NCBI GenBank assembly: GCA_021821445.1
Contig: JAKACK010000001.1
Coordinates: 1 to 64,000, forward strand
Length of the DNA stretch: 64,000 bases
Source: Microcaldota archaeon
GTDB taxonomy: Archaea; Micrarchaeota; Micrarchaeia; Micrarchaeales; Micrarchaeaceae
Direction of reading: 5' to 3'
The position numbers and the translations under genes are program-made. Each line of letters opens with the position of its first letter. Position 1 is the first letter of the stretch. Below the pieces are notes generated by a model. That model did no database searches, was not told where the DNA came from, and was given only the letters and a program-made list of their open reading frames with translations. Shown in pieces: positions 1 through 64,000 of the stretch.

Positions 1-596
1 GAGCAAACTTGAGCTGCATCAATTAAATACTTTGATCTAAAACCAGTCCCGCATTTTAATAACTCTTCATTAGTAAGTTTAGATATTATCTCAGGGCTTG
101 GAAATGTTTTTATATTGATTCCCGTACCTTTATCAATTGTATCTACTCCATATCTATCTATTATATTTTTTGTTATTTTACGTATCCTTTTCACATTATT
201 AAATTGAGATAGTATAAAGCATACTGTGGTAACCCATGGATCATTCAGGGTTAATCTCATCCCATTGTAAAGATTTACCGCTTTCTCTAAATGTTCATCT
301 GTAACTATTTTTTTATAGTATGTTTTCATATTTTCATTTAATCCAAAAGTTTTTATGACATTATTCAACTTATAATTATCAGAATTGAATAATTTTATTA
401 TTCCTTTGTTATTATTTTCCTCATATTTGATGTGTATTAACTCCTTATTATCTACATATTTAAGTTCTTTATCGGATAAAAGGTCTCCATAAAAAGTTAT
501 TGGCTGGGCACTTTCAAAAGTATATTTGAGATTGAATAATTTTACAGGTATTATGGTGGTATTATCCTCCGTCTTTGTATATTTTATACTTTTCAT
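1..596 (-). CDS. DNA glycosylase, OGG1/AlkA-like (HhH-GPD), truncated by window edge
   Basis: Reverse-strand reading from ATG at 596: MKSIKYTKTEDNTTIIPVKLFNLKYTFESAQP...LLKCGTGFRSKYLIDAAQVC; the 'CGTGFRSKYL' region resembles OGG/AlkA-type glycosylases. Confidence 0.65.
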   Translation of the reverse strand, partial: MKSIKYTKTEDNTTIIPVKLFNLKYTFESAQPITFYGDLLSDKELKYVDNKELIHIKYEENNNKGIIKLFNSDNYKLNNVIKTFGLNENMKTYYKKIVTDEHLEKAVNLYNGMRLTLNDPWVTTVCFILSQFNNVKRIRKITKNIIDRYGVDTIDKGTGINIKTFPSPEIISKLTNEELLKCGTGFRSKYLIDAAQVC

Positions 597-600
597 AATC

Positions 601-2097
601 TCATTTAGTTATTTCATCAATTTTTACTCTTTCCTGTATCCCATCCATTATGTCCCTTACAGTTACTGTCTCATCTTCTAATGTTTGATAATCTATGGTT
701 ATGCTTTTTCCTATCCCCATTTCGTCAGATTTTGCATATCTTTTACCTATACTGCCACTAGAATTGTATAAAACTTCAAAACCTTCTCCATTTAGGTGAT
801 TATATATTTCAATAGCTTTTTTAATTAGTTTTTCGTCTTTCTGTAAAGGATATACTGAGTACTTATATGGTTGTATAATATCACTTAAAATAGTTATACC
901 CCAACTCCTCTTTTCATCTTTGTATATACTATTTGTTATTATTGACCAAAAAAGCCTATCTAAACCAAAACTTACTTCTATAACATGTGGTGTTATCTTT
1001 TCATTATTATCCAACACACTTATCTCCTTACCTGAAAGATTGCTATGACTTTTTAAATCAAAGTCAGTCCTATATGCATTACCTGCAACTTCTTCATATT
1101 TCCCGTTTATTATTATTTCTAAATCTATATTTCCTTTAGAATAGTGTGGCAATTCATCAGGTTCTAACTGCCTATAACGTATTATTTGACTATCTATTCC
1201 AAGTTTTTCTAAAAATATTGACTCTTTATATAATAAATATGCAAATAGTTTGTTAGGGATGATATTGTTTTTTATTGCATCTGCTATACTTATTTTTGAT
1301 GCTTCTGCTCCTTTTTCTTGATCTTCACGTGTTAACATATTTAATTTTTTATCAAATAGGGTTTCATCAATTTCTATATTGTTTATCACTAATTTATCCA
1401 AATTTTTAGGATTAAAGAAGTATTCTAATTCCATCTGAGAAAATTCTCTCATACGTATTAACATTTGCCTTGGTGAAATCTCATTTCTAAAAACCTTACC
1501 CTCCTGTCCTATACCTATTGGTAGTTTAAAATTGTAAGTTTTATATATTTCTGGAAAATCGACAAATATACCTTGTGCAGTTTCTGGTCTTAAATAACCT
1601 GTTATACCGCCTGTTGGACCTATATCTGTTTTCATCATTAGATTAAATGGAGTTATATCTGAAAATGTACCTTTACATTTAGGACATACTACAGTGTACT
1701 CATTAATTAATCTTTGAAGCTCAGTTATATTCATATGCCCTACTGATTTTGCTAAATCTAACTTTTTTTCTTTTTCAAATATTTCTTCTAAAAGCTTATC
1801 TGCACGATATGTAGAACCACATTTAGTACACTTTAATATTGGATCTGTAAAAGTCTTTATATGCCCGCTTGCTTGATAAACTTTTTCATATCCAACAATT
1901 GTTGTTTCAACTTCTAAATTACCAAGAGATTTAATAAAATAATCTCTCCAAAATTGCTTTATCTTATTTTTTATTCTAAATCCTATAGGACCATAATCAT
2001 AAAATCCTGCCAATTCTCCATATATCTCAAATGATGGTATGATTATACCCCTCCTTGAAATTAAATTTGTGACTTCATCCATATTTTCTTTTTCCAT
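601..2097 (-). CDS. glyS: Glycyl-tRNA synthetase (archaeal/eukaryal type)
   Basis: SRRGIIIPSFEIYGELAGFYDYGPIG, GPTGGITGYLRPETAQGIFVDF, RNEISPRQMLIRMREFSQMELEYF motifs. Confidence 0.97.
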   Translation of the reverse strand: MEKENMDEVTNLISRRGIIIPSFEIYGELAGFYDYGPIGFRIKNKIKQFWRDYFIKSLGNLEVETTIVGYEKVYQASGHIKTFTDPILKCTKCGSTYRADKLLEEIFEKEKKLDLAKSVGHMNITELQRLINEYTVVCPKCKGTFSDITPFNLMMKTDIGPTGGITGYLRPETAQGIFVDFPEIYKTYNFKLPIGIGQEGKVFRNEISPRQMLIRMREFSQMELEYFFNPKNLDKLVINNIEIDETLFDKKLNMLTREDQEKGAEASKISIADAIKNNIIPNKLFAYLLYKESIFLEKLGIDSQIIRYRQLEPDELPHYSKGNIDLEIIINGKYEEVAGNAYRTDFDLKSHSNLSGKEISVLDNNEKITPHVIEVSFGLDRLFWSIITNSIYKDEKRSWGITILSDIIQPYKYSVYPLQKDEKLIKKAIEIYNHLNGEGFEVLYNSSGSIGKRYAKSDEMGIGKSITIDYQTLEDETVTVRDIMDGIQERVKIDEITK

Positions 2098-2220
2098 TTT
2101 ATAACCCTTAATTAAAATTGTAATTATAATAATAAATTATTTTATTTACACATATATTTATAGTTTGATTTTATATATTGTTATTGAATTTATATTTATA
2201 AATTATTCAGGGTTAATTAA

Positions 2221-3222
2221 ATGGAAGATGATTTTGAAGAAATGAGAAAACAGATGCTCAATGAGGTTAAAGATGAAATAAAAAGTGGTTATTCCAATGA
2301 GCAGTACACATTGATACAAGCTATGAATGCATATGATGAGGTTATAAGATCATATAATCTTTTCTCTGAAAGACTTAGTGAATGGAGCGGTATTTATTAT
2401 CCAGGTATAAGAGTACAAAGCGCAAATTCTTTAGCAAGTTTAATCAAAATATTTAATAATTCGAAAGAGATAAGTGTAGATTCAATAGACTCTGTAATAA
2501 ACGATAGGGGAAAATCTGAATCCTTATACAATATATTTACAAATTCTAGAATGAGAAAAGATTTAAATGCAGAAGAATCTGCGATAATCGAAAATTACTG
2601 TGATATGATAAAATCAACTTATAAAAGCTTGAATGAACTCGAGGAATATATAAATAATACATCTAAAAGATTATTACCTAATGTAACTTATCTTACGAAT
2701 GGGATAATTGCTGCGGAACTTCTGAATAAAGCAGGTTCTATTGAAAAATTATCAATTATGCCATCAAGTACTGTACAGTTGCTTGGAGCTGAAAATGCTT
2801 TATTTAAACACATTAAATTTGGGAGTAAACCACCTAAATATGGGTTGTTATTCAAACTACCTGATGTTAATACAGCTAGAAAAGATCTAAAGGGTAGAAT
2901 CGCCAGAGTTTATGCAAACAAGATAACTATTGCTATAAAAGCGGATGTTTATACTAAAAATTTTATAGGGGAAAAATTAAAAGATGATTTGGAGAACAGT
3001 ATAAAACGTATTACTGCATTACCAGTTAAACCAAAGAAAACAAATTATAACAGCTTTAAAAGTGATAAACATTTCAAAAATAATAGGATTAATAATAATA
3101 GAATAGGGAATAATAAGCATGAGAATATTCATCACAGATCAGATAACAATAAACCTAATTGGCACAATAAAAATAAATCAAAAAATAAATTTAGTAATAA
3201 AAATTTTAAAAAGCATAATTAA
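2221..3222 (+). CDS. nop5: Nop5/Nop56/58 family C/D box RNP core protein with basic Asn/Lys-rich tail
   Basis: Nop domain: LPNVTYLTNGIIAAELLNKAGSIEKLSIMPSSTVQLLGAENALFKHIKFGSKPPKYGLLF. Confidence 0.95.
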   Translation: MEDDFEEMRKQMLNEVKDEIKSGYSNEQYTLIQAMNAYDEVIRSYNLFSERLSEWSGIYYPGIRVQSANSLASLIKIFNNSKEISVDSIDSVINDRGKSESLYNIFTNSRMRKDLNAEESAIIENYCDMIKSTYKSLNELEEYINNTSKRLLPNVTYLTNGIIAAELLNKAGSIEKLSIMPSSTVQLLGAENALFKHIKFGSKPPKYGLLFKLPDVNTARKDLKGRIARVYANKITIAIKADVYTKNFIGEKLKDDLENSIKRITALPVKPKKTNYNSFKSDKHFKNNRINNNRIGNNKHENIHHRSDNNKPNWHNKNKSKNKFSNKNFKKHN

Positions 3223-3234
3223 TTTACATTTAGT

Positions 3235-4410
3235 CTATTTTTTCTTTTCTTTTATCAATACTTTATACATAATACCACTTACCCCCTGAAATAACCCACC
3301 AATTATAAATGGTAGAGGAAGAGATATATCCATAAGATAACCACTTAAACCTGAACTAAGTTGTGCCATTCTACTTGATACTCCATTGAAACTTGTTGCT
3401 GAACCATAATCTTCCCTATCTATTCCTCTTACATTTAGAGCGGATCTATTTGGACTCCCAAATCCTGCAAAGATTGATCTTAATAAATACATAAATCCTG
3501 CTATTATGATTGTGGGAGATAATGCCATTGCTATTAGTAAAAATCCACTTAGTGATCGGGTAATTGCAGACACATTTAATACATTGAAATGGCCAAAAGA
3601 TCTTGATGATAAATATGAACTTAATGCAGTTGTAAGATAAGAAACTCCGAATATTATACCTACGGTACCAGCACCTGTTTTATACATCAGTTCAATCCAC
3701 AATGGTAACATAGGTATTGAGACCCCCATACCTATACCAGAAACAACATTTATAATCATTATTTTTGATATATAATTGAAACTTTGCTTCTTCATAACTT
3801 TTGAAGTTTTCTTAGGCCTTTTAGTCTCCTTTATAAAGATTATACTTATAAGGGATATAAACATCAGTATATCAGCAACTAGAAAAAGATATCTGTAAGC
3901 CATAATAGTTCCAACATATTTAGACAATAGTACTTCAGAAGCTAGCATTATAGAACCAAAAATTGAAAAAAATGATGTTATCATAGTAAGTGTACTTAAT
4001 TTTTTCACACGGATAGATTCATTTTCATAATTGCTAGCTACCAATGCGGTTAAACCTGGTGAGAATAAACCTCTCATACCACCAGCACCCCCACTCAAAC
4101 CAGTAATTATCATAGCTAATATTATAAAATCTATATTACTAGATAAAAAAAGGATTGCAGCCCCTACAACAGGAAGAGCTTCTGCTATTAATAAGCTGTA
4201 TTTGTAACCATGCCTATCTCCGAACATTCCTAATAATAGAGCTTCAACAACCGTTACTAACATTATGGTTGCTATTATTATTCCTATATTGATAAGATTT
4301 AATTTTAGAATTTTTAAGTATAAAGGAAAAGCTAGAACCATATATATTATACCAATACTTCTACTAGCTCTTGAGTACTCAAGGAATTTAAATGAACTCT
4401 CTACATTCAA
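3235..4410 (-). CDS. MFS transporter
   Basis: ~12 hydrophobic segments, 'GMFGDRHGYKYSLLIAEALPVVGAAILFLS' MFS loop. Confidence 0.85.
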   Translation of the reverse strand: MNVESSFKFLEYSRASRSIGIIYMVLAFPLYLKILKLNLINIGIIIATIMLVTVVEALLLGMFGDRHGYKYSLLIAEALPVVGAAILFLSSNIDFIILAMIITGLSGGAGGMRGLFSPGLTALVASNYENESIRVKKLSTLTMITSFFSIFGSIMLASEVLLSKYVGTIMAYRYLFLVADILMFISLISIIFIKETKRPKKTSKVMKKQSFNYISKIMIINVVSGIGMGVSIPMLPLWIELMYKTGAGTVGIIFGVSYLTTALSSYLSSRSFGHFNVLNVSAITRSLSGFLLIAMALSPTIIIAGFMYLLRSIFAGFGSPNRSALNVRGIDREDYGSATSFNGVSSRMAQLSSGLSGYLMDISLPLPFIIGGLFQGVSGIMYKVLIKEKKK

Positions 4411-4613
4411 ATTTACTACCGGATATTATATTTTAAAAAGATATTTATTTTATAGATTAAGAAACTTAAATATCTTTGGATTTATTTCTATTACAGATTT
4501 AAATGAGAATCAAGAATATTGAATCGCATACCTTTTATTTTATAAAAATTTTATTTATATTTAAGCCTCTTTTTAATAGAAACCTTTAAATATTTATATC
4601 AATATTAAATATT

Positions 4614-4666
4614 GTCATGATTGTATCATGATTGTTACATGATTGATTATTGAATCATTCATGATA
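4614..4666. promoter_or_regulatory. Phased 11-bp CATGATTG(T/A) repeats upstream of wHTH gene (candidate operator)
   Basis: catgattgt at 4616, catgattgt at 4627, catgattga at 4638, catgat at 4660: all on an 11-nt register. Confidence 0.7.
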
Positions 4667-4683
4667 AAAGCATTGGTGGAAAA

Positions 4684-5247
4684 ATGCGTTCAAAAAAAGA
4701 AATTGAGGACGAAATAAGTAGTATACGTAATCAATTAAAAACAATTAATTCCACCGAAATAAAAAAAACATATAAAAATGAAGAATCTAATAATTCTGAA
4801 GAATTCTCCTCTTTATTTAAATATATTTTAGATGAAAACAAAAAAACAACTTTGGTACTAGACACAATCCTTCAGAGGCTTGATAAGCTTGAATCAGATT
4901 TAAATGATATGTATGCTGATGATGAAGAGGAAGAAGAAGAAGAAGAGGAACCTATAAAACAACCGATAAAAAGTAATTATATTGAAGAACCAAAAAAAGA
5001 GATCTTATTGGCTGATACAGATGTTAAAATATTGCAGATACTTCAGTTATCTGAAAATGGAATGTCATCTGCGGATGAGATTAGTAAAAAAATGAATTAT
5101 AAAGGAAAAAATGCTGCTTCCGCTAGATTAAACAAACTTTATAAAATCGGATTGGTAGATAGATATCAATTAGGTCACAAAGTTTATTACAAATATGATG
5201 CTGGCAAGACGACCAATACCCTAATTGTTTCACCTCCACAGTATTGA
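4684..5247 (+). CDS. Coiled-coil/acidic protein with C-terminal winged-helix DNA-binding domain
   Basis: TDVKILQILQLSENGMSSADEISKKMNYKGKNAASARLNKLYKIGLVDRYQLGHKVYYKY. Confidence 0.8.
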   Translation: MRSKKEIEDEISSIRNQLKTINSTEIKKTYKNEESNNSEEFSSLFKYILDENKKTTLVLDTILQRLDKLESDLNDMYADDEEEEEEEEEPIKQPIKSNYIEEPKKEILLADTDVKILQILQLSENGMSSADEISKKMNYKGKNAASARLNKLYKIGLVDRYQLGHKVYYKYDAGKTTNTLIVSPPQY

Positions 5248-5275
5248 GGGACCTAAAAAGGTCCCTCCTATTTTT
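5246..5275 (+). terminator. Hairpin terminator GAGGGACC-taaaaa-GGTCCCTC followed by T-rich run
   Basis: 8-bp perfect stem overlapping the wHTH stop codon. Confidence 0.75.
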
Positions 5276-5341
5276 AGGGGTATTTTGGTATTTATTAAAA
5301 AATTATACAGGATATGACTTATATATTAAAGAAAAAGATAA

Positions 5342-5365
5342 AAAAATCTAATCAGTTAGATTTTT
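5342..5365 (-). terminator. Hairpin AAAAATCTAA-tcag-TTAGATTTTT at end of FKBP gene
   Basis: 10-bp perfect stem; the stop codon of the minus-strand CDS lies in the loop. Confidence 0.7.
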
Positions 5366-6068
5366 CTTGATTGTTTGTTTCTGCCTTTTTTGTATTTATA
5401 TTTTCGTATTCTTCTATTACGTTTATATCTTTTATTTCTGGCAAATATGTAAATACAGCTGCTAAGGCATTTGCTTTTCCTACAAAATAATCTGCTGATT
5501 TTTTGAATTCAGGATTATAATATAATTTTACTTTTTCGTCCTCTATCTCAAGCTTCGAAGGTTTTACTTCGTAAGTTTCAGCTAATCCTTCTATTTTTTC
5601 TTTATTATCTTTTAGCTGTTTTACAACTTTAATTTCATATTTTATTTTCTTGCCTGCATCTGGATGATTTCTATCTACTACAACTCTACCCGAGCCTACA
5701 CTCTTTATAGTTGCAATTGAATTATCAAGGTTTATTTGCATTCCAGGCTTTGGATCTATATTATTTTCTTTAAACTGAGATATCGGCATAACACCAACAA
5801 GATTCTCATCTCTTTCTCCAAAAGCATCTTTTGGATCTAATGTAAATGTCTTTGATTCTCCAACATCCATGTTTGTTATCTCTTTTTCTAAACCGGGAAC
5901 AATTGCATGTGAACCTAAAACTACAAGAGTTGGACCATAATGATTATGCTCATCGTATATATTCTCATTTTTTGCTTTTTCTTCTGATGTTGTTGATAAT
6001 ATATCATTACTTTCTGCATCATATGCGGTATATTCTATTTCTACAAAATCGTTTTCTTTAAAACTCAT
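5352..6068 (-). CDS. FKBP-type peptidyl-prolyl isomerase, SlyD-like with C-terminal extension
   Basis: DFVEIEYTAYDAES...GPTLVVLGSHAIVPGLEKEITNMDVGESKTFTLDPKDAFGERDE...VDRNHPDAGK. Confidence 0.93.
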   Translation of the reverse strand: MSFKENDFVEIEYTAYDAESNDILSTTSEEKAKNENIYDEHNHYGPTLVVLGSHAIVPGLEKEITNMDVGESKTFTLDPKDAFGERDENLVGVMPISQFKENNIDPKPGMQINLDNSIATIKSVGSGRVVVDRNHPDAGKKIKYEIKVVKQLKDNKEKIEGLAETYEVKPSKLEIEDEKVKLYYNPEFKKSADYFVGKANALAAVFTYLPEIKDINVIEEYENINTKKAETNNQEKSN

Positions 6069-6406
6069 GTTCTCACGTATTAATAATTTATTTCTAAAAA
6101 TGTGAAAGTACCTTATATAAATTTGGATTACCCAAACTGTAACAAGATATGTTAATATTGAAAGAAAAAGTATATATACATTTTTACAATAAAATTTTAT
6201 TGTAAATAAAAATAGCTAAAAATATTATAATAATTAATTATTCACTTGGCGTATGAAAATTAAATGTAGTAGATACGAATTTTTATCTGTATTTATTTTA
6301 ATTAATTATAAATTTTAATAACACTATTTAATCATTTAAGAATAAATATAAGAATATTAAAAAGAAAACTTATAATAATTTAAAAAATTCATAGGATGAT
6401 GATAAT

Positions 6407-7042
6407 ATGAAAGAAATGCAGAAAAAAATACTGATGTTGATTGTATCTTTAGTTATTGCAGCAACATTTGTTAGTTCTTATTTAAATTCTAATTTTAATT
6501 CACCTACTCCAACAACAACTAACATAAAAACAAATTCAAATAGTAGTTTACAACCTGCATTGTTCTTCGGTTCCACAAATGCAATAATTGAAAATTATAC
6601 AAGTAATCTTATAATATTAAGAGGAAATATGACAAATTCTACTTGGAAAAAAATAAATAATAACCTTACAGTGGATGAGGGAATTGGTACTATATTTGGA
6701 TTTACATCTAATAGTAGCGCTTATGATGTAAAATTAGATACGAGTTCGCCAGAAAATTTTATTAATAATATGAAAACTAAATTTGGTGATAATATTACAT
6801 TTAAATCTGATGCTTTAATAAAGCTTTTACCAAATTCTTCTGAAATAGATCCCGGTTATACAGATATAAATATGACTTATACTTCAAAGTATAAACCAAT
6901 CCCAATTCATTTTTCAAACTCTTCAATTTATAAAATAAATGATATAAAAGTAATTCCGATTAATTCAATTATAAATGTCAATATAACTGCAATGATAAAT
7001 GATCAGGATATAGCTAAAGAGTATGAATTTAAAATAAACTGA
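6407..7042 (+). CDS. Secreted or membrane-anchored protein of unknown function
   Basis: N-terminal hydrophobic helix then Asn/Ser/Thr-rich extracytoplasmic sequence. Confidence 0.6.
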   Translation: MKEMQKKILMLIVSLVIAATFVSSYLNSNFNSPTPTTTNIKTNSNSSLQPALFFGSTNAIIENYTSNLIILRGNMTNSTWKKINNNLTVDEGIGTIFGFTSNSSAYDVKLDTSSPENFINNMKTKFGDNITFKSDALIKLLPNSSEIDPGYTDINMTYTSKYKPIPIHFSNSSIYKINDIKVIPINSIINVNITAMINDQDIAKEYEFKIN

Positions 7043-7049
7043 TGGTATA

Positions 7050-8780
7050 TTGATTGACAATAATATTGAAGAAATAATCTATGAGTACACAATAAAAAAT
7101 GCTTATCAGTACAAACAAGCAAATGTTGGGAGTGTTCTAAGCAAGGTTATTTCAAGAGTACCTGATTCTAAAAATAATATCAAAGAACTTAGAGATAGAA
7201 TTAATGAGGTTGTTTTAAAAGTAAATTCTTTTAGCAGAGAAAAGATAGAATTAGATTATCAAAAGTATAATGATGAATTCAAAAAAGAGTATGAAGAGAA
7301 AGTAAAAGCAACTTCAAAACCAAATCTAACAATAGAAGGGGCAGAAAAAGGGAATGTTATAACCAGATTCCCCCCAGAACCTGGTGGTTATATACACATA
7401 GGTAACGCAAAACAATGCATATTAAGCGATGAAATTTCTAAAATTTACGAGGGTAAAATATATCTTTATTGGGATGATACAAACCCAGAGAAATGTAAAG
7501 AGGAATATGTTGAAAGTATAAAAAAGGATTTAAATTGGTTAGGTATAAAATTTGATAAGGAATATTTTGCAAGTGACAACATAGATGTCATATATAGTTA
7601 TGGCAAAAAATTGATAAAGGAAGGAAATGCTTATGTATGCACTTGCAGCATAGATGAAATAAATAAGAATAGAATGGATAGATTGGAGTGCAAGGATAGA
7701 TTTAGATCGCCTGATAAAAATTTAAAATTATTTGAAGATATGATAGATAATAAAATTGATGAAGGTAAGGCAATTGTTCGTTTTAAAGGAGATATGAAAT
7801 CGGATAATTCTGCTATGAGAGATCCATCCTTATTTAGAATAAAAAAGATACCACATTATAGGAAGGGCACTAAATATGTAGTATGGCCCACATATCATAT
7901 GAATACACCTGTATTAGATTCTTTAAATGGTATTACAGATGTAATTAGAAGTAAAGAGTATGAAGTCTGGGATAGTGTTGATAAGCTTCTATTATCAAAA
8001 TTGAATTTAAGAATTCCAAGATTTCATTATGAAGCCAGACTTAATATAGAAGGTACAATAACCCAAAAAAGGGTTATAAGACAATTTATGGCAGACAAGT
8101 ATATAACAAAATGGGATGATCCTCGTTTAGTCACTATAGCTGCTATGAAAAGACGTGGTATAATGCCACAAGCCATTAGAAATTTTGTATTGAGGTTTGG
8201 ATTAAGTAAAACAGATACAACAGTAAAAATGAATATGCTACTTGATGAAAATTCAAGAATAATAAATCCAATTGCAAAACATTTGTTATTTGTAGATAAT
8301 CCTATAAAATTAAGTATAAACGAGCTTGAAAGAGATATAAAAATTAAACTTTTACCACAGAATAATGAAGATAATTCTTATAGAGAGTATAAATTAATAA
8401 ATGAGATTTATTTAAGCAAAACTGATTTGGATAAACTCACTTTTGGAAAACCAGTTAAACTCAAAGATTTATTTACAATAATTTATGATAAAGATAAAAA
8501 ATTTGCACACATTGATGAATCTGCAAAATATGAAATTACAATACCTTGGGTACCTACCAATAGACCTTTGAATGCAGATATATTAATTCCTGGGAATATA
8601 GTTGATAAAAATGGTAATTATAATGCAGATAGTTTAATTCATAGGAATGGTATTATTGAGCAGTATGCAAAAAACTTAAGTCAAGGTGATATACTTATGC
8701 TTGAAAAATATGGGTACTTTATAGTTGATAATATGTCAACCCCTACAAATCAAATAAATTTAATAAAAATTTCTAATTGA
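7050..8780 (+). CDS. gltX: Glutamyl-tRNA synthetase (archaeal type, TTG start)
   Basis: NVITRFPPEPGGYIHIGNAKQCILSDEISKIYEGKIYLYWDDTNPEK...WDDPRLVTIAAMKRRGI. Confidence 0.95.
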   Translation: MIDNNIEEIIYEYTIKNAYQYKQANVGSVLSKVISRVPDSKNNIKELRDRINEVVLKVNSFSREKIELDYQKYNDEFKKEYEEKVKATSKPNLTIEGAEKGNVITRFPPEPGGYIHIGNAKQCILSDEISKIYEGKIYLYWDDTNPEKCKEEYVESIKKDLNWLGIKFDKEYFASDNIDVIYSYGKKLIKEGNAYVCTCSIDEINKNRMDRLECKDRFRSPDKNLKLFEDMIDNKIDEGKAIVRFKGDMKSDNSAMRDPSLFRIKKIPHYRKGTKYVVWPTYHMNTPVLDSLNGITDVIRSKEYEVWDSVDKLLLSKLNLRIPRFHYEARLNIEGTITQKRVIRQFMADKYITKWDDPRLVTIAAMKRRGIMPQAIRNFVLRFGLSKTDTTVKMNMLLDENSRIINPIAKHLLFVDNPIKLSINELERDIKIKLLPQNNEDNSYREYKLINEIYLSKTDLDKLTFGKPVKLKDLFTIIYDKDKKFAHIDESAKYEITIPWVPTNRPLNADILIPGNIVDKNGNYNADSLIHRNGIIEQYAKNLSQGDILMLEKYGYFIVDNMSTPTNQINLIKISN

Positions 8781-9482
8781 TTATTTTTTCTGTAATACCG
8801 CAAACATATGTAATTTATCAAAAGGGTTTAGATCTATTTTTTCTTTTACTTCATATAAATCCTTTAACTTTTCTAATTCACTTTTAAAAACATCTTTTGG
8901 GTTTTTTCCAACATCAATACTTTGAGATTTTATTATGAAATAAGCATATCCTCCTTTTTTAAGAAATCTTGTATTTTTTATAAGAATTCCTGCTTGATCC
9001 CTAGCTGAAGCATCTTGATATATTACATCACAACTTTCATCAGGTATTATTTTACTATAATTGTCAACCTCCATAGCATCACTTAAAATTGGTAACATAT
9101 TATTCCTCAATTCACATACCTCTACTAGATCACGCATGCTTCTTTTTGATATTTCTACACAATAAACTCTACCTGTTCTACTTATTATATCGCTTACATG
9201 ACTGGGTGTTGTTCCATTTGCTGCTCCTAAATAGAGTACTTTTGATCCAGGCTGAATTTTTACCTCTTTTAGATTATTCAGTATAGCAGCTGCAAGCTTA
9301 CTTCTATATGGGTTCCACATCCTATATTCTATATCTTTATAAGTTATCAATTCTTCCCCATAAACCTTATGCCCTTTAACAAAATTTTTAGTTACAAGCT
9401 TAGTCCCTATTTTATATATATTATCGAATACTTCAGTTATATTTTCATTATTTTGAGCTATTGTATATCCTTCATTATTCAT
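8781..9482 (-). CDS. flpA: Fibrillarin-like rRNA/tRNA 2'-O-methyltransferase
   Basis: VLYLGAANGTTPSHVSDIISRTGRVYCVEISKRSMRDLVEVCELRNNMLPILSDA...DVIYQDASARDQAGI. Confidence 0.97.
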   Translation of the reverse strand: MNNEGYTIAQNNENITEVFDNIYKIGTKLVTKNFVKGHKVYGEELITYKDIEYRMWNPYRSKLAAAILNNLKEVKIQPGSKVLYLGAANGTTPSHVSDIISRTGRVYCVEISKRSMRDLVEVCELRNNMLPILSDAMEVDNYSKIIPDESCDVIYQDASARDQAGILIKNTRFLKKGGYAYFIIKSQSIDVGKNPKDVFKSELEKLKDLYEVKEKIDLNPFDKLHMFAVLQKK

Positions 9483-9586
9483 AAAATCACTACATTCTTG
9501 AAAATGCTTTAAACTTGTTTATGAAAGATAAAACTAAAAAAATATAAGATTAATTATACAATATAATTCATTATTCATAATATTTA

Positions 9587-11788
9587 GTGTTTATCATGGT
9601 TGAAGATATATTTGTAAGCAAGTTTTTAATGGATATGCTTGAAATTTTAAGGGGTAATGAAAACGTAGAAGAAAATTTCAAAAAATATCTTATTAATATG
9701 TTTGGTATTGAAAAAATTGATATTAATTTGTTTAAAAAGAATTCACTACAACAAAGTTCAATTGAAGCTTATGTTTACAATACAAAAAAAGTTTATATAG
9801 ATAATGAGATAAATGAATATTCTGCATTTCCGGAACTTTTAAATTTTAAAAATATGGGATATTCTAGTTGCCTTATATCTCCTATAAAAGCAAATGAGAA
9901 AATTATAGGCGAATTACGCCTTTTTTCAACATCGCCTAATAAATTTACAAGTGATATCTCTAATTTAATAGAACTTAGCACTACATTATTCGGATTAAAT
10001 TTAGATTATAATTTAGAAATTAAAAAAATAGGTAGAATTACAGATTATTTTGATGCAACTTTTAATTCGGAGGTTCCACACGCAATTATAAATTCTTCTA
10101 ATGTGGTAGTAAAATTTAACAAAGCTTTCATAAATGTATTTAAAAATTATCCTGAATCTAAGAATATAAATGATATGCTTGGGATTGGATTTACGGAATT
10201 ATCAGAACTTACTAATGGTAAATATTTAGACGTAAGTTTTGGAAAAAATAACTTTTTTAGGATTTATACTTATAAAATAAGTAGCTCCTTAATATTGATA
10301 ACTTTAGGTAATCTAAAAAATTATGCTAAATTAAAATCCTTTGGAAAAGTATTGAATCAACAGAAGCTCTTCTCAGTATTTTTATTAGATAATGATTATA
10401 AGATTACAGCATTATACGGAAACTTGTATGAAACCTTTGATACTGTAAAAAATTTATTGATTGAAAAGAATATTGAAGAGGTAATTGATGGAGGTATAAA
10501 AAAAGAGTTAGAGTCAATTACAGAGGATAGTTTTATATCTGATAAAGATTTAATTTTTCCAAATAGAACAGTTAATTGTAATATTATCATTAGTAAATAT
10601 GAATTAGGATATGTAATTCTAGCTATAAACAATTCTAATAAAAAAGAGATTTTAGAATTAAATAAATCAATTGCTGATTTTATAAAAACTTCTTCTGATA
10701 TTATAATGCAAGTAAATGAATTTGGATATATAATTGATTGTAATGAAACTGCTTTAAAAATTTTAGGTTATAACTCAAAAACTGATTTATTGGGAAAAGA
10801 TATTAAATCTATATATTATGATAACGATTTAGAAATATTGGATACAAATTTTAAATTTGCAAAAGACAATAAACCAGTAGATTCTATAGGTGGAAATATA
10901 ATAAAGAGAGATGGTTCTATTATACCTATAGATTATTCAATAAGATACATAGATAGTGAGGAAGAATCAGGTTATTTATTTATAATTAGGAATTTAGAAA
11001 CAACTATGCATTTGAAGGATATTGAGTCTGAATTGCATAAATCGGAATTACAAGCAAAGAGATTTAAAAATGCAAGTGATATGAAATCAGAATTTATATA
11101 TAATATAACGCACGAGCTAAAAACCCCGTTAACGAACATAAAAGGATTTACTGAATTGATGAAGGAGGGAGAATTCGGAAGTATAACTGATCAACAAATA
11201 GAATATCTTAATACAATACTAGAGGAATCTGATAGACTGATGTTAATTATATCACAAGTATTAGATGCGGCAAAACTTGAAGCAGATAAGGTGAAACTTG
11301 ATCTTAAAATGGTTAATTTAAAGGAATTATATAATAACCAAACTATAAAATCTTTAGAGGAATCTGCAAAAAATAAAGGTCTTACATTTACATGGGATGT
11401 AAGTTATGATATACCAGAGATAGAAGCAGATTTCAATAGGTTAATTCAGGTTTTGGTCAATTTAATAGGGAATTCAATTAAGTTTACAGAAAAGGGAGGT
11501 ATAACTATAAAAATATTTAAAAAATCAAGAAGGTACGTTCAATTTGAAATATCTGATACAGGTATTGGAATAGGAGAGGATGATAAAAGAAAGATATTTA
11601 AAAAATTTTATCAGGCACAAAAGAAAGATTTGATTAAACCAGATGGAACAGGTACAGGTTTAGGCTTGGCTATAACAAAAGATATTATTGCTTTACAAGG
11701 AGGAAAAATAAAATTTGATTCAGTACTTGGCAAAGGTACAAAATTTTGGTTTACTCTACCAATAACTCACAGTAGAAAAAAGAATTAA
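9587..11788 (+). CDS. PAS-domain sensor histidine kinase (probably soluble)
   Basis: HisKA 'EFIYNITHELKTPLTNIKGFTELMKEG', HATPase 'LVNLIGNSIKFTEKGGI', 'GTGTGLGLAI'; PAS 'IIDCNETALKILGYNS'. Confidence 0.95.
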   Translation: MFIMVEDIFVSKFLMDMLEILRGNENVEENFKKYLINMFGIEKIDINLFKKNSLQQSSIEAYVYNTKKVYIDNEINEYSAFPELLNFKNMGYSSCLISPIKANEKIIGELRLFSTSPNKFTSDISNLIELSTTLFGLNLDYNLEIKKIGRITDYFDATFNSEVPHAIINSSNVVVKFNKAFINVFKNYPESKNINDMLGIGFTELSELTNGKYLDVSFGKNNFFRIYTYKISSSLILITLGNLKNYAKLKSFGKVLNQQKLFSVFLLDNDYKITALYGNLYETFDTVKNLLIEKNIEEVIDGGIKKELESITEDSFISDKDLIFPNRTVNCNIIISKYELGYVILAINNSNKKEILELNKSIADFIKTSSDIIMQVNEFGYIIDCNETALKILGYNSKTDLLGKDIKSIYYDNDLEILDTNFKFAKDNKPVDSIGGNIIKRDGSIIPIDYSIRYIDSEEESGYLFIIRNLETTMHLKDIESELHKSELQAKRFKNASDMKSEFIYNITHELKTPLTNIKGFTELMKEGEFGSITDQQIEYLNTILEESDRLMLIISQVLDAAKLEADKVKLDLKMVNLKELYNNQTIKSLEESAKNKGLTFTWDVSYDIPEIEADFNRLIQVLVNLIGNSIKFTEKGGITIKIFKKSRRYVQFEISDTGIGIGEDDKRKIFKKFYQAQKKDLIKPDGTGTGLGLAITKDIIALQGGKIKFDSVLGKGTKFWFTLPITHSRKKN

Positions 11789-11841
11789 ATGTATTATTTT
11801 TTAATTAAATTGCTTGATATAAATCATAGATATTTATTTTA

Positions 11842-12375
11842 TTATTGGGTGTAATTTATGCTTGATATATATTGAGTGTTTGGTTCAATACCTAAGGATT
11901 CACTTACTGGGTATATATTTAATGTAACATTTGATTTGCTTACGGCTTCTGATTTTATTATTAAATTAGTATATTTACCAGATGTATTTATGTGTACAAT
12001 AGTCCCGATTGGAAGTTTTATCATTTCAGCTGTACTTGTAAATACTGGTGTATGTACAAGTTCTATAAAAGCCGTTTTTGAACTTGAGTTTATACTATCA
12101 AGTTTTATATAGTATTCACTATTGTTTAAATTATATAAAATTCCTCCTGTATAATTTAGACTTATAGTAATATTACCTGATTTAACATTAGTTCTTGTTA
12201 ATACTATAGCTAAAGCAATTATAACTATTATTATTACAATTCCAGATATTATTTTTGTATTATTGTTTTTCTTTTTGTCTTTTTTATCTGTTGTTTTCTT
12301 ATTATCTTTTTTTGGTTGATTTTGATTCTCTGTAAATACTTCAGCTTTATTTTTTGTAATTTCTTTTTTAACCAT
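11842..12375 (-). CDS. Single-TM membrane protein with Lys-rich cytoplasmic N-terminus
   Basis: KKTTDKKDKKKNNNTKIISGIVIIIVIIALAIVLT then extracytoplasmic domain. Confidence 0.6.
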   Translation of the reverse strand: MVKKEITKNKAEVFTENQNQPKKDNKKTTDKKDKKKNNNTKIISGIVIIIVIIALAIVLTRTNVKSGNITISLNYTGGILYNLNNSEYYIKLDSINSSSKTAFIELVHTPVFTSTAEMIKLPIGTIVHINTSGKYTNLIIKSEAVSKSNVTLNIYPVSESLGIEPNTQYISSINYTQ

Positions 12376-12500
12376 TTAATACACCAATTAATTTAATATT
12401 GATACTAAAATATATATTAGTTGCATATTATTTCCAATATTCGATAATTAATTTATACATAGGTTTTATAATTATAATTGTAAATATTAGTGGTGAGCAA

Positions 12501-13742
12501 TTGGTCAATTCTATGGATGAAAGGGGAACAGATAACTTAACTATTTATTCGGATGAGATTTTTTCATTAATAAACAGTAAACAACAGATTGCGTATCATG
12601 AAATAAATGATAATTTACATCATAAAATACCTAAAGAAGATTTGGATACAGTTTTAAAAAATTTAGAGTTATCTAAAAAAATTGCATCTCGTAGCAATGG
12701 AGGTATACTAACTTATTATTCTTTGTTGGATAAACCGTTAATAAATAAGATTCTTATTGTCGAAGATGATAAAAATATAAATAGATTGATGGCTTTATCA
12801 GTTGGAAAAGGTTTTGATATAAGGCAGGTTTATGATGGGGCAATTGCTATAAAAGAGATAAAGAAGGACAAGCCGAATTTAATAATCCTCGACTTAATGC
12901 TACCTAATATAGATGGTCTTCAGATATGTCAAATTGTGAAGAGTGACCCTGATTTATCAGATATCACTGTAATATTGGTAAGTGCAATGGACCCTACAAG
13001 CAACAGATTTAAAGGTATTAAGTATGGCGCAGATTATTATATTAAAAAACCATTTGATCCTGCTGAGCTAAGATCCCTTGTAACACTCTTCCTTAAGAAA
13101 AAAGGTAAACGTTTTGACCCTTTGATAGATCTTCCTGATGAAGATAGGATATCAGAAGAAATAGAAAGATCGTTGAATAAAGGTGAAAAATATAAAATAG
13201 GTATACTGAGTATAGAGAACCTTGGTTCTTATGCTAGTAGATTTGGAGAACACTCTGCAATAGTTATACTTAGGTTGATATCACAATTATTACAGGATAT
13301 AATAAAGAATAAAACACAAAATTTATTTGTAGGTTTCTTAAATAATGAATCATTTGTTATAGCAGGAATGGATGAGGATGTTAATAATACAGTAAAAGAG
13401 ATAAAAAATGAATTTGCGGCTGTACTTCCATTCATAGTACAGGATGTTGGTTATAAGCAAATAGATTTAAATTTAGATAATCTTTTTGAAACTAATGAAG
13501 TTCCTAAATTATCATTAAAATACGAGGAAGCTGAAAAAGAAAAGATAAAAGAGAGAAGAGAACGTATTCTCGAGGATAGAACAGTAAAAGATGAAAATAT
13601 AAGTTCGTATACTTATGATGAATTACAGAAATTATTTGGTAGGGAAGACTTTGATGTAATAATAACAAGAGATGCTTCAGGTATAAGATTAAGAGTAGGT
13701 AAGGTAAATTCGGATGGAAGCAATAAAAAAGACGATGTGTAA
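12501..13742 (+). CDS. wHTH - receiver (REC) - degenerate GGDEF-like response regulator
   Basis: REC: ILIVEDDKNINRLMALSV...PNLIILDLMLPNIDGLQIC...VILVSAMD...GADYYIKKPFDPAEL; then GILSIENLGSYASRFGEHSAIVILRLISQLLQDII...LFVGFLNNESFVIAG. TTG at 12501 or ATG at 12513 after GGTG is preferred over the ORF-track start at 12399. Confidence 0.85.
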   Translation: MVNSMDERGTDNLTIYSDEIFSLINSKQQIAYHEINDNLHHKIPKEDLDTVLKNLELSKKIASRSNGGILTYYSLLDKPLINKILIVEDDKNINRLMALSVGKGFDIRQVYDGAIAIKEIKKDKPNLIILDLMLPNIDGLQICQIVKSDPDLSDITVILVSAMDPTSNRFKGIKYGADYYIKKPFDPAELRSLVTLFLKKKGKRFDPLIDLPDEDRISEEIERSLNKGEKYKIGILSIENLGSYASRFGEHSAIVILRLISQLLQDIIKNKTQNLFVGFLNNESFVIAGMDEDVNNTVKEIKNEFAAVLPFIVQDVGYKQIDLNLDNLFETNEVPKLSLKYEEAEKEKIKERRERILEDRTVKDENISSYTYDELQKLFGREDFDVIITRDASGIRLRVGKVNSDGSNKKDDV

Positions 13743-14274
13743 TAGGAGCAATTATAAATCACAAGCAGCACTAGACTTTATGGTTTCTTATGGTGTTGCA
13801 TTTTTAGTTATTGCTATAGCTCTATACGTTGTTGCTACCTCAGGTGTTCTGCACCCTTCTTTAGCTGCTGATAAATGTACTCCATCACCAGGATTTGAAT
13901 GTGTTGATTCAGCAGCGTATACAAATGGTAGCGTTATAATAAAGCTTCTACAGATTACAGGAGGAACAATTAAAATAAATGCGGATGCTTGCTCATATTC
14001 ACTTAATGGAACAGATGAAGAAATACCAAAATATGGTAATATAAATTTAGTATCTAATACATTATATCCTGTTAATGCCATTCCAAGCACAGTTTATACC
14101 GATAATTCAACAATTTTAAATATTGATTGTTATGGTCCCTCAGGAATTGATAAGGGAAGATTAGGATCTACGTTCAGAGGTTATATATTCATAAATTATA
14201 CCATTGAAGAACCAGGTCTAATTAATAACCACACTGACGAAATGGTAGCGTATTTATCCACTGCATATAAATGA
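13714..14274 (+). CDS. Type IV pilin-like protein with class III-like signal (start may be ATG 13735)
   Basis: NYKSQAALDFMVSYGVAFLVIAIALYVVATSG: basic residue, SQAALDF, hydrophobic helix. Confidence 0.65.
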   Translation: MEAIKKTMCNRSNYKSQAALDFMVSYGVAFLVIAIALYVVATSGVLHPSLAADKCTPSPGFECVDSAAYTNGSVIIKLLQITGGTIKINADACSYSLNGTDEEIPKYGNINLVSNTLYPVNAIPSTVYTDNSTILNIDCYGPSGIDKGRLGSTFRGYIFINYTIEEPGLINNHTDEMVAYLSTAYK

Positions 14275-14314
14275 ATATATAAAGATTTTGCTATTAATAT
14301 AAATAAGGATACTT

Positions 14315-15190
14315 ATGAAATTTTTGGTGTTTGCTGTAATAATGATTTTTGCATTATCTATTATGTCTAATTTATCTTTTTCATCTACTCTAGTTACTGA
14401 GAATTCAGTTGTTAGTTTAAAGCCCTTTTACGTAAATATGACAGAACCTTATGTATCTACATTATACAATAATAGTACGGTATATTTGGGCAAAGTTGCA
14501 CCAGGCCAAACTTTTTATATAAAGATATTTTCAGGATCATTAAATTCAAAAAACCAGTTTATAAATTTAGGCTGGAACCAATTAGTTGCTTACGGATTAC
14601 CTAAAGGTTGGATTATAGATAATTCTTCTTTGTATGACAATTATTTGTCAGTAGAAATAAAAGCAGCGCCAAGTGCAAGTTATGGAATTTATAAATTTAA
14701 ATTAAAAGCTATAAATTTTGGAAATATGTCTGGTTTGGGGAATTCAATTATAAATTCTGAAATTAATGTTTCAGATAATGTTATTAATGTGACTATGCCT
14801 TATAATTTAATAACAACAGACCCTTTTGTTTATAAAAATGTTTATATCATAATAAACAATACAGGAGTTTCAGACAATCCATTTATAATAACTTCAACTG
14901 GTCTTCCAGATACGAGCTTTAATGAATCTGTAATAGCAGTACATGGACGTAAATCGGAAATTGCTTATCCAATATATCTCAATACACAGGGTATATATAA
15001 ATTGAATTTGAGTATAAAATCTGCAACGAGTCCAGAAGTAGAGAGGACTGAACAGATAAAAATAATTGCAAAAAGTAATCCTTATAATAATTATTTATCA
15101 GTGGGATCAGGTTCTCCTATATTTCCAATAATATATGCACCTTTAGAAGCAGTAATGTACTTTATAGGTTTATTAATAAAATTAATATAA
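14315..15190 (+). CDS. Secreted protein with signal peptide and C-terminal hydrophobic anchor
   Basis: MKFLVFAVIMIFALSIMSNLSFSS ... PIIYAPLEAVMYFIGLLIKLI. Confidence 0.65.
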   Translation: MKFLVFAVIMIFALSIMSNLSFSSTLVTENSVVSLKPFYVNMTEPYVSTLYNNSTVYLGKVAPGQTFYIKIFSGSLNSKNQFINLGWNQLVAYGLPKGWIIDNSSLYDNYLSVEIKAAPSASYGIYKFKLKAINFGNMSGLGNSIINSEINVSDNVINVTMPYNLITTDPFVYKNVYIIINNTGVSDNPFIITSTGLPDTSFNESVIAVHGRKSEIAYPIYLNTQGIYKLNLSIKSATSPEVERTEQIKIIAKSNPYNNYLSVGSGSPIFPIIYAPLEAVMYFIGLLIKLI

Positions 15191-15229
15191 ACAGATAGGT
15201 AAATCATAAATTAAAATTTTTAAAGATCT

Positions 15230-15529
15230 TTATTCCTTTTTCCCTCTAAGAAGTCCTTTAAAGTATCCTATTTCCTCATTATTTTCTGTTTTATTCTTTT
15301 CTTTGCTCTCTGTATTCAGATTTTTGTTATTTAAATAACTTTTGTTGATATCATTAAATTTTTTGAGTTCTTCGTTTAACACTTTATGAGTATTCTCCCA
15401 GCCTTCAGTAACCTTTTGTGCCTTCTTAAATGATTCGTTGACTCCTGATATCATATTATTTAAATCTAAATCGTTCACTTGTTTTGAATTTTTTTCTTTT
15501 TTATTCTTAAATCCCAACATATTATTCAC
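15230..15529 (-). CDS. Small charged protein, paralog of 15940-16425
   Basis: MNNM start and ENNEEIGYFKGLLRGKK C-terminus shared with neighbouring ORF. Confidence 0.55.
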   Translation of the reverse strand: MNNMLGFKNKKEKNSKQVNDLDLNNMISGVNESFKKAQKVTEGWENTHKVLNEELKKFNDINKSYLNNKNLNTESKEKNKTENNEEIGYFKGLLRGKKE

Positions 15530-15632
15530 CTTATATAAGATTTATATCATTTAAATATTTAAAGGTTTACCAATAAAAATTTTTAGATTAAAAATTATGA
15601 ATGCTTACCAATAATAGGGTTTAAAATAATCG

Positions 15633-15925
15633 TTTTATAATGACTTCAACTGGTCTCCTAGATACAAGTTTTAATGAATTTGTTAGCAGTACAGGGTCTT
15701 AAATCAGAAATTGCTTATCCAATATATCTAAATATAATGTTATATAAAGTGAATTTAATTATAAAATCTGCAACGAGTCCAGAAGTAGTGAGAACTGGAC
15801 AGATAAAAGTAATTGCAAAAAGTAATCCTTATTATAATTACCTTTCTTTAAGATACGTTCTCTAATATTCTCTATAATATATAAACAGTAATGTACTTTA
15901 TAGATTTATTAATAAAACTAATATA
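15633..15925 (+). pseudogene. Decayed partial copy of the 3' half of the 14315-15190 gene
   Basis: Near-identical stretches (acttcaactggtct; attgcttatccaatatatct; ataaaatctgcaacgagtccagaagta; attgcaaaaagtaatcctta) with disrupting indels. Confidence 0.8.
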
Positions 15926-15939
15926 AAATGATAAGTACA

Positions 15940-16425
15940 TTATAAATTAAAATTTTTGAAATCTTTATTACTTTTCAATCTAAGAAGTCCTTTTAGGTAA
16001 CTTGTTTCCTCATTATTTTCTATTTCAGTTACTGCTTCATTTAGTTTTTGGTAAACTGTTTCATTCAAATCATTTCCCTGTAGTTTTAAATTGTCACACC
16101 TTATGTTAAATTCTTCATCTTTAAATTCTGATAATTTTAAAAGAGCCTTATAAGCACCTTTATTCTCAGTGTTTTTTTCTATATCCTTTTTTAAACGTTC
16201 ACTTAACTTATCCATATTCTCCACGAATGCTTTATCTCCGAATCTATTCTGCAAATAAAGTTTTCTACTTAATTCTTCTGTTATTTTATCTTTTGATAAT
16301 TCTACTGATATCCCAGCAGCATCGCTAAATGAGTTATTAATTTCAGTGATCTTTTCCTGAACTCTTTTCAAAGTATCATTAATATCATCTTTATTATTTT
16401 TGGCCTCAAAAACCATATTATTCAC
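15940..16425 (-). CDS. Small charged coiled-coil protein, paralog of 15230-15529
   Basis: MNNM...EIENNEETSYLKGLLRLK. Confidence 0.55.
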   Translation of the reverse strand: MNNMVFEAKNNKDDINDTLKRVQEKITEINNSFSDAAGISVELSKDKITEELSRKLYLQNRFGDKAFVENMDKLSERLKKDIEKNTENKGAYKALLKLSEFKDEEFNIRCDNLKLQGNDLNETVYQKLNEAVTEIENNEETSYLKGLLRLKSNKDFKNFNL

Positions 16426-16640
16426 CTTATATGTAATTTATATTTTTTAAATATTTAAGGGTTTGTTTATAGATTTTTAGGAAAAGTTTGATATGTTTAT
16501 TAAATTAACTTGAATTAAGATTAATTTTATTAAACTAAATCTAATTTTCTAATAAATAATTGGTGTGTTATAGAAATATTTTATATGAAAGTTATGTATA
16601 TGCATAAAAATTTATTCAATAAAAATTTATTAGGGATTTT

Positions 16641-17348
16641 ATGGTAAAAAATAACACAGATAAAAAAGAAAAAAACAAAGATGAAAATATTAAAGTTAAA
16701 TTTATCAAAGTGGCTTCAGTATCTGATATTGCTAGATATAATTGTAATTTCGCAAAAAATACCTCATCTATAATATCCATAGAGTATAATGGTAAGTATA
16801 GACTGATAGGAGAAGGGGAAAAAATTACTGATACTGCAATATATTATTATTTTGATTCAGATAAAATTTCTGATTATTTAATTTATAGGCCTACGAATAG
16901 CAGGGATGTTGGATTTTCAAATTCTATCAATGGTATTGATGGTTACAACAATTACGTTTTTAATATTATAAACGCTCTAAATAATCCTTTCAAAGAAACT
17001 GATATCAATACTAAAAATATAAAACAAGTTAAAATTAAAAATTATAAATCATTGATTTTAGGTATTGCAAACAAAAATATTGAAGATAGTAATTTACCAA
17101 AATTATACTTATTTAAATCAGGATCAAAATATTTTATAAGTTCTTTTGAATTATTTAATTCTGGGGAAACTCCTATATTTGCTTACTCAGAAATAGATAC
17201 GAAAGGTTTATCAGACTTACCTAAATTCTTTAAGTATGATTATAATTCCGATATTATAGAAATAAATAATAATCTTTTGCAAGATAATTTAATATACCTG
17301 AGAATAATTAATTTATCAGATTCTCTTAATTTTTTCAGGCCCGAATAG
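16641..17348 (+). CDS. Hypothetical protein; stop codon lies inside the following tRNA
   Basis: Long ORF, ends ..FFRPE* = ccc gaa tag within tRNA-Asn. Confidence 0.6.
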   Translation: MVKNNTDKKEKNKDENIKVKFIKVASVSDIARYNCNFAKNTSSIISIEYNGKYRLIGEGEKITDTAIYYYFDSDKISDYLIYRPTNSRDVGFSNSINGIDGYNNYVFNIINALNNPFKETDINTKNIKQVKIKNYKSLILGIANKNIEDSNLPKLYLFKSGSKYFISSFELFNSGETPIFAYSEIDTKGLSDLPKFFKYDYNSDIIEINNNLLQDNLIYLRIINLSDSLNFFRPE

Positions 17349-17410
17349 CTCAGTGGTAGAGCGACTGACTGTTAATCAGTAGGTCGTAGGTCCGATCCCT
17401 ACTCCGGGCG
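17339..17410 (+). tRNA. tRNA-Asn (GTT)
   Basis: GCCCGAATAGCTCAGTGGTAGAGCGACTGACTGTTAATCAGTAGGTCGTAGGTCCGATCCCTACTCCGGGCG, anticodon GTT. Confidence 0.93.
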
Positions 17411-17447
17411 CATTTATGCGTACCTAATTTTTTAACTTTTCGTTTAT

Positions 17448-17963
17448 TTATATATCGATTACTACGTCAGTCTTATATTTACCCTTGATATTTTTTATGG
17501 ATAAATTGTATCTGGATACCCCTTTTACCTCTATTTCAGAATACTTATTAGCTTTCTTAACAGATTCCAATTTCATAATTGCATATATTTTCTTCTTAGT
17601 CTTTCTTATTTTGATCTCTATGACCTTATACACAAATACCCCTCTATAATCTGCTATTGAAAGGGTATCTTGAAGTAAATACCAAAGTATATCATATTCA
17701 GAATCAGAACCTATAGAGGCCGAATCTTTTATTGTCAATACATAAGTTTTTTTAATTACTGAATTATTTACATCCTTTTTTATTTTATTTATGTCTGCTA
17801 TAGTATTTGACATTGCCAATACTGAATTCGCTAATACTTCACATAAACTATTTCCATATGCCTCAAATTCAACATCTGCGGTATGTGGCAAATATTTAAA
17901 TTTCTTGGAATTAATTTTTAATTGTGAGTCGGAAGTTTCAGTGTTAGTGTGATTATTAGTCAT
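17448..17963 (-). CDS. Archease
   Basis: KYLPHTADVEFEAYGNSLCEVLANSVLAMSNTI..., ILWYLLQDTLSIADYRGVF, VKGVSRYNLSIK. Confidence 0.92.
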   Translation of the reverse strand: MTNNHTNTETSDSQLKINSKKFKYLPHTADVEFEAYGNSLCEVLANSVLAMSNTIADINKIKKDVNNSVIKKTYVLTIKDSASIGSDSEYDILWYLLQDTLSIADYRGVFVYKVIEIKIRKTKKKIYAIMKLESVKKANKYSEIEVKGVSRYNLSIKNIKGKYKTDVVIDI

Positions 17964-18116
17964 GATTTCACCTATATTTTTTAATTTTTTAGCAGCTATC
18001 TGTGTTTATATTATAAATTGATAAAATATTCCTTATTTGGATTTAATCAAAATATATATATTTATATTCGTTAATATATTTATAAGTCCTATGAAGAAAA
18101 GAGTAACTGCTGATAT

Positions 18117-19712
18117 ATGATGATACCCATATCGGCTGAGGGCGATGGTGGAAATTTAATGCTTAAAAATAAATTGTCAGACGGTAAAATATTAGGAATT
18201 CTAATTCTACTTGCTAGTTTTTTATTGATTGAATACCCCTCATTGGCATCTACTCCATTTGTAATATCTGATGTAAATCAAGCGAGTTATATAATAGTTG
18301 TATTAATAATGCTTCCTCTGACTATCTTAATATCATTAAAAGAGGATATCCACATTAACAGAAATTTGAAAAGTTATATTTTTGGTATATTCATATTTCT
18401 ATTATATCTTTTGGCATTCGCTTATATTAGAGTTTCATTTTCTTATGGTTTTACGGCATATCGTATTGATGGTATTTTATTGCCGCTAATTTTAATCGCA
18501 CTTATATCTATAATTTTTGGCATTTCTGAGATTAAAAAATTTAAATTTTTATTGGTATATGCTTTATTCGCTTCACCCATATTATTAATTCCGATATTAA
18601 ATTATAATTTACATTTCACGTATTTAAATGCAGGAATTGTATTCGCTATCTTAAAGGATATTGGAATACCTGTAAAAGAATCCGGATTAAATATATTTTT
18701 AGGAGGTTCGGAAATATCTATTGCATCTACCTGTACAGATATTGGAGCATTTGTATCCCTTGCTATGTTTTTATTACCAATAGCGTACTTTTATTCAGGT
18801 AAACTTAAAAATAAGATACTTTGGGTTGTATCCTCTATACTTTTGTTGTTTGTTCTGAATCTGTCAAGAATGCTTTCAATAAGCTTAATATGGGTTTATT
18901 ATGGTATAGGGAGTGCAACTTCTACATTACATGTTTTTCTTGGAGAGATTTTATTTGATATAACTATAATAGTAATGATAGTGATAGCGTATAAATTTAG
19001 ATTAAAGATAACAAAAATAGAGGAGGGCACTTATAAAAAATATTATAACTCTATAAAAGCTAATATAAAACCAAGTTATTTTGTTATATTGGTAATAGCA
19101 ATTATATCTATTTTAGGTTTATTTATGAATTATCCTATAACCCAGGTAAATTCTTATAATGCTTTAGAATTTGTAACTTTAAATAAAACAGTGGCAGATA
19201 ACATTACAGAATATGGGGTTTTGAGAGATTTGGAAAATATAAATATGACAATAGTATATCTAGGTCAGATGAATTCGAGTAATAGTATTCAACAAAATGA
19301 TCAGATGTTTGCATTATCAAATTCCACTTTTAAAAGCAATTCTATAATTGATGTAATAGTATACCCTTCTTATAAACCTGTTCCGAATAAGAGATTACTT
19401 TTTAATAATACTAAAATTGAAAAAAAGAGTTCATTATTATTGAATAATGGGTTGGTAATAAATTATGATTATGTAATATCGAATGGAACTGTATTTTACA
19501 CCAATATATTTTCAGTTCCATACAAAGTAAAAAATTCTAATTACATATCGTTAAATTATTTAGTTATAACAACTAAGGATTATAATGGTTGCACGATAAA
19601 TGATTCTTTATCCAATAGAATTGATTCATTTATTTATAATTTATTAAATGGGAATAAAATATCTGCAAGATATTTGTGTGTAAGTTATAAGCTTGCTGAA
19701 GGTAATACCTAA
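18117..19712 (+). CDS. Exosortase/archaeosortase family protein with C-terminal extracytoplasmic domain
   Basis: Polytopic; candidate Cys/Arg/His catalytic residues: 'IASTCTDIGAF', 'LNLSRMLSISL', 'TLHVFLGEILF'. Confidence 0.82.
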   Translation: MMIPISAEGDGGNLMLKNKLSDGKILGILILLASFLLIEYPSLASTPFVISDVNQASYIIVVLIMLPLTILISLKEDIHINRNLKSYIFGIFIFLLYLLAFAYIRVSFSYGFTAYRIDGILLPLILIALISIIFGISEIKKFKFLLVYALFASPILLIPILNYNLHFTYLNAGIVFAILKDIGIPVKESGLNIFLGGSEISIASTCTDIGAFVSLAMFLLPIAYFYSGKLKNKILWVVSSILLLFVLNLSRMLSISLIWVYYGIGSATSTLHVFLGEILFDITIIVMIVIAYKFRLKITKIEEGTYKKYYNSIKANIKPSYFVILVIAIISILGLFMNYPITQVNSYNALEFVTLNKTVADNITEYGVLRDLENINMTIVYLGQMNSSNSIQQNDQMFALSNSTFKSNSIIDVIVYPSYKPVPNKRLLFNNTKIEKKSSLLLNNGLVINYDYVISNGTVFYTNIFSVPYKVKNSNYISLNYLVITTKDYNGCTINDSLSNRIDSFIYNLLNGNKISARYLCVSYKLAEGNT

Positions 19713-20146
19713 TGGATAATGAAAAAGACGCTGGCATAATAATTTATAAATGCGATGAAGGATCTCCAAAATTCTTATTTTTGAAACGAAAAAAAGGATG
19801 GTTAGATTTACCTAAAGGACATTTAGAGAGTAACGAAACTATTGAGCAAGCTGCAATTAGGGAAACCTTTGAAGAAACGGGTATAAAAATTATTACCTTA
19901 ACTGATAAATTTAGGTTTCAGATAAAATATATAATACCAAAAAATTATTTTGGATTTAAATCTGAAAAAACAGTTGATTTCTTTCTGAAAAAAATTGATG
20001 ATGACCAAATTATTAAAATATCAGATGAACATGTTGGTTATATTTGGCTAAACGAGGATTCTGCAATAAAATTATTAAGTTTTGAAAATCAAATAGAGCT
20101 ATTGAAAAATGTATCTAATTATATTAAAACTAATAGATTATGCTAA
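19712..20146 (+). CDS. NUDIX hydrolase
   Basis: GHLESNETIEQAAIRETFEETGI Nudix box. Confidence 0.95.
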   Translation: MDNEKDAGIIIYKCDEGSPKFLFLKRKKGWLDLPKGHLESNETIEQAAIRETFEETGIKIITLTDKFRFQIKYIIPKNYFGFKSEKTVDFFLKKIDDDQIIKISDEHVGYIWLNEDSAIKLLSFENQIELLKNVSNYIKTNRLC

Positions 20147-20297
20147 TTTGTATTCATAATCTATTTTATATTTCTTATCGACATATGGCGTATAATTATA
20201 AATCTTGTACATAACATTTAAATAGGTAATTAATAACCAATTATAATTGAATATTAAATTTTGATTTAATATATAAAACAACTGTGATATATGTGCA

Positions 20298-20475
20298 AGG
20301 ATATGAGTTTAACACTGTAAGAAAATCTTGGTTCTATAGCATGAGTGTTAACTTTATACATATCCTAAATGGATGCATTGGCATTATTACAGTTAAGACA
20401 GTTAATAATTCAGCTTATCATCTGCCTGCATAAATTATTAATATTTTTTTGGTGGTTTATGTGAGGCGGATGATA
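20298..20475 (+). promoter_or_regulatory. Candidate structured 5' leader RNA with alternative helices upstream of and into the wHTH gene
   Basis: Helix GGATATG(20299-20305)/CATATCC(20359-20365) plus TTAACACT(20309-20316)/AGTGTTAA(20344-20351); mutually exclusive pairings of TGCCTGCAT (see findings). Confidence 0.5.
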
Positions 20476-20862
20476 TCTAATGTAGATTTTAATAGGGGGG
20501 GTTTAGCTGAAAAGCATCCCAAACTTTCTGAAAAAGAACTTTTAGCGATAGCTGAAATGGGTACAGATAAAATAGACAGTGCATCAAGTTTTGTATCCTA
20601 TATAAGCGAGATGTACGGGTTACCTAAAAGCTCAATGTGGTATAATCTAAAAAGATTAAAAAAATGCAACTTGGTTGATTTTGCAACAAAAGATGAAAAA
20701 GGAAAATCGTTGCATTTAACTGAAGATGGTATTAACATATATAAAAGTATAAAATCTAGGAAAGAAGAGTTAATAGAGAAATTTTCAGAGGAATTTGATG
20801 ATGATTTGCCTGTAAATGATACTAAATATTATAGAGGTATACCATTTAGTGATGACAGATAA
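20461..20862 (+). CDS. Winged-helix DNA-binding protein (PadR/MarR-like)
   Basis: EKELLAIAEMGTDKIDSASSFVSYISEMYGLPKSSMWYNLKRLKKCNLVDFATKDEKGKSLHLTEDG; GTG 20461 preferred to TTG 20449. Confidence 0.75.
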   Translation: MRRMISNVDFNRGGLAEKHPKLSEKELLAIAEMGTDKIDSASSFVSYISEMYGLPKSSMWYNLKRLKKCNLVDFATKDEKGKSLHLTEDGINIYKSIKSRKEELIEKFSEEFDDDLPVNDTKYYRGIPFSDDR

Positions 20863-20886
20863 CGCTTCTTTTGGATATGGTGTGGG

Positions 20887-20915
20887 GAGACCAGTAGAAA
20901 AATTCTACTGGTCTC
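20887..20915. terminator. 13-bp perfect hairpin GAGACCAGTAGAA-aaa-TTCTACTGGTCTC between convergent genes
   Basis: Perfect inverted repeat overlapping the stop codon of the ogt-like CDS. Confidence 0.8.
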
Positions 20916-21135
20916 TAATATGTTCATTTTTTAATAAAAACAGCTTATGCATGTTACCTCCGTAACTGTATCTTCCATTTTTTCCGTTATTTTTTATAAC
21001 TCTGTGACATGGTATTATTAGAGGTAATGGATTTTTTCTTAGTGCTGTTCCTACAGCTCGATAAGCATTTGGATTTCCTATCGCTCTTGCTATTTCAGAA
21101 TAAGATTTTGTTTCTCCTTTTTTTATACTCATCAC
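20905..21135 (-). CDS. ogt: Minimal O6-alkylguanine-DNA alkyltransferase (catalytic domain only)
   Basis: KGETKSYSEIARAIGNPNAYRAVGTALRKNPLPLIIPCHRVIKNNGKNGRYSYGG; PCHRV active site. Confidence 0.93.
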   Translation of the reverse strand: MMSIKKGETKSYSEIARAIGNPNAYRAVGTALRKNPLPLIIPCHRVIKNNGKNGRYSYGGNMHKLFLLKNEHIRDQ

Positions 21136-21276
21136 ATAAATTAATACTTTTTTTTTGAAATTCTGTTATATGGTAAATATCTAATAAATGAAGTATGTAT
21201 TCATTTGATAATATAAGTTTTTTTCTCATAAAGATAAATATAAATACAATAATATATAATTATTAATGGTGAGATT

Positions 21277-22188
21277 ATGGATCCTTCTTCAAAGATATGG
21301 TTGGATGGAGAAATTTTGAAATATTCTGATGCTAAAGTACCTATATTGACACACTCATTACAGTATGGAAGTGGTATATTTGAAGGTATAAGGTCATATA
21401 AAGGTGAAAATGGTACAACGGGTATATTCCGTTTAGATGAACATATTGATCGTTTTTTTCATACTGCTAGTATTTATTCAATGAAATTGGGTTATTCAAA
21501 AGAAGAGTTAAAAAAAGCCATTGTAGATATTTTAAAGGATAATAATCTTGAGGATAGTTATATAAGACCTTTTGCGTTTTATAATGATGATTCAATAGGT
21601 ATGGCAACTAAAAACAAAAAGATAAGTGTTTTTATAGGGGCAATGCCTTTCGGAGCTTATTTTGCTAATAAAATGGAGGGTATAAGATGTAAAGTTTCAT
21701 CTTGGAATAGAATAAATTCAACTATTTTACCTGTTCAAGCAAAAGCTAGTGGCAATTATATAAATTCTATAATTGCGAGCAATGAAGCTTATAACTTAGG
21801 TTACGATGAAGCTATAATGATATCAAATGGTTATGTTAGTGAAGGACCTGGTGAGAATATATTTATGATAAAAAATAATGAATTAATAACTCCGGCCCCT
21901 TCCGATGATATACTTTTAGGTATAACTAGGGATACAATAATTAAATTTGCACCTTCGCTTGGTTATAAAGTAATCGAGCGTAGGATAAGCAGAGCTGAGT
22001 TGTACTTAGCAGATGAGGTATTTTTTGCAGGAACTGCTGCAGAGATAACTCCTATAATTGAAGTAGATAATATAAAAATTGGAAATGGGGAAGTAGGAGA
22101 AATTACTAAAAAAATAGCTGAAAAATATAATGATATAGTAAGGGGTAAGAATTCCTCTTATTTAAATTCAATCACTTATATAAATTGA
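21277..22188 (+). CDS. ilvE: Branched-chain amino acid aminotransferase (class IV PLP)
   Basis: KIWLDGEILKYSDAKVPILTHSLQYGSGIFEGIRSY, GYDEAIMISNGYVSEGPGENIFMIK. Confidence 0.96.
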   Translation: MDPSSKIWLDGEILKYSDAKVPILTHSLQYGSGIFEGIRSYKGENGTTGIFRLDEHIDRFFHTASIYSMKLGYSKEELKKAIVDILKDNNLEDSYIRPFAFYNDDSIGMATKNKKISVFIGAMPFGAYFANKMEGIRCKVSSWNRINSTILPVQAKASGNYINSIIASNEAYNLGYDEAIMISNGYVSEGPGENIFMIKNNELITPAPSDDILLGITRDTIIKFAPSLGYKVIERRISRAELYLADEVFFAGTAAEITPIIEVDNIKIGNGEVGEITKKIAEKYNDIVRGKNSSYLNSITYIN

Positions 22189-22554
22189 TTATAACAACTT
22201 TAATCTTCCAGTTATTTGGTCTAGATCCTTACTAAACCACGGACCTATACCTAAAGCAGTTTTTGTGTTTGGTGGTACTTCAGTTAATCCTGCATCACTT
22301 ACAAGTGCGCATGGAACTTTCTTAAATTTAAATGCTTCAAATAACTTAATAAGAGATGTTTCATCAGTAACCTTGAGTACAATTTTTTTCTCTCCTTCTT
22401 GCAGCCATTCTTTAACTACAGATTCATCAATATTTAATGCGTTTATATAACTCATCAATGATGCATGAGCAGCTTGTGCTGCTATTTTACCTTTACCCAT
22501 ATTTAAATCAGACCTTATTATTATCACTTGTTTTATTTCGCCACTCCTCAACAT
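22189..22554 (-). CDS. pth2: Peptidyl-tRNA hydrolase, Pth2 type
   Basis: QVIIIRSDLNMGKGKIAAQAAHASL, VSDAGLTEVPPNTKTALGIGP. Confidence 0.96.
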   Translation of the reverse strand: MLRSGEIKQVIIIRSDLNMGKGKIAAQAAHASLMSYINALNIDESVVKEWLQEGEKKIVLKVTDETSLIKLFEAFKFKKVPCALVSDAGLTEVPPNTKTALGIGPWFSKDLDQITGRLKLL

Positions 22555-22630
22555 ATTTGATCACTTTAAATTCAATATAACTAATATTTAATACACATAA
22601 TTAAGTATTTGATTGGTAAAATATTAGTTA

Positions 22631-22846
22631 GTGATTAAAATGCTTGAATGTAGTGTATGTCATTCTAAAATATTCTTGTGTGATATTTGTCAGAGAGATT
22701 TCAGTGAATTTGGACAGGTATACTGTTACGGGGGAGGTCATTATTGCAGTTATGAATGCGTGAAAAATGCTTCAGGTTTAAGCCTAGAAGAAGCACAAAC
22801 AGATACAACAGTAGCAACAGCAGAAAATACAAAAGATGATTATTAA
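22631..22846 (+). CDS. Small Cys-rich zinc-binding protein
   Basis: LECSVCHSKIFLCDICQRDF...CYGGGHYCSYECV. Confidence 0.6.
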   Translation: MIKMLECSVCHSKIFLCDICQRDFSEFGQVYCYGGGHYCSYECVKNASGLSLEEAQTDTTVATAENTKDDY

Positions 22847-22864
22847 TTATTTATTTTTTTAAAA

Positions 22865-22939
22865 CGGACCCGGTGGGATTTGAACCCACGACTTAGAGGT
22901 TAAAAGCCTCCCACTCTGGCCAAGCTGAGTTACGGGTCC
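22865..22939 (-). tRNA. tRNA-Lys (TTT)
   Basis: GGACCCGTAACTCAGCTTGGCCAGAGTGGGAGGCTTTTAACCTCTAAGTCGTGGGTTCAAATCCCACCGGGTCCG. Confidence 0.94.
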
Positions 22940-23172
22940 ACCTCTTAATCTTAATAAGTTATCATTAGAATTTTAGTATTTAATTTATGATTTATTAGAT
23001 AAATATTATAAATATTTATAATTGATGCATTTATTTATATAAAAGCTATAAATTAATTTTACATAAACTTTATGATTAATTTATTAGTGGCTTTTATATT
23101 TGGATATAAAAAGCAATATATAAATAATATAAAGCTAAAATTAAATAATAAGTTTGTGTTCAGTGCTTTCGT

Positions 23173-25938
23173 ATGTCAAATTTAACGAAAAATGATAAGA
23201 TAAAAAGTGAAAACGTAAAGCTTATGGTAAAGAAGAGGCATAAATTACCATTATTTATCTATGATTTTAGCAATTATCTTCAAAATCTTTACTTAAATAA
23301 AAACTTCTTTGATACTGTTTTAATATTTCTGGCATTTTTATTTATAAATTTGTCTTTTCCTGCATATCCTATATTAATACTTATACCTCTTTTTATAATA
23401 TTATCTGCAGTTTCTATTTTCCATCCATATGCGGGGTTAATAGCATTTGCAGTTTTATCATTCCCTATTGCAATAATAGAATTTCCATTATTAGCGTGGT
23501 TGATGCTTCCAATTATAAGCTTGGTACTAATATTGGGGTATATGCATTATAGATCTATAATCCTACTTTTTATTTTAGTAGTCTTACCATTTTCTCCTTT
23601 GGGTTATTTATTAGAAATTCCATTTTTAATATTGACCCCATTAATTATAGGTTTTAAAAGATCTGCAGCAGTTTATGCATTTTCTATTATTTCAATTGTT
23701 ATACTTTCTGGTATTTTAGGAATTTCTAATACCGGATTTATATTTTATAATCAAACGGTAGCACATAGTCAGATAGTTTCACATTACACCTTGATAGCAA
23801 AATACATGGTTATGTCCTCTAATGTTCGTACTTCCATAAACTCATTTATACCTGATTTATCAAAATCTTTGGGATTATTCTCAAGCCCTCTTTTAACTAA
23901 TAATATTTCAAGTATGTTTGATATTGTTCCTGTTGCTTTAGTAAGTCAGATAACCTACTTATTGGAGATGGTGGTGTTCATTCTAATTGCTTTTATAATT
24001 GCATATTTTGCAACTAATATTAGAAGCAAATATAAGGGATCAATATCATCAATATATGGAATAGGATTCCCTATAGTTATAGTAATGTTTTTCATAATTT
24101 TTAGTATAAAAACAGTTAGTTTAATGTACATAACTCCTTTTATAAGTTTTATAATCGCACCTTTTGTAATTTATCTATTAGAATTATATGGTATAAATAT
24201 TGTTGATGCCCTTAATGTAAAGAAAAATGATTTAAGAATGAAATTTGGAGATACTTTTGAAGATCTAAGCACTGGAATGACAAATGAAACATTTGATGAT
24301 ATAGCAGATAGTGAAGCGGTAAAGGAGGAGTTAAAAGAATCTATAATAGCACCTTTAGAACTTAAAGGAATATCAAAAGCTTATAACATGACACCCATTA
24401 AAGGAGTTCTTCTATTTGGACCCCCAGGAAATGGAAAAACAAAGCTAATGCGTGCACTTTCTAATGAAATACATGCAGGGTTTTATTATTTAAAAGCGCC
24501 TACAATAATATCTGCTTATCCAGGTGAATCTGAAAAAAAGATAAATAATATATTTGAAACTGCAAAGAAAAATGTACCTTGTGTACTTTTTATTGACGAA
24601 ATAGATAGTATTGCAGCTTCTAGAAAAAGTGAAACTGATGACATACATAAAAATTTGTTATCCCAATTATTAATGGAAATGGACGGGTTTGAAAAATTAG
24701 ATAAAGTTGTAGTTGTAGCTGCTACAAATATGCCAGATAAACTTGATCCTGCTATATTAAGACCTGGTAGATTGGATAAAGCTATTTATATGCATTTACC
24801 TGATTTGAATGGAAGAAAAGAGATATTTTCAATGTATCTAAAAGGTCTTCCATTAGCCCCTGATATAAATATAAATGCTTTGGCTGAAGCTACTCCACGT
24901 TATTCTGGCGCTGATATAAAGAGTATTTGTGAAACAGTATCACAAGTTGTAGGAAGTAAAGCGGCAAAAGAACATAAAATATTAGAGATAAATCAGAATG
25001 ATATAAATGAAATTATAAAGAGGATACACCCTTCAACCACATTTGCAGAAATGGAAGAGTACAATACGTTTGAAATGGACTTTAGAAGAAGCCGTGGTAT
25101 GGAACCAGTAGAAGAAGCAGATGACAATATAACAATAGATAATGTCGTGGGTCTTTCCGATGCTAAAAACGCAATTGTTGAGGCTATACAAATACCATTA
25201 ATGCACCCTGATTTAATTAAAAAGTATGATATAAAATCAATAAATGGAGTCCTATTATTTGGACCACCAGGAACTGGAAAAACAATGCTTATGAAGGCAA
25301 TAAAGGGAGACTTTAAAGGTGTGAATACTTTAGAACTTGATGGAGCAGATGTGGAACGTGAAGGTATTGAAAAAGCAAATCAAACTATAAAGGACCTTTT
25401 CTCAAGAGCATTGGACAATAAACCTGCAATAATATTTATAGATGAAATAGATGGGCTTATAAGATCAAGAGACAATTCAAGCGAATATTCTTCACAAATA
25501 ACAAGTCAGTTATTACAAGAGATGGATGGTATAAGAAAATCAAGTGGAGTAGTAGTTGTAGCTGCTACAAATAGACCAAATGATTTAGATGTTGCATTAC
25601 TAAGGGCAGGTAGATTTGATAAATTGGTATATGTACCACCACCAAATCCAAAAGAACGTGCAATGATATTTAGGGAATACCTTATAAATACACCATTAGC
25701 AGATAATTTTAAGTTTTCAAAGCTTGCGAATGAAACTAGAGGTTTTACTGGTGCTGATATATATGGTATATGTAGAGAGGTAAAGATGAGAGCGCTTGAA
25801 AGAGATATAAAAACAGGAAATGATGCTGTAATAAGTTATAAGGATGTTATGAATGTTATAGTTAATACAAAGCCTTCTGCATCTGAAGGATCTCTTAATA
25901 GCTACCTTAATTTCCTTTCAAGATATGGAAGAGCCTAA
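23173..25938 (+). CDS. Tandem AAA+ ATPase (Cdc48/p97-like) with polytopic membrane N-terminus
   Basis: Walker A/B pairs GPPGNGKT...VLFIDEID and GPPGTGKT...IIFIDEID; first ~370 aa contain multiple hydrophobic segments. Confidence 0.93.
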   Translation: MSNLTKNDKIKSENVKLMVKKRHKLPLFIYDFSNYLQNLYLNKNFFDTVLIFLAFLFINLSFPAYPILILIPLFIILSAVSIFHPYAGLIAFAVLSFPIAIIEFPLLAWLMLPIISLVLILGYMHYRSIILLFILVVLPFSPLGYLLEIPFLILTPLIIGFKRSAAVYAFSIISIVILSGILGISNTGFIFYNQTVAHSQIVSHYTLIAKYMVMSSNVRTSINSFIPDLSKSLGLFSSPLLTNNISSMFDIVPVALVSQITYLLEMVVFILIAFIIAYFATNIRSKYKGSISSIYGIGFPIVIVMFFIIFSIKTVSLMYITPFISFIIAPFVIYLLELYGINIVDALNVKKNDLRMKFGDTFEDLSTGMTNETFDDIADSEAVKEELKESIIAPLELKGISKAYNMTPIKGVLLFGPPGNGKTKLMRALSNEIHAGFYYLKAPTIISAYPGESEKKINNIFETAKKNVPCVLFIDEIDSIAASRKSETDDIHKNLLSQLLMEMDGFEKLDKVVVVAATNMPDKLDPAILRPGRLDKAIYMHLPDLNGRKEIFSMYLKGLPLAPDININALAEATPRYSGADIKSICETVSQVVGSKAAKEHKILEINQNDINEIIKRIHPSTTFAEMEEYNTFEMDFRRSRGMEPVEEADDNITIDNVVGLSDAKNAIVEAIQIPLMHPDLIKKYDIKSINGVLLFGPPGTGKTMLMKAIKGDFKGVNTLELDGADVEREGIEKANQTIKDLFSRALDNKPAIIFIDEIDGLIRSRDNSSEYSSQITSQLLQEMDGIRKSSGVVVVAATNRPNDLDVALLRAGRFDKLVYVPPPNPKERAMIFREYLINTPLADNFKFSKLANETRGFTGADIYGICREVKMRALERDIKTGNDAVISYKDVMNVIVNTKPSASEGSLNSYLNFLSRYGRA

Positions 25939-25973
25939 ATAACTTAACATAATATATATTAGATTTATTAAAA

Positions 25974-26058
25974 GCAGGGATAGCAAAGCCCGGCCAAATG
26001 CGGTGGGTTTAGGGCCCATTCTCGTAGGAGTTCGTGAGTTCAAATCTCACTCCCTGCA
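25974..26058 (+). tRNA. tRNA-Leu (TAG)
   Basis: GCAGGGATAGCAAAGCCCGGCC...GTGGGTTTAGGGCCCAT...TCACTCCCTGCA, long variable arm. Confidence 0.94.
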
Positions 26059-26188
26059 CTTTTTAATATGTTAATATATCCTATTTTATAAAATCTTTTT
26101 ATCTTTGTGTTTATTTTTTTAGAGGTTTATATTTACTTATCTTATTATTATAATTAAAGTTTAATTTTAGATATTATAATAAAGCAGG

Positions 26189-26743
26189 TTAAATTCTGCC
26201 TTTTGATTCGCCGTTAGTTATCCCACTTGAAATTATGTGTGATAACCTTAATCCAGCAATTGCATACTTTAGTAATTGCGAATAATCCTTTTTTGATATA
26301 TTTGATTGTATATAAACAGAGTATTTTGTATTAAATTCATATTCAGGTAATGATAATAGATAGTTTATTTTTTTATCCACAGGTATTCTGTATTTATCAG
26401 AAAAAGTTGTTAATGCATAAATTAATTCATCAGAATGAGGTTCTTTATGTGTAATCGCTAATGTGCCTATATTTAATTTATCTTTTATTTGGTTTATATC
26501 AACTAAATTTAATCCTGCTAAAGTTATCCCATCTAAAGTTATAAGTGCTATTTCATTTTTAAATCTGCTTTTACTAATCATATTTATTATTCTTTCTGTA
26601 GAATCGTCCCCATTTACAGATACTGTTGATGATAAAACACCTTCTATAGAATTAAACTTAGTTATAACTCCAATAATAAGATTTTCAGTATTAGCTTTAA
26701 TTTTTCCTCCAGTTATTGATATTATTCTACTCCCGGACTTCAT
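26189..26743 (-). CDS. DUF99 family protein
   Basis: VSVNGDDSTERIINMISKSRFKNEIALITLDGITLAGLNLVDINQI matches the DUF99 pattern. Confidence 0.8.
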   Translation of the reverse strand: MKSGSRIISITGGKIKANTENLIIGVITKFNSIEGVLSSTVSVNGDDSTERIINMISKSRFKNEIALITLDGITLAGLNLVDINQIKDKLNIGTLAITHKEPHSDELIYALTTFSDKYRIPVDKKINYLLSLPEYEFNTKYSVYIQSNISKKDYSQLLKYAIAGLRLSHIISSGITNGESKGRI

Positions 26744-26772
26744 AAATTACACTATAAAAGAATCGTGATAAA

Positions 26773-27039
26773 TTATTTATTTATCAATTTTTTTAATTTT
26801 GATAAATCAAGATTAAGCGAATCTAAGGTTTCTTTAAGTACTGTATCGGCTTTTTTAGATTTGGTTTTAATTATTAGGTGAGGTTTTCCGATTTCTGGAT
26901 GATCCTTTTTAACACCTGCAAAAGATACGTCATCATTTTCCAATAAAGTATTTGCAACTAAATCTGGAAAAGTTAAATCAGGAGATTCAAATTCAATTTC
27001 CAACTCATTCTTTTCATTTTTCAAAACTTTAAACTCCAT
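26773..27039 (-). CDS. rpoL: DNA-directed RNA polymerase subunit L
   Basis: MEFKVLKNEKNELEIEFESPDLTFPDLVANTLLENDDVSFAGVKKDHPEIGKPHLIIKT; start corrected to 27039. Confidence 0.95.
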   Translation of the reverse strand: MEFKVLKNEKNELEIEFESPDLTFPDLVANTLLENDDVSFAGVKKDHPEIGKPHLIIKTKSKKADTVLKETLDSLNLDLSKLKKLINK

Positions 27040-27049
27040 TTTATCACAT

Positions 27050-27655
27050 TTATAAATTTGAACTGAGCGTGGATACCACCTTATTGAAGTCTCCATAACA
27101 CTCACTGATTATTTTATTTTTTACATGTTTGCAATTATTACATACAAGCATGTGTAATTTCTCATCATAAGACATTATATTTCCGCAACTATCACACAGA
27201 GAAAGAACAACACCAAGTTCATTCTCTCCTGTTATATCCAAGGTATATGAATCATCATCATTATACTTTATTCTAGCCAATAATAAATCTCCTGGATTGT
27301 AATCTAGGAGGTTAATCCGTTTTGATGTAACATCCCTATCTTCATACTTAGGCTTTGTTATTTTGCCATCTTTTGTTGCAATATAATATTTTTCATTAAC
27401 TTGTATATTGCTCAAATCTGCGAATAAAACCGATGGTAAAGTATCACTTATTTTACATAAAACCATATTCCCCCTATCGAAACACATTATATCTTTTATT
27501 TTTGATTTTACTCCTATTTTACCTCTACTTATCAGTAAGTCTCCAATTAAAAGTGAGTAAATATAATTATTTTCATTGAATGTGCCTTTAGATGGCAAGA
27601 ATTCTTCTTCAGTAGCCAACTTGTCTCCTGGCATAACAATTTCATTATCTTCCAC
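27050..27655 (-). CDS. csl4: Exosome subunit Csl4
   Basis: MPGDKLATEEEFLPSKGTF, S1-like region, C-terminal CDSCGN...CNNCKH zinc ribbon. Confidence 0.93.
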   Translation of the reverse strand: MEDNEIVMPGDKLATEEEFLPSKGTFNENNYIYSLLIGDLLISRGKIGVKSKIKDIMCFDRGNMVLCKISDTLPSVLFADLSNIQVNEKYYIATKDGKITKPKYEDRDVTSKRINLLDYNPGDLLLARIKYNDDDSYTLDITGENELGVVLSLCDSCGNIMSYDEKLHMLVCNNCKHVKNKIISECYGDFNKVVSTLSSNL

Positions 27656-27706
27656 GAAAAATCACATTTATATTAGTTTTATTAAAATTTAAAAAAGAAA
27701 AAAATA

Positions 27707-27732
27707 GGTTATTCAGATTATCCGAATAATCC
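27707..27732 (-). terminator. Hairpin containing the P1 stop codon, followed by a T-tract on the minus strand
   Basis: minus strand GGATTATTC-GGATAATCT-GAATAACC then TATTTTTTTC. Confidence 0.55.
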
Positions 27733-28032
27733 TGCTAATCCGCCTGCTGCTTCATCCTCTGATTTTTCTTCAGATTTTTCAGCTTTTGGCTTTTCAGCTT
27801 TCTTCTCTGATGGTGCTGCTGCACTTGCTGCTGGCTGTGCCTGCATTGTGCTTGCATTCTCTATTATGCTTTTTATATCAACACCTTTTAATGAAGAAAC
27901 TACAGATTTTACCTTAGCCTCATCTGGTGTTAGGCCACTTGCCTTTATAACACTAGTTAGATTTTCTTCTGTTACCTCTTTTCCAGCTGCATTAAGCAGC
28001 ATAGCCGCATATACATATTCCATTTTTTTCAC
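27718..28032 (-). CDS. rpl12: Ribosomal protein P1 (L12ae)
   Basis: MEYVYAAMLLNAAGKEVTEENLTSVIKASGLTPDEAKV...acidic tail...GGLAGLFG. Confidence 0.97.
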   Translation of the reverse strand: MKKMEYVYAAMLLNAAGKEVTEENLTSVIKASGLTPDEAKVKSVVSSLKGVDIKSIIENASTMQAQPAASAAAPSEKKAEKPKAEKSEEKSEDEAAGGLAGLFG

Positions 28033-28068
28033 CTTTAAGTATTTTTTTAATATTCAAATAAATTTAAT

Positions 28069-28914
28069 TCATTCTGCTTTTGCATCTGCATTTATAGCAT
28101 TTGCTGTAGAAGCTGCTATTTCTAGTAACTTCTCTGTTATTCCTGAATCTGGTATTTTTGCACTTACTCCTAATTCCATAGCTTCCAAATAAGCTTTTGT
28201 AAGCATAGGTTTTATTGTATATTCATTTACCATTCCTGATTCTAAGCTTAACTGATACGCAGAAATAAATGCATGTGTCATATCATTTGTCAAAGACTCT
28301 TTGTTTATACTCAATGCATCCTTGCCAAATTTAAGTTTTTCGTATAATATTGCTGAAGGTAATAATATTGCAGTAAATGGCTTTATATCCAAGGTATGCA
28401 ATGCTTTTGCAACAGGTGTTGTTATTTGTGCACCTTTTTTAACAAGAACTTTGCTCTTTGATATAACTACCTTTCCTTTATCTATCTTTACATCTATACC
28501 TGCACTCTTTAATTCGGTAACTCCTTGACCTGGTTGTAAGGATGTTTCTCCCTCACTTATATTTATATCTTCAGGTGCAACTTGATTTGGTTTTGCTGCT
28601 AATTTCATTGAATTGGTACTGAATTTATTATAAATTTCGAAAGGATCTGAATTTGTCAACATTATTGCACATGTCCCATTTAATTCATCTAAAAGCTTTT
28701 CAGTCTCTTTGTTTCCTTCAAGTATCCTTTTTAACAAATTCTTCTTTGCAATTATAAGCTTTACCTCTGATTGAAATTTATATCTGGAGGACTGAAGAAG
28801 TTTATCGGGTATACTATTTAATGGTATAACACCTATGATTTTATAGTCTTTAATTAAATTTTTTCCGTATTCAACGAATTTCTCTTTTTGATCTTTAGTC
28901 ATCATATTAAACAC
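28069..28914 (-). CDS. rpl10: Ribosomal protein L10 (P0)
   Basis: Operon order L1-L10-P1; IIGVIPLNSIPDKLLQSSRYKFQSEVKLIIAKKNLLKRIL. Confidence 0.95.
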   Translation of the reverse strand: MFNMMTKDQKEKFVEYGKNLIKDYKIIGVIPLNSIPDKLLQSSRYKFQSEVKLIIAKKNLLKRILEGNKETEKLLDELNGTCAIMLTNSDPFEIYNKFSTNSMKLAAKPNQVAPEDINISEGETSLQPGQGVTELKSAGIDVKIDKGKVVISKSKVLVKKGAQITTPVAKALHTLDIKPFTAILLPSAILYEKLKFGKDALSINKESLTNDMTHAFISAYQLSLESGMVNEYTIKPMLTKAYLEAMELGVSAKIPDSGITEKLLEIAASTANAINADAKAE

Positions 28915-28915
28915 C

Positions 28916-29548
28916 TCATAACAACTTTACTGGAGAACTCATTGTCAATTTGACATATACTGATTTTATATTCTGTCTTCCCACTTTTTTAGCTAAGTTG
29001 TCAATTACTGCATCCACATTTTCATCTATTTTCTTAGGTTCCATATCCTCTTTTCCGATTAAGCAATTTACTGTTGGAAGGTATTTTCCTTTTGACTTTA
29101 TGAATATTGAATTGCTTGAACCTTTTATAATTTCACCAACATTGACTCCGATAAGAGGTCTTGGCATTTTATTTTTAGGTCCTAAAAATTGTCCTAATGC
29201 TTTTGCAATTTCTGGCATCATACTAGGTTGTGCCAATAAATTATAGTTTAGTAAATCATTCAGCTTTACTTTGTCCTCTGCTATACCAGTTAAATCAGAA
29301 CTTCCTATTATCATAGCGCCGTTATTCTTCGCTTCTGAAACCATAGAAGGATCATTTGCAAATACTGCAGTCTTTGTTGTCTTCCCTGTACCATTTGGTA
29401 ACTTTATTTCTAGATTCAATCTGTTTGCATTCTTTGTGAAATCGACGTTTTTTATATTTACAGATATTTCTACGCTTTGAAGGAACTTACGTTTTCCTTT
29501 ATTGGATTTCAATAATTCTTCAATTTTCTTTTTTTGTTCTTCTTCCAT
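28916..29548 (-). CDS. rpl1: Ribosomal protein L1
   Basis: GKRKFLQSVEISVNIKNVDF...LLAQPSMMPEIAKALGQFLGPKNKMPRPL. Confidence 0.96.
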   Translation of the reverse strand: MEEEQKKKIEELLKSNKGKRKFLQSVEISVNIKNVDFTKNANRLNLEIKLPNGTGKTTKTAVFANDPSMVSEAKNNGAMIIGSSDLTGIAEDKVKLNDLLNYNLLAQPSMMPEIAKALGQFLGPKNKMPRPLIGVNVGEIIKGSSNSIFIKSKGKYLPTVNCLIGKEDMEPKKIDENVDAVIDNLAKKVGRQNIKSVYVKLTMSSPVKLL

Positions 29549-29558
29549 TTAATCCCTC

Positions 29559-29591
29559 CTGCAATCTGCAGTAACTACGGGAAAAGTAGTT
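29559..29591 (-). promoter_or_regulatory. Two small hairpins in the 5' leader of the L1-L10-P1 operon
   Basis: minus strand AACTAC-TTTTCCC-GTAGTT followed by CTGCA-GAT-TGCAG just before GGAGGG SD. Confidence 0.5.
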
Positions 29592-29786
29592 TATTATATA
29601 GTTAAAGATATAATTAAAATATATTTAATTATATTTAACATTATTAAGATAGCAAGAAAATATATTTATATTTTTCTATTTATATTTAATAATTGTAAAT
29701 GTTTTATTCTAATTTATAATTTTAACAAACAAAAAGTATTAATATTTAAATTATATAATAATTAAACTATATAAGAGGTGCTTATT

Positions 29787-29981
29787 ATAAAAGCAAAAGA
29801 ATTGAGAAGTCTATCAGACAAAGAATTGAAAACACAGATGGATAGCTTATTGCTAGAAGAAGCAATTGAAAAAAGGAAAATAGCAGCAACAGGAGTATCA
29901 AGTAAAGTGGTAAAAATCAGAGATATAAAGAGGACAATTGCACGTATATTGACAATCCTCAATGAGAGAGGTGCAATATAA
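29787..29981 (+). CDS. rpl29: Ribosomal protein L29; likely non-canonical start (ATA 29787), ORF track uses GTG 29778
   Basis: KAKELRSLSDKELKTQMDSLLLEEAIEKRKIAATG...IRDIKRTIARILTILNER. Confidence 0.92.
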   Translation: MKAKELRSLSDKELKTQMDSLLLEEAIEKRKIAATGVSSKVVKIRDIKRTIARILTILNERGAI

Positions 29982-29983
29982 AA

Positions 29984-30289
29984 ATGACAGAGATCTGCCC
30001 AAAATGTGGGCTACCTAAAGAACTTTGTGTTTGTGATGTTTTAGATAAAGAAACTGAAACAAAGATAAAAATTTACAGAAAAAAAGCAAAATATAATAAA
30101 GTTATGACTGTTGTAGAAGGAATAGCTCCGAATTCATTAGCGGATACCACTAAAGAGTTAAAAAGATTATTGGCCTGCGGTGGTACATACAAAGATAACC
30201 ACATAGAATTACAGGGAGATCATAGGGAGGCTACAAAAAAGTTATTGGTTAATTTAGGTTATAAAGATACAGGAATAGATGTTGAATAA
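29984..30289 (+). CDS. Translation initiation factor aIF1 (SUI1)
   Basis: CPKCGLPKELCVCD...VMTVVEGIAPNSLADTTKELKRLLACGGTYKDNHIELQGDHRE. Confidence 0.97.
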   Translation: MTEICPKCGLPKELCVCDVLDKETETKIKIYRKKAKYNKVMTVVEGIAPNSLADTTKELKRLLACGGTYKDNHIELQGDHREATKKLLVNLGYKDTGIDVE

Positions 30290-30307
30290 TAATTCAACAA
30301 TTTTTTT
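30281..30307 (+). terminator. Hairpin GTTGAAT-aata-ATTCAAC plus T8 tract
   Basis: 7-bp stem spanning the aIF1 stop codon, followed by tttttttt. Confidence 0.75.
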
Positions 30308-30831
30308 TATTTTTCAACTACTTTTTTACCAGATTTCATCGGTATAATTTTAAGCTTGGAATCATATTCTTTATACAATTCTTTTCCTTTAAAGTATCTA
30401 TCTAAAAATATTGCAAGTGCTGAAACCTCACTGTGTGGTTGGTTTGCAATTGCGACATTGTAATCCGCATTTTCATAATACCAAGGTTCAACTTTTTCTG
30501 CACCTACTATAATCAATGTATCCTCTTTTCTTATATTATTGAATTTAAAATCTGGAAGATTTATACCATACATTGTTAGATGTACAACTTTACCTCCTTT
30601 TTTCTTCCATTCAGATACGAATTTTTTAGGGCTTTTTGTTAGCTCAGCTTTGAAATTCTCATTTCCCCATTTTGAATTTACTTTATTCAATGTGTTTATA
30701 ACTTTTATATCATTACCTGCAAGTATAAATTGGTCAGCTCCAAAGGTTCTTGAAACTAAACCAACATGTGTTGTTATGCGTTTATCTCTTTTTGGTCTAT
30801 GTCCTATTCTTAAAACACCTAATTTTGCCAT
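30307..30831 (-). CDS. trm56: tRNA (cytidine(56)-2'-O)-methyltransferase aTrm56
   Basis: MAKLGVLRIGHRPKRDKRITTHVGLVSRTFGADQFILAG...VGAEKVEPWYYENADYNVAIANQPHSEVSALAIFLDR. Confidence 0.95.
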   Translation of the reverse strand: MAKLGVLRIGHRPKRDKRITTHVGLVSRTFGADQFILAGNDIKVINTLNKVNSKWGNENFKAELTKSPKKFVSEWKKKGGKVVHLTMYGINLPDFKFNNIRKEDTLIIVGAEKVEPWYYENADYNVAIANQPHSEVSALAIFLDRYFKGKELYKEYDSKLKIIPMKSGKKVVEK

Positions 30832-30968
30832 ATTTTTCATCTTATCGATTATTATTTTCAAGGTATGCTATTACACATTTAGGTATCTATTTCAGCAATA
30901 GATATTTAAATTATTATGTTTTAATATTATATGTATTTTAAGTTAACAGTTATAATTAGGTGCTTATT

Positions 30969-31121
30969 ATGGGAAAATTTCCGATTGCCGATGCGGCATT
31001 ATCAAAAATAGTAGTTTGCAAGAAATGCAAAGCGAGAAACAAGATTGGAGCTAAGAAATGCAGAAAGTGTGGCTATTCAGAGCTTAGACCTAAAAGAAAG
31101 GACGCAAGAGTTAAGAAATGA
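30969..31121 (+). CDS. rpl40e: Ribosomal protein L40e (absent from ORF track)
   Basis: MGKFPIADAALSKIVVCKKCKARNKIGAKKCRKCGYSELRPKRKDARVKK*, preceded by aggtgcttatt. Confidence 0.96.
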   Translation: MGKFPIADAALSKIVVCKKCKARNKIGAKKCRKCGYSELRPKRKDARVKK

Positions 31122-31143
31122 TTAATAATTAAGGTGTAAACTT

Positions 31144-31365
31144 ATGGAAGATTTAACCCCTATCGAACAATCAATTGTAGAAGCCCTAAAAGGATTAGGT
31201 GCAACAAAAGATTCCAGTATAAAATCTGTTGAGGACATTACTAAAAAGTGTAGCAGACCTAAAGGCTTAGTTACAAATTCTTTAATCGCTCTGACACAAA
31301 AAGGTGTTATAAAAAGAGTAGCAAAGGATAAGACAGCAGGTTATTATTTGGTAGATACCAAGTGA
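31144..31365 (+). CDS. Small winged-helix protein
   Basis: PIEQSIVEALKGLGATKDSSIKSVEDITKKCSRPKGLVTNSLIALTQKGVIKRV. Confidence 0.7.
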   Translation: MEDLTPIEQSIVEALKGLGATKDSSIKSVEDITKKCSRPKGLVTNSLIALTQKGVIKRVAKDKTAGYYLVDTK

Positions 31366-31369
31366 TATT

Positions 31370-31816
31370 ATGGAAGAAAAACCGGATAATTATATAGATT
31401 TTTCAGTTAAGTACAAAGACTGGATTGCAATAAAAAGGCTAAGTATAACAGATAAGGTGAATCCAGAGGAAGTTGCTTATACATTAGCGAGTATAAATTA
31501 TTCAATAGATTCAAAAATTTATAAATTTTTAGGAATTGATACTGATAAATTAGATGAACTCTCAAAAGACCTTACAAAAGGTGTAGGTAAAGGTTATCCA
31601 GGATTGTCATCTGCAATATCAATGTTAGATGATAAAAAAATAAAAGCGAATATTAAAACTGCATGTAAGACTGATGTAGTAAAACCATTTGCAGAGAGCT
31701 ATTTAGTTAATAGAATTGCACAAAACTTAAATTTAAACACAAACATAGATTTAAAAAAGATGCAAAAGGCGTTCCCTGATCTTAAAATAAAACTTCCGAA
31801 AGGATTTAAAAAATAA
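31370..31816 (+). CDS. DUF2666-like protein
   Basis: FSVKYKDWIAIKRLSITDKVNPEEVAYTLASINYSIDSKIYKFLGID resembles archaeal DUF2666. Confidence 0.6.
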   Translation: MEEKPDNYIDFSVKYKDWIAIKRLSITDKVNPEEVAYTLASINYSIDSKIYKFLGIDTDKLDELSKDLTKGVGKGYPGLSSAISMLDDKKIKANIKTACKTDVVKPFAESYLVNRIAQNLNLNTNIDLKKMQKAFPDLKIKLPKGFKK

Positions 31817-31832
31817 ATAAATTTTTAATATA

Positions 31833-33635
31833 TTATCGTATTTTTTGCTTTATTGTTTCTGTATTTGCATATTTATTAAGTTCATCAAATAAACTTTTTT
31901 CATTTATTGATTCTAATCTGAATATATTGTCTCTTGATATTGGTATATTTGTATCTTTATTAATGTTATTTCTTACATTTAAATAGGTTTTTCCGTCTAT
32001 CATTTTTTGTTTTGAAAACTCATTTTTAACATTTTGGTTTAAATTGTGTAATATTGATTCACTTAAATTTAATTTTGCATCAAGTACATATGACTCGAAT
32101 CCACTACCATAAAATGCCATCAATAAGTCCTTATTACGCTCATTCACAGAATTTAGGTTGGTTATATAGCTTATTAAACTCAGTAGTAATGAACCGGTAT
32201 ATATATTTCCAATTTCTTTTGATAATTTTACAGCTTCGTCTACTTTTAATTCCTTTTTAATTGACTGGAATGTATCTGTAGACCTTATTACTTTATTGTA
32301 TTGGTTATCTGTGTTTTCAAATTGGGTTATACTTTCCATTAATGGCTTAAACCCCCTTTCTAGATCTTCTTCTTTATAGAAACCATTGTTTAGTAGATTT
32401 TTGAAATTTTCCTTGCAACTATTTAATTTTTCAATGGCTATTTTATTGTAAGAAAACTGATTAGCTAATTCATTTATTCCGCTTATTATTCCATTTATCT
32501 TATTTATATTTTCATCTTCATGTGAAAATCCCACAAAATCTCTGGATCTTTCTGACATTCTATTCTTAATTTCACCCGATAATCCTATAGAATTATTATA
32601 TAAGCTTTCAAATTTTATTACAAATTTAAATTCATCTTCTAGGTTTTCAAAACCTAAAAGGAAATTCTCTTTAGTATTTATATTATTTAAAGAATTGAAT
32701 TTTTCTATATCCTTTGATAATTCATTTTTTAATTGAGAATCTGTTCTTGAAATATGTCTTATTAGATATGAAAGCAGTTTTTCAGGGATTTTTGGAAATG
32801 GTAAATGGGAGATTAAATCATAATTTTCCAACATTTGTTTATTATTTATGTTTATTTTAGATTTTATTGAGAAATCCTTGAGTGCTTCGAATATTGCAAG
32901 AGAATATGCTTCTTCTGAAAATTTACCGAATACAATTGGGTATTTTGCAACCAAACTTAAACCAGATGATGCATAATTATCATCAAAAATTACTTTTATA
33001 AAATCAGGGACTTCGTCTGAATAATGTCCTACTTTGTCTGATATCAAAATTCCCTTTTTGCCTTTTTCATATGGTTCTATAAGTACTGCAACTGAACCGA
33101 ATCCACCAGTTTCATCTGCCGATGTTCCTAATTTATATTCTGCTTTATCTGTTGCAACTACTACTGCTTTTCCTTTTAATCCGTTTACCGCATAATTTGC
33201 TATTGCTGAACCCGCAGATGTACAAGCGGATTGGAGATGCATACCAACACTAGGATTCAAATGCTTAATATTATAATTATTCTTGTTGAGCTTATCTATT
33301 ATTGTATTAGTAAGCCTTACGATTGGATTAACTATACTTTGGGATATGTCATGAGGAGTTTCAGTTGCAACAACAAGATTAGATACTTCTTCTGGATTAA
33401 CTTTATAGCTCAATATTAATTTTATAATAGCTAATGATGCATTTGTAATTACATCCTCTCCAATAGCAGCCACACTTGTTTTGTTTATTCCTAATCCCTT
33501 TACAACTTTATCTGTTTCGTTCTGTACACTCTCTTTGCTAACTATAGAACTTACCTTTTCCATACTTGATATACTGTAGCTCCCTAATGAAAATGAAAGC
33601 CCAGTTATTATTATATTTGCATTAAATTCGTTCAT
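31833..33635 (-). CDS. Hydroxymethylglutaryl-CoA synthase-like protein with large internal insertion
   Basis: VVATETPHDISQSIVNPIV, LQSACTSAGSAI, HLPFPKIPEKLL, IGNIYTGSLLLSLISYI, FYGSGFESYV. Confidence 0.85.
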   Translation of the reverse strand: MNEFNANIIITGLSFSLGSYSISSMEKVSSIVSKESVQNETDKVVKGLGINKTSVAAIGEDVITNASLAIIKLILSYKVNPEEVSNLVVATETPHDISQSIVNPIVRLTNTIIDKLNKNNYNIKHLNPSVGMHLQSACTSAGSAIANYAVNGLKGKAVVVATDKAEYKLGTSADETGGFGSVAVLIEPYEKGKKGILISDKVGHYSDEVPDFIKVIFDDNYASSGLSLVAKYPIVFGKFSEEAYSLAIFEALKDFSIKSKININNKQMLENYDLISHLPFPKIPEKLLSYLIRHISRTDSQLKNELSKDIEKFNSLNNINTKENFLLGFENLEDEFKFVIKFESLYNNSIGLSGEIKNRMSERSRDFVGFSHEDENINKINGIISGINELANQFSYNKIAIEKLNSCKENFKNLLNNGFYKEEDLERGFKPLMESITQFENTDNQYNKVIRSTDTFQSIKKELKVDEAVKLSKEIGNIYTGSLLLSLISYITNLNSVNERNKDLLMAFYGSGFESYVLDAKLNLSESILHNLNQNVKNEFSKQKMIDGKTYLNVRNNINKDTNIPISRDNIFRLESINEKSLFDELNKYANTETIKQKIR

Positions 33636-33815
33636 GTTATCAATTATAATTAAATTGTAAAGTTTAAATATTGGCTAAGTATCATTAGACATTTGACTAT
33701 CAAAATTTAGGGTATTCTTGTGTGAAATTGATTTTTAGGTACTGCCATTATAAAAGTTAAAATAAATTTAGATAGAATTATAAAAGGTTAATTTAAATAT
33801 GATTTAGATGGTATT

Positions 33816-34349
33816 ATGCAAGAGGTTTATATATCTTTAAATAGGGCTGAACAATTAAGAAAATTAGATAAGGAGTTAAAAAGAATAGAAAAAATTTGTA
33901 ACTGCAAAATAGATATAAAATCTGGTAATGTGGTTGAATTTGATGGAGATGCTTACGGAGAATTTACAGCAAAAAACATAATTTACGCTTTTGGTAGAGG
34001 ATTTGATATGAAAATTGCTGAAAAGCTACTAAGTGATGATGTTTATTTTAGCTCTTTGAATATAACTGATTATACTAAAAGTATAGATAGGAGAACAGAG
34101 ATAAGAGCAAGACTTATAGGAAATGAGGGTAGAGCTAAAAAATACATGGAGGACGTTAGCGGAGCTTATATAAGTGTATATGGAGATACTATAAGCTTCA
34201 TCGGTTCTTTTGAAAGTATTAATGAGGCAGAAACTGCTGCTAAAACACTTCTTGGTGGTGGATCCCATAAATTAGCTTACATTAGGATGGAGGCGGCACA
34301 CAAAAAGTATAAGGGGCAGACTAAAGGAGGTGACCTGTTAAATGAGTGA
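33816..34349 (+). CDS. KH-domain RNA-binding protein (Krr1/Pno1/Dim2-like)
   Basis: RARLIGNEGRAKKYMEDVSGAYISVYGDTISFIGSFESINEAETAAKTLLGGGSHKLAYIRMEA. Confidence 0.93.
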   Translation: MQEVYISLNRAEQLRKLDKELKRIEKICNCKIDIKSGNVVEFDGDAYGEFTAKNIIYAFGRGFDMKIAEKLLSDDVYFSSLNITDYTKSIDRRTEIRARLIGNEGRAKKYMEDVSGAYISVYGDTISFIGSFESINEAETAAKTLLGGGSHKLAYIRMEAAHKKYKGQTKGGDLLNE

Positions 34350-35934
34350 AGATGAATTAGAGGCCCAAAATCAAGCAGATGTTATTTTTAATAAATTTAA
34401 AGAGCATTCAATAGCAGAATTCTTTAAAAAGAATAAACAGATGCTTGGATATTCAGGTATGGCACATTCAATGGTGACTATAGTACATGAGTACGTTACT
34501 AATAGTTTAGATGCATGTGAAGAAGCAGGTATTCTTCCAAACTTGTATGTAAAAATTAGTAATTATGGTAAAAATAAATATGTGATAGAAGTTGCAGATA
34601 ATGGTCCGGGAATACCAAAGAAATTTATAGGAAAAGCTTTAGCTACAATACTCGCTGGAACTAAATTTAGTAGTTATAAACAGCAACGTGGTCAACAAGG
34701 TATAGGTGCTGCTGGATGTACTCTATTTTCTAATATAACTGCTGGAAAACCAATACATGTGAAATCATCGACAGGAAAAGAAGCTTATGAATGTGATATA
34801 TCAATAAACATAATAACTAATGAACCAGAGATAACAAATTTATCTACACTCGATTTATCAACACCTAAAGGATTGACTGTAAGTGGTACATTTGGAGAGA
34901 TTATGTATGAAAAGGGTGAAAAGGGAGTATATGAGTATTTGAGGAGAACAGCTCTTACAAATCCACATGCTGAAATAACCTTTATAGATCCTTCAGATGA
35001 AAAAAGTATTTTTCCTAGAGCTATAAATGCGATTCCAAAAAAACCAAAAGAGGTAAAGCCGCATCCTTTAGGTTTATCAGTAAATGATTTAATAGAATTT
35101 TCACAATTATCCCAAAATAAAAACATATCAGGATTTTTACAATCTTCCTTTACTAGAATAAGTCCTAAAAAAATAGAGGAAATAAGATCAATGTGTGATG
35201 TTGATTTAGATAAACAACCTAAGGATTTGACATGGGATGATGCTGAAAAACTTATAGATGTATTTAAAAGGATTAATTGGGTTGCACCTGAATCCTCCTC
35301 TATAAGTACTATTGGAAAAAGTCAAATAAAGATAGCGGTAGAGAATATATTGAATCCAGATTATATAACGATAGTTGATAGAAAACCTAAAGTTTTCTAT
35401 GGTGGAATACCTTTCATAATAGAAGCAGCTATAGCAATTGGTGGTAATTCTGGCAAAAAAAATGATGAAATGGATTACGCAGGAAATGTTATGAGATTTG
35501 CAAATAAGGTGCCTCTTCTTTTTGATTCAGGTAGTTGTGCTATAACAGAAGCAGTAAAAAGCATATCTTGGAAACGTTATAGTATTGACATAGAAAAACA
35601 ACCAATAAGCATAATGGTGAATATGTCATCAATTTATATACCATATTCAGGAGTCGGAAAAGAGTCAATACAACAGGATTCAGATATTGTAAATGAGATC
35701 AAATCTGCACTTATGGATTGTGCTAGATCAATGATGCATTATATAAAAGGAAATGAAAGAGATAAAATAGAGCTCACTAAGTACAAAACAGTGATAAGAT
35801 ATGTTGATCATTTATCACAAGATTTAAGCGAAATAAGTGGGATGGACAAGGATATGATAAAAGATAAACTTGTAAAAAATATTCAAAAACATTATTATGG
35901 AAAAAGTAATGATGAAGAAAAATCGGTTAATTAA
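34342..35934 (+). CDS. top6B: DNA topoisomerase VI subunit B
   Basis: SIAEFFKKNKQMLGYSGMAHSMVTIVHEYVTNSLDACEEAGILP, VADNGPGIPKKFIGKALATILAGTKF, GQQGIGAAG. Confidence 0.97.
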   Translation: MSEDELEAQNQADVIFNKFKEHSIAEFFKKNKQMLGYSGMAHSMVTIVHEYVTNSLDACEEAGILPNLYVKISNYGKNKYVIEVADNGPGIPKKFIGKALATILAGTKFSSYKQQRGQQGIGAAGCTLFSNITAGKPIHVKSSTGKEAYECDISINIITNEPEITNLSTLDLSTPKGLTVSGTFGEIMYEKGEKGVYEYLRRTALTNPHAEITFIDPSDEKSIFPRAINAIPKKPKEVKPHPLGLSVNDLIEFSQLSQNKNISGFLQSSFTRISPKKIEEIRSMCDVDLDKQPKDLTWDDAEKLIDVFKRINWVAPESSSISTIGKSQIKIAVENILNPDYITIVDRKPKVFYGGIPFIIEAAIAIGGNSGKKNDEMDYAGNVMRFANKVPLLFDSGSCAITEAVKSISWKRYSIDIEKQPISIMVNMSSIYIPYSGVGKESIQQDSDIVNEIKSALMDCARSMMHYIKGNERDKIELTKYKTVIRYVDHLSQDLSEISGMDKDMIKDKLVKNIQKHYYGKSNDEEKSVN

Positions 35935-35936
35935 TT

Positions 35937-38327
35937 TCATAATAACATATCATCTAAATGCTCAGTACTAATTAATTTTATTAGACCTGAATAAAGATAT
36001 ATTCTGAATAGATCCATATTTGCTGAAGCTGAATTGTACATTTTTTCTTTGAAATTATAGAGTTCTGTGTCATTTAAAAATACTATGTATGTCTTTGTAT
36101 CTACTGAAACAGGTAATGATTTGAATTTAGATGTTTCTGAATATATTATTATATAATCACGGCTATCTTTTGTAGCTATAACCATGTCTGCAGATTCATT
36201 TTTATCGAGATCTGTAAACGTTATCGCGTGTGTTACCATAAATATTCTCAACTTTTTAAATATCGCAAGATACTTGATATCGTGATTGCTTAATGCAATC
36301 CATGACTTTGGAGCATACATATCATCTATATTTATTACGTCCCCATGCTTTACCATTTCATTTAATATCATTTCAACATTGCTTAAAGTTAGATTTACTG
36401 CAATATTATTATAACGTATATAATTTGATATTGCATTTCTGAATTCTAATTCAGAAAGAGGCATATAATTCCAATGATAATATGTATTCAACTTATTAAA
36501 TACACTTAACAATTCTGACTCTTTTATTGTTATCTCGGGTTTTTTACTCTTAGGAAGATTTGATATATCCACATAAAATTCATCCTTATTAACTGGTTTT
36601 ACAAATACTACCAATATAAAAGCAAATAAAAATACTATTATGGCTTCTATATATTGGGAACTTATATGTAAGGTTGGAGGAACTACAACATTTGTATAAT
36701 CATGGTTATAAACGTACAGGTTAAAAGTTGAGGATTTTGTTAATTTAGGTGCAGATTTTGGTAAAATATATAAGACTGAACCATTTTTAATCGTACCATT
36801 TTGTTTATATTTTCCGTTAACATTTACACTGTAATTCATCCCTGATAATGGAACTCCATTAGATTTTACGCTAAATTTATAGGTATTATTTGAAAGTTCT
36901 ACCGAGTATAGATTAACAGTTATATTACTTATGGAAAATAGGGCAGATGCATATTCGAATTCATAATTGTTTTTTAATATAGCTATATATTGTCCAGGGG
37001 GAAGATTAAATTTGGCATTTTGTATAAGTGAAAAATTACCAGAAGCTTCAAAAGGTGTTAAATATATATCTTTATATCTAGTCATATTCATGTAGTAAAT
37101 TGTTAAATGAGGTATTATGTTGATTAGTTTAGATGAATTTGTAAATATTGTTATAGCTATAGGATTAGAAGTTCCAGGAATTATCTTACTTGGGATTCCT
37201 AAAGTACCTGAAATTTTATAATCTGGTTTAAATGTCATGTATTTATATATTGAATTATTTGTTAGGTTATAAGTTTTGTTTGTATAATAAATTACTCTTA
37301 CAGTGTAGTTATTTAATTTACTTATGAGTGAATAGTTGTAGGTTATTTTTGAACTGTTTAATAATACACCAAGACTCCCCGAGGCATTTTTTTGTATTCC
37401 TATATTGGTTTTGAAAGTGCCTGAAATATAATTTGGTACCCAATAAAGTTGTAGTATTGATTTTGATATGTCCGCAGCAGAATCATTTTGAGATGGCCAA
37501 GCTGAAAGATAATTAGAAAATGCTATAATAGCCCCATTATAAACTTTTTCGTAAGTTACAGGTCCATATGGTATACCATTATTAAATGAAAATGTTGAGT
37601 TCGTAAAATAAAATTCACCTTTTACGGGGCCTCTTGGACTTGTAGAAAGATAACTAGGCATATTTTTATCAGGCAAAATTATCCCGTTTAATCCAACTAA
37701 ATTTGAAAAGCTTTTTCCAATATAGATTATATTTGTACCTTTCATTAATATATATGAAAGTATAGATGTATTTGATTCATTATATTTCAAAGCTAAAGCA
37801 GGATTCTCTTCTGATAAATTATAAGTATTCATTATATTATAAGGTAATAATCCATTAGGTATTATTAGTATAGAATTATTTGATATGTTTGTAATGTTTG
37901 AAATTGATACTATAGATATTTGAGAAGAATTTTTTATCACATTGTAGTTTATCAAATCTTTTTCTATATCTGAAATTTCTGCAGCCATATTTCCGCAATT
38001 TATACATTCATCAGTTGTATTCATTATATAGATAGTTTTATAGCTTGGAGGAGGTTCTTCTAATAGTGACTCGTTTACAAATATTGAGCTTACATTGGAA
38101 CCTTTATAATCAAATAATGTGAAAGGAATAATATATTTTCCATCATTTGAGAATAATAAATTTTGACCAACCAAATATAGACTTTCACTTGGTTTTATAT
38201 ATTTTAAATGAATTGGTGTTACAGTAGGTATTTTTGAAATAAGGCTAGATATATAGATAAAAGTAGCAGCTATAACTGCAATAATTACTACTGCTATGAT
38301 AATTACCATAATAAATTTTTTATTCAT
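35937..38327 (-). CDS. Large bitopic membrane protein of T4SS-like cluster (extracytoplasmic domain, internal TM, cytoplasmic wHTH-like tail)
   Basis: N-terminal TM; second TM YIEAIIVFLFAFILVVFVKPV; C-terminal NLTLSNVEMILNEMVKHGDVINID. Confidence 0.7.
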   Translation of the reverse strand: MNKKFIMVIIIAVVIIAVIAATFIYISSLISKIPTVTPIHLKYIKPSESLYLVGQNLLFSNDGKYIIPFTLFDYKGSNVSSIFVNESLLEEPPPSYKTIYIMNTTDECINCGNMAAEISDIEKDLINYNVIKNSSQISIVSISNITNISNNSILIIPNGLLPYNIMNTYNLSEENPALALKYNESNTSILSYILMKGTNIIYIGKSFSNLVGLNGIILPDKNMPSYLSTSPRGPVKGEFYFTNSTFSFNNGIPYGPVTYEKVYNGAIIAFSNYLSAWPSQNDSAADISKSILQLYWVPNYISGTFKTNIGIQKNASGSLGVLLNSSKITYNYSLISKLNNYTVRVIYYTNKTYNLTNNSIYKYMTFKPDYKISGTLGIPSKIIPGTSNPIAITIFTNSSKLINIIPHLTIYYMNMTRYKDIYLTPFEASGNFSLIQNAKFNLPPGQYIAILKNNYEFEYASALFSISNITVNLYSVELSNNTYKFSVKSNGVPLSGMNYSVNVNGKYKQNGTIKNGSVLYILPKSAPKLTKSSTFNLYVYNHDYTNVVVPPTLHISSQYIEAIIVFLFAFILVVFVKPVNKDEFYVDISNLPKSKKPEITIKESELLSVFNKLNTYYHWNYMPLSELEFRNAISNYIRYNNIAVNLTLSNVEMILNEMVKHGDVINIDDMYAPKSWIALSNHDIKYLAIFKKLRIFMVTHAITFTDLDKNESADMVIATKDSRDYIIIYSETSKFKSLPVSVDTKTYIVFLNDTELYNFKEKMYNSASANMDLFRIYLYSGLIKLISTEHLDDMLL

Positions 38328-38334
38328 TTAAATA

Positions 38335-38472
38335 TCACTCATCTTTATCCTTCTTAGTCAGCAATTTCATAAATAATTTAGTTATAGGATTTTCACCTTT
38401 AGATAATCTTTTCACTATATGGTATACTCTAACATATTTTAAACGTTGATTTATTTTTACATTATATATCAT
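38335..38472 (-). CDS. Small basic protein (45 aa), not in ORF track
   Basis: MIYNVKINQRLKYVRVYHIVKRLSKGENPITKLFMKLLTKKDKDE* fills the gap between cluster genes, start overlapping previous gene end region. Confidence 0.4.
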   Translation of the reverse strand: MIYNVKINQRLKYVRVYHIVKRLSKGENPITKLFMKLLTKKDKDE

Positions 38473-38473
38473 T

Positions 38474-39202
38474 TTATCCCTTCAATTGCAAATACCCTTC
38501 ACTAACCATTTTATTCAATATCTGCTCTACTCTTGATAAAGGAATATGATAATTATTTGAGAAGGCATCTAAATCTATAGTTTCGCTATGTCCATCTATC
38601 CAATCTTCTATCATTACCATTAATGACTGATCAGAATACTTTTGTAATTCATCTAAATCTGCTTTTAGCTTTTTATTTTCATTAGATAATTCAACAGCGT
38701 TAGAGGTAAGTTCTCTGTTTGATTTTTGGAGTTCTACATTTAAACGCCTTATTTCTCTATATTCTCCGAATAATGAATCGTAATTATTGAAAAGGGAGCT
38801 ATAACTTTGAGTCATTGAAGAAAGTACATCATCAAGTGAAGAATTTATATATGAGTACAATTTACGTTGATCGACAGCATAAATATCACTAACCAATGAT
38901 AGTATCTCTAATAGGGTTCTTATAACGTAAAGTTTTCTCATTTTTTTACTAGCGTCCATAGGTATTGTGTAATTCATAGATAATGAATTTTGTTTAAAAG
39001 TTATAACTATAAAAAGGAAAGGGTTCTTTTGCATATCCCAACTTTCTACAGATATTAAAACCAATGAATCAGTTTCTTGTTTTATCATAAAAGTTTTTAT
39101 TTGAGAAAACCTTTTTATCATTTCATCAAATGTGCTTACTAATCTGCTATTTAATAAGAATTCGTTAACTTCAGGTTTAATAATACCTATAGATTCTGCC
39201 AT
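38474..39202 (-). CDS. Coiled-coil protein with C-terminal wHTH-like motif (T4SS-like cluster)
   Basis: EYREIRRLNVELQKSNRELTSNAVELSNENKKLKADLDEL; HIPLSRVEQILNKMVSEGYLQLKG. Confidence 0.65.
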   Translation of the reverse strand: MAESIGIIKPEVNEFLLNSRLVSTFDEMIKRFSQIKTFMIKQETDSLVLISVESWDMQKNPFLFIVITFKQNSLSMNYTIPMDASKKMRKLYVIRTLLEILSLVSDIYAVDQRKLYSYINSSLDDVLSSMTQSYSSLFNNYDSLFGEYREIRRLNVELQKSNRELTSNAVELSNENKKLKADLDELQKYSDQSLMVMIEDWIDGHSETIDLDAFSNNYHIPLSRVEQILNKMVSEGYLQLKG

Positions 39203-39253
39203 TAAGCCACCATATAATTAAATATATACAAGCAAATGTTATTTAATAATTCA

Positions 39254-39691
39254 TTATTCTCCATTTTTATCTCTCTCCTTTATCATTTTTATAAACTTTT
39301 TTGGTATTTCTACTGCGGGCATATATGAAAATAATGAGAATACATAAAGTATCAATACCATTAATATTCCAAATCCAATAGATGGTAAAGAACCTCTAGA
39401 AACAAAGATTAACATCATTGCAAATAATATCCCTATTATCAAATAGAATATTTGCCTCTTAACATACTTATTTCTCTCTTTTTGATACTTTAGATAGCAT
39501 TCTTTGCACACTACTAAATGATACCCTTTTTCATTTTTTGTTATATTATGTTTAAACCATCTTATAGAGTTTAGTACAAAGTCATCTTTAACAGCAAGTC
39601 CAGGTTTTGCCTTTCCACATATTATACATCGATTATTTGATATATCTAATTTTTTAGCTTTTTTCATTTGAACTTTCACCAGAAAAATCAA
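39254..39691 (-). CDS. Zinc-finger-like protein with two TM segments (T4SS-like cluster)
   Basis: CIICGKAKPG...VVCKECYLKY then FYLIIGILFAMMLIFVSRG / IGFGILMVLILYVFSLFSY. Confidence 0.65.
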   Translation of the reverse strand: MIFLVKVQMKKAKKLDISNNRCIICGKAKPGLAVKDDFVLNSIRWFKHNITKNEKGYHLVVCKECYLKYQKERNKYVKRQIFYLIIGILFAMMLIFVSRGSLPSIGFGILMVLILYVFSLFSYMPAVEIPKKFIKMIKERDKNGE

Positions 39692-39986
39692 TTGTTGCTT
39701 CGAATATTCTTCCAGGTTCTACTGAGAGTTTACTTTCATCTTCATCATTCATTAATCTACTTATAACTACGTCATCCATACCTAATCTCCTGAGTACGTT
39801 TATTATATCAGAATTTGATACTCCAGATTTTTCCATTAGTGATATGAAAGCAATCGCATTTATATGACGGTGCGATTTTTCCAAATCTCCAAAAAATCTT
39901 GCAATTGTATTTTCACTTATACTGTAATTTATCAGAAGCTTTCTAAGCTCTACTTTTGTTATTGAAAAAGAATTCTTTTCAGCCAT
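39654..39986 (-). CDS. Standalone copy of the ~70-aa ATPase C-terminal module
   Basis: ELRKLLINYSISENTIARFF...SGVSNSDIINVLRRLGMDDVVISRLMN aligns with the tail of the 505-aa ATPase. Confidence 0.75.
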   Translation of the reverse strand: MAEKNSFSITKVELRKLLINYSISENTIARFFGDLEKSHRHINAIAFISLMEKSGVSNSDIINVLRRLGMDDVVISRLMNDEDESKLSVEPGRIFEATIDFSGESSNEKS

Positions 39987-41496
39987 TCTTTACACCTGAA
40001 GTAGATATTATCCTGGTTATAAGTATATCTTCTATACTCATACTTTTAAGTAAAGATACTATATCATTGATACTTAAATTGTTAGCATATAATAACTTTA
40101 CGAAATCTGACATATTCATAGATCTATTCTGGCTATTTAGTTTTGTAAATATTGTGTTTATACTATCTCCGCTTACATTGTAATTTATAAGCTTATTCTT
40201 CAATTCATCCGCTTCAAATTGATAATCCTTTGGAAGTATATTTGCGGATACTTCTGCCTGTGTTAATATATCTGATAGACTTATAGTGTATATGTAAAGT
40301 GGTTCTTCCCCTTTTATTTTATCTAATACAAATACTTCCGGAAACTTCATAGAAGTTGTAAATGACATATCTACAGCTGCCTGCCCTACTCCAAAATTAC
40401 TTATTTCAGATCTTATAAATGAAGAGAAATTCAAAGATCCTTGTATATAATCTAAGAACTTTTCGAATTTTATTCTTAAAATAAAATTGGTACCAACGTT
40501 TGAATATATTGCTTCGTTTATATCTGTAGGATTTTGAGTAGCTACAAGAAGACCGAATTGATATTTTCTACCCTCCCTAACTATTGTTATGGCGTCACTT
40601 CTGTCATCACTAGCAACTTTCCAAGCTTCATCAAGAACAACAAATGTCTTTATACCCTTAGTCTCTGAAAACCCTTCAAATCTCATCTTTTCTTTTAAAG
40701 TTTGTAAAATGAATAAGGTAGCAAGTGCTCTAAATGTATCGTCAGATAATCCTGAAAGATCTATATCAACCATACCAGAAGTTGCAAGTTTTGAAATATT
40801 TAGAGTACTTTTTCTTGAAAAGAAATCTTCACCAGGTCTAGCAAACTGCCTTAATCTGTATATAGCATTTTCTAATTCCGCAGGGTATTCATACCCTCCA
40901 GATTGCAACTGCTCTTGTAATAGAGCTATAACATCTTTTAATGTTGGAGCATCTTTATTTTCAGGAGGTCTTTCTGCGATATTAAAACCGAAATTCGCGT
41001 ATGACTGCTCCAATGCTTCTTCAGTAAGTCTTCTTTGCTCAGGATAAGATGATATATCAGTTAAAATCTCAAAAGCACCTATGATCTGCTTTACCCTATC
41101 TAAAGGTTTCATGCCTGCAAGATCAAGTATGTTCAAATAGTCTCCCTTACCTAAAGAAATTATAGTTCCCCCACTTTGTTTTACCCATGATTTATATTCT
41201 GAAGCCCAATCTATTATAACTGCATTTGTATCCCATATGTAGTTTGCTCTTATTAAGAAAGTTTTTACAAAATAGCTTTTTCCTGCTCCTGTTATACCAA
41301 CTACTGCAATATGAGGGTTAGTCACATTATCGAAATTCCAAGCGAATGGTATTTTAAATATTTTAGTATTACCTATATAAATTGAATTTAAGGGATCATT
41401 TAGAAGTATACTTGAAGGAGGTTCTGGAGGTCTAGATAAAAAGGACCTTTTTGAAATCTCATTACTCATCACATGCTGCATCTTAACGATTGTCAT
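39979..41496 (-). CDS. VirB4/TraC-like (HerA/FtsK superfamily) secretion ATPase
   Basis: Walker A VVGITGAGKSYFVKTFL; VIIDWASEY; Walker B FVVLDEAW; REGRKYQFGLLVATQNPTDI. Confidence 0.93.
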   Translation of the reverse strand: MTIVKMQHVMSNEISKRSFLSRPPEPPSSILLNDPLNSIYIGNTKIFKIPFAWNFDNVTNPHIAVVGITGAGKSYFVKTFLIRANYIWDTNAVIIDWASEYKSWVKQSGGTIISLGKGDYLNILDLAGMKPLDRVKQIIGAFEILTDISSYPEQRRLTEEALEQSYANFGFNIAERPPENKDAPTLKDVIALLQEQLQSGGYEYPAELENAIYRLRQFARPGEDFFSRKSTLNISKLATSGMVDIDLSGLSDDTFRALATLFILQTLKEKMRFEGFSETKGIKTFVVLDEAWKVASDDRSDAITIVREGRKYQFGLLVATQNPTDINEAIYSNVGTNFILRIKFEKFLDYIQGSLNFSSFIRSEISNFGVGQAAVDMSFTTSMKFPEVFVLDKIKGEEPLYIYTISLSDILTQAEVSANILPKDYQFEADELKNKLINYNVSGDSINTIFTKLNSQNRSMNMSDFVKLLYANNLSINDIVSLLKSMSIEDILITRIISTSGVKNG

Positions 41497-41543
41497 TATA
41501 TCCCATATTACACTTTTTAATATAAATATTTAAGATTTATTCA

Positions 41544-42377
41544 TTATTGCTGTTGATCGAATAAATCTGAAGCATCCTTTATAGTTAACGGTAATGAAAA
41601 GTTAAATTTGAACATTTCATATAATTCTCTACCTACTATTCTCTTTAATTCAACATCAAATGAGCTAAATGCAATTTGTATTGATGAAATTTGAGAGGAT
41701 AATTTATCGAGAGCTTCTTGTTCACTTATACCTACTGATGTGGTCTCTATGTACATTATCGTAGCTATGGGTTTTTCCCCTTTTGATATTGTATCAATTT
41801 TTGACTGTAATATTCTTATCTGCCTTTGTATATTGGTTATTACTGTTTCATTTGAATTTCCTTGAAGTGCTTTTGAAAGTTGGTATTCTTGATAAGACCT
41901 TTTTCCTTCAAGTTCATCCCTTGTTGATTGCGTATTTAAACCTATTGAAAATACATGAAATTTAAATGGAAAACCAAGACTTTTTACTATGTTCTCCCAT
42001 AACTCTGGTGATTGTGCCATTCTCTCTTCATCATCTTCAGGTGGGTTTTCGTTTTTAAATGTATAGGGAAATAGATTGGCAGTTACATAGCCAGTTGCGT
42101 AATATAAGCTATTTACATTTTTTATTATAGCATCTTGCTTTTTATTTATCATATAATTATTTGCGGGTTTTATTGTTATTCCTAAAATTGAAGTTAGCCC
42201 TGTAAATAATACATAATCAATTTGACTCATAACTCCTATTATAAGTGCGGTTATAAACATGAATAGAAGTGCAAGATCGTAATATATCCCTTTAGCAATA
42301 CTACCTAATAATGCAAAAGAGATTAATAATATTACTAATGTAAGTGCTAAATATATAAGAGTAGTATCATCCATCAT
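41544..42377 (-). CDS. Membrane protein with VirB4 N-terminal-domain-like soluble region (paralog-like to next gene)
   Basis: N-terminal TMs, then ~180-aa soluble region rich in helices; overlaps upstream gene by 4 nt. Confidence 0.6.
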   Translation of the reverse strand: MMDDTTLIYLALTLVILLISFALLGSIAKGIYYDLALLFMFITALIIGVMSQIDYVLFTGLTSILGITIKPANNYMINKKQDAIIKNVNSLYYATGYVTANLFPYTFKNENPPEDDEERMAQSPELWENIVKSLGFPFKFHVFSIGLNTQSTRDELEGKRSYQEYQLSKALQGNSNETVITNIQRQIRILQSKIDTISKGEKPIATIMYIETTSVGISEQEALDKLSSQISSIQIAFSSFDVELKRIVGRELYEMFKFNFSLPLTIKDASDLFDQQQ

Positions 42378-43204
42378 ATCACTTTACTTTCTAAATCTTT
42401 ATTCATCTGTGCGGTCATTGTTGTGTATGGAATTAAATATTCGGGTTCTACGAATTTTAATAACTCGTTTCCAGTAATTACACTTATAGGTACTCCGAAT
42501 ATAGTACTTAAACCGGATATTAATTCTCTTGCTTTTTGCTGTGCTTCTGCCACAGCTTCATATTCTTTGAAACCCATTGCGGATATTGTTACATAGGATA
42601 TCTCTTCGTATGAGGTAACTTTTGTCATACTGTCTAGTAGATTACGCAGCATTGCAGATTTCCCCTTATAATGATCTAATCTTGATTTATCAGGATTTTT
42701 ATTTAAGTTTATTTGAGCAATTTCATTTTCAGCTTGGGCTATCGCATCTTTAAGTTCTAATATATATTCATCTTTATTCATTATTAATACTTCAGTTGTA
42801 AATCTTGCAGGATCTTTTGTTATTCCTATAGCTCTACTAACTTTTTCAGAAAACTCTAATTTATGCTCATCATCCATTTCAGTTGATGATACATATATGG
42901 GTATAAGTATGTAAACAGTTGCTATAAATTTGTCATTTACTTTTTTCAATATACAATCTGCAGAAGCTGAAAGCCAATATGCGTCTTCATTACTTAAAAT
43001 TATATTTTTACTATGGGATTTAAAGATTGGACCAACTAAGTAGGAGTAATATCTGGAACTAAAAGCAAATATATCAAATATAAGCGCTATTAAAAATATA
43101 ATGAACTTTAATATGTATCCATAACTGATAGGTAAAATTACTGCTAAAAGTATAAGAAATAATGATATTGCATAGTCTATGCCAAAAATCATGTTTTTAT
43201 TCAA
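42374..43204 (-). CDS. Membrane protein with VirB4 N-terminal-domain-like soluble region
   Basis: Two TMs then ISNEDAYWLSA-type region...LELKDAIAQAENEIAQINLNKNPDKSRLDHYKGKSAMLRNLLDSM...EEISYVTISAMG...AQQKARELISGLSTIFGVPISVITGNELLKF. Confidence 0.6.
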   Translation of the reverse strand: MNKNMIFGIDYAISLFLILLAVILPISYGYILKFIIFLIALIFDIFAFSSRYYSYLVGPIFKSHSKNIILSNEDAYWLSASADCILKKVNDKFIATVYILIPIYVSSTEMDDEHKLEFSEKVSRAIGITKDPARFTTEVLIMNKDEYILELKDAIAQAENEIAQINLNKNPDKSRLDHYKGKSAMLRNLLDSMTKVTSYEEISYVTISAMGFKEYEAVAEAQQKARELISGLSTIFGVPISVITGNELLKFVEPEYLIPYTTMTAQMNKDLESKVI

Positions 43205-43262
43205 ATGTATTACCTTATTATAGTTATTTTAAAAGATTAATAATTTAAGTGTTATTATTAAA

Positions 43263-44489
43263 TCAGATGAATCCTCTCATCCTACCACTACTATAACCTG
43301 ATCCACTTAAGAATTGTGCTAGAGTTTGAACAAATGCATAGGTTACTGCGATTATCATTGCAGGATAAAATAATACCATAAGCCAAAATGAAGCCATACT
43401 TGATTCAATTGAAGCCATATCTTTAGAGGCAGGACTGGATGCTGATGCATCTCTAGCGGATGCAAGTCCTTGACTGTTAATCTGTTGTGATTGTTCTGTT
43501 GTTACTGTAAGATGTGTCAAAAATGATGATGCTGAAAAGTAGTATGCTGCTGCAAATAATGTTGGAACTACTAAAAAGAAGGCTATACCAAATGCGATCA
43601 TCATACCCCCTAAACCCCTAGTTGGTGTTAGTATCCTTAATACAACTCCAGGTATTATAAATACAGGTATAGCTGCTACTGAAAAGAATATTAATAGGTA
43701 ATATTCTGAATATAACAATGCGAGCCCATCTGATAAAAATCCCATTATGACCGCGGCAGGTTCTATTGCGGTTAATTCTAATGTTAAAACAGAAACACCA
43801 TAAATACTCTCTGCTGCACCTACAATTCCCTTAGCCTCCCCTAAAGTAATACCTCCTGCTGTAATTGAAATAGAAGTTATATACCTATCACGAACATATA
43901 TAAAAAATAGATTTGAATAAAGATTTTCTATAGAATCTATAGTATTATCCATAAGATGGAATGCTGTTGCATAAGGGTTTATATTTCCTACATATATACC
44001 AGGTACTAAACCTAAGGTTACTGCACTTATATAAAGAAATAAAAATATTATTAAGCCACTTGCAAATACTTCGTATAATTCGCCTACCGCTAAATTTCTA
44101 ATTCTATTACTTCTAAATACTACACCTAATGCAAACAATATTATGTCTATAAAAAGAGCAACTAAAACTACTAATACTGCTATAGGTAAATAATTACTCC
44201 AAGATTTATAAATTTCATTATTTATTGGACAGTACCAAGGTTCATCTTTTTCTATTGTGGACCTTATTGAATTTGGGACTAGTCCACAATTTACATTACT
44301 GCTTGAAGAACTAGAACTAAAATAGATTGTTTGTATTGATGATGATTTAACTGCAGAATTCATTTCAACTGATTGAGTATAAATAGAATTAGCGGCCACA
44401 AGTATTATTAAGAGTATTATCATAATTGGGAGTGATATTTTAGGGGATGTAATTCTGTATATAGATTGCTTGAGATTTTTATGTTTCAT
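43263..44489 (-). CDS. Polytopic VirB6/CedA-like membrane protein, paralog 1
   Basis: VVLRILTPTRGLGGMMIAFGIAFFLVVP signature. Confidence 0.7.
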   Translation of the reverse strand: MKHKNLKQSIYRITSPKISLPIMIILLIILVAANSIYTQSVEMNSAVKSSSIQTIYFSSSSSSSNVNCGLVPNSIRSTIEKDEPWYCPINNEIYKSWSNYLPIAVLVVLVALFIDIILFALGVVFRSNRIRNLAVGELYEVFASGLIIFLFLYISAVTLGLVPGIYVGNINPYATAFHLMDNTIDSIENLYSNLFFIYVRDRYITSISITAGGITLGEAKGIVGAAESIYGVSVLTLELTAIEPAAVIMGFLSDGLALLYSEYYLLIFFSVAAIPVFIIPGVVLRILTPTRGLGGMMIAFGIAFFLVVPTLFAAAYYFSASSFLTHLTVTTEQSQQINSQGLASARDASASSPASKDMASIESSMASFWLMVLFYPAMIIAVTYAFVQTLAQFLSGSGYSSGRMRGFI

Positions 44490-44827
44490 GTAATCGCCAT
44501 ATTTCTAAAAAAGCACACTTCGTTTACTTTGAACTGTCTTAAAATTTCTTTAATTTGAATTTCCTCATTTTTATTGATTTGGTTTTTGTTATTTTTTATA
44601 TTAATTTCTGCATTTAACTCATGTAGTAAATTTAATCTGTATCCCTTTATAACATTTGTAAATTCTTTAATAGGTTTAATTAAAATTGCCCTAATCTTGT
44701 TATATAAGTTTATTTTTTGAAAACCTGAATTATAAAACCTTTCATAAAGGTAAAATTGTGATTTTAAATCTAAACTAAATTTTGAATCTTTGTATAACAT
44801 ACATGTATAAAACTTTGTCAATTTCAT
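44486..44827 (-). CDS. Small soluble basic protein in T4SS-like cluster
   Basis: ORF overlaps next gene by 4 nt (ATGA). Confidence 0.5.
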   Translation of the reverse strand: MKLTKFYTCMLYKDSKFSLDLKSQFYLYERFYNSGFQKINLYNKIRAILIKPIKEFTNVIKGYRLNLLHELNAEINIKNNKNQINKNEEIQIKEILRQFKVNEVCFFRNMAIT

Positions 44828-44961
44828 ATATTTACCTTTTTATAACCTAATTTTAATTGGACATCATTTTGCAAAAAATGGTATGAACATTTGTACGCTT
44901 TTTCACAATATCTTATTAATTGTATAATATTATATAAATTATCTAATTTGATTTTTATCAT

Positions 44962-46155
44962 TTATACCACACCGGATAATAATACCATAAAGCTTATCTT
45001 TTCACCTATTGCAGATGAAAAATCAATCATAAATGCATCTAGTATTATAAAATTTAAAAATGGTAAGAAGGTGAATCCTACAATAGTGTATCCAACATCA
45101 TTAAGCAAGTAACCAAATATATAGCTAAATAAATTTGTTACTGTTGTAAGGGGACCAGTAATAGAGCTACTACTAGAACTTGCAGAATTTAATACCGCTG
45201 TTGTAGGTACAAATGCTGGATTTAAAATAGCACCGTAAGATATTGATATTAATAATGGATATATTAAACCCAATCCTAAACCTAAAGCTATAAGAGACCC
45301 ACCAAAACTTCTAGAAAATCCTAGTGTCCTAATAACTAACCCCAAAGATACAAAAATTATTAAAAAGAATAGTGATCCGGTAAGAAGTATCATTTGCAAT
45401 TCGTTTAAAATTAGGAATGTTAATAAGAAGCTTATTATGTCTCCGAATAATGATTCTGTAGAACTTGGAGTTAATGAATCAAGACCCATTCCAATAACAA
45501 ATATATCTTCATTACCAAAAAATGAACCTGGCATATATGCCATTTCTGTACCTGGTTCAAGTCCAGAAGCAAAACCTATTGTGTATGTTGTATATAAAAC
45601 ACTATATGCATATGTGTTAAAGGTACCTAAATCACATGCAGATAAATTAAATAAAGTATTTATAGAGCTAGTATTACATTGATAAGGTAATAAACCTACA
45701 TCGTTATAGGAGGGTTTTGGATTCATCATAAATAATGAAATTAATCCTATGAAAATTATAAGCATAACTATGCTTAAAAATGCTTCGTATATTTGGTTTT
45801 TAGACCACAATTTTGAATCTATGCTATTTGTAATACCACTTATTCCATATACAAGTGCTGCAACAAACATTACAGCCAATGCAAATATAAAGGCATATAA
45901 AAGCCAAATTGAATTAGAAGGAAGATTTGCTAATGATGAATATTCTAAACTATGTATATTTATAATTGAACTAGCAAGATCTGCATCCATTGTAAATTTA
46001 TTTAATTCAAATGGTATGATTGTAGAGTCTGATATTGTTTTTTGTGGTAATAAATTGTTATTTACGTTGTTAATATGTGTATATTTAATACCGAATAAAG
46101 CTACCGCTATTATTAATATTGCAATAAATTCAATCATTAATTTTGCTTTATTCAT
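44962..46155 (-). CDS. Polytopic VirB6/CedA-like membrane protein, paralog 2
   Basis: LVIRTLGFSRSFGGSLIALGLGLGLIYP signature. Confidence 0.7.
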   Translation of the reverse strand: MNKAKLMIEFIAILIIAVALFGIKYTHINNVNNNLLPQKTISDSTIIPFELNKFTMDADLASSIINIHSLEYSSLANLPSNSIWLLYAFIFALAVMFVAALVYGISGITNSIDSKLWSKNQIYEAFLSIVMLIIFIGLISLFMMNPKPSYNDVGLLPYQCNTSSINTLFNLSACDLGTFNTYAYSVLYTTYTIGFASGLEPGTEMAYMPGSFFGNEDIFVIGMGLDSLTPSSTESLFGDIISFLLTFLILNELQMILLTGSLFFLIIFVSLGLVIRTLGFSRSFGGSLIALGLGLGLIYPLLISISYGAILNPAFVPTTAVLNSASSSSSSITGPLTTVTNLFSYIFGYLLNDVGYTIVGFTFLPFLNFIILDAFMIDFSSAIGEKISFMVLLSGVV

Positions 46156-46193
46156 ATTTTATCATTCTTTATTTTATTTTTCCATATTTAAAT

Positions 46194-47276
46194 TTATATC
46201 AAATTTCTAAAACTTCCACCAGAGCTTAAGCTAGGTGATCCTAATAAATCTCCTAATGTATCTATGAAATCAAATGCTACTATTAAAGATATTACTAAAG
46301 ATATTAATAGATAAAGCATAGGAGCAATAAGACCGACTATAACCTCATCTATCATACCGGAACCATTAGCTACAGCTTTTGTTTCACTGTTTATAAATGA
46401 ACCAGATAATGCACTTGGTAAACTTGTCGGGTATAGGGATGTTGGAATGGATGAATTTGCTATTGGACTGATAGATGCTGCACCTGAAGCGAATATAAAG
46501 AATAATGTTGGAAATATTATATAAAACCCTATAAATACCCCTAAAAATGAACCTCCTGCCGCTTTTGTCCAAGGTAATGTACGTAATATTATACCAACAA
46601 AAAAGAATAATGGTGCAATTGTATACACAACATCTAATATTATAATACCACCAAAAGACAAGCCTGTTATGGCCATTGATACTGTAACTAAAAGACCCAT
46701 TAAATTGCTCACATAACTAAGTCCTGAAAGAGGGCTATATCCATACCCAAACCATGTTGGCTCAATTGTTAAAGATAAGCTACCAAAAGCTTTCAATACA
46801 TCTTGGTATACTACTAACCCAATTGCATATGTTACTCCAGAACTTACACCTGTATAAAGTGTGTTACAATCATGTGTGTAAGTAGTTTCATTAAATACAC
46901 TACTTATCAAAGGTACACCTTTATTTAATGTTGAAGATGTAACTGCAAATGTACCTAATATTATTACAATTATTAAAACAGTTAAGAATACCTCACCTAT
47001 TTCGCTTTTGGAATATATTTTTAATTTTGGAAAATTCAAAACTCCTCCTATAGCCCACAGTATACCGCTAACAAAAAGCATTATGGTCATTATTATTAAT
47101 GATAAAACCATTAAATTGCTAAAAGAACTATAATTATGCACAGGATTTGTAGCGCTATACGCTGATTTACAGGCGTTTGGAGTTAATGATGATAGGAAAC
47201 TAGTAGATTGGGCACTTGTATTTGGAATTAAGAATAATAAAATTATAATCGATACCATAAACAATTTTAATTTCAT
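46194..47276 (-). CDS. Polytopic VirB6/CedA-like membrane protein, paralog 3, with Sec-like signal
   Basis: IILRTLPWTKAAGGSFLGVFIGFYIIFP signature. Confidence 0.7.
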   Translation of the reverse strand: MKLKLFMVSIIILLFLIPNTSAQSTSFLSSLTPNACKSAYSATNPVHNYSSFSNLMVLSLIIMTIMLFVSGILWAIGGVLNFPKLKIYSKSEIGEVFLTVLIIVIILGTFAVTSSTLNKGVPLISSVFNETTYTHDCNTLYTGVSSGVTYAIGLVVYQDVLKAFGSLSLTIEPTWFGYGYSPLSGLSYVSNLMGLLVTVSMAITGLSFGGIIILDVVYTIAPLFFFVGIILRTLPWTKAAGGSFLGVFIGFYIIFPTLFFIFASGAASISPIANSSIPTSLYPTSLPSALSGSFINSETKAVANGSGMIDEVIVGLIAPMLYLLISLVISLIVAFDFIDTLGDLLGSPSLSSGGSFRNLI

Positions 47277-48667
47277 ATTAATCTACCCAAACCTGCTAAG
47301 TTTACATCACCACCTAAAAGTCCTGAAAGACCGACTATACCTGAAAGTACTATAATTATATTCACTATAGGTAACCAATATGCAGTTATACCGATAATTC
47401 CATAGATATTATAAGAAGCGAATAAGGTATTTACCGCACCTTGAGTTGAACAATGCATATCAAGCCAGTAATCAAAAGTACTTACACTACCATTTGAATA
47501 ACCTCCTGCAACTGCAATGTCAGGACCTAATAATGCAGGATCGTCAGCCGCTATTAAAATTCCCGCTTCTTTTGTTATTAGGTCATTTCCTGGCCAACAA
47601 CCCATTTGACCGGTTACTTGTTCTATGCTAGGTTCATCATAAAAATTTAAATTATAGGTATTCATTGTATTATTATTGTATATCGGTGCTATGACATTAT
47701 TCAAAGTTATACTATTTACTGTTACTAAATCCCCATTAGTTATATTGTGATTTAATGATAAATATTCTATACTCATGATTAAAGGTAAGAAAATTATGAA
47801 TCCTACAGCTATTGCTATAAATAACCCTCCGAGTCTTCTCGTTAAAAATACAGACCTAAATACTAAACCTAAAAATAATAAGAATGGCCATAGATATAAA
47901 AATGATATTATAATTAGTAATTGGGCAGTAAATGATTCTAAAGCAGTATTAATTAATGCACCTAAAGTTAAGAATCCAGAGTAAATTGCAGAGTAACCTT
48001 CAAAAGGAGCAAATGAAAAACGCAAAAATGAATCGATCTCAAATGGTACAAAAGGTACAGAACAGGGTATTGAAAGAGGCCCTTCAGTTGGTTGTAAACA
48101 TACTGCTTCAGTGAGTTTAAGTTTACTTAAAAACCCAGTGTAAGCTTCAACTAAAAATAAGCTATTCATATTTTTAAATGTTTGATTTGTAACATTCGCA
48201 AGTATCACTGCAGAAGCAGCAACAGGGTAATCAATTTTCTCTGTAGTTGTAGTGGGGTTACTCACCATTTCACATAATCCAGGGAATGAATTTTTAGTAT
48301 TTTTATACCCACTTAAAATTGAATTTGATGAACTTAAAATAGTCATATTCGAATTGTCTTCAAGATTTGTACATATACTGTTAACTGTTGATGTTTTCAT
48401 TGAAGATGTAGTATTTAATATATTATAAAACATGGTTGAAAAAGTTAATAAGAAAAATATAACAAGCACAATTAATAGAGTACTTTCAAATAATTGTGAC
48501 ACTTCGCTTAATGCAGATTGCTTTACTGCATTATTATTTAGAATCGCTCCTACTATATACCATATACTAACTATTGATGCATCTATCGCAATAGCTAAAA
48601 CTACCAAAGGAAGTAGATTATCTTTTGTATTGGAAAAGGATGTAATTGCAAATACTAAATCTATCAT
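47273..48667 (-). CDS. Polytopic VirB6/CedA-like membrane protein, paralog 4
   Basis: LVFRSVFLTRRLGGLFIAIAVGFIIFLP signature. Confidence 0.7.
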   Translation of the reverse strand: MIDLVFAITSFSNTKDNLLPLVVLAIAIDASIVSIWYIVGAILNNNAVKQSALSEVSQLFESTLLIVLVIFFLLTFSTMFYNILNTTSSMKTSTVNSICTNLEDNSNMTILSSSNSILSGYKNTKNSFPGLCEMVSNPTTTTEKIDYPVAASAVILANVTNQTFKNMNSLFLVEAYTGFLSKLKLTEAVCLQPTEGPLSIPCSVPFVPFEIDSFLRFSFAPFEGYSAIYSGFLTLGALINTALESFTAQLLIIISFLYLWPFLLFLGLVFRSVFLTRRLGGLFIAIAVGFIIFLPLIMSIEYLSLNHNITNGDLVTVNSITLNNVIAPIYNNNTMNTYNLNFYDEPSIEQVTGQMGCWPGNDLITKEAGILIAADDPALLGPDIAVAGGYSNGSVSTFDYWLDMHCSTQGAVNTLFASYNIYGIIGITAYWLPIVNIIIVLSGIVGLSGLLGGDVNLAGLGRLI

Positions 48668-48677
48668 TCATTATCAC

Positions 48678-49829
48678 TTATACACTAGACCAAAATGATG
48701 CTGCACCATCAATTCCTGAATTAAGGGCTTTTGATAACCCCATTGCAAATGCAACAGTTACTATCAGATCAATACCAAACATAAATAATGCTGTAAACAT
48801 ATATTGACTTACCTCTTCTATTAGGTAATCGAATTGTAACATAACTTCAGGTGGTAACATACTTGTAACTTCGCTGGATAAAATTGTAGTATCTAATAGA
48901 GTATCTATAGATGGAGACGTAAATGTAGCTCCATTTACTGATGAAGTTGTTGAGTAACTTGTTGATTTTGTAAAAAATCCACTAGCAATTGCTGTATTCG
49001 CAACAAATGGAGTGTTTAAACAATTAGTACATGAGTAAACAGGATTGTTTGTACTAAATATGTAATTTATTGCATACGCATCAAAAGAAATCATCATCGG
49101 ATATATTAAGTATAGAGCTATTGCTAATGCTAATATGTCATTTGATGCTCTCCTAAGCCCTCCCCCCGAAGTAGAGAATATCCTCATTACTAATGCAACT
49201 GGAAGAACAACTGAAAATGCGGTATATTCAAATAATGGAATAGCTAACCATTGTAAAATAAGTGTACCTATTGAGATAACTAAGAAAGGAGCTATTATTA
49301 TTATGTAGGCATCAGAAATTACACTGTACATTGATCCTAAATCTGCACCAACAGTGGTAGATACAGTAAGTCCAGGTGTAGGGCTTAGATCTCCAGACTC
49401 TTTTGAAATTGTACTACTAAGAGCAGTCCATATCCTTGCATCAATCGCATAAGTCATAGAATATGTATACAAATTTGTTATTATACCTATACCCCTTGCA
49501 AATGCGAGATTGCCTATATAGTAATTTGCAAATTCAAATGGAGTAAGCTTAGTATTTATTAAACTTTGACTTAAACTAGTAGTCATATTACATGCGGTAC
49601 TTAAAAATGATGTCAAAACTAATAATATTATGACGCTTATAAATACTTGCATAAGCTCAGATTTAGCTACAGCAGTTAATTTTCCATTTAAAGAACTTGT
49701 TAATAATTTACTCAGTATATAGATGATAACTACAATTAGAATTGAGATAATCAACACTGCGAATATGATACCCATCCATTGGTTCACATATGTTGACCCT
49801 CCAAATAAACTACATGAATTTATATCCAT
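48678..49829 (-). CDS. Polytopic VirB6/CedA-like membrane protein, paralog 5
   Basis: LVMRIFSTSGGGLRRASNDILALAIALYLIYP signature (divergent). Confidence 0.65.
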   Translation of the reverse strand: MDINSCSLFGGSTYVNQWMGIIFAVLIISILIVVIIYILSKLLTSSLNGKLTAVAKSELMQVFISVIILLVLTSFLSTACNMTTSLSQSLINTKLTPFEFANYYIGNLAFARGIGIITNLYTYSMTYAIDARIWTALSSTISKESGDLSPTPGLTVSTTVGADLGSMYSVISDAYIIIIAPFLVISIGTLILQWLAIPLFEYTAFSVVLPVALVMRIFSTSGGGLRRASNDILALAIALYLIYPMMISFDAYAINYIFSTNNPVYSCTNCLNTPFVANTAIASGFFTKSTSYSTTSSVNGATFTSPSIDTLLDTTILSSEVTSMLPPEVMLQFDYLIEEVSQYMFTALFMFGIDLIVTVAFAMGLSKALNSGIDGAASFWSSV

Positions 49830-49837
49830 CTATACAC

Positions 49838-51082
49838 CTAAGCTATTTTGAATTTTCCTATACCTAATCTAACCCTTCCCCCTAATAACCTTGCTATTGA
49901 ATCTGAAGCTATTATAAGTATAATTAAATCAAATATTAATAATATAAACATTAATAAAACTGGCAATGTAACTGCTAATATGTAATTCCAGATAACAAAA
50001 TATGATGGATACGCTAAATTATCCATACCATAAGTCGCTCCTGTAGTAAACGAAGTATTAAATGGAGGAGTAATCTTTGTAGATATATCTTTTATGAATG
50101 TATCTTCACTAGCTTGAAATGCTAACGCAGATGCACCAACTACATCCGCACTTATACTACTACTGAATGAAAATGGAACTGAGCTTGGTAATGATAAAGA
50201 CACATATGATGTTATTGGAGCATTTATATATAATAAAAGTATTGGTAAGATTAATCCTAACCCTAAGCCTATACCTATAAATTCACCTCCGATACCTCTA
50301 ACAAATGGAAATGCTCTTAATATTATACCGATTGGTAAAAATATTGCTAGACCTAAAACGAACAGGGATTCTCCATTTATTTGAACAAAAAAATCAAGTA
50401 TAATATATAGTGGTATAATTATTATATCGCTTATATCTTTTAGAAATGATATTGGACTTGAACCATCAATGATATTAGTAACGTATAGATTTGCTATGCT
50501 ACCCGCGTCTAAAGATCCGAAAGAAGCAGTTATTATTGTTATAGGAAGAGGAAAATAAGAGCTTATACTAAGGCTTTTTATAGCACTTAAACCAATATTT
50601 AGACCATAAAGGTTATAAAAGGCGCTTTCTGTTATATTTGCTTCATTTACCATATAACAATCAGTATATTGGTATAAACCACCTAAAGAACCCTGTAATG
50701 AACTTGATGAACCTCCTGCTGAACAATTTGTAACTGGCGGATTTAGATATGCAATAGACCCTATTAAAAATATTATTGTGAATATAAGACCTATAACTAA
50801 AATACTTTTTGTGGTCTCCCATAATTCTCCTGTATACCATGCTTTAAGTCCTTCAAGGTTTAATATCTGGCTTATCATAAATGCTATTGCTATTATTGAT
50901 ACGGATATCAGTATACCTAAAAAGGATATTGGAAAAGCAGAGGTTATGCAAGAACCAATTGTTTCAGATTTACCTGTTATAATACATATAGGATTTGTTG
51001 TTGATTGTGCTGAAGGTAAACCTAAAAATATCATTAATAGTATTAGAAACAATATAGCATAAAATTTCTTCATAGTTACCAT
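49838..51082 (-). CDS. Polytopic VirB6/CedA-like membrane protein, paralog 6, with Sec-like signal
   Basis: IILRAFPFVRGIGGEFIGIGLGLGLILP signature. Confidence 0.7.
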   Translation of the reverse strand: MVTMKKFYAILFLILLMIFLGLPSAQSTTNPICIITGKSETIGSCITSAFPISFLGILISVSIIAIAFMISQILNLEGLKAWYTGELWETTKSILVIGLIFTIIFLIGSIAYLNPPVTNCSAGGSSSSLQGSLGGLYQYTDCYMVNEANITESAFYNLYGLNIGLSAIKSLSISSYFPLPITIITASFGSLDAGSIANLYVTNIIDGSSPISFLKDISDIIIIPLYIILDFFVQINGESLFVLGLAIFLPIGIILRAFPFVRGIGGEFIGIGLGLGLILPILLLYINAPITSYVSLSLPSSVPFSFSSSISADVVGASALAFQASEDTFIKDISTKITPPFNTSFTTGATYGMDNLAYPSYFVIWNYILAVTLPVLLMFILLIFDLIILIIASDSIARLLGGRVRLGIGKFKIA

Positions 51083-51122
51083 TAGTTCAGATATAAATCA
51101 AACTATAAATACTTAAATATTA

Positions 51123-51857
51123 TCATTTAAGCATAGCAAATTTGCTAATATAGAATTCGCAAAGAAGAAGGACTAAAAATGGTAGTATGAAGATTGAATC
51201 AATTACCATTTGTAAATAACCGGATAATACAGGATTTAAGATAAAATCGAAAATAAATGCAGGTATACTTAATAATAATATGCCAAGAATTAAAAATACT
51301 AAAAAGTAATTTAATTTTTTAAAGAAAAATTTTGAACTTTGGATTACTGAATTTTTTATGCCTCTTTCTTCTATCACTATAGATGATGGAGCGTATAAGA
51401 AAAATGGTGTTAATATTATGGCAATTACGTATATTATTATAGAACCGTAATTATAATTATATAATATTAGATTTAAAAATAGGAGTACAAATGTAAAAAT
51501 TAATAGTACTACAAATACTCTTCCTATATACTTTTCTATTCCCTCAATTATATACCTATTTATTTTTACATCTGTTCTTTTTTGTTTCACTATTAAATTT
51601 ATTACGACTATTGCAAAACTTAAAAATAACGCGGAAAAAAGTGTTGACGCTATTATTACGATTAGGTCAATTAAATTGAAATTATAATAAATATTAAAGG
51701 ATCTCAAAAATATAGAACCTAAATCATTATATGTAGGTACAGAAGCGAATAGTGGTATTAGAAATGCAATTAAAAACGCTATAGAGAATAAAAGAAATAT
51801 TTTTAAATTATATAAATAGGTATTAGCTGTATATTTTATTATTTTATAAACACCCAT
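51123..51857 (-). CDS. Six-TM-like membrane protein in T4SS-like cluster
   Basis: Multiple hydrophobic segments; FFLYAPSSIVIEERGIKNSVIQSSKFFFKK. Confidence 0.6.
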   Translation of the reverse strand: MGVYKIIKYTANTYLYNLKIFLLFSIAFLIAFLIPLFASVPTYNDLGSIFLRSFNIYYNFNLIDLIVIIASTLFSALFLSFAIVVINLIVKQKRTDVKINRYIIEGIEKYIGRVFVVLLIFTFVLLFLNLILYNYNYGSIIIYVIAIILTPFFLYAPSSIVIEERGIKNSVIQSSKFFFKKLNYFLVFLILGILLLSIPAFIFDFILNPVLSGYLQMVIDSIFILPFLVLLLCEFYISKFAMLK

Positions 51858-51896
51858 TTAAAAAACCATAAATAATAATAAAAAATATTTAAGGTA

Positions 51897-52295
51897 TCAA
51901 GTTGTTGTATTTGAACATTGAGTTATTGCATTTGTATAGTTAGCCCCTCCTATAACGCCTAATATATAAGGCGCTACTATTGCTATTACTACTGCTATTA
52001 TACCTGCCATGATCATACCTGTACCATAACCCTGTACTCCTCCTCTAGATACTGCGGGTAATACATGACCTACTGCGTACATTACTGCACCTAATATTAC
52101 CAATACCAAACCTAATATGAATACTACTGTTTTAAGTGTACTCTCAATGCCACATATTTTACTTATTACAGCAGATGAAGTTGTTGCTGATGCAGTATTA
52201 AATAACATCGTTGATGCACTAAATAATAACAATAATAGCATAAATGCTATTCTGACAACATTATAAGTATCAACAGTCACAAGTTTTTTCTTCAT
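51897..52295 (-). CDS. VirB2/TrbC-like pilin candidate (two TM segments)
   Basis: Signal-like N-terminus, then ICGIESTLKTVVFILGLVLVILGAVMYAVGHVLPAVSRGGVQGYGTGMIMAGIIAVVIAIVAPYIL. Confidence 0.65.
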   Translation of the reverse strand: MKKKLVTVDTYNVVRIAFMLLLLLFSASTMLFNTASATTSSAVISKICGIESTLKTVVFILGLVLVILGAVMYAVGHVLPAVSRGGVQGYGTGMIMAGIIAVVIAIVAPYILGVIGGANYTNAITQCSNTTT

Positions 52296-52420
52296 CTTCT
52301 CACTTTTTTATTATCCAACACTTTACTTTAGAATAACTTATTATATATTAACAGTCTATTTAACATATACTAAGACAGTTATTAATTATTTAGAAAACTA
52401 TAAAAAGGTTTAGTGATTGG

Positions 52421-54124
52421 TTGTATATTTTAGGAATATGGGATAATGTAGGATCAGGAGTTGCTTTATTAAATGATAATAGGATTGTTTTTGCAGTTAA
52501 TGAAGAAATTTACACAAAACAAAAATTTGAGTATAAATTTCCAGAAAATTCTATAAAAGCCGCTCTTAAATATTGTAATATAAAAGCTTCAGATATAGAC
52601 CAAATTGTATTTTCGGGAATTGATCCTTTCTTTACTGCATCAAGAGTTATGCCAAATAAAATGGATAATTACTATAAATTTATTATGAAATCTAGTGATA
52701 TTACAAATCATTTAAGTAAAAAACAATTTTTATATTATAAATTTCAAAATCTAAATCCCTCCTTTATGTGTATGAACCTTACAAAAGGTAGAATAAAGGG
52801 TAGATTGAAACATATGAATTTTAACAATTTTAATTTACATTTCGTAAATCATCAGGCCGCACATGCTGCTTATGCTGCATTCACCTCTCCATTTAATAAA
52901 TGCCTATCCATAACTTTGGATGATTTTGGAGATGGAATTTCTGCTTCTGTTTATATTTTAGATAATTTAAAATTTGAAAAAGTAGGAGAAATAAAAAAAC
53001 GTAATTCTATAGGATTATTTTTAAACGAAGCATCAAATATATTGGGATTAAATAATTTTCTTGGGATGGGGGGATTAGATGAATTATCGAATTATTCGTA
53101 TCCCTATTCTTTTGACGATAATAAATTACAGAGTCTGTTTGATAGTCAAGGAACAGGTATTTTTGCAAAATATAATTTAAAAAAACAATATACGTTTTTA
53201 AGAGATATTGCATGGAAAAATAGTAGGGAGAGATTTGCTTATGATGTACAGCAAGAAATTGAATATGTAATATCTAAATTTATAAGCAGTTGCATAGATA
53301 GGTATGGGATAGGGGATGTTGCTTTATCTGGTAATTTAGTATCCAATATGAGTTTAAATAGAAGAATACGAAATTTAGAGAATTTAAAACATTGGTATAT
53401 ACCACCAAATTCTGGAGATGGTGGGATAGCCTTAGGTGAAGCTTTATACTTAAATTATGAAATAAATAGTAAAACTAAATATAGATTTAGTCCAAATTTA
53501 GGTCAGGAATATACAGAGGATGCAATATTAGATGCTTCAAAATTATATAAATTGAGAATTGAAAAAGAAAATATTGAGGATCAAGCTGCGCATGCAGCAG
53601 AATTAATAAATTCGGGGAATTACATCTTATGGTATCAAGGTAGACAGGATTATGACCAAAAATCGTTAGGATCTAGGAGCATATTTGCACCAAGTAAAAA
53701 TATAGAGACTCTTAGGAGATTAAATTTAGATATAAAAAGGAATGAGTGGTTCAGAACTTTTCCTGTATCAATATTAAAAGATAGTGTAGATAACTTAGTT
53801 AATTACGATGATAAAGGAGATGCTCAATACGGCAATATGGATTATTTATTAAAAGAGAATCATTATGATGATTTAAAAGCTGTTTCTAGAATAGATAAAT
53901 CATCAGTAGTTCAAACAATTGATAAAAATAATAACTTAGGGTTATTGCTGAAAAGTATTAAAAAAGATTCTGGTTATGGTGCTGTGTTAAATACAGATTT
54001 AAGCTTTTCAAATTCTACAATAGTAAATGACCCATCAGATGCATTTTATCTGATGAGGATGAGTAATGCTAAGTATATGTTCATAAATGGATTTACCGTA
54101 ATGCGCAATAGTGGGAATTCTTAA
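52421..54124 (+). CDS. Carbamoyltransferase (NodU/CmcH family)
   Basis: ILGIWDNVGSGVALLNDNRIVFAVNEE...NHQAAHAAYAAFTSPF...LSGNLVSNMSLNRRI...LGSRSIFAPSKN. Confidence 0.92.
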   Translation: MYILGIWDNVGSGVALLNDNRIVFAVNEEIYTKQKFEYKFPENSIKAALKYCNIKASDIDQIVFSGIDPFFTASRVMPNKMDNYYKFIMKSSDITNHLSKKQFLYYKFQNLNPSFMCMNLTKGRIKGRLKHMNFNNFNLHFVNHQAAHAAYAAFTSPFNKCLSITLDDFGDGISASVYILDNLKFEKVGEIKKRNSIGLFLNEASNILGLNNFLGMGGLDELSNYSYPYSFDDNKLQSLFDSQGTGIFAKYNLKKQYTFLRDIAWKNSRERFAYDVQQEIEYVISKFISSCIDRYGIGDVALSGNLVSNMSLNRRIRNLENLKHWYIPPNSGDGGIALGEALYLNYEINSKTKYRFSPNLGQEYTEDAILDASKLYKLRIEKENIEDQAAHAAELINSGNYILWYQGRQDYDQKSLGSRSIFAPSKNIETLRRLNLDIKRNEWFRTFPVSILKDSVDNLVNYDDKGDAQYGNMDYLLKENHYDDLKAVSRIDKSSVVQTIDKNNNLGLLLKSIKKDSGYGAVLNTDLSFSNSTIVNDPSDAFYLMRMSNAKYMFINGFTVMRNSGNS

Positions 54125-54197
54125 TTATCATTTTTAAATTTAAAAAAATAAAAAGTAAAGGTTTATAAATTTTTAAGCTGCTTAACTTTATGATAAT

Positions 54198-54356
54198 ATG
54201 GCAAGTTTAGCTTCACCACAGTCACAGGCTGGTGTACTCAGTTTTTATGACGCACCTACAAATGGTCCAAAGATAGGTCCAAAAATAGTACTAGTTACAA
54301 TAATAGTACTTGCAATTATAATATTAGTAATAAATCATTTCGTTGTATATGCATAA
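54198..54356 (+). CDS. Preprotein translocase subunit Sec61beta (absent from ORF track)
   Basis: MASLASPQSQAGVLSFYDAPTNGPKIGPKIVLVTIIVLAIIILVINHFVVYA*. Confidence 0.88.
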   Translation: MASLASPQSQAGVLSFYDAPTNGPKIGPKIVLVTIIVLAIIILVINHFVVYA

Positions 54357-54360
54357 AAAA

Positions 54361-55281
54361 TTATGCAGTTTTAAATTCGTCTTTTTTTAGTTCAGTTACA
54401 TCTCCATTTTCAGCTAGTATATATAGTATTGCTCTTACTCCCTCTTCATCTATACCTGTAGCTTTTGATAGATTTTCTACTGAATCACTATTATTTGTTA
54501 TCAAATTCAATAATTTTTCAGAATTGTTTTTTATAAAACTTTTAAGAGAGATGTAAAATTTTTTATTAAAAGCTCTAGTCCCTACAACAAGTCCTTGCCT
54601 TATACTATCCTCTAATGCGATTGATATATTTGTTGCCTCTTCTTCTGTTGGTATTACGACATAACCGTGAGTTTGAAGTTCAGTTATAAATTGTTGGCTT
54701 TGGTCTATTATTTCACCTTCTGAAGGCTTCTTTATTGTATTAGTTATATTTGTTGTGTTATTATCAACTTTTATCTCAGGTTTGGTCTTATTGCTTTCTA
54801 TAGCAGGTTTTTCTTTAATTGAATTATTCTTATTATTATCACTTAAGTCAATTATGTGATTTCTTTTATAATTTGTATTAGCTAAATCTTTATTTCTCAA
54901 TAGGTATTTATCGTATATACTTTTTGATATGCTATATAGAGTATGCCCTTCCTTATTTTTTAGGGGAACAACTATCTTTGACCTTATCAACCTTTGTAAT
55001 ATTGAAATTTCAGAATCGCTTAATTTTACTTTTATAGTGGAGGAGTCTCTCTGATTATACCTTATTGAATCTAGTTTTTTTAAAACTTCAATGTCTTCAT
55101 TTGTAAGTCCATTATTTTTTTCATTATATGTTTTTAATAAAAGATTTGTTATATCACTTTTTTTTGCAAATATAAAATATCTACCTTTATATTTAAAGAA
55201 ATCGACGTCATCCCCATTGGTTATATTTAATGAAGATATAACTTCATAAGGTATATAAACTACTAATTTTTTATTATACAT
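54361..55281 (-). CDS. Hypothetical protein with AbrB-like N-terminus and wHTH-like segments
   Basis: KLVVYIPYEVISSLNITNGDDVDFFKYKGRYFIFAKK resembles a SpoVT/AbrB swapped-hairpin. Confidence 0.6.
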   Translation of the reverse strand: MYNKKLVVYIPYEVISSLNITNGDDVDFFKYKGRYFIFAKKSDITNLLLKTYNEKNNGLTNEDIEVLKKLDSIRYNQRDSSTIKVKLSDSEISILQRLIRSKIVVPLKNKEGHTLYSISKSIYDKYLLRNKDLANTNYKRNHIIDLSDNNKNNSIKEKPAIESNKTKPEIKVDNNTTNITNTIKKPSEGEIIDQSQQFITELQTHGYVVIPTEEEATNISIALEDSIRQGLVVGTRAFNKKFYISLKSFIKNNSEKLLNLITNNSDSVENLSKATGIDEEGVRAILYILAENGDVTELKKDEFKTA

Positions 55282-55386
55282 AAATACTTTTGAAATATTA
55301 ACACCTCTTTACAAATATGATTTATTGAAGTACATATATAAGATTTATCTAATTATATTATTTATAAATTAATAAAAGGTTTTAAA

Positions 55387-57285
55387 ATGAGTTTATCGCC
55401 ATATAAAAATATAAAAGATTCTATATCAGAGGTTTTATTAGAATTTGCAGATTCACTTAATTTAAAATTTGATAAAGGTTATATTGATTCTACTATAGAT
55501 TTATCTAAGAACTTTGGAGATTTATCATCAAATTTACTTATAAGATTATCTAAAACAAATGGTATAAATATTGAGGAAGTATCCGAGAAATTAATAGCTA
55601 TGTTTAAAGATTCTAAATATGTTGAGAGTATAAAAATTGATAATGGATTTATAAATATTTTTTTGAATAAAGCGGAAGTTTCCAAATTGGTTTTGAACAG
55701 TATATTCGGTCTTAAAGAGGATTATTTAAAATCAGATTTAGGTAAAGGTAAAAAGGTTATAGTTGAATCTCCAAGTGTAAATCCTGTACACCCTTGGCAT
55801 GTAGGTCAGGTAAGAAGTGCTTTGCTTGGAGATACTATTTCAAATATATTTGAAAATAATGGTTATAATGTTGAGAGAGAAGATTATATTGATGATTTGG
55901 GCCTTCAATCAGCTGAAGCTTTGTGGGGCTTGTTAAATAAGGATAAGCTACCTGCGGAGGATATAAACCCAAATGAAAAATATGATCATTATATAGGAAA
56001 AATCTATGTAGCTGTAAATTCTTACATGAAAGATAATGATATAACAGATGATTTAAAAGAACTATCCCAAAATATGGAAATTGATGGAAGTTATGAGTCA
56101 ATAATGCTAAGAAATTCAGTTGAGGGATATATAAATGCAGAATACCAGACTGCATTTAAATTGAATATATTCCACGATGTTTTAATATGGGAGAGTGATA
56201 TTGTAAAGGATAAATTGCTTCAAAAAGCAATTGATATATTATTAAAAAAGGGAATTGTTGAAAAATCGGATGATGAAAAATATAGAGGATGTATTGTAAT
56301 AAATTATGAAAAAATAAAGGATCTCCCACCACAGATGAAAGGATTAAGAGAACAAATAAAGGTGCTCATAAGGAGTAATGGAACTCCAGATTATCTAGCA
56401 AAGGATATTGCTTTCCATATGTGGAAATTTGGTATAATAAAAAATGATTTAAAATTTAAAGTTTTTATGGATAAAGAGCCAGACGGAAAAGTACTTTATA
56501 CAACTTCACCTAATGGAGAAATGATGGATTTTGGAAATGGGGTAATATCAATTAATACGATAGATGCAAGACAATCCTATGAACAATCTCTAGTAAAATT
56601 ATCTTTGCAATTGACAAGTGATAACAATTTATCAGATGGATTTAAGCATATTGCTTATGGGGTAGTCAATCTTGATAATATTAAATTAGCAGGTAGAAAA
56701 GGCACTTGGATAGGTTATACGGCAGATGATTTAATAGCTGAATCTGAAAATAGAGCTTTAAGTTTGATAAATAATAGATTTAATTTAACGGATGAAGAAA
56801 AAAAGTATGTTTCAGAGAATATAGCTTTAAGTGCAATAAGATATGAATTCTTAAAATTATCAAATGAAAAAGAATTAGTTTTTTCATGGGATAAAGCACT
56901 CAATTTTGAAGGTGATTCTGGACCTTACTGCGAGTACATGCATGCTAGAGCAGTCCATATAATAGAAAATGCGGGTAAACAAGTTAACAAGCAAAATGTA
57001 GATTTTTCATTACTAAATGGAAAATATGAATTTGAACTTATAAAATTACTCTCAATAGGAGTGGACCTTTTAGAAAAATCTTCTATTGAATTAAAAACAA
57101 ATATACTAACAAGTTATCTTTCAAACCTATCCACGCTATTTGGTAAATTTTACGAAACTTCCCCAGTATCAAAAGCAGAATCAGAAAAATTAAAGGATAC
57201 GCGCCTTATGTTGGTGATATCATTTGAATATGTATCTTCAAAATTGATGAAAATACTTGGCATTATACCTTTAAAAAAGATGTAA
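55387..57285 (+). CDS. argS: Arginyl-tRNA synthetase
   Basis: VESPSVNPVHPWHVGQVRSALLGDTISNIFENNGYNVEREDYIDDLGLQ; C-terminal DALR-like region. Confidence 0.96.
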   Translation: MSLSPYKNIKDSISEVLLEFADSLNLKFDKGYIDSTIDLSKNFGDLSSNLLIRLSKTNGINIEEVSEKLIAMFKDSKYVESIKIDNGFINIFLNKAEVSKLVLNSIFGLKEDYLKSDLGKGKKVIVESPSVNPVHPWHVGQVRSALLGDTISNIFENNGYNVEREDYIDDLGLQSAEALWGLLNKDKLPAEDINPNEKYDHYIGKIYVAVNSYMKDNDITDDLKELSQNMEIDGSYESIMLRNSVEGYINAEYQTAFKLNIFHDVLIWESDIVKDKLLQKAIDILLKKGIVEKSDDEKYRGCIVINYEKIKDLPPQMKGLREQIKVLIRSNGTPDYLAKDIAFHMWKFGIIKNDLKFKVFMDKEPDGKVLYTTSPNGEMMDFGNGVISINTIDARQSYEQSLVKLSLQLTSDNNLSDGFKHIAYGVVNLDNIKLAGRKGTWIGYTADDLIAESENRALSLINNRFNLTDEEKKYVSENIALSAIRYEFLKLSNEKELVFSWDKALNFEGDSGPYCEYMHARAVHIIENAGKQVNKQNVDFSLLNGKYEFELIKLLSIGVDLLEKSSIELKTNILTSYLSNLSTLFGKFYETSPVSKAESEKLKDTRLMLVISFEYVSSKLMKILGIIPLKKM

Positions 57286-57361
57286 TATAATCATGTAATT
57301 ACTAAAATTCAAAGAATTTATTAAATAGTTTATTATTAATGTATTAAATAATATGATATGT

Positions 57362-57451
57362 GGGCCCGTAGCTCAGTTTGGAAAGAGCGGCACCCTCCTA
57401 AGGTGAAGGTCACGGGTTCAAAATATTTATATGAAAATCCCGTCGGGCCCG
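57362..57451 (+). tRNA. tRNA-Arg (CCT) with 15-nt insertion in the T-loop (candidate intron)
   Basis: GGGCCCGTAGCTCAGTTTGGAAAGAGCGGCACCCTCCTAAGGTGAAGGTCACGGGTTCAAAATATTTATATGAAAATCCCGTCGGGCCCG; T-stem ACGGG/CCCGT closes a 22-nt loop. Confidence 0.9.
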
Positions 57452-57467
57452 TATAAGGTGGTATTTA

Positions 57468-58789
57468 TGTCGAAAAAGAAAAATTCAAATTTAAAGAAAA
57501 AAGTAGATAAAAAATCAGATTTGAAATCTAAAAGTAAAAACGTAAAGGTTAATGTAAAAAATAAACCTAAACCTATAAAAAGTAAGAAAATTGTTAAATC
57601 TAAAAAATTAGTTAAGAACGATGTTAAGATTGACAGTAAAATAAATAATAATATAAAGAATGTAAAAACTAAGACCAAAACAAACGAAGTAAATAAGATA
57701 AGTAATGATGTTAAAGTACCGAAAATTGACATTCAGGACAACAATAATAAATCGGATAATGGTAAAGAACCATTTTTCTTGATAAAACCTGTAATAAAAA
57801 ATAGAGGTTTGGATTATCTTCATATCTCACTTATAGCTTTGGTAATAATTCTGATTGCATTTATTGCTATATTATCCACATTCCACGTAGTAAAATCCGT
57901 TACATCTTATAAATCATGTCCATATGGTGTATCAAATTCTATATGTATACAACCAAAGTACAATTCTTCACAAGCATTATCTAGTGCTGAAACTTATATT
58001 GCAGGTTACTCAAATTTGAATTCATCTTTATCGTTACTTCCCTACTACATTGATATGAATAAATCTACTGTATCCTATTTGAATAATTCAAAGGAGTGGT
58101 TAGTTGTATTTCCTTATAACGATCCATTGTTAAATGAACAGTACAATATATCAATGTTGCTTTATGGATCAAATCTTTCACTTGTAGAACCATTTACTCA
58201 ATTTATAAGACCTGTATCCGTTACAAAGAATAAAGCAGTAGGTAATGGTGCGATAGATTTAGCAAGTCATACTTATTGCAATACAACAACCCCAATACCA
58301 ACATATTTTATAACAGATCCATATGCTTATGATTCATTAGGATTATTATCAAATGTAATCAATGATTCTAAAGCATTTAATAATAAAATAACTCCAAACT
58401 ATTATTTCATATTTACAGGGTATAGCCAAAGTTTATATTCTAACTATGGAGTCAATAAAACCCAATTAATTGGTAAATACTTAAGTTGCGCATCTACACA
58501 ACCAAATTTTGGAACTTATGTTCAAAATTTAAATAAAATATTTTCATATACACCTTTGAGTAATAAAACATTGGTAGAAGAAGCAATTAAATCTGGCCTG
58601 AATATGAGTGATATGTCATCATGTTTCTACAATATAACAAGTACAATGAATTATCAAGCGGAATTAGCAAAATACTATAATGTTACACAAACACCAGAAA
58701 TAATAGTAAATTGCAAATACGAAACAATACCTGAAAGATTCAATAGTACAGTAAATTATAGCTTATCAAAACTACCAGGTGCAAAATGA
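57468..58789 (+). CDS. Membrane-anchored DsbA/thioredoxin-fold-like protein with Lys-rich cytoplasmic N-terminus
   Basis: Lys-rich N-term, one TM, C-term QAELAKYYNVTQTPEIIVNCKYETIPE; start corrected from 57431 to ATG 57468. Confidence 0.55.
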
Positions 58790-58793
58790 TTAA

Positions 58794-59267
58794 ATGTATA
58801 TAATAGTTGGTGTTGATACAGGTAAAACCTCCGCTATAGCATGCTTGAATTTGAGCGGTAATTGTATTTATAAAGCGCACAAGAGAGATGCAGGGGCAGA
58901 GTGGATAATTAATTCAATAGAAAAAATAGGTACGCCTGTAATAATAGCTAATGATAAGCACAATGGAAAAAGTGATATAATAAGAAAGATTAATGCATCT
59001 TTTAATTCAACAATATTTTTGCCTAAAATTGACATACCTGTAAAAAGTAAGAAATTAGAAGCAAGAATAAACAAGATAAAAAACCCACACGAAAGAGACG
59101 CTTACACAGCTGCATTAAGGGCTTATAATAGCTATTCTAATAAGTTAAAACAAGCGGAACATTTAGCTAATGAAAATGGATATAAGAATGTAAACTTACT
59201 CAAAGCAAGAGTGATACAAAAATATTCAGTTAATGAAGTATTTGAAAATAAAAAAGTAAATAGATGA
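58794..59267 (+). CDS. RNase H-like fold protein (DUF460 N-terminal-like)
   Basis: IIVGVDTGKTSAIACLNLSGNCIY...GTPVIIANDKHNGKSDIIRKINASFNSTIFLPKIDIPVKSK. Confidence 0.7.
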   Translation: MYIIVGVDTGKTSAIACLNLSGNCIYKAHKRDAGAEWIINSIEKIGTPVIIANDKHNGKSDIIRKINASFNSTIFLPKIDIPVKSKKLEARINKIKNPHERDAYTAALRAYNSYSNKLKQAEHLANENGYKNVNLLKARVIQKYSVNEVFENKKVNR

Positions 59268-59271
59268 ATCA

Positions 59272-60444
59272 ATGGCAAAAAGTAAAAATTTGTATATCCT
59301 TTATTCTATACTAATTCTTGTTTCATTTACATTTGCAGTTAGATCTTCAAACAATGCATTCATGACAACTATACCACTTTTTGTTGAAAAATATTTTCAT
59401 TTTAATGAGACGGATGTTGGATTAATAGCAGGATTTTCTTCTTTAATAATGTTTTTAACAACTCTTTTTATAAATAGTAGATTGAATTCAAAATCCCGCA
59501 GATACTTATTTATTTTTTCTAATGTGCTGATAACAATTTCTTTGTTATTGATAATTTATTCTACAGTATTTTCTGTATGGCTTTATGTATTATTCATAAG
59601 CTTTTCAGCTGGAATAATAATGCCAAATATAATAACATCGGCAGGAGATTATTCTGATAGAAGGATAAGAGAAAGAATGATGGGTATATATACTTTGGCA
59701 TTGAGTGCAAGCTTAATAGTTGGACCTACGCTAGAGGGATTAGTACTTGATTATTTCCCACTAAAATATGGATTTCTTTTATTTGCACCTATAAGTGCTA
59801 TTGCGGTTATATTATCACCTTTTATGAAGTTTCCTGAATCGAAATCAGAGGAATCAAAAGATGTAAAAGTTTTCTCAAATCCGGGTTTTAAAGTTGCAAT
59901 CTTTTCTATATTAACCTATAATGTACCTTTTGCAATGATTATATATTTTAGCGGTATATTTGCAGAACAAACTTTTAAAATGCCATACTCGATTATAATG
60001 CTTCTTTTCTCATTGTTATTTACCGTATCCTTTATATCAAGAGGTATTCTTTCATACTTTGTACCTTCAAATCTTTGGAGGTATATAAAATTTTCAATGC
60101 TTATGACTGCTATAGGTGTATCTGTTATATTTCTTAGTAGAGACGTTTTATTTTATGTTATAGGTATAATGCTTCTTGGAATACCGCACGGACTCACTTA
60201 TCCTCTATCAATATCTTCAATAGGTAGATCATTTGATATAAACAAACGTAATAAAGCAAATAGCTATTTCTTCGCTATAATCATGCTGATAAATATAGTT
60301 GTACCTACTGCAGCTGGATTATTGATAGATCATATAGGATTTAGAAATGTTATGGTACTTATAGTACCAATTATAATAGTGCTATTCATTTTAGCTAGAA
60401 GAGAAATAAAATTTATAAAACTGAATAAATTATCTGAAAGATAA
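59272..60444 (+). CDS. MFS transporter
   Basis: ~12 TM, GLIAGFSSLIMFLTTLFINSRLNSKSRRYLFIFSNVL. Confidence 0.9.
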   Translation: MAKSKNLYILYSILILVSFTFAVRSSNNAFMTTIPLFVEKYFHFNETDVGLIAGFSSLIMFLTTLFINSRLNSKSRRYLFIFSNVLITISLLLIIYSTVFSVWLYVLFISFSAGIIMPNIITSAGDYSDRRIRERMMGIYTLALSASLIVGPTLEGLVLDYFPLKYGFLLFAPISAIAVILSPFMKFPESKSEESKDVKVFSNPGFKVAIFSILTYNVPFAMIIYFSGIFAEQTFKMPYSIIMLLFSLLFTVSFISRGILSYFVPSNLWRYIKFSMLMTAIGVSVIFLSRDVLFYVIGIMLLGIPHGLTYPLSISSIGRSFDINKRNKANSYFFAIIMLINIVVPTAAGLLIDHIGFRNVMVLIVPIIIVLFILARREIKFIKLNKLSER

Positions 60445-60467
60445 ACTACTTTTATCTTTCACTTTTT
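60436..60467 (+). terminator. Hairpin GAAAGATAAA-ctact-TTTATCTTTC then T-rich
   Basis: 10-bp perfect stem containing the MFS stop codon. Confidence 0.75.
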
Positions 60468-60666
60468 ATTATCATAATAAGAGTTGACAAAATTTTGGAA
60501 AATAAAAGATATCAATTTAATAATTTTCATTTTTAATTAGAATTATTTTAAGTATTATTTTAATATTAAATTTTAATAAAATAAAAAACAAGAATAACCT
60601 GTGTATTATTTCATTAATTTAATACCAAGTTTATAAATTCTTAGGTTTAAGATCGCAAGGCCTAAA

Positions 60667-60879
60667 TTAAAAAATTATCTTCTTTACGGACTTTTTTTTA
60701 TGATCTCCTATAGAAGTCATGACAGCCTGAAGCCATACAGTTTGAATAAGAGTGATCGCTTTTTCATTTGCCTCTTTTTTAGGATATTTTGAATACCTAT
60801 CTTTCAATGACTTTTTATAATTCTCACAGATTTTTTCTCTATCTTTTAGATTTGGAATAATTTTTCTTTTTTGATAATA
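60667..60879 (-). other. Open frame lacking ATG, continuation of the 60839-61270 ORF in another frame
   Basis: IIPNLKDREKICENYKKSLKDRYSKYPKKEANEKAITLIQTVWLQAVMTSIGDHKKKSVKKIIF*. Confidence 0.4.
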
Positions 60880-61270
60880 TCACAGCAGTTGCAATTGCCG
60901 ATGCAAGTAAAATAGCAGTCCTTAAATTATCTTCATTATTTTTATTGCCAATAACATAGTTTAAAGCTTGATTCAGTTTATTTATTATATTAATTACTTT
61001 TTCTGATTCTTTATCTGTGTTTTTGCTTTTAAAATCTATTTTATTAGCAAGCTTTGGAATGTCTTTTTCTGATAAGTGGTGTGTTATTCCATTTTTTGTG
61101 GAGTTTATATAGAGAATAATCTCATTAAATGATTTGTCATTTTTAAATTCAGATGCTATTTCTTTAGGATTTTTAGACCCCAAATATGAAATAGCATTTT
61201 GCCCTTTAATAGACCAATCTTTTTCTTTTTTTGTGAAATATTCATATAGGAGATAATCACTATTTAACAT
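60839..61270 (-). CDS. Hypothetical protein
   Basis: ORF with natural composition; possible frameshift near its 3' end. Confidence 0.5.
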   Translation of the reverse strand: MLNSDYLLYEYFTKKEKDWSIKGQNAISYLGSKNPKEIASEFKNDKSFNEIILYINSTKNGITHHLSEKDIPKLANKIDFKSKNTDKESEKVINIINKLNQALNYVIGNKNNEDNLRTAILLASAIATAVILSKKKNYSKSKR

Positions 61271-61505
61271 ATTAATTTACCTACACATATTAACTTTTTT
61301 TAATATTAATATTTAGATATTTCTATGATTATTGTACTTATTAGGACATTATAAAATTTATATTTTATTTACCCGTAACAGGATACAATTGCGTAATTCA
61401 ATAAATACCTTGCCTGAACTTGTAATAATGTGTGAAATGCAATAATTGCATTATTTTAATACTCTCTTTATTTTTGTTTATAGGTAGATTTAAAAAAAAT
61501 AGTAA

Positions 61506-61580
61506 TGCTCCCACCGAGATTTGAACTCGAGTTTCAGCCTTGAGAGGGCTGTGTCCTTGACCGGGCTAGACGATAGGAGC
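61506..61580 (-). tRNA. tRNA-Glu (CTC)
   Basis: GCTCCTATCGTCTAGCCCGGTCAAGGACACAGCCCTCTCAAGGCTGAAACTCGAGTTCAAATCTCGGTGGGAGCA. Confidence 0.93.
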
Positions 61581-61845
61581 AAATAAACTTATTATTCACT
61601 TAAATTTTTTTTGTGAATATTATTAATTCCTTTTTCTTGTTTTAGTTATTTTTTATAATTAATGATAATTTTATTTCTCTTTTATTTGGGGTTTATTGAT
61701 ATTTATTTAAAATTATAAATTTATAATTTATATACGTTTTGTTTTTTATTTCAATTTTACTAATGACTCCCTTAACTTTATGATAGGGCCTATCTACAAA
61801 ATAATTAGTTATTTAAAAATGCGCTAGTCTGATTTAATAATTAAT

Positions 61846-62502
61846 TTATTTTTTATCTTTATTTAGGTTCTTTATCCTTTGATTTGATCTTTTCATGTAG
61901 TCATAAAATAGCTTATAAATTAAGAAAAGAACCATAGCTAGAATACCAATTGACGCCATTAACAGTACTAAATTTCCTGTAGGTAAAGCGTACATACCAA
62001 AAAGTATAAGGAGAATATCATAAATTAAACTTCCTGTCATAGAGTAGAATAAAAATCTCTTTTTACTTATTTGAGCAAATCCTGCTGGAAAACTTACTAA
62101 TCCTCTTACTACAGGTATCATTCTTGAAAAGAACATTGCTATATTTCCATTTTTAGAAAACCATATATCAAAATCATCTAATGACTCTTTTTTAATATGA
62201 AAAACTTGAAGATTTTTATAAATAAAATCTTTTCCTAAATAATACCCTATATAATAATCAATAAAAATACCTATTAAATTTCCAAATAAAGCTGCAATTA
62301 ATGCAATATAAAAATCTAATATACCCTTAGATACAAGTAATCCTGTAAATGGGAGTATTACCTCACTAGGTATTGGTAGGGATGCACTTTCAAGTGTCAT
62401 CAATATTATAATTGACAGATACCCATAATGATATATAAAATCTTTAAATACCAATACAGTATTGTTTAAATTTATTATCAAATAATAGATTAACGTTAAC
62501 AT
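61846..62502 (-). CDS. DedA family membrane protein
   Basis: LPIPSEVILPFTGLLVSKG, FFSRMIPVVRGLVSFPAGFAQISKKRFLFYSMTGS. Confidence 0.94.
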   Translation of the reverse strand: MLTLIYYLIINLNNTVLVFKDFIYHYGYLSIIILMTLESASLPIPSEVILPFTGLLVSKGILDFYIALIAALFGNLIGIFIDYYIGYYLGKDFIYKNLQVFHIKKESLDDFDIWFSKNGNIAMFFSRMIPVVRGLVSFPAGFAQISKKRFLFYSMTGSLIYDILLILFGMYALPTGNLVLLMASIGILAMVLFLIYKLFYDYMKRSNQRIKNLNKDKK

Positions 62503-62641
62503 TTATGTATACTTTTTATGTGTATAAATAAAAATGTATACTAAAAGATACTTGTAAACTATTATATTATGGGAAATGAATTTGATTAATAAGAATAGAA
62601 GTAACAATAGTTACATTATAAAAATATATGTAGGTATAAAA

Positions 62642-63691
62642 ATGAAGATATTGAAATATTATAGGGATGAATCAAAATTTTCAATTATGGTTGAGACCTT
62701 TGAAGATTTATGGACTCTTGAAAGAATTATTTTTAAAGGAGATTTAGTCAAGACAAAGAGCCTTCGTAGGTATAAACCCAACGAAACAGATGTTGGAGAG
62801 TTAAAAGATGTGATAATTGAGGTTAATGTTGAAAAAACAGAACTGGATAAGAATGCTTCAAGACTTAGAGTTCTTGGAAAAATTGTTTATGGAAAACCGA
62901 TGGACTATATATCATTGAATAGCCATCATACATTAAATATAGCACCTGGAGATAAATTAGAAATAACGAAATCTGAATGGGATCAATATATAATTGATTT
63001 GCTTGAACGCTCAGTAAAAGAATCAAGAAGACCAAAATTGGGTATTGTTTTGGTTGATGATGAAAAAGCTATATCTGCGAAAATACTTGGTTATGGTATT
63101 GAATTTGGAAATGAAATTTATAACAACCTTAGCAAAAATCTTAGTTCTAAGGAGTATGACGAATATCAGACTAAATTCTTCAACAAAATTATAGATTTAA
63201 TCAACAATATGGGAGTGAATAAAGTAGTGCTTGGAGGACCTGGATTTACAAAAGATAATATAAAAGCTTATATAGATAATTCAGTTGATAAAAAAGTAAA
63301 TAATGTTGAGATAATATTGAAAAATGTCAGCAACACAGAAAAATCAGGAGTTTATGAACTTATAAAGAATGATGAAATTAAAAAGTTAATGGAGGATGAA
63401 CTTATAAGATCAGAGTTCTCTTTAATGGAAGAATTTCTTAAAGGGCTTACAAGTGGATCATCAAAATATAAAATAGAAAATGTAAATGAGGCAATCGATA
63501 ATTATGAAGCTGATACTATATTGGTTAATGATGATTTGATAGATGAATTAGATATAAAGAATTTGCTTAATAAAGCAGAACAATATAGAATTAATATAAA
63601 AATATTCAATTCTTTAGATGAAGCGGGACAACAATTAAAAGCATTCGGTGGAATTGCATCTATATTTGTTTTAAACAAAAATAATACTTAA
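62642..63691 (+). CDS. pelA: Pelota (aPelota) ribosome rescue factor
   Basis: MKILKYYRDESKFSIMVETFEDLWTLERIIFKGDLVKTKSLRRYKP...GPGFTKDNI...SGVYELIK; start corrected to ATG 62642. Confidence 0.95.
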   Translation: MKILKYYRDESKFSIMVETFEDLWTLERIIFKGDLVKTKSLRRYKPNETDVGELKDVIIEVNVEKTELDKNASRLRVLGKIVYGKPMDYISLNSHHTLNIAPGDKLEITKSEWDQYIIDLLERSVKESRRPKLGIVLVDDEKAISAKILGYGIEFGNEIYNNLSKNLSSKEYDEYQTKFFNKIIDLINNMGVNKVVLGGPGFTKDNIKAYIDNSVDKKVNNVEIILKNVSNTEKSGVYELIKNDEIKKLMEDELIRSEFSLMEEFLKGLTSGSSKYKIENVNEAIDNYEADTILVNDDLIDELDIKNLLNKAEQYRINIKIFNSLDEAGQQLKAFGGIASIFVLNKNNT

Positions 63692-63726
63692 TAGTTAATT
63701 TATAACCTTTTATTAGAAGTTTTAAA

Positions 63727-63921
63727 TTAATCTTTTATACTTACAGCATATACGCCATTAGTTTTTATATTTTCTTTTTTTGCAATTTTTGATTTGTCGA
63801 CATTAATTATTATTACATAGCCACTCCAATTTGAAGTTAAATCTTCGGAACCACATATAGGACATCTATTCCCGTGACTTATTATAAATTTACAATTTTT
63901 GCATGCTAATTCTTCTGCCAT
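63727..63921 (-). CDS. spt4: Transcription elongation factor Spt4 (RpoE2)
   Basis: ACKNCKFIISHGNRCPICGSEDLTSNWSGYVIIINVDKSKIAKK. Confidence 0.95.
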   Translation of the reverse strand: MAEELACKNCKFIISHGNRCPICGSEDLTSNWSGYVIIINVDKSKIAKKENIKTNGVYAVSIKD

Positions 63922-63932
63922 ATATTTTCACC

Positions 63933-64000
63933 TCATTTTGAATTTTTCTTTGCATTTTTCGCTGATTGCTGTCCCTTGCCCTCTTTTGGTTTTGAATTTT
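63933..64000 (-). CDS. C-terminal Lys-rich tail of upstream gene, plausibly RpoE1 (edge-truncated)
   Basis: ..NSKPKEGKGQQSAKNAKKNSK* immediately before spt4; rpoE1-spt4 adjacency is common in archaea. Confidence 0.4.
   Translation of the reverse strand, partial: NSKPKEGKGQQSAKNAKKNSK

Follow-up and report, generated by a model that had tools for sequence, protein, structure and literature searches.

The question raised by this locus is what six neighbouring membrane protein genes in the genome of a Micrarchaeota member (a DPANN archaeon) build together, and why there are six of them. In the window, by which we mean the whole stretch of 64,000 nucleotides that was analysed, positions 43263-51082 hold six minus-strand ORFs of 408, 397, 360, 464, 383 and 414 aa, named P1 to P6 and together called the hexad. 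Working from sequence alone, the first-pass annotation had described them as tandem paralogs with a common central motif, arisen by ancient serial duplication and perhaps forming a hetero-oligomeric channel; the ORFs, their lengths and their span all held.

The hexad and its conserved neighbours are listed in Table 1. A P6 ortholog lies at the equal position in every Micrarchaeales locus whose stretch extends that far, and P4 has the largest extracytoplasmic loop of the six (about 170 aa). M244 adjoins the hexad in most loci and shows no homology to P1-P6 in profile-profile comparison. U110 resembles residues 425-498 of the ATPase (28% identity, E 1e-7), and U145 has a weak PrgI/VirB3 match (Pfam PrgI, E 0.042, below cut-off). 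T796, which adjoins topoisomerase VI-B in the window, carries an extracytoplasmic domain of about 530 aa flanked by two TM helices, and its C-terminal domain is cytoplasmic. A small ORF at 44486-44827, between P1 and P2, had no counterpart matched in relatives.

Table 1. Genes of the hexad locus, with their coordinates in the window and the basis of their description.
Feature	Hexad position	Coordinates	Strand	Length (aa)	Description and basis
P6	1	49838..51082	-	414	polytopic, VirB6/CedA-like; ORF, paralogous to P1-P5
P5	2	48678..49829	-	383	pilin-like N-terminal hairpin
P4	3	47273..48667	-	464	ORF, paralogy, topology
P3	4	46194..47276	-	360	ORF, paralogy, topology
P2	5	44962..46155	-	397	ORF, paralogy, position-5 clade
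P1	6	43263..44489	-	408	ORF, paralogy, AlphaFold2 model
E276		42374..43204	-		two-TM hairpin and soluble domain, VirB3-hairpin and VirB4-N-domain-like; E277 paralog
E277		41544..42377	-		two-TM hairpin and VirB4-N-terminal-domain-like fold; AlphaFold2 and PDB fold matches
ATPase		39979..41496	-		VirB4/CedB-like, HerA/FtsK superfamily, without own N-terminal domain
Pil		51897..52295	-		signal sequence and two TM; pilin-like, VirB2/CedA1-like
M244		51123..51857	-		conserved six-TM membrane protein; no role assigned
U110		39654..39986	-		small, like ATPase C-terminal tail; order conserved
U145		39254..39691	-		N-terminus Cys-rich (C..C / C..C), then two TM; order conserved
U242		38474..39202	-		coiled-coil-like; conserved member of operon
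T796		35937..38327	-		ends conserved block; topology, conserved order

P1-P6 are ancient paralogs. Comparison of their ortholog groups by hhalign, profile against profile, found all 15 pairs significantly similar, with E 3e-9 to 3e-22 and a probability of 96-99.5%. Other membrane families of the operon, taken as controls, stayed below 10% probability, except for two weak TM-region matches, between Pil and P5 and between E277 and U145. The hydropathy profiles share a single layout, with 6-8 hydrophobic segments each. A pattern derived from the central motif matches exactly P1-P6 among the 39 long open frames of the window; since it was composed after inspecting the six, the independent tests carry more weight. 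The outer loops have strongly diverged among the paralogs, and the core motif is retained in all of them. The first-pass annotation had named different predicted topologies, or no significant HMM-HMM similarity, as results that would refute it. Neither was obtained: similarity was significant in every pair and the layout was one and the same, with folding limited to P1. The central motif also held, P5 having the variant GGGLRRASND in place of R-x-x-GG; the examples given for a second, N-proximal motif were listed out of gene order, which we correct here.

Across the class, all 56 complete clusters that were examined held exactly six hexad genes (the window, 29 from Micrarchaeales, 12 from other families, 13 further clusters and strain ARM-1), and none of these had two to five. 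Among Micrarchaeales loci 29 of 30 had six genes, as did 13 of 14 in the further set, the remaining one in each case being truncated by a contig end. A minimal operon of Pil, one channel-type (P) gene, E and ATPase occurs in the window's own genome, in both complete cultured-strain genomes checked (ARM-1 and A_DKE) and in others. No cluster that was examined departed from a copy number of one or six for the channel-type gene. The pilin of this single-copy system is homologous to Pil (E 7e-13) and matches the Pfam model T4SS_pilin (PF18895) with E 0.0012, below the gathering score.

Phylogenetic trees (FastTree, with SH-like supports) revealed that orthology is position-specific, with 10 label changes on the tree against at least 135 after shuffling within clusters. 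Positions 2 and 5 each form one clade in 39 of 39 clusters; position 3 does so in 25 of 25 in the first tree and in 36 of 39 in the second. In the larger tree, none of the positions 1, 3, 4 and 6 forms a single clade. Other orders have duplicated the entire hexad, each copy still with six genes, and in two-hexad genomes each hexad is monophyletic at all six positions. The clades at positions 2 and 5, together with the later duplication of whole sets, firmly uphold the ancient serial duplication that had been claimed. Consistent loss of any one position was not found, and the position 3 protein is exceptional in length, reaching 1143 aa. In several families one ATPase locus seemingly serves two unlinked hexads, and in two-hexad genomes just one E gene could be detected at the ATPase locus that matches, so that the simplest stoichiometry is not fitted there.

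The system is present in 112 of 120 relatives. Genomes with a single match may reflect either loss or an incomplete assembly. Scanning the genome contigs with the single P6 sequence found no relatives; the ATPase profile did find them. The chromosomal context is fixed, topoisomerase VI-B being located near 64 related loci. A mobile element is disfavoured by this flanking gene and by the fixed gene order.

The neighbouring genes indicate the class of machine, which the first-pass annotation had missed. The ATPase belongs to the VirB4 clade, at superfamily level only: its NCBIfam matches are VirB4_plasma (7e-20), CedB (3e-19), CedD (2e-17) and TraC (6e-16), as well as CD1110, with all scores far below the equivalog cut-offs, and its Pfam matches are DUF87 and AAA_10. 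E276 and E277 are paralogs (hhalign 97%, E 3e-11) with agreeing topology. For the AlphaFold2 model of E277 (pLDDT 81.6), the top three PDB fold matches are all R388 TrwK/VirB4 (prob 0.99, E 0.043); on this predicted fold, the N-terminal domain and membrane anchor of VirB4 are likely present here as separate proteins, E277 and its paralog. Pil has a conserved loop (P..KG..QGY..GM..GG) and aligns to the TM1-loop-TM2 region of P5 (E 4.9e-5, 68%) and weakly to the other five proteins. This likeness, similar to the published one between the pilin CedA1 and the N-terminus of the channel CedA (PMC9905601), counts in favour. Taken together, a type-IV-secretion-like machine of the Ced/Ted kind is well supported.

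Kinship of P1-P6 with VirB6 is inferred from their topology and gene context together with a weak fold match, without direct comparison with CedA. The P1 model (AlphaFold2, pLDDT 80.5, pTM 0.73) reaches a TM-score of 0.34/0.46 with R388 VirB6 (7o3v), the highest among 50 listed PDB matches, at E 1.1 and rank 27, which is not significant alone. No match of P1-P6 to the VirB6/TrbL model (PF04610) or to PDB sequences was obtained, Pfam and NCBIfam scans assigned them to no family, and searching the PDB sequences with profiles of P, E and Pil returned no meaningful match. The sole TrbL match in the window's genome (E 0.53) is a 44-aa frame outside the locus.

Searches of eight genomes found neither relaxase (PF03432, the only relaxase family covered) nor VirD4 (PF02534), while the controls were detected, and ComEC (PF03772) was not found in eight genomes either. 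These negative searches disfavour classical conjugation and ComEC-type competence, respectively. Four large ORFs near other hexads were scanned; since three have no Pfam family and the fourth is a housekeeping carbamoyl-phosphate synthase, no effector is proposed.

We propose that P1-P6 are the subunits of the membrane channel in a type-IV-secretion-like machine that Micrarchaeota carry on the chromosome and inherit vertically, and whose general build is that of the Ced/Ted systems of archaea and the conjugation systems of bacteria. In this machine the ATPase would be the VirB4/CedB motor, E276 and E277 the detached membrane anchors of the motor (a VirB3-like hairpin with the VirB4 N-terminal domain) and Pil a VirB2/CedA1-like pilin, while P1-P6 would stand in for the single VirB6/CedA protein. 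By inference, each ring would contain one copy of each paralog, as a pseudo-sixfold hetero-hexamer in register with the hexameric ATPase; the conserved cytoplasmic loops (the E137 region and R285/R291/G294) may face the motor, and the divergent outer loops may confer position-specific roles. The machine is predicted to build a pilus or conduit for the passage of DNA or protein between the symbiont and its host or neighbours. We favour this reading with a probability of roughly 0.62, stoichiometry, cargo and direction being inferred. The hetero-oligomeric channel suggested earlier is supported as a good inference from the one-or-six copy number and the gene context, without multimer data. A bolder version, which could as easily prove wrong as right, holds jointly that an asymmetric hetero-hexameric ring arose from a homo-oligomeric ancestor surviving as the one-copy operon of the same cell, that its symmetry is matched to the hexameric ATPase, that it occurs in most of the class and that it serves exchange with host or kin.

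One objection is that known VirB6 is homopentameric, so that the six genes could possibly supply five ring subunits and one other protein; the constant number of six genes speaks for a ring of another composition. As a full alternative, a pentameric VirB6-like ring in a T4SS-like machine, with the sixth protein as accessory, plug or assembly factor, is favoured by the description of known VirB6 rings as pentamers, by the five VirB6 paralogs of Rickettsia (PMC2653234) and by the exceptional length of position 3; the core motif is, however, common to all six and no position is consistently lost, and we consider it unlikely. Less likely still are six separate homo-oligomeric channels that differ in substrate, stage or partner and have one ATPase in common. 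The divergence of the outer loops and the single ATPase locus apparently serving two unlinked hexads speak for them, but genes would then be expected to come and go one by one, yet no complete cluster has an intermediate number and gene order is frozen. A different multi-subunit membrane complex beside a HerA-type ATPase, such as an Mrp-like antiporter or another transporter, could draw on the missing Pfam and NCBIfam matches of P1-P6 and the non-significant VirB6 fold match, but it is very improbable given the identities of ATPase, E and pilin, the minimal four-gene operon and the absence of a match to any transporter family.

The means by which ultrasmall DPANN archaea and their hosts exchange material are an open question, for which the hexad machine is a concrete and nearly class-wide candidate that occurs in the genomes of the cultured strains ARM-1 and A_DKE. 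The one-or-six rule offers a clean natural case of change from a homo- to a hetero-oligomeric channel, the two versions being found side by side in a single cell. It also has a bearing on why, in conjugation machines, the fivefold symmetry of VirB6 does not match the sixfold symmetry of VirB4, a mismatch without explanation so far. No description of a six-gene channel machine was found in the literature searched. T4SS-like machinery is known from other ultrasmall host-dependent microbes, namely the Patescibacteria T4SS, mostly without relaxase (PMC12102498), and the proposed nanohaloarchaeal VirB4/SPEARE T4SS (PMC10266531); the relevant sections of both papers contained no comparable six-paralog channel set.

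In the R388 conjugative T4SS, VirB6 is a homopentamer (PMC9259494). Its VirB4 is the fold match of E277 and its VirB6 has the top TM-score among the listed matches of P1, but there VirB4 is one polypeptide and the machine includes outer-membrane parts, VirB5, VirB8 and VirB10, none of which was recognised in the Micrarchaeota locus. The Ced (Sulfolobales) and Ted (Thermoproteales) systems are likewise archaeal and chromosomal, with a VirB4-like ATPase, a VirB2-like pilin and a polytopic VirB6-like channel (PMC9905601, PMC11868833). CedA/TedA is a channel with 6-7 TM and an N-terminal region similar to its own pilin; in Ced, the VirB4 N-domain is divided between CedB and CedD, and a second paralog of CedA is present as CedE (PMC9905601, PMC11868833). 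The hexad system differs in that its channel paralogs number six, fixed in order, against one or two in those systems, that the VirB4 N-domain forms a protein of its own with a membrane anchor (as two paralogs in the order to which the window belongs), and that the conserved genes M244, U110, U145, U242 and T796 are additional. Vertical retention of strongly diverged VirB6 paralogs by host-associated microbes is also seen in the rvh T4SS of Rickettsiales (PMC2653234); those are five extended bacterial VirB6 proteins, whereas the Micrarchaeota have six, archaeal and duplicated set-wise, alongside a one-copy version.

The six reading frames of the hexad (P1-P6) occupy the positions given in the first-pass annotation and lie on the minus strand, with P6 transcribed first and P1 last. 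The central motif reported there is found in all six, in a variant form in P5. A pattern derived from the motif matches P1-P6 and nothing else among the 39 long frames of the window; since this pattern was composed after P1-P6 were known, stronger tests were applied. Ortholog groups of 29-31 sequences each were assembled from 30 relatives, and their comparison by hhalign gave significant similarity in all 15 of 15 pairs (E 3e-9 to 3e-22, probability 96-99.5%), so that the claim of six diverged paralogs passed the HMM-HMM check. The other membrane proteins of the operon did not match P1-P6 (probability <10%), apart from the pilin-like protein Pil with P5. This pair and E277-U145 were the two exceptions among the hhalign controls, both being short matches in TM regions.

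A shared topology also held at the profile level. Some of the six profiles begin with a hydrophobic N-terminus. All then share TM1, a cytoplasmic loop bearing an E-x-x-E/Q motif, TM2, a large outer loop, TM3, a second cytoplasmic loop bearing an R-(x)5-R-x-x-G motif, TM4, another large outer loop and TM5, and end in a cytoplasmic tail; sidedness is inferred from K/R content. The least variable residues in an alignment of 152 proteins are P309, R285, R291, G294 and E137 (P1 numbering). A 113-aa ORF lies between P1 and P2 in the window; it is unmatched in relatives, where P2 and P1 almost adjoin, and seems to be a local insertion or a decayed gene.

Coordinates of the hexad, the operon and related features
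Feature	Sequence	Positions	Strand
P6, first gene transcribed	window	49838-51082	minus
P1, last gene transcribed	window	43263-44489	minus
ORF between P1 and P2	window	44486-44827	minus
ATPase	window	39979-41496	
U110	window	39654-39986	
ATPase-U110-U145-U242-T796 block, ARM-1	L126	10001-15590	
Pil-P-E-ATPase compact operon, one P gene	L212 (contig C32)	10572-14109	
HerA-like ATPase gene	near L212 compact operon	6517-8787	
Extra pilin-like protein	L054	11870-13933	
Extra pilin-like protein	L041	16670-17293	

Exactly six genes were found in 56/56 complete clusters (12 at L169-L180, 13 at L192-L204, 29 Micrarchaeales loci, the window and ARM-1); L063 and L205, with five genes each, are both truncated by a contig end and were left out of the count. 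In a tree of 152 proteins covering 25 clusters, positions 2, 3, 5 and 6 (position 1 being P6) each form one clade; 6 position-label changes were counted, where shuffled labels gave no fewer than 86. When the set was enlarged to 39 clusters, positions 2 and 5 remained intact clades and positions 1, 3, 4 and 6 split into several, with 10 label changes compared with 135 or more after shuffling. Several genomes in other families of the class carry two hexad clusters, which sort into two sets, each monophyletic at all six positions, as are two other hexad groups, with low support in places. The ordered hexad therefore predates these families, and a second complete hexad has been maintained. In one of the two sets, the position-3 and sometimes neighbouring proteins are very long, up to 1143 aa (L170, L172, L175, L177, L179, L192, L197). 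These hexads often adjoin ORFs >1000 aa; the two such ORFs that were scanned (L170, L177) had no Pfam match.

The operon order is Pil, M244, P6-P5-P4-P3-P2-P1, E276, E277, ATPase, U110, U145, U242, T796. It is kept across two families in the relatives fetched, within the reach of each stretch, except in L044, where flank genes are rearranged, and in the named loci with the single exception of a displaced T796-U242 pair. In ARM-1 (L126 and L215) the ATPase-U110-U145-U242-T796 block is detached from the hexad, which lies at about 343-350 kb of the chromosome; this differs from the other loci that do have a hexad nearby. Of the 80 named relatives retrieved with the operon ATPase, almost every one is labelled Candidatus Micrarchaeota, Candidatus Micrarchaeum sp. 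A_DKE and ARM-1 among them; other archaeal labels, such as Marsarchaeota, are attached to a few bins. A phylum-wide search with a profile of the six detected the P family in 260 of 296 genomes; within the order it is present in 112/120.

The operon ATPase matches VirB4, CedB, CedD and TraC models. U110 resembles the C-terminal tail of this adjoining ATPase and is likely a duplicated tail domain retained as a small protein. E276 and E277, each a two-TM hairpin with a soluble domain, are paralogs (97%, E 3e-11, hhalign). For the AlphaFold2 model of E277 (pLDDT 81.6) the top three PDB fold matches are VirB4 of the conjugative R388 system, with probability 0.99 but E 0.043. Both proteins are interpreted as a VirB3-like hairpin fused to a VirB4 N-terminal domain detached from the ATPase, a reading resting on the fold match for E277 and on paralogy for E276.

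Pil has two TM segments and a signal sequence, and is homologous to the pilin of a single-copy operon, which matches Pfam T4SS_pilin (E 0.0012) below the curated cut-off. It also aligns with the P proteins over their N-terminal hairpin, most strongly with P5 (E 4.9e-5), paralleling the CedA1-CedA pilin-to-channel relation reported by Beltran et al. (PMC9905601). Extra pilin-like proteins occur near the locus in two relatives; one is a 687-aa frame with a pilin-like region, possibly a tip or adhesin fusion.

The single-copy operon is compact, with one P, one E and an ATPase, the pilin usually adjoining (L181, L182, L188, L191, L212, L213, L214). It occurs in the window's own genome (L212), ARM-1 (L213) and A_DKE (L214), so one cell has both one-gene and six-gene channel forms. 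Its P shows similarity to each of the six hexad groups (E 4e-16 to 5e-26), its E matches E276 as well as E277, and its ATPase best matches CedB/CedD. A gene for a 756-aa HerA-like ATPase lies near the L212 operon, with a comparable arrangement in A_DKE.

The P1 model (pLDDT 80.5, pTM 0.73) had no significant match among PDB folds; R388 VirB6 has the top TM-score of the 50 listed matches (0.34/0.46), yet E 1.1 and rank 27. No sequence-level match of P1-P6 to VirB6/TrbL was found. Formal VirB6-family membership is thus not shown, and that the machine behaves as a type IV secretion system (T4SS), though very likely, is inferred. We put the probability that the machine class is T4SS-like at about 0.85.

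Paralogy, constant number and order, operon composition and the one-copy counterpart are shown. In the favoured mechanism, a VirB4-type ATPase ring would dock via E276/E277 onto a membrane ring of six P proteins, and the machine would extract Pil to assemble a pilus or conduit; the putative cargo is DNA or protein. A hetero-hexamer with one copy of each P is an inference as likely to fail as to hold; direction, cargo and partner cell are inferred only. In genomes with two hexads, only one E gene is apparent, at a single matching ATPase locus distant from both hexads, an arrangement that the simple one-ring model does not explain.

Since VirB6 is pentameric in known systems and the VirB4 assembly has sixfold symmetry (PMC9259494, PMC12624023), a five-plus-one arrangement of the six P proteins remains possible. 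Relaxase (PF03432), VirD4 (PF02534) and ComEC (PF03772) were not found in the 8 genomes checked, which leaves a Ced-like DNA exchange or host-directed transfer system; lacking relaxase and VirD4 in these genomes, classical conjugation is disfavoured. A mobile element is disfavoured by the conserved gene order and by topoisomerase VI-B, which adjoins T796 in the window and was detected in 64 loci, indicating a fixed chromosomal locus.

The overall observation of the first-pass annotation therefore held, and is more interesting than originally stated. Within the open-access literature searched (which mostly excluded subscription journals and preprints), no paper was found to describe a T4SS-like system from Micrarchaeota, and the hexad operon is likely an undescribed T4SS-like variant with a strict six-gene channel set. 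Among the systems closest to it in kind are the archaeal Ced/Ted, the Rickettsia rvh system with its five VirB6 paralogs (PMC2653234), and the T4SS proposed for Patescibacteria and nanohaloarchaea.
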